Origin: Gammaproteobacteria bacterium
Lineage (GTDB): Bacteria > Pseudomonadota > Gammaproteobacteria > Chromatiales > Chromatiaceae
DNA: 6,058 nt
Reading direction: 5' to 3'
Assembly: GCA_019136395.1 (NCBI GenBank)
Contig: JAGVUH010000654.1
Coordinates: 1-6,058 of the forward strand
Shown here: positions 1 through 6,058 of the stretch, in pieces
Position numbering within the stretch: the first letter of the stretch is position 1
Layout: the number at the start of each line of letters is the position of its first letter
The notes under the pieces: generated by a model
Database searches by the model: none
Seen by the model: only the letters and a program-made list of their open reading frames with translations
What the model was told of the DNA's origin: nothing
Made by a program: the position numbers and the translations under genes

Positions 1-195
1 GACCCGCGCCACCGCGGCGGGCCCACGGTGGTAGTCGCGATTCTCCGGCTTGGCTAACCACTTGTTCTGACTGGCGCATTTGCTGGCCAGCCGGCAGGCC
101 GGCGCCGGGCAATAACGCTGGTGATGGGCATTGCGTGCGTCCGGCGTAAACGGCTGGCCGCCATGCGCACAGCGCCGCAGTCGGTTCTCCCCCAT
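1..195 (-). CDS. IS21-associated small Cys-motif protein, partial (C-terminus outside window)
   Basis: Reading from the ATG at 195-193 gives 65 uninterrupted codons to the window edge, so the C-terminus is missing. The protein begins MGENRLRRCAHGGQPFTPDA and contains YCPAPACRLASK, followed by a WLAKPENRDYHRGP segment. This pattern (CxxCGxxF, then YCxxxxC, then a basic stretch and NxxYxxGP) is familiar from small proteins encoded just upstream of istA in some IS21-family elements; that assignment is from memory. The second Cys of the expected CxxC is Gly here (C9-A-H-G12), so a four-Cys zinc site would be incomplete; C29 and C34 are present. A G-rich SD (GAGGGGGA) precedes the ATG. The gene points away from the element tip near 359, which fits a left-end position with istA/istB further left, outside the window. 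It may be decaying. Confidence 0.6.
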   Translation of the reverse strand, partial: MGENRLRRCAHGGQPFTPDARNAHHQRYCPAPACRLASKCASQNKWLAKPENRDYHRGPAAVARV

Positions 196-238
196 GCCGT
201 CCCCCTCGCCTGACGAGGACACGTGGAGGAAGAAGACT

Positions 239-270
239 GAAGAAGATCCCCGAGGGGAAGAAGATCCCCG
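239..270. repeat. 14-bp direct repeat in a purine-rich stretch
   Basis: GAAGAAGATCCCCG occurs at 239-252 and 257-270, separated by AGGG. The adjacent CCCC/GGGG blocks can also pair. It lies between the small IS ORF and the terminal repeats, so it is probably part of the IS end. No function can be assigned. Confidence 0.55.
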
Positions 271-310
271 GTTCTGAGTTAATTAACCAGGAAGAAAACG
301 GGGAAGAAGC

Positions 311-350
311 GCCAGTTTCAGATCGTCAGATTTCGGCCAGTTTCAGATCG
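311..350. repeat. Paired 15-bp IS terminal repeats
   Basis: GCCAGTTTCAGATCG is present as perfect copies at 311-325 and 336-350, a 25-bp period. They sit 9-48 bp inside the inferred tip at 359. Such repeats are known transposase-binding sites in IS21-type elements. The binding role here is inferred from family knowledge. Confidence 0.55.
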
Positions 351-400
351 GCCGCGACACTATAGGCGGACAACTCATAGAAGGTAATCGTCGTGCTCAT
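326..400 (-). pseudogene. 5' stub of a gene truncated by the IS insertion
   Basis: From the ATG at 400-398 the frame reads MSTTITFYELSAYSVA, continues for eight residues encoded by the IS end, and stops at TGA (328-326), 24 residues in all. The start carries the same RBS block as the neighbouring genes (GGAGAGCAGCC then ATG). It lies only 22 nt downstream of the stop of the 98-aa gene, so the two were very likely co-transcribed from the leader upstream of 719. The native residues end where the GATCTGAAACTGGCC repeat begins, which shows that the insertion removed the rest. I do not recognise the parent gene from these 14-16 residues. The stub should be non-functional. Confidence 0.65.
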
Positions 401-422
401 GGCTGCTCTCCGGTCTCTCGGG

Positions 423-719
423 TTAAACCAGGGCGTCCCACTGGTCAGTGAGCGTCCAGTCCGGCATCCCCTCCACGCGCTTGCCCCAGCGGATCGTGCC
501 CATGAACGCCCGCAGGTCCCAATGGCTCACCAGGCGGTGACCGCCGACCCGGCGCACCAGGGTCTCGGCATAGGTCACCCAGTGTGTGCAATGGGCAAAG
601 TCCTGAATCTGCGTCTCGTCCTTCCCGGGCCGCGTCCAGCGCAGGCGCTGGCCCGGCCGCAGGGTGATCTTCACGGGCTGATCGTTCGCGGTGATCCAAA
701 ATCGTGCGTTCGCGGTCAT
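423..719 (-). CDS. 98-aa hypothetical protein, accessory-element type
   Basis: The ORF runs from ATG 719-717 to TAA 425-423. An SD (GGAGAG) lies 8-9 nt upstream of the start, inside a leader shared with two other genes. Third codon positions are strongly GC, as expected for a real gene here. The N-terminal stretch FWITANDQPVKITLRPGQRL (residues 7-26) recalls hypothetical proteins common on integrative elements, which begin with a similar FWIxAxxxPVxxxLRPGQxL motif; the rest matches nothing I recognise. Residues 38-60 contain Q-D-F-A-H-C-T-H-W, and there are six Trp in 98 residues. There is no signal peptide, membrane segment or nucleotide-binding motif. It is the first gene of what was a two-gene unit; its partner (400-326) is cut by the IS. 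A longer out-of-frame ORF starting in the leader at 750 is rejected. Confidence 0.7.
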   Translation of the reverse strand: MTANARFWITANDQPVKITLRPGQRLRWTRPGKDETQIQDFAHCTHWVTYAETLVRRVGGHRLVSHWDLRAFMGTIRWGKRVEGMPDWTLTDQWDALV

Positions 720-810
720 GGCTGCTCTCCAGAAACTCGCCCCTTCTCATAGGGTTAGGCGATTCCCCTACTTAAAGTGTACCTCCCTGCCGGGCTTGCG
801 CAAGGGGAAT
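720..810 (-). repeat. Shared promoter-leader, copy 1 (upstream of 98-aa gene)
   Basis: This segment aligns with 1433-1522 and 2032-2122, each immediately upstream of a minus-strand start codon. Conserved parts include GGCTGCTCTCC next to ATG, AACTCGC, GGTTAGGCG and TTCCCCTACTT (plus-strand reading), plus the promoter boxes. Copy 1 has one extra base between hairpin and ATG relative to the others, so an upstream peptide frame is not conserved. This argues that the leader acts as DNA or RNA, not as coding sequence. Confidence 0.75.
776..803 (-). promoter_or_regulatory. Sigma-70-like promoter of leader copy 1
   Basis: On the minus strand TTGCGC (803-798) and TACACT (781-776) are separated by exactly 16 bp. 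The same geometry recurs in the other two leader copies, which is the main support because the individual boxes are only moderate matches. The -35 box lies in the perfect palindrome CTTGCGCAAG (795-804), so a dimeric regulator could overlap it. Predicted transcription starts near 769, giving a UTR of about 50 nt. Confidence 0.5.
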
Positions 811-873
811 CTCGCGATATTTCAGAGGCTTATGCTTGACAGGGGAAAACCCCAGGGGCGGCTTTAAGGGCAT

Positions 874-897
874 AAAAAAGGGGGCCTCGCGGCCCCC
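874..897 (-). terminator. Intrinsic terminator of the radC-like gene
   Basis: On the minus strand the stem GGGGGCC (897-891), loop GCGA and GGCCCCC (886-880) are followed by six T. It begins 35 nt after the radC-like stop. It is nearly identical in stem, loop and U-tract to the terminator at 1739-1761, so the two cassettes share terminators as well as leaders. Confidence 0.85.
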
Positions 898-931
898 TCG
901 CTCTCGGTTCGGTGTCGGGTGCGGGCGCCTC

Positions 932-1432
932 TCACAGCAGGCCCCGCTCGGCAAAGCTGGTAATGTCCCGGCCCACGATCATGTGATCCAGCACCCGGAC
1001 CTCCATCAAGCTCTGCAAGTCCTTCAGGCGCTGCGTGATCCGCAGGTCCGCCTGGCTCGGCTCGGTCTCATCCGATGGGTGATTGTGGGCGAAGATCACG
1101 GCCGCGGAGTTCAACTCGAGGGCCGCCTTCGCCACCTCGCGCGGATGGACTGAGGCCCCGTCGATGGTCCCGTAAAAAAGTTCGCGATACTCGATCAGGC
1201 GATGGCGGTTATCCAGGAACAGGACGGCATAGCACTCGTTTTCCCGGCCGGCCAGTTTGGCGGACAGGTACTCTTTGGCGGCTTCTGGGGAAGTGAACAG
1301 GGACCCACGCCCGTAGACGTATCCGACCGCGGACTTGGCCGCGGCGAGGATCTCTTTCGGCGTCGCCGGCCGATAGACACCGGACGCCTCCAGGATCATC
1401 AAGGTCCCGGCATTGATCGCGCTCTTCTTCAT
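932..1432 (-). CDS. radC: RadC-like JAB/MPN-domain protein (mobile-element type)
   Basis: The protein is 166 aa from ATG 1432-1430 to TGA 934-932. It is essentially a lone JAB domain without the N-terminal helix-hairpin-helix region of full RadC (about 220 aa in E. coli), as usual for island and plasmid copies. The metal-binding signature is intact: H116-N-H118-P-S, then D129 in EPSQAD. E84 in RELFYGT is the likely catalytic Glu. Typical flanking motifs [27 protein letters not shown] and [10 protein letters not shown] are present. The family fold is a Zn-dependent JAMM hydrolase-like domain. Its role on mobile elements is not settled and an original DNA-repair role is doubtful. An in-frame upstream start at 1501 would translate the conserved leader and is rejected, because the GAGAG SD directly precedes 1432. 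It is monocistronic between leader copy 2 and its own terminator. Confidence 0.93.
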
Positions 1433-1451
1433 GGCTGCTCTCTGAAACTCG

Positions 1452-1473
1452 CGCCTTCTCAAAGGGTTAGGCG
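1452..1473 (-). promoter_or_regulatory. 5' UTR hairpin, leader copy 2
   Basis: CGCCT (1452-1456) pairs with AGGCG (1469-1473), leaving a 12-nt loop, between the predicted transcript start (about 1481) and the SD. The aligned stem in copy 3 is CGCTT/AAGCG: one pair changes from C-G to T-A with both partners altered. That is a compensatory change and supports RNA structure. Confidence 0.5.
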
Positions 1474-1487
1474 GTTCCCCTACTTTG

Positions 1488-1515
1488 AGGATACCCGCCA
1501 ACCTCGCTATGGCAA
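1488..1515 (-). promoter_or_regulatory. Sigma-70-like promoter of leader copy 2 (radC-like gene)
   Basis: On the minus strand TTGCCA (1515-1510, five of six to consensus) and TATCCT (1493-1488) are separated by 16 bp, the same spacing as in copies 1 and 3. It is the best -35 box of the three. The predicted UTR is about 49 nt. Confidence 0.6.
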
Positions 1516-2031
1516 GGGTTTCTGCGCAAAATAATTCAACTCGATCAATCGCTTAGATGAGCACGCACGGAGAAAGTGAGGACGACGGTCAGGCATAGGG
1601 CCAGGACGCGCCAGGAAGGGCCTGGACGCGCGGGGGCGTCGGAGCGAGAGGGTTAGATGGCGAAGGCCAGGAACGGACCGGCGGGGCGGGGGCGGCTTGC
1701 CCGGGGCTGAGCTGGCCAGGATGAAAGGGCGGCGCCCCAAAAAAAGGGGCCTCGCGGCCCCGTATGGCTTCCCGGGCGGCTTCTCTTCCGCCTCCGGCGC
1801 GAACATCTCATCCAGCTTCTCGACGCACGCCAGGACCTCGCGCTCGTCGTATGGGTCCTCGACCCCGATCTCCTGCAGAATCCGGGCGCAGGTCAGGATG
1901 AGTTCGCGGCGGCACTCGCGCTCCTCGCACTCATTAAAGCTCTGGTCCTCGGGGTTCAAGGTGGCGAGGTTCGCGAAACAATCGCCAAGGTCGCGCAAGG
2001 TATTCTGGAATCGGCAATAGGGCATGTTCAT
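1507..2031 (-). CDS. MPYCRF-type hypothetical protein with read-through C-terminal extension
   Basis: The start ATG 2031-2029 follows a GGAGAG SD in leader copy 3. The N-terminus [18 protein letters not shown] resembles a family of small acidic proteins (usually well under 100 aa) found on mobile elements and plasmids, function unknown to me. Residues 20-82 are acidic and helical in character, with four further Cys (C35, C40, C48, C69). From about residue 91 the frame runs through the terminator at 1761-1739, which encodes [11 protein letters not shown], and on through repeat DNA to a stop at 1509-1507, 174 aa in total. The last 80 or so residues are Arg/Pro-rich and lie in sequence that is non-coding in the paralogous copy. 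The functional protein probably ended near residue 90 and has lost its stop, or the tail is not made because transcription ends first. An in-frame TTG start at 2061 lies in the leader and is rejected. Confidence 0.65.
1739..1761 (-). terminator. Intrinsic terminator inside the 3' part of the MPYCRF ORF
   Basis: On the minus strand GGGGCC (1761-1756), loop GCGA and GGCCCC (1751-1746) precede seven T. It nearly duplicates the terminator at 874-897. Its position within an open frame is unusual and suggests the true gene end was just upstream. Confidence 0.85.
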
Positions 2032-2049
2032 CGCGGCTCTCCGGAACTC

Positions 2050-2073
2050 GCGCTTATTCAAATGGTTAAGCGC
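2050..2073 (-). promoter_or_regulatory. 5' UTR hairpin, leader copy 3
   Basis: GCGCTTA (2050-2056) and TAAGCGC (2067-2073) form a perfect 7-bp stem with a 10-nt loop. It lies between the predicted transcript start (about 2080) and the SD, and is the strongest version of the hairpin. Copy 1 (CCCCT 740-744 with AGGCG 757-761) carries one mismatch. Confidence 0.55.
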
Positions 2074-2086
2074 TTCCCCTACTTAA

Positions 2087-2114
2087 AGGATACCCGCGGG
2101 CCTGGCTTGCGCAA
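2087..2114 (-). promoter_or_regulatory. Sigma-70-like promoter of leader copy 3
   Basis: On the minus strand TTGCGC (2114-2109) and TATCCT (2092-2087) are separated by 16 bp. As in copy 1 the -35 lies within CTTGCGCAAG (2106-2115). Conservation of box spacing across three copies is the support. Confidence 0.55.
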
Positions 2115-2329
2115 GGGTTTCTGCTTAAAAAGACTCCACTTTTCAACCGCCTATCCAGGCGCGTCACACCCAGGTGGAGAAGAGCGCCAGCATAGGGCCA
2201 GGACCTCCCAGGACGGCTCAGGGCGCGCTGGCGGGGCTGATCGATAGGGTTAGATTGGATAGGGCAGGAACGGCTTGGCGGGGCGGCGGCTTGCCCAGGT
2301 CTGCGCTGGGCAGGGTGACCAGGATGAAC

Positions 2330-2474
2330 AGGGCAGGCGTCGCGAGCGGGAGGCTGCGCCTTACCTCAGCACAGCTCTCAGCACGGCTCTTCGCCGCTCA
2401 CCTCACGGCTCCTCACCGCGGCACGGCGTCCAGCTCCTCGCCCTGGATGGCCAGGGCAGGCGTCGCGAGCGGGA
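2330..2474. repeat. 22-bp direct repeat pair and local GC-rich repeats
   Basis: A perfect 22-bp sequence, starting AGGGCAGGCG and ending GAGCGGGA, occurs at 2330-2351 and 2453-2474, and weaker similarity (GGATG) extends upstream of both copies. Between them, short CTCAGCAC/CTCACGGCTC motifs recur at 2364-2420. Overlapping frames are open only because of base composition. Apart from these repeats I see no gene between 2130 and 2530. Confidence 0.6.
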
Positions 2475-2533
2475 CGTTGGTCTACGCCGCTCCCAGCGGC
2501 TCGCCTGGCTCAGCGCGCCGCTGGCCGCTCACA

Positions 2534-2581
2534 ACACGTCTAAGCGGTTGATTGAATTGGGCAATGCGCTATGTCTATGAT
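2534..2581 (+). promoter_or_regulatory. Inverted fragment of the leader's upstream part with a candidate promoter
   Basis: Positions 2536-2558 match the reverse complement of 1536-1558 at about 20 of 23 positions (TCTAAGCGNTTGATNGANTTG). It is therefore a scrap of the leader region in the opposite orientation. It provides TTGAAT (2552-2557) and TATGAT (2576-2581) with an 18-bp spacer, a plausible plus-strand promoter with no convincing gene after it. Confidence 0.35.
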
Positions 2582-2920
2582 TATGGGGTCCTTCCGGGCA
2601 CCTCTGCGCGGGGAGGTTGCCGGCCGCCCGGCGTCCCCTAGACGTAGAAATTGCATTTCGCTTCTGTTTCAAGATGCAACACCGGGCCTAACCATCGGTG
2701 GAATTGGCCCGGTTTAGGCGCGGGTTGGCCTGGCGGAGGTTTATGGCAGAAGAGCAACAGCTCCGAACGCATTTACAAAACCGCAAGGGGACTTCCGGCG
2801 GGCCGCTCTGGACCCTCCGTAGATATCTACGGAGGGTTATGCGCTTGGGGCTTGTAACAGCCCGTGGAAATGCTGGGGCCAGGTTTTAGGTTTTAGACAG
2901 TTAACCGCACCTTTCCCGCC
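2582..2920. other. Gene-poor stretch with several dyads
   Basis: No protein I can name lies here. Visible structure: GCCGG/CCGGC around 2620-2633; TTGCAT (2651-2656) with ATGCAA (2674-2679); ACCGGGCC (2681-2688) with GGCCCGGT (2706-2713); and the 26-bp palindrome at 2812-2837. A 48-codon frame starting MAEEQQLRTH at 2743 has GGAGG only 3 nt upstream and stops at 2889. It is basic and crosses the palindrome. I rate it below the level for a CDS call. Confidence 0.4.
2812..2837. promoter_or_regulatory. 26-bp perfect palindrome
   Basis: ACCCTCCGTAGAT at 2812-2824 is followed immediately by its exact reverse complement at 2825-2837, with no spacer. Chance occurrence is very unlikely. A gapless palindrome this long is a candidate binding site for a symmetric dimer or tetramer, a recombinase site, or a cruciform. 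It has no U-tract, so it is not a terminator. It lies about 140 bp upstream of the toxin-antitoxin operon. Confidence 0.8.
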
Positions 2921-2949
2921 CTTTTTACCTATATCAAGACTTGTATAAT
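2921..2949 (+). promoter_or_regulatory. Promoter of the toxin-antitoxin operon
   Basis: A perfect TATAAT lies at 2944-2949. The -35 region 17 bp upstream (CTTTTT, 2921-2926) is weak. The AT-rich block stands out from its surroundings. The transcript would start near 2956, only about 19 nt before the first ATG of the toxin gene and next to an in-frame ATT at 2957. Confidence 0.55.
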
Positions 2950-2974
2950 TCAGGACATTAAGACCATCACCTTC

Positions 2975-3286
2975 ATGGGCGGAACCCTTGACGCCCTCCG
3001 GGCCTTTCCCGCTGAGGCCAGGCAAGCGGCCGGGTTCCAGCTCGATCGCGTGCAGCGCGGCATGGACCCCTCCGACTGGAAGCCAATGGCTAATATTGGT
3101 ATTGGCGTGAAGGAGATCCGCCTCAAGGAGGAAGCCGGCATCTTTCGCGTGATCTACGTCGCCAGATTTGCCGAGCGCATCTACGTCCTGCATGCCTTTC
3201 AGAAAAAAACCGCGCGCACCGAGCAGCGCGACCTTGAATTGGCACGGAAGCACTATCGGGAGGTAGCCAATGACCAACACCTTTAA
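2975..3286 (+). CDS. RelE/HigB-like toxin (phage-derived Gp49 type) of a type II toxin-antitoxin system
   Basis: From ATG 2975 the protein is 103 aa and ends at TAA 3284-3286. The core reads DWKPMANIGIGVKEIRLKEE, then GIFRVIYVARFAERIYVLHAF, then QKKTARTEQRDLELARKHY, the signature layout of this RelE-superfamily group. K and R residues in VKEIR, FRVIY and FQKKT are where the mRNA-cleaving toxins carry catalytic or RNA-contacting residues. Family toxins are ribosome-dependent mRNA interferases in the cytoplasm. Homologues I recall begin MKxIxFMG, and here the in-frame codons before ATG 2975 read I-K-T-I-T-F with ATT at 2957 in place of ATG. The true N-terminus may be six residues longer with a non-standard start, or the start is 2975 with little SD. 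The gene overlaps the antitoxin gene by 17 nt in toxin-first order, as in higBA. Confidence 0.85.
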   Translation: MGGTLDALRAFPAEARQAAGFQLDRVQRGMDPSDWKPMANIGIGVKEIRLKEEAGIFRVIYVARFAERIYVLHAFQKKTARTEQRDLELARKHYREVANDQHL

Positions 3287-3548
3287 CAGCGTCTGGGACG
3301 CCCTCGAAGACACCCCGGAGCAAGCCGAGAGCATGCGCCTCCGTTCCGTGTTCATGCTGGCCATCGAGCAACACGTCGCCCAGCTTGGCGCGACCCAGAC
3401 GGAACAGGCCCGCCGCCTGGGCATCACCCAGCCACGGCTGAACGATCTATTGCAAGGCCGCATCCACAAATTCAGCTTGGACGCCCTGGTCGATATTGCT
3501 GCCAAGGCTGGCTTGCGGGCCGCGGTTGAACTCAAGGCCGCCGCCTAG
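3270..3548 (+). CDS. XRE/HigA-like antitoxin, DNA-binding
   Basis: The 92-aa protein starts at ATG 3270 with a strong SD (GGGAGG, 3258-3263) six nt upstream, inside the toxin gene, so the two are translationally coupled. Residues about 42-62 (TQTEQARRLGITQPRLNDLL) form the helix-turn-helix, followed by LQGRIHKFSLDALVDIAAKAGL, typical of the small single-domain antitoxins paired with Gp49-type toxins. It should bind and neutralise the upstream toxin and repress the operon promoter near 2944. The operator is not obvious; the palindrome at 2812-2837 is a candidate but distant. The stop TAG is followed by a terminator. The strong antitoxin SD against a weak toxin start would favour antitoxin excess. 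Confidence 0.88.
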   Translation: MTNTFNSVWDALEDTPEQAESMRLRSVFMLAIEQHVAQLGATQTEQARRLGITQPRLNDLLQGRIHKFSLDALVDIAAKAGLRAAVELKAAA

Positions 3549-3569
3549 TTGCCTCTAAACCCAGCACGG

Positions 3570-3634
3570 CCCCGCGACGGCCGACCCTACCGCAGGACTC
3601 CTCGACAGGGTTGCACCGGCCGCGGGGTTTTTTT
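3570..3634 (+). terminator. Terminator of the toxin-antitoxin operon
   Basis: CCCCGCG-AC-GGCC (3570-3582) pairs with GGCCGCGGGG (3618-3627) except for a two-base bulge, followed by seven T. An inner ACCCT/AGGGT pair (3584-3588, 3607-3612 region) can extend the structure. It begins 21 nt after the antitoxin stop. Confidence 0.8.
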
Positions 3635-3642
3635 CTGCCCGA

Positions 3643-3730
3643 CCATTTTGGTGACCGCACCAAAATGGCCGGTCACTTGCCGCTACCGGCACCATGGTCC
3701 CGCGACCAATCCGAGGATCTCCGCGGATTG
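3643..3730. repeat. Cluster of overlapping inverted repeats
   Basis: CCATTTTGGT (3643-3652) pairs with ACCAAAATGG (3659-3668), loop 6 nt. The overlapping GTGACCG (3651-3657) pairs with CGGTCAC (3670-3676), so the two hairpins are alternatives. CAATCCG (3707-3713) pairs with CGGATTG (3724-3730). No U-tracts follow. They could be operator sites or IS-derived ends. Confidence 0.6.
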
Positions 3731-3880
3731 TGAGTTTGCGCAGCATCTTCAACGCGCTCAGGCGCGGATAGGTCCCGGCCCGCAGATGGCTCTGGTCATG
3801 CTGACGCCAGTAACCGGCCCCTACGCGGGAGATCTGATTGGCGGAGTCGTGGAACCAATGATCAACCTCGAGGAGGTGCG
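3708..3880 (-). pseudogene. Possible transposase C-terminal relic
   Basis: The minus frame contains LEVDHWFHDSANQ, then YWRQHDQSHLRAGTYPRLSA, then LKMLRKLTIRGD, with mostly GC third positions. The D-Q-S-x-x-R-x-G-x-x-P pattern followed by an L-rich RKL segment resembles the C-terminal region of IS4/ISAs1-type DDE transposases (E-D-x-S-x-x-R-x-G-x-x-P then LRNLAI). The catalytic Glu segment expected before it is not recognisable and there is no credible start. A plus-strand frame is open over the same stretch, so this call is tentative. Confidence 0.25.
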
Positions 3881-3904
3881 GCAAAAAAATGGAAAAGGGC
3901 CTCC

Positions 3905-3967
3905 GGGGGTAGTACCAAAAGTATCAAAACCCCTCTGACGGCGACTTTTGATACTTTTGCTACCCCC
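3905..3967. repeat. Long inverted repeat with AAAAGTATCAAAA arms
   Basis: GGGGGTAG (3905-3912) and AAAAGTATCAAAA (3917-3929) face TTTTGATACTTTT (3946-3958) and CTACCCCC (3960-3967). The arms match at 21 positions, broken by a 3-base excess on the left. The 16-nt centre is CCCCTCTGACGGCGAC. Downstream of the DUF488 gene it could fold in that transcript, but no U-run follows directly. It may also be two IS ends facing each other, or a short palindromic transposable repeat. Confidence 0.75.
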
Positions 3968-4067
3968 TCCCCAGGGGCATTTGAAAAAAATTCCCGGTCG
4001 CGGCACCCGGCGCCCTGCGCTGGAGACCTGATCTGGGGAATCAAAGGAGCCAGTGGTTCGCTCCCGG

Positions 4068-4124
4068 TGGAGGCATGAACGCCTGGAGGGAATGATCTCC
4101 TGGAGGAGATGAAAACGCAGTGAC
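4068..4124 (+). other. Three tandem overlapping mini-ORFs in a 17-bp repeat
   Basis: Units TGGAGGCATGAACGCC (4068-4083), TGGAGGGAATGATCTCC (4084-4100) and TGGAGGAGATGAAAACGC (4101-4118) are imperfect tandem repeats. Each carries GGAGG just before an ATG. The frames encode MNAWRE, MISWRR and MKTQ, and each stop overlaps the next start as ATGA (4092-4095, 4109-4112). SD-ATG spacing is only 1-2 nt, too short for good initiation, so translation is uncertain. It may be a degraded leader peptide region or only a repeat. Confidence 0.4.
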
Positions 4125-4499
4125 TTAGAAGAGTTGGCCCTGGTGGGTTCCGCTGTCCCATTCCGGAACCGTCACCCCGAGTGCCCGCTCAAACCAATCC
4201 GCCACCAGGCGCCGATGGCACCAGTTGCTGGCGGTGAAGGGTGGGCGCTCCCAACAGAGAAGAACGGGCTCCTGGTCCCCGGCCAGGCGGTGGAGATCAT
4301 CCCAGACCTGCAGGGGATCGAGGGCATTCAGGATCGCCGCATAGCGCGGCACATAGAGCGCCTGACTCATTTTGAGCATGTCGGCATCCGGTGCCAGGGC
4401 GCGGAATTGGCGGTAGCCCGCGGGGGTGCCCCGGGGGGCATGGCGGGCGATGGAGATCCGGCCGGGTCCGGTGTAGGTGAAGAAACTGGCGGTTTTCAT
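4125..4499 (-). CDS. DUF488-family protein
   Basis: The 124-aa protein starts at ATG 4499-4497 (MKTASFFTYTGPGRISIARH) and ends at TAA 4127-4125. The hallmark of the family is present: PVLLCWERPPF (78-88), then NWCHRRLVADWF (92-103), with Cys82, Glu84 and the C94-H-R-R motif. The family's function is uncharacterised; the conserved Cys/His/Arg cluster suggests a catalytic or metal-binding role. The SD GGGAGAG sits in GGGAGAGCAACC before the ATG, the same block as in front of the three leader genes, although the rest of the leader is absent. This start is preferred over one six codons upstream (MPGRAT), which would lie over the SD. The residues at 38-55 (DADMLKMSQALYVPRYAAIL) differ from the usual DUF488 sequence I recall, so the fold of this part is less certain. 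Confidence 0.85.
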   Translation of the reverse strand: MKTASFFTYTGPGRISIARHAPRGTPAGYRQFRALAPDADMLKMSQALYVPRYAAILNALDPLQVWDDLHRLAGDQEPVLLCWERPPFTASNWCHRRLVADWFERALGVTVPEWDSGTHQGQLF

Positions 4500-4531
4500 G
4501 GTTGCTCTCCCTGGCAAGGGGTGATGATTTA

Positions 4532-4537
4532 ATTATA
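4532..4537 (-). promoter_or_regulatory. Candidate -10 box for the DUF488 gene
   Basis: The minus strand reads TATAAT at 4537-4532, 33 nt upstream of the start, in a local AT-rich patch. No good -35 stands at 16-18 bp, and a TTGACG directly abuts the -10. It is unlike the promoter of the shared leaders, so this gene is controlled differently despite its similar RBS. Confidence 0.45.
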
Positions 4538-4639
4538 CGTCAACCAATTGTTTTCGCTCAGTTAATCGTCCACTCCGGAGCTTATGGTTATCGATATACG
4601 CTGGCGTTTTTTAGCCCGGAGACTCTCTGCAAGCACGCA

Positions 4640-4967
4640 ATGAGAGTACTCACGGTCTCTGCGGGCGTCGACAACAACCTCCTGATGGTGACCGGTTGCG
4701 GACATTGCAGGGCCATGCTGAGGTTCGGTGTCGCTGATGAGCCCGAAGAGACCCACCTGGGTTCGTGCCACCCTGATTTTTCGGCCGCCACAACCAGGCT
4801 TGGTCGAGTATCTCCAGCGACTGTGCATTGAGGACGAGGACCTCAGTCGCCAAGGCCGAGGCTCTGTGTTGGCAGCGCTGGAAAGCTGGCCAGTGACCCG
4901 GACCCCAATACCTGGGAGCTGGTCACACCGCTGGCCTTACCCTTCGTGCCCTGACCCACGGGAGTGA
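4640..4967 (+). pseudogene. Frameshifted zinc-ribbon-like small gene
   Basis: From ATG 4640 one frame reads MRVLTVSAGVDNNLLMVTGC, then GHCRAMLRFGVADEPEETHL and GSCHPDF, with C20xxC23 and C43-H44 as a possible zinc site. After five T at 4777-4781 the frame one base further on reads RPPQPGLVEYLQRLCIEDED, then LSRQGRGSVLAALESWP, and runs to TGA 4965-4967. Removing one T joins the halves as CHPDFRPPQPGLVEYL, a natural-looking protein of about 108 aa. A single-base insertion or a sequencing error in the T-run is the simplest reading. No clear SD precedes 4640, so the start is uncertain too. The family is not recognised. The neighbouring DUF488 gene is divergent. Confidence 0.4.
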
Positions 4968-5042
4968 TGGTGTTGACGAGTCCACCCCGGGCACGACCTC
5001 AACCCCAGGCGAACCCCTCTTCCAGCGAGGGCAAAAAAAGGC

Positions 5043-5072
5043 TTGACGTCTCCCCCGGGTTTCGGCTCTACT
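5043..5072 (+). promoter_or_regulatory. Candidate promoter before a short terminated transcript
   Basis: TTGACG (5043-5048) and TCTACT (5067-5072) lie 18 bp apart. The -35 matches five of six, the -10 four of six. It is positioned to start a transcript of roughly 95 nt ending at the terminator at 5139-5175. Confidence 0.35.
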
Positions 5073-5078
5073 TTTGCT

Positions 5079-5175
5079 CAAGCGCCGATTTGAGTATCAG
5101 CTTGCGGGCGCTCTATAAATCCAGCTTAAGCGGCCCGCAAAACCCGCTTTGGCTCCCCAGCCCAGCGGGTTTTTT
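5079..5175 (+). ncRNA. Candidate small structured RNA or attenuator
   Basis: Between promoter and terminator three helices compete: AGCGCC (5081-5086) with GGCGCT (5107-5112); TTGCGGGC (5102-5109) with GCCCGCAA (5133-5140); and the terminator AAAACCCGCT (5139-5148) with AGCGGGTTTT (5164-5173). The first excludes the second, and the second touches the third by two bases. This could be a free-standing sRNA or an attenuator ahead of the small ORF and metK. I see no match to known SAM riboswitch cores. A plus frame of 88 codons crosses this region and its terminator and is not believed. Confidence 0.3.
5139..5175 (+). terminator. Strong intrinsic terminator
   Basis: AAAACCCGCT (5139-5148) and AGCGGGTTTT (5164-5173) form a perfect 10-bp stem with an inner GGCT/AGCC pair (5151-5154, 5159-5162), ending in a run of six T. 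The A-run on the left makes it usable in both directions. Confidence 0.85.
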
Positions 5176-5247
5176 GTTGGGCGTCGCCACGTTAACGACA
5201 ACTTGCCGGGCGACTGAGAAATGCGGCTAAAGCGTCACCGCCTCTTC

Positions 5248-5290
5248 GCCCCCGCGAGGCCGGTTACGCCGGTCCAGCCGGGGGCAGGAG
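5248..5290 (+). promoter_or_regulatory. Hairpin abutting the RBS of the small ORF
   Basis: GCCCCCG (5248-5254) pairs with CGGGGGC (5279-5285), with an inner CCGG/CCGG (5260-5263, 5269-5272) around TTACG. The 3' arm ends at the base before AGGAG (5286-5290), the SD for ATG 5298. It could modulate initiation. No U-run follows, so it is not a terminator. Confidence 0.5.
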
Positions 5291-5297
5291 CAGCTTC

Positions 5298-5474
5298 ATG
5301 GTCATTACCGATCCCCTTGCCCGCCCGCGCGGTCCCCGCACCGCGGAAGCCACCGGCCGTTTCAGCCTCCGTCTGCCCGACCCCTCGCGTCTGCCTCGAC
5401 GGCCCCAACCCCACCCGGCGCCCCCACCGGCACTGGAGATCCCGCTGCGCCCGCGCTGGCTGGGGTGGCGTTAG
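5298..5474 (+). CDS. Small 58-aa hypothetical protein upstream of metK
   Basis: ATG 5298 to TAG 5472-5474 gives 58 residues starting [20 protein letters not shown] and followed by [23 protein letters not shown] sits seven nt upstream of the start, the best SD in this part of the window. The protein is Arg/Pro-rich and basic, without a membrane segment or Cys, and probably disordered. After about residue 30 another plus frame stays open toward metK with Ala/Pro-rich composition, so a frameshift could have shortened the protein; this cannot be decided here. It ends 109 nt before metK and is likely co-transcribed with it. No family recognised. Confidence 0.45.
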
Positions 5475-5583
5475 CCCCTGCCGCACCATTCATCCTGGAC
5501 TGGCCCACCGCACGGGCTGGGGGGATTTGTTCGCGCTTGCCGACCCCGACTTGTCGTCGAATGCGGCTAAACCGGAGTCTGCC

Positions 5584-6058
5584 ATGACACCCCATCACGG
5601 TCTGTTTACCTCGGAATCCGTCTCCGAGGGTCATCCCGATAAGCTCGCCGATCGCATTGCCGATGCCCTCCTCGACGAATTTCTCCGCCTGGAACCTGAC
5701 GCCCGCGTCGCCTGTGAAACCCTCCTGGCCGACCAGTGCGTCGTCGTAGCGGGGGAGTTTCGCACCCGGGAGTGGGCCGCCTTCCGCCAGGTCCGGGAGC
5801 AAACGGTCCCCCTGGTGACCCGGGTCCTGCGCGAGGCCGGCTACGGCAGCGCCGCCACTGGGATCGATCCCGACCGCTGTGAAGTCCAGGTGCGCTTCAA
5901 TCGCCAGTCCGGCGATATCGCCCAGGGGGTCGACCAGGCCGGTGGTCAGATCGGCGCGGGCGACCAGGGCCTGATGTTCGGCTACGCCTGTGACGAAACC
6001 CCCGCCCTGATGCCGGCGCCCATCGTGTTTGCCCATCGCCTCATGCAGCGCCATGCCG
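5584..6058 (+). CDS. metK: S-adenosylmethionine synthetase, N-terminal part (runs off window)
   Basis: ATG 5584 follows CCGGAG six nt upstream. The 158 residues in the window cover less than half of the usual 380-400. The protein forms SAM from ATP and methionine as a cytoplasmic tetramer with Mg2+ and K+. Key positions align to E. coli MetK with an offset of 3: H17-P-D19-K20 (ATP and Mg), E45 in VACET (K+), E58 in AGEF (methionine), Q108 in [11 protein letters not shown], and D127 in the loop [12 protein letters not shown], followed by [15 protein letters not shown]. All N-terminal active-site residues seen are present. The region around 60-105 ([20 protein letters not shown] and CEVQVRFNR) diverges more from the chromosomal type, which fits an accessory copy. 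A long antisense frame over it is a shadow. The location beside IS and toxin-antitoxin genes suggests a second copy, but the window cannot show whether another exists. Confidence 0.95.

Follow-up and report, generated by a model that had tools for sequence, protein, structure and literature searches.

A promoter-leader unit repeated before three unrelated small genes in a putative accessory island

The window, the whole 6,058-nt stretch of DNA analysed here, contains three copies of a promoter-leader unit of about 88 bp, each upstream of one of the minus-strand genes that start at 719, 1432 and 2031 (g719, g1432 and g2031). The promoter-leader repeat is a real feature. With a probability of about 0.55, we read it as a cassette that was copied locally within an accessory, partly phage-like island and that possibly brings the genes under common control. 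For orphan accessory genes, a shared control region is one of the few hints of function. This unit has sharp boundaries, at the -35 and at the ATG, and the leader is known so far from one window and one related genome, G815.

Anatomy of the repeat

A repeat search of the whole window found a direct repeat in three copies, at 716-829, 1428-1541 and 2027-2140. The leaders and their genes are:

423..719, minus strand: g719, encoding a 98-aa orphan protein
720..806, minus strand: promoter-leader copy 1, before g719; -35 TTGCGC at 803-798, -10 TACACT at 781-776, core pattern at 753-774
932..1432, minus strand: g1432, encoding a 166-aa RadC-type JAB protein
1433..1531, minus strand: promoter-leader copy 2, before g1432; -35 TTGCCA at 1515-1510, -10 TATCCT at 1493-1488, core pattern at 1465-1486
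1783..2031, minus strand: g2031, encoding a small protein that matches phrog_8760 (E 5.6e-10)
2032..2140, minus strand: promoter-leader copy 3, before g2031; -35 TTGCGC at 2114-2109, -10 TATCCT at 2092-2087, core pattern at 2064-2085

The first-pass annotation had placed a leader before each of the three genes, and all three are found there, each with a TTGC-type -35, a spacer of exactly 16 bp and a TAYMCT -10. The distance from the -10 to the ATG, earlier counted as 56-57 nt, is 55-56 nt on recounting. The core, AGTAGGGGAANCGCYTAACCNT, starts at 772, 1484 and 2083, 3 nt past the -10, and is identical at 19-21 of 22 positions in every pair of copies. Downstream of the core, 14-18 of 23 positions are identical among the copies. 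Upstream, with offsets counted from the first base of the core (AGTAGGGG), ungapped comparison between copies gives 4-9 matches per 20-25 positions from -50 to -95; from -50 to -32, the g1432 and g2031 leaders match at 14 of 18 positions. The description of the leaders as near-identical thus holds for the core and fails over the full 114 nt, where the middle copy shares 61% and 78% of positions with the two outer ones. Beyond the ATG the units are no longer homologous (17-20 matches in the first 60 coding bases), and g719 retains solely the unit from about the -35 to the ATG.

The similarity far exceeds that in shuffled sequence. The best ungapped self-match scores of the leader pairs are 51.5, 35.5 and 35.0, whereas 60 dinucleotide shuffles reach at most 17.0. 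The core pattern, allowing up to 3 mismatches, has 3 matches in the window and 0 in 200 shuffles.

Two further elements were considered. The ribosome-binding element GAGAGCNGCC-ATG had been counted as part of the module; it is present in the leaders but is not specific to them. Forms of it precede two ATGs without a leader, GGAGAGCAGCC-ATG at 402 and GGAGAGCAACC-ATG at 4499. The first of these belongs to a 24-aa ORF and the second, a near form of the element, to the DUF488 gene; the element is a local habit outside the module. The 10-bp palindrome CTTGCGCAAG lies over the -35 and is intact in g719, g2031 and G815. It is broken in g1432 and is therefore a weak operator candidate. A possible N-terminal extension from a TTG through the leader, for which the frame is open in g1432 and g2031, was rejected because the frame is lost in g719 and the g2031 homologues start at the ATG.

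Promoters, terminators and upstream blocks

Against the sigma-70 consensus the leader promoters are weak, and one of the three passes a cut-off of 9/12. At this cut-off the whole window has 2 promoter sites, compared with 1.0 in shuffles; a whole-window terminator scan gave 7, compared with 6.2. Because these scans do not stand above the shuffles, our argument rests on repetition and placement. The elements that flank the leader-gene units are:

878..899, minus strand: terminator-like hairpin with T run downstream of g1432; a near-identical counterpart follows g2031
1593..1724, minus strand: block upstream of g1432 and paralogous to that at 2190-2318 (76% and 81%)
1746..1761, minus strand: terminator-like hairpin and T run after g2031, found by the repeat search and the terminator scan
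2190..2318, minus strand: block upstream of g2031, conserved for the most part in G815

The terminator repeat after g1432 and g2031 matches at 96% over 23 bases, and g719 lacks a clear terminator of this kind. The upstream blocks of g1432 and g2031, about 130 bp long and separate from the leader, are 76% identical over 101 bases and 81% over 42. On this reading each small gene would have a leader copy of its own to drive it, and two of the units would close with their own near-identical terminator, which suggests that g719, g1432 and g2031 are transcribed separately under the same control region.

The three genes and their products

The claim that the three proteins are unrelated is borne out: the best pairwise BLASTP match has an E value of 0.016 over 21 residues. 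For the g719 protein, one homologous cluster (P0013, 89% identity) was found. At the cut-offs used, Pfam, NCBIfam and PADLOC gave no match to this protein; its PHROG match is non-significant (E 0.14), and it occurs in 0 of 369 genomes of the class. The g1432 protein is above the RadC cut-offs (PF04002, 145.1 bits against 22.1; TIGR00608, 139.6 against 133.85) and below that of the full-length equivalog NF000642 (149.3 against 180).

A direct search with the g2031 protein found 12 homologues, and a profile search found 56 proteins, those 12 included. Eleven of the 12 direct matches are 83-84 aa long, and the window frame is open past that end. The start codon is supported by all 11 aligned homologues, which begin MNM(P/S)YCRFQNT. 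Five of six further homologues begin MNM(P/S)YCRF(Q/E)NT; P0055, the remaining one, is extended at the N-terminus. The AlphaFold model of the g2031 protein is poor, with three helices and a mean pLDDT of 62.5. None of the three products is a recognisable regulator, and the core pattern search of the window found no leader at the HTH gene at 3270.

The island

The left border of the island and the ORF beside it are:

1..360, no strand assigned: insertion-sequence-like element end, the left border of the island; 91% identical to contig C7 of genome G816
328..402, minus strand: 24-aa ORF after g719, with the same ribosome-binding element and without the leader; the insertion-sequence-like end at 359 falls inside it

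In G816 the matching sequence adjoins a gene whose matches to rve and HTH_23 are sub-threshold. We take the element end to be IS21-like. PHROG families match g2031, g1432 and g4499, and the gene content suggests that the leader genes sit in an accessory, partly phage-like island. No intact prophage was seen in the window, and no conjugation or transfer gene is among the eight window ORFs scanned. The window resembles a bacterial chromosome near metK. The host is probably a gammaproteobacterium related to genomes G814-G817, since positions 1-360 are 91% and 5032-5476 84% identical to G816 and the island of G815 points the same way.

The leader in a related genome

Genome G815 was reached through a RadC-relative locus (L026, Thiorhodococcus): of 210 genomes searched in the order of that locus, one, G815, has the core. 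On contig C119 of that genome the leader precedes a homologue of g2031 (96 bases at 99%, blastn). The G815 and window leaders are identical at 88 of 89 positions from -36 to +53, and at 42 of 54 from -90 to -36. Among the other genomes in this blastn search, 18 of 37 had short matches only (E 0.004 or worse). The G815 contig begins inside the g2031 homologue, and the sequence downstream of that gene is unseen.

Blastn found no second leader copy in G815, and a three-mismatch pattern gave the same single match in G815 and seven relatives, compared with 5 for the reversed control. With one copy found in G815, the regulon is not seen beyond the window. A g719 homologue was not found in G815; a g719-like match in one of its 19 relatives (E 0.05, 26 residues) was judged to be noise. 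The sole RadC match in G815 is 66% identical, in a 234-aa frame.

The DUF488 gene lies near the leader in the same order in both genomes, with 91% identity over 378 bases. The Gp49/HTH pair of the window is replaced in G815 by endonuclease/VRR-NUC-like and minor-tail-like genes; these G815 genes have PHROG matches of both kinds, and VRR_NUC scores 23.7 bits, with the Pfam cut-off at 23.8.

The identity of the leaders is shared by nearby coding sequence. When the window is compared with G815, g2031 has no difference over its first 125 coding bases, third positions included, and 13 over the following 121. The leaderless DUF488 gene has 0 differences over 97 bases around its start and then 30 in 251. 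Recent recombination, or constraint on gene starts generally, may therefore explain part of the leader identity. A better argument for constraint on the core than the identity between the window and G815 comes from the three window copies.

Searches for the leader elsewhere

The exact leader pattern had 0 matches in the genome_contigs and viral_contigs collections. Since this pattern fits the g1432 copy only, the scan could miss other forms, that of G815 included. In a class sample of 369 genomes, G815 and 2 two-mismatch matches were found, compared with 8 for the reversed control. A weight-matrix scan of 2.07 Mb, taken from 129 RadC-relative loci together with a plasmid stretch, found no leader; the loci were 80 from genomes (the best 80 of at least 569 confirmed) and 49 from viral contigs. 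The full-length matrix, built from the window's own three copies, scored 109-113 in the window and at most -3.6 elsewhere. A matrix for the 40-base middle part scored 57-59 in the window, compared with 20.6 for the best match outside. A 19-base pattern match in viral contig L135 lies inside collagen-like phage repeats with no promoter score nearby and was attributed to chance; a further, looser pattern scan of the viral contigs gave no match.

When 1.6 kb of the window was compared with plasmids, the 20 records listed, of 119, matched in the RadC region. The same segment matched 15 Salinibacter phage records over 38 bases. For the leaders alone, the plasmids gave a single match (25 bases, E 4) and the phages none. 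The g719 and g2031 proteins had no match in the plasmid collection, and among phages the g2031 protein matches 3 Pseudomonas phage records over 21 residues.

The first-pass annotation had held that its module would be contradicted by homologous genes that lack the leader, together with a leader that never recurs before other genes. The findings point both ways: the RadC-relative loci lack the leader, and the g2031 homologue of G815 keeps it. A leader before any other gene outside the window was not seen in the searches made.

The leader as RNA

The reading of the leader as a structured RNA is not supported. Single folds of the three leader RNAs have z-scores of -0.12, 0.87 and -0.63. When four leaders were aligned, the covariation term was 0, and 1 of 11 pairs had both of its bases changed. 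Rfam (E<=1) matches the window twice, both near 5064-5175, and not at the leaders. GGA pairs of the CsrA type, sought by eye only, were also rejected, as g1432 lacks the second GGA.

Common control or recent duplication

The cassette would span the region from the -35 to the start codon. It is probably native to g2031 and may have been copied outward to the two neighbours; g2031 is its likeliest origin because the g2031 homologue in G815 keeps the leader. The leader is predicted to be an active sigma-70-type promoter. The core (AGTAGGGGAANCGCYTAACC) lies at or just after the expected transcript start and would be the binding site of a shared regulator, for which a DNA repressor and an RNA-level regulator of the 5' leader are candidates. 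If such a regulator binds the core, the three genes would therefore rise and fall together. The earlier proposal of one regulon stands in so far as a shared control region precedes unrelated small genes, so that a small regulon is possible; the joint switching of g719, g1432 and g2031 is a step that we infer, and their proposed switching on entry into a new host would go beyond it. Were they one regulon, the condition that switches the leader on would offer a way to study g719 and the phrog_8760 protein, and related metagenomes could be searched with the leader for further members.

The alternative that survives best, which we nevertheless think somewhat unlikely, is a plain local duplication of an ordinary promoter followed by exchange of the downstream genes. 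The leaders would then be alike only through recency, with no shared regulation. The segment of about 290 bp that g1432 and g2031 share, the separate upstream block included, is expected from such an event. The rarity of the leader (one genome in 210 of the order; fewer extra matches than the reversed control in the class) and the one copy found in G815 also agree with it. Against it, the divergence is uneven: the copies agree at 19-21 of 22 positions in the core and at 4-9 of 20-25 from -50 to -95, and g719 keeps just the segment from about the -35 to the ATG.

A more specific form of common control, which we consider doubtful, is that the core is the target of a regulator specific to this island family, and that leader and terminator form a plug-in cassette that recruits small genes into its regulon. 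We know of no establishment or moron regulon of such a plug-in type in Gammaproteobacteria.

Comparison with known systems

Similar arrangements are already known from plasmids and phages. The closest parallel in logic is the establishment regulon of p576 and the clade II pLS20 family (EGeRS2, Reg repressor), described as one type of promoter repeated before unrelated genes of an accessory element, with a common operator beside the promoter (PMC8708921). As in p576, several unrelated genes of the window lie behind one promoter type. Unlike p576, the dual operator motif TTATCCCnnTTATCCC has 0 matches in the window with up to 3 mismatches, the host is Gram-negative, and no leader-linked regulator gene was found; the arrangement is known here from a 6-kb window. 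The EGeRS1 regions of pLS20 are described in the same source as 400-600 bp long, with inverted repeats and no detected constitutive promoter (PMC8708921), whereas the unit in the window is about 88 bp and has a promoter-like pair.

In T4-like phages, PeSL cassettes combine a promoter and a stem-loop and are repeated between genes in shuffling regions (cited in PMC4503421). The repeated leaders and terminators between the window genes resemble them. By analogy, the repeated terminator and leader segments of the window could serve mainly as homology for swapping small genes, a proposal made for PeSL that seems to us quite improbable here. Near-identical terminators and leaders do bracket g1432 and g2031, and the content of the island differs between the window (Gp49/HTH pair) and G815 (endonuclease-like and tail-like genes). 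However, this single visible swap lies outside the leader-bracketed genes, comparison of the window with G815 shows no gene exchange between leader and terminator, and no second gene was seen between the same leader and terminator. The setting also differs from PeSL, being seemingly a bacterial chromosome near metK with three leaders and two terminators only.

The first-pass annotation had pointed to Frpo-type single-strand promoters, which would express the genes on conjugal entry. In F-like plasmids these promoter regions recur within an island of small genes (PMC11541004), as those of the window do, with all three units on one strand; RadC domains also occur in proteins of mobile elements (PMC5512222). 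This link was not borne out. Six single-stranded DNA folds of the leaders have z-scores of -0.37 to -1.88, all within 2 sd of the shuffles, with no common structure. Two folds are somewhat stable, matched by 10 of 200 shuffles for g1432 and 19 of 200 for g2031. The -35 and -10 hexamers are partly paired (mean probability 0.35-0.75), with partners that are inconsistent among the copies. A single observation leans toward Frpo: in g2031, 4 of 6 -10 bases pair at 0.95-0.99, although with the region adjacent to the ribosome-binding site and in a fold absent from the other copies. As the leaders, unlike Frpo, share no duplex-like single-strand promoter structure, we reject membership in the Frpo class on that feature. 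No transfer gene is among the eight window ORFs scanned, and we regard this reading as highly improbable.

A moron is a gene in phage DNA with its own promoter and terminator. Having both has been used as a criterion for morons (PMC2920897). The same leader used three times and a window in which no intact prophage was seen set the present arrangement apart from a moron, to which g1432 and g2031 are alike in having a predicted promoter and terminator of their own in phage-like DNA.

Gene starts and neighbourhood in a related genome

Comparison of the window with L137, a sequence from G815 (a genome probably related to the window's host) that carries the promoter-leader unit, a homologue of the small gene g2031 (phrog_8760) and a DUF488 gene, involved the following features:

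4125-4499, minus strand, DUF488-like protein gene (phrog_2450; weak PADLOC match to PDC-M45C, E 3e-4)
2975-3548, plus strand, Gp49/DUF891 toxin-like and HTH antitoxin-like pair

The place of the DUF488-like gene is kept in G815, with 91% DNA identity, and a WYL/WCX-domain gene lies beyond it (L137 3056-4246). The position of the Gp49/HTH pair is occupied in G815 by endonuclease/VRR-NUC-like and minor-tail-like genes instead. Window 4443-4539 has no mismatches to L137 around the gene start, and window 1907-2123 has one across the leader and gene start. In these two genes the identical or near-identical stretch covers the leader together with the first 19-41 codons; towards the 3' end the sequences differ by ~11-12%. 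This pattern could reflect recombination tracts or constraint on the gene starts. The g2031 frame (1783-2031, minus strand) lacks a stop at 83-84 amino acids, where close homologues end; it crosses its own terminator-like hairpin and enters the next leader. The missing stop may represent stop loss or a sequence error.

Insertion-sequence-like end and repeats

Window 1-360 is the end of an insertion-sequence-like element, presumably IS21-like, and is 91% identical to contig C7 of the related genome G816. Next to the C7 match lies a gene whose rve and HTH_23 hits both fall under the Pfam cut-offs. Bases 302-359, or parts of them, are found again in G814, G815 and G816. The element end at 359 falls within the 24-residue ORF starting at 402; this ORF has the appearance of a gene interrupted when the element inserted.

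Segment 4770-4964, whole or in part, matches eight places in G815 and G816 at 78-88% and is perhaps a small repeat element. The window also contains an imperfect inverted repeat with 37-nt arms (3893-3982) and a perfect 26-bp palindrome (2812-2837).

metK and its upstream region

Upstream of the metK start at 5584, a SAM_alpha riboswitch match (5072-5149, plus strand) scores 30.2, under the gathering score of 36. The metK search passed the strict cut-off in 15 of 398 genomes; the window's metK protein reaches at most 60% identity to the matches listed (15 rows, 13 genomes).
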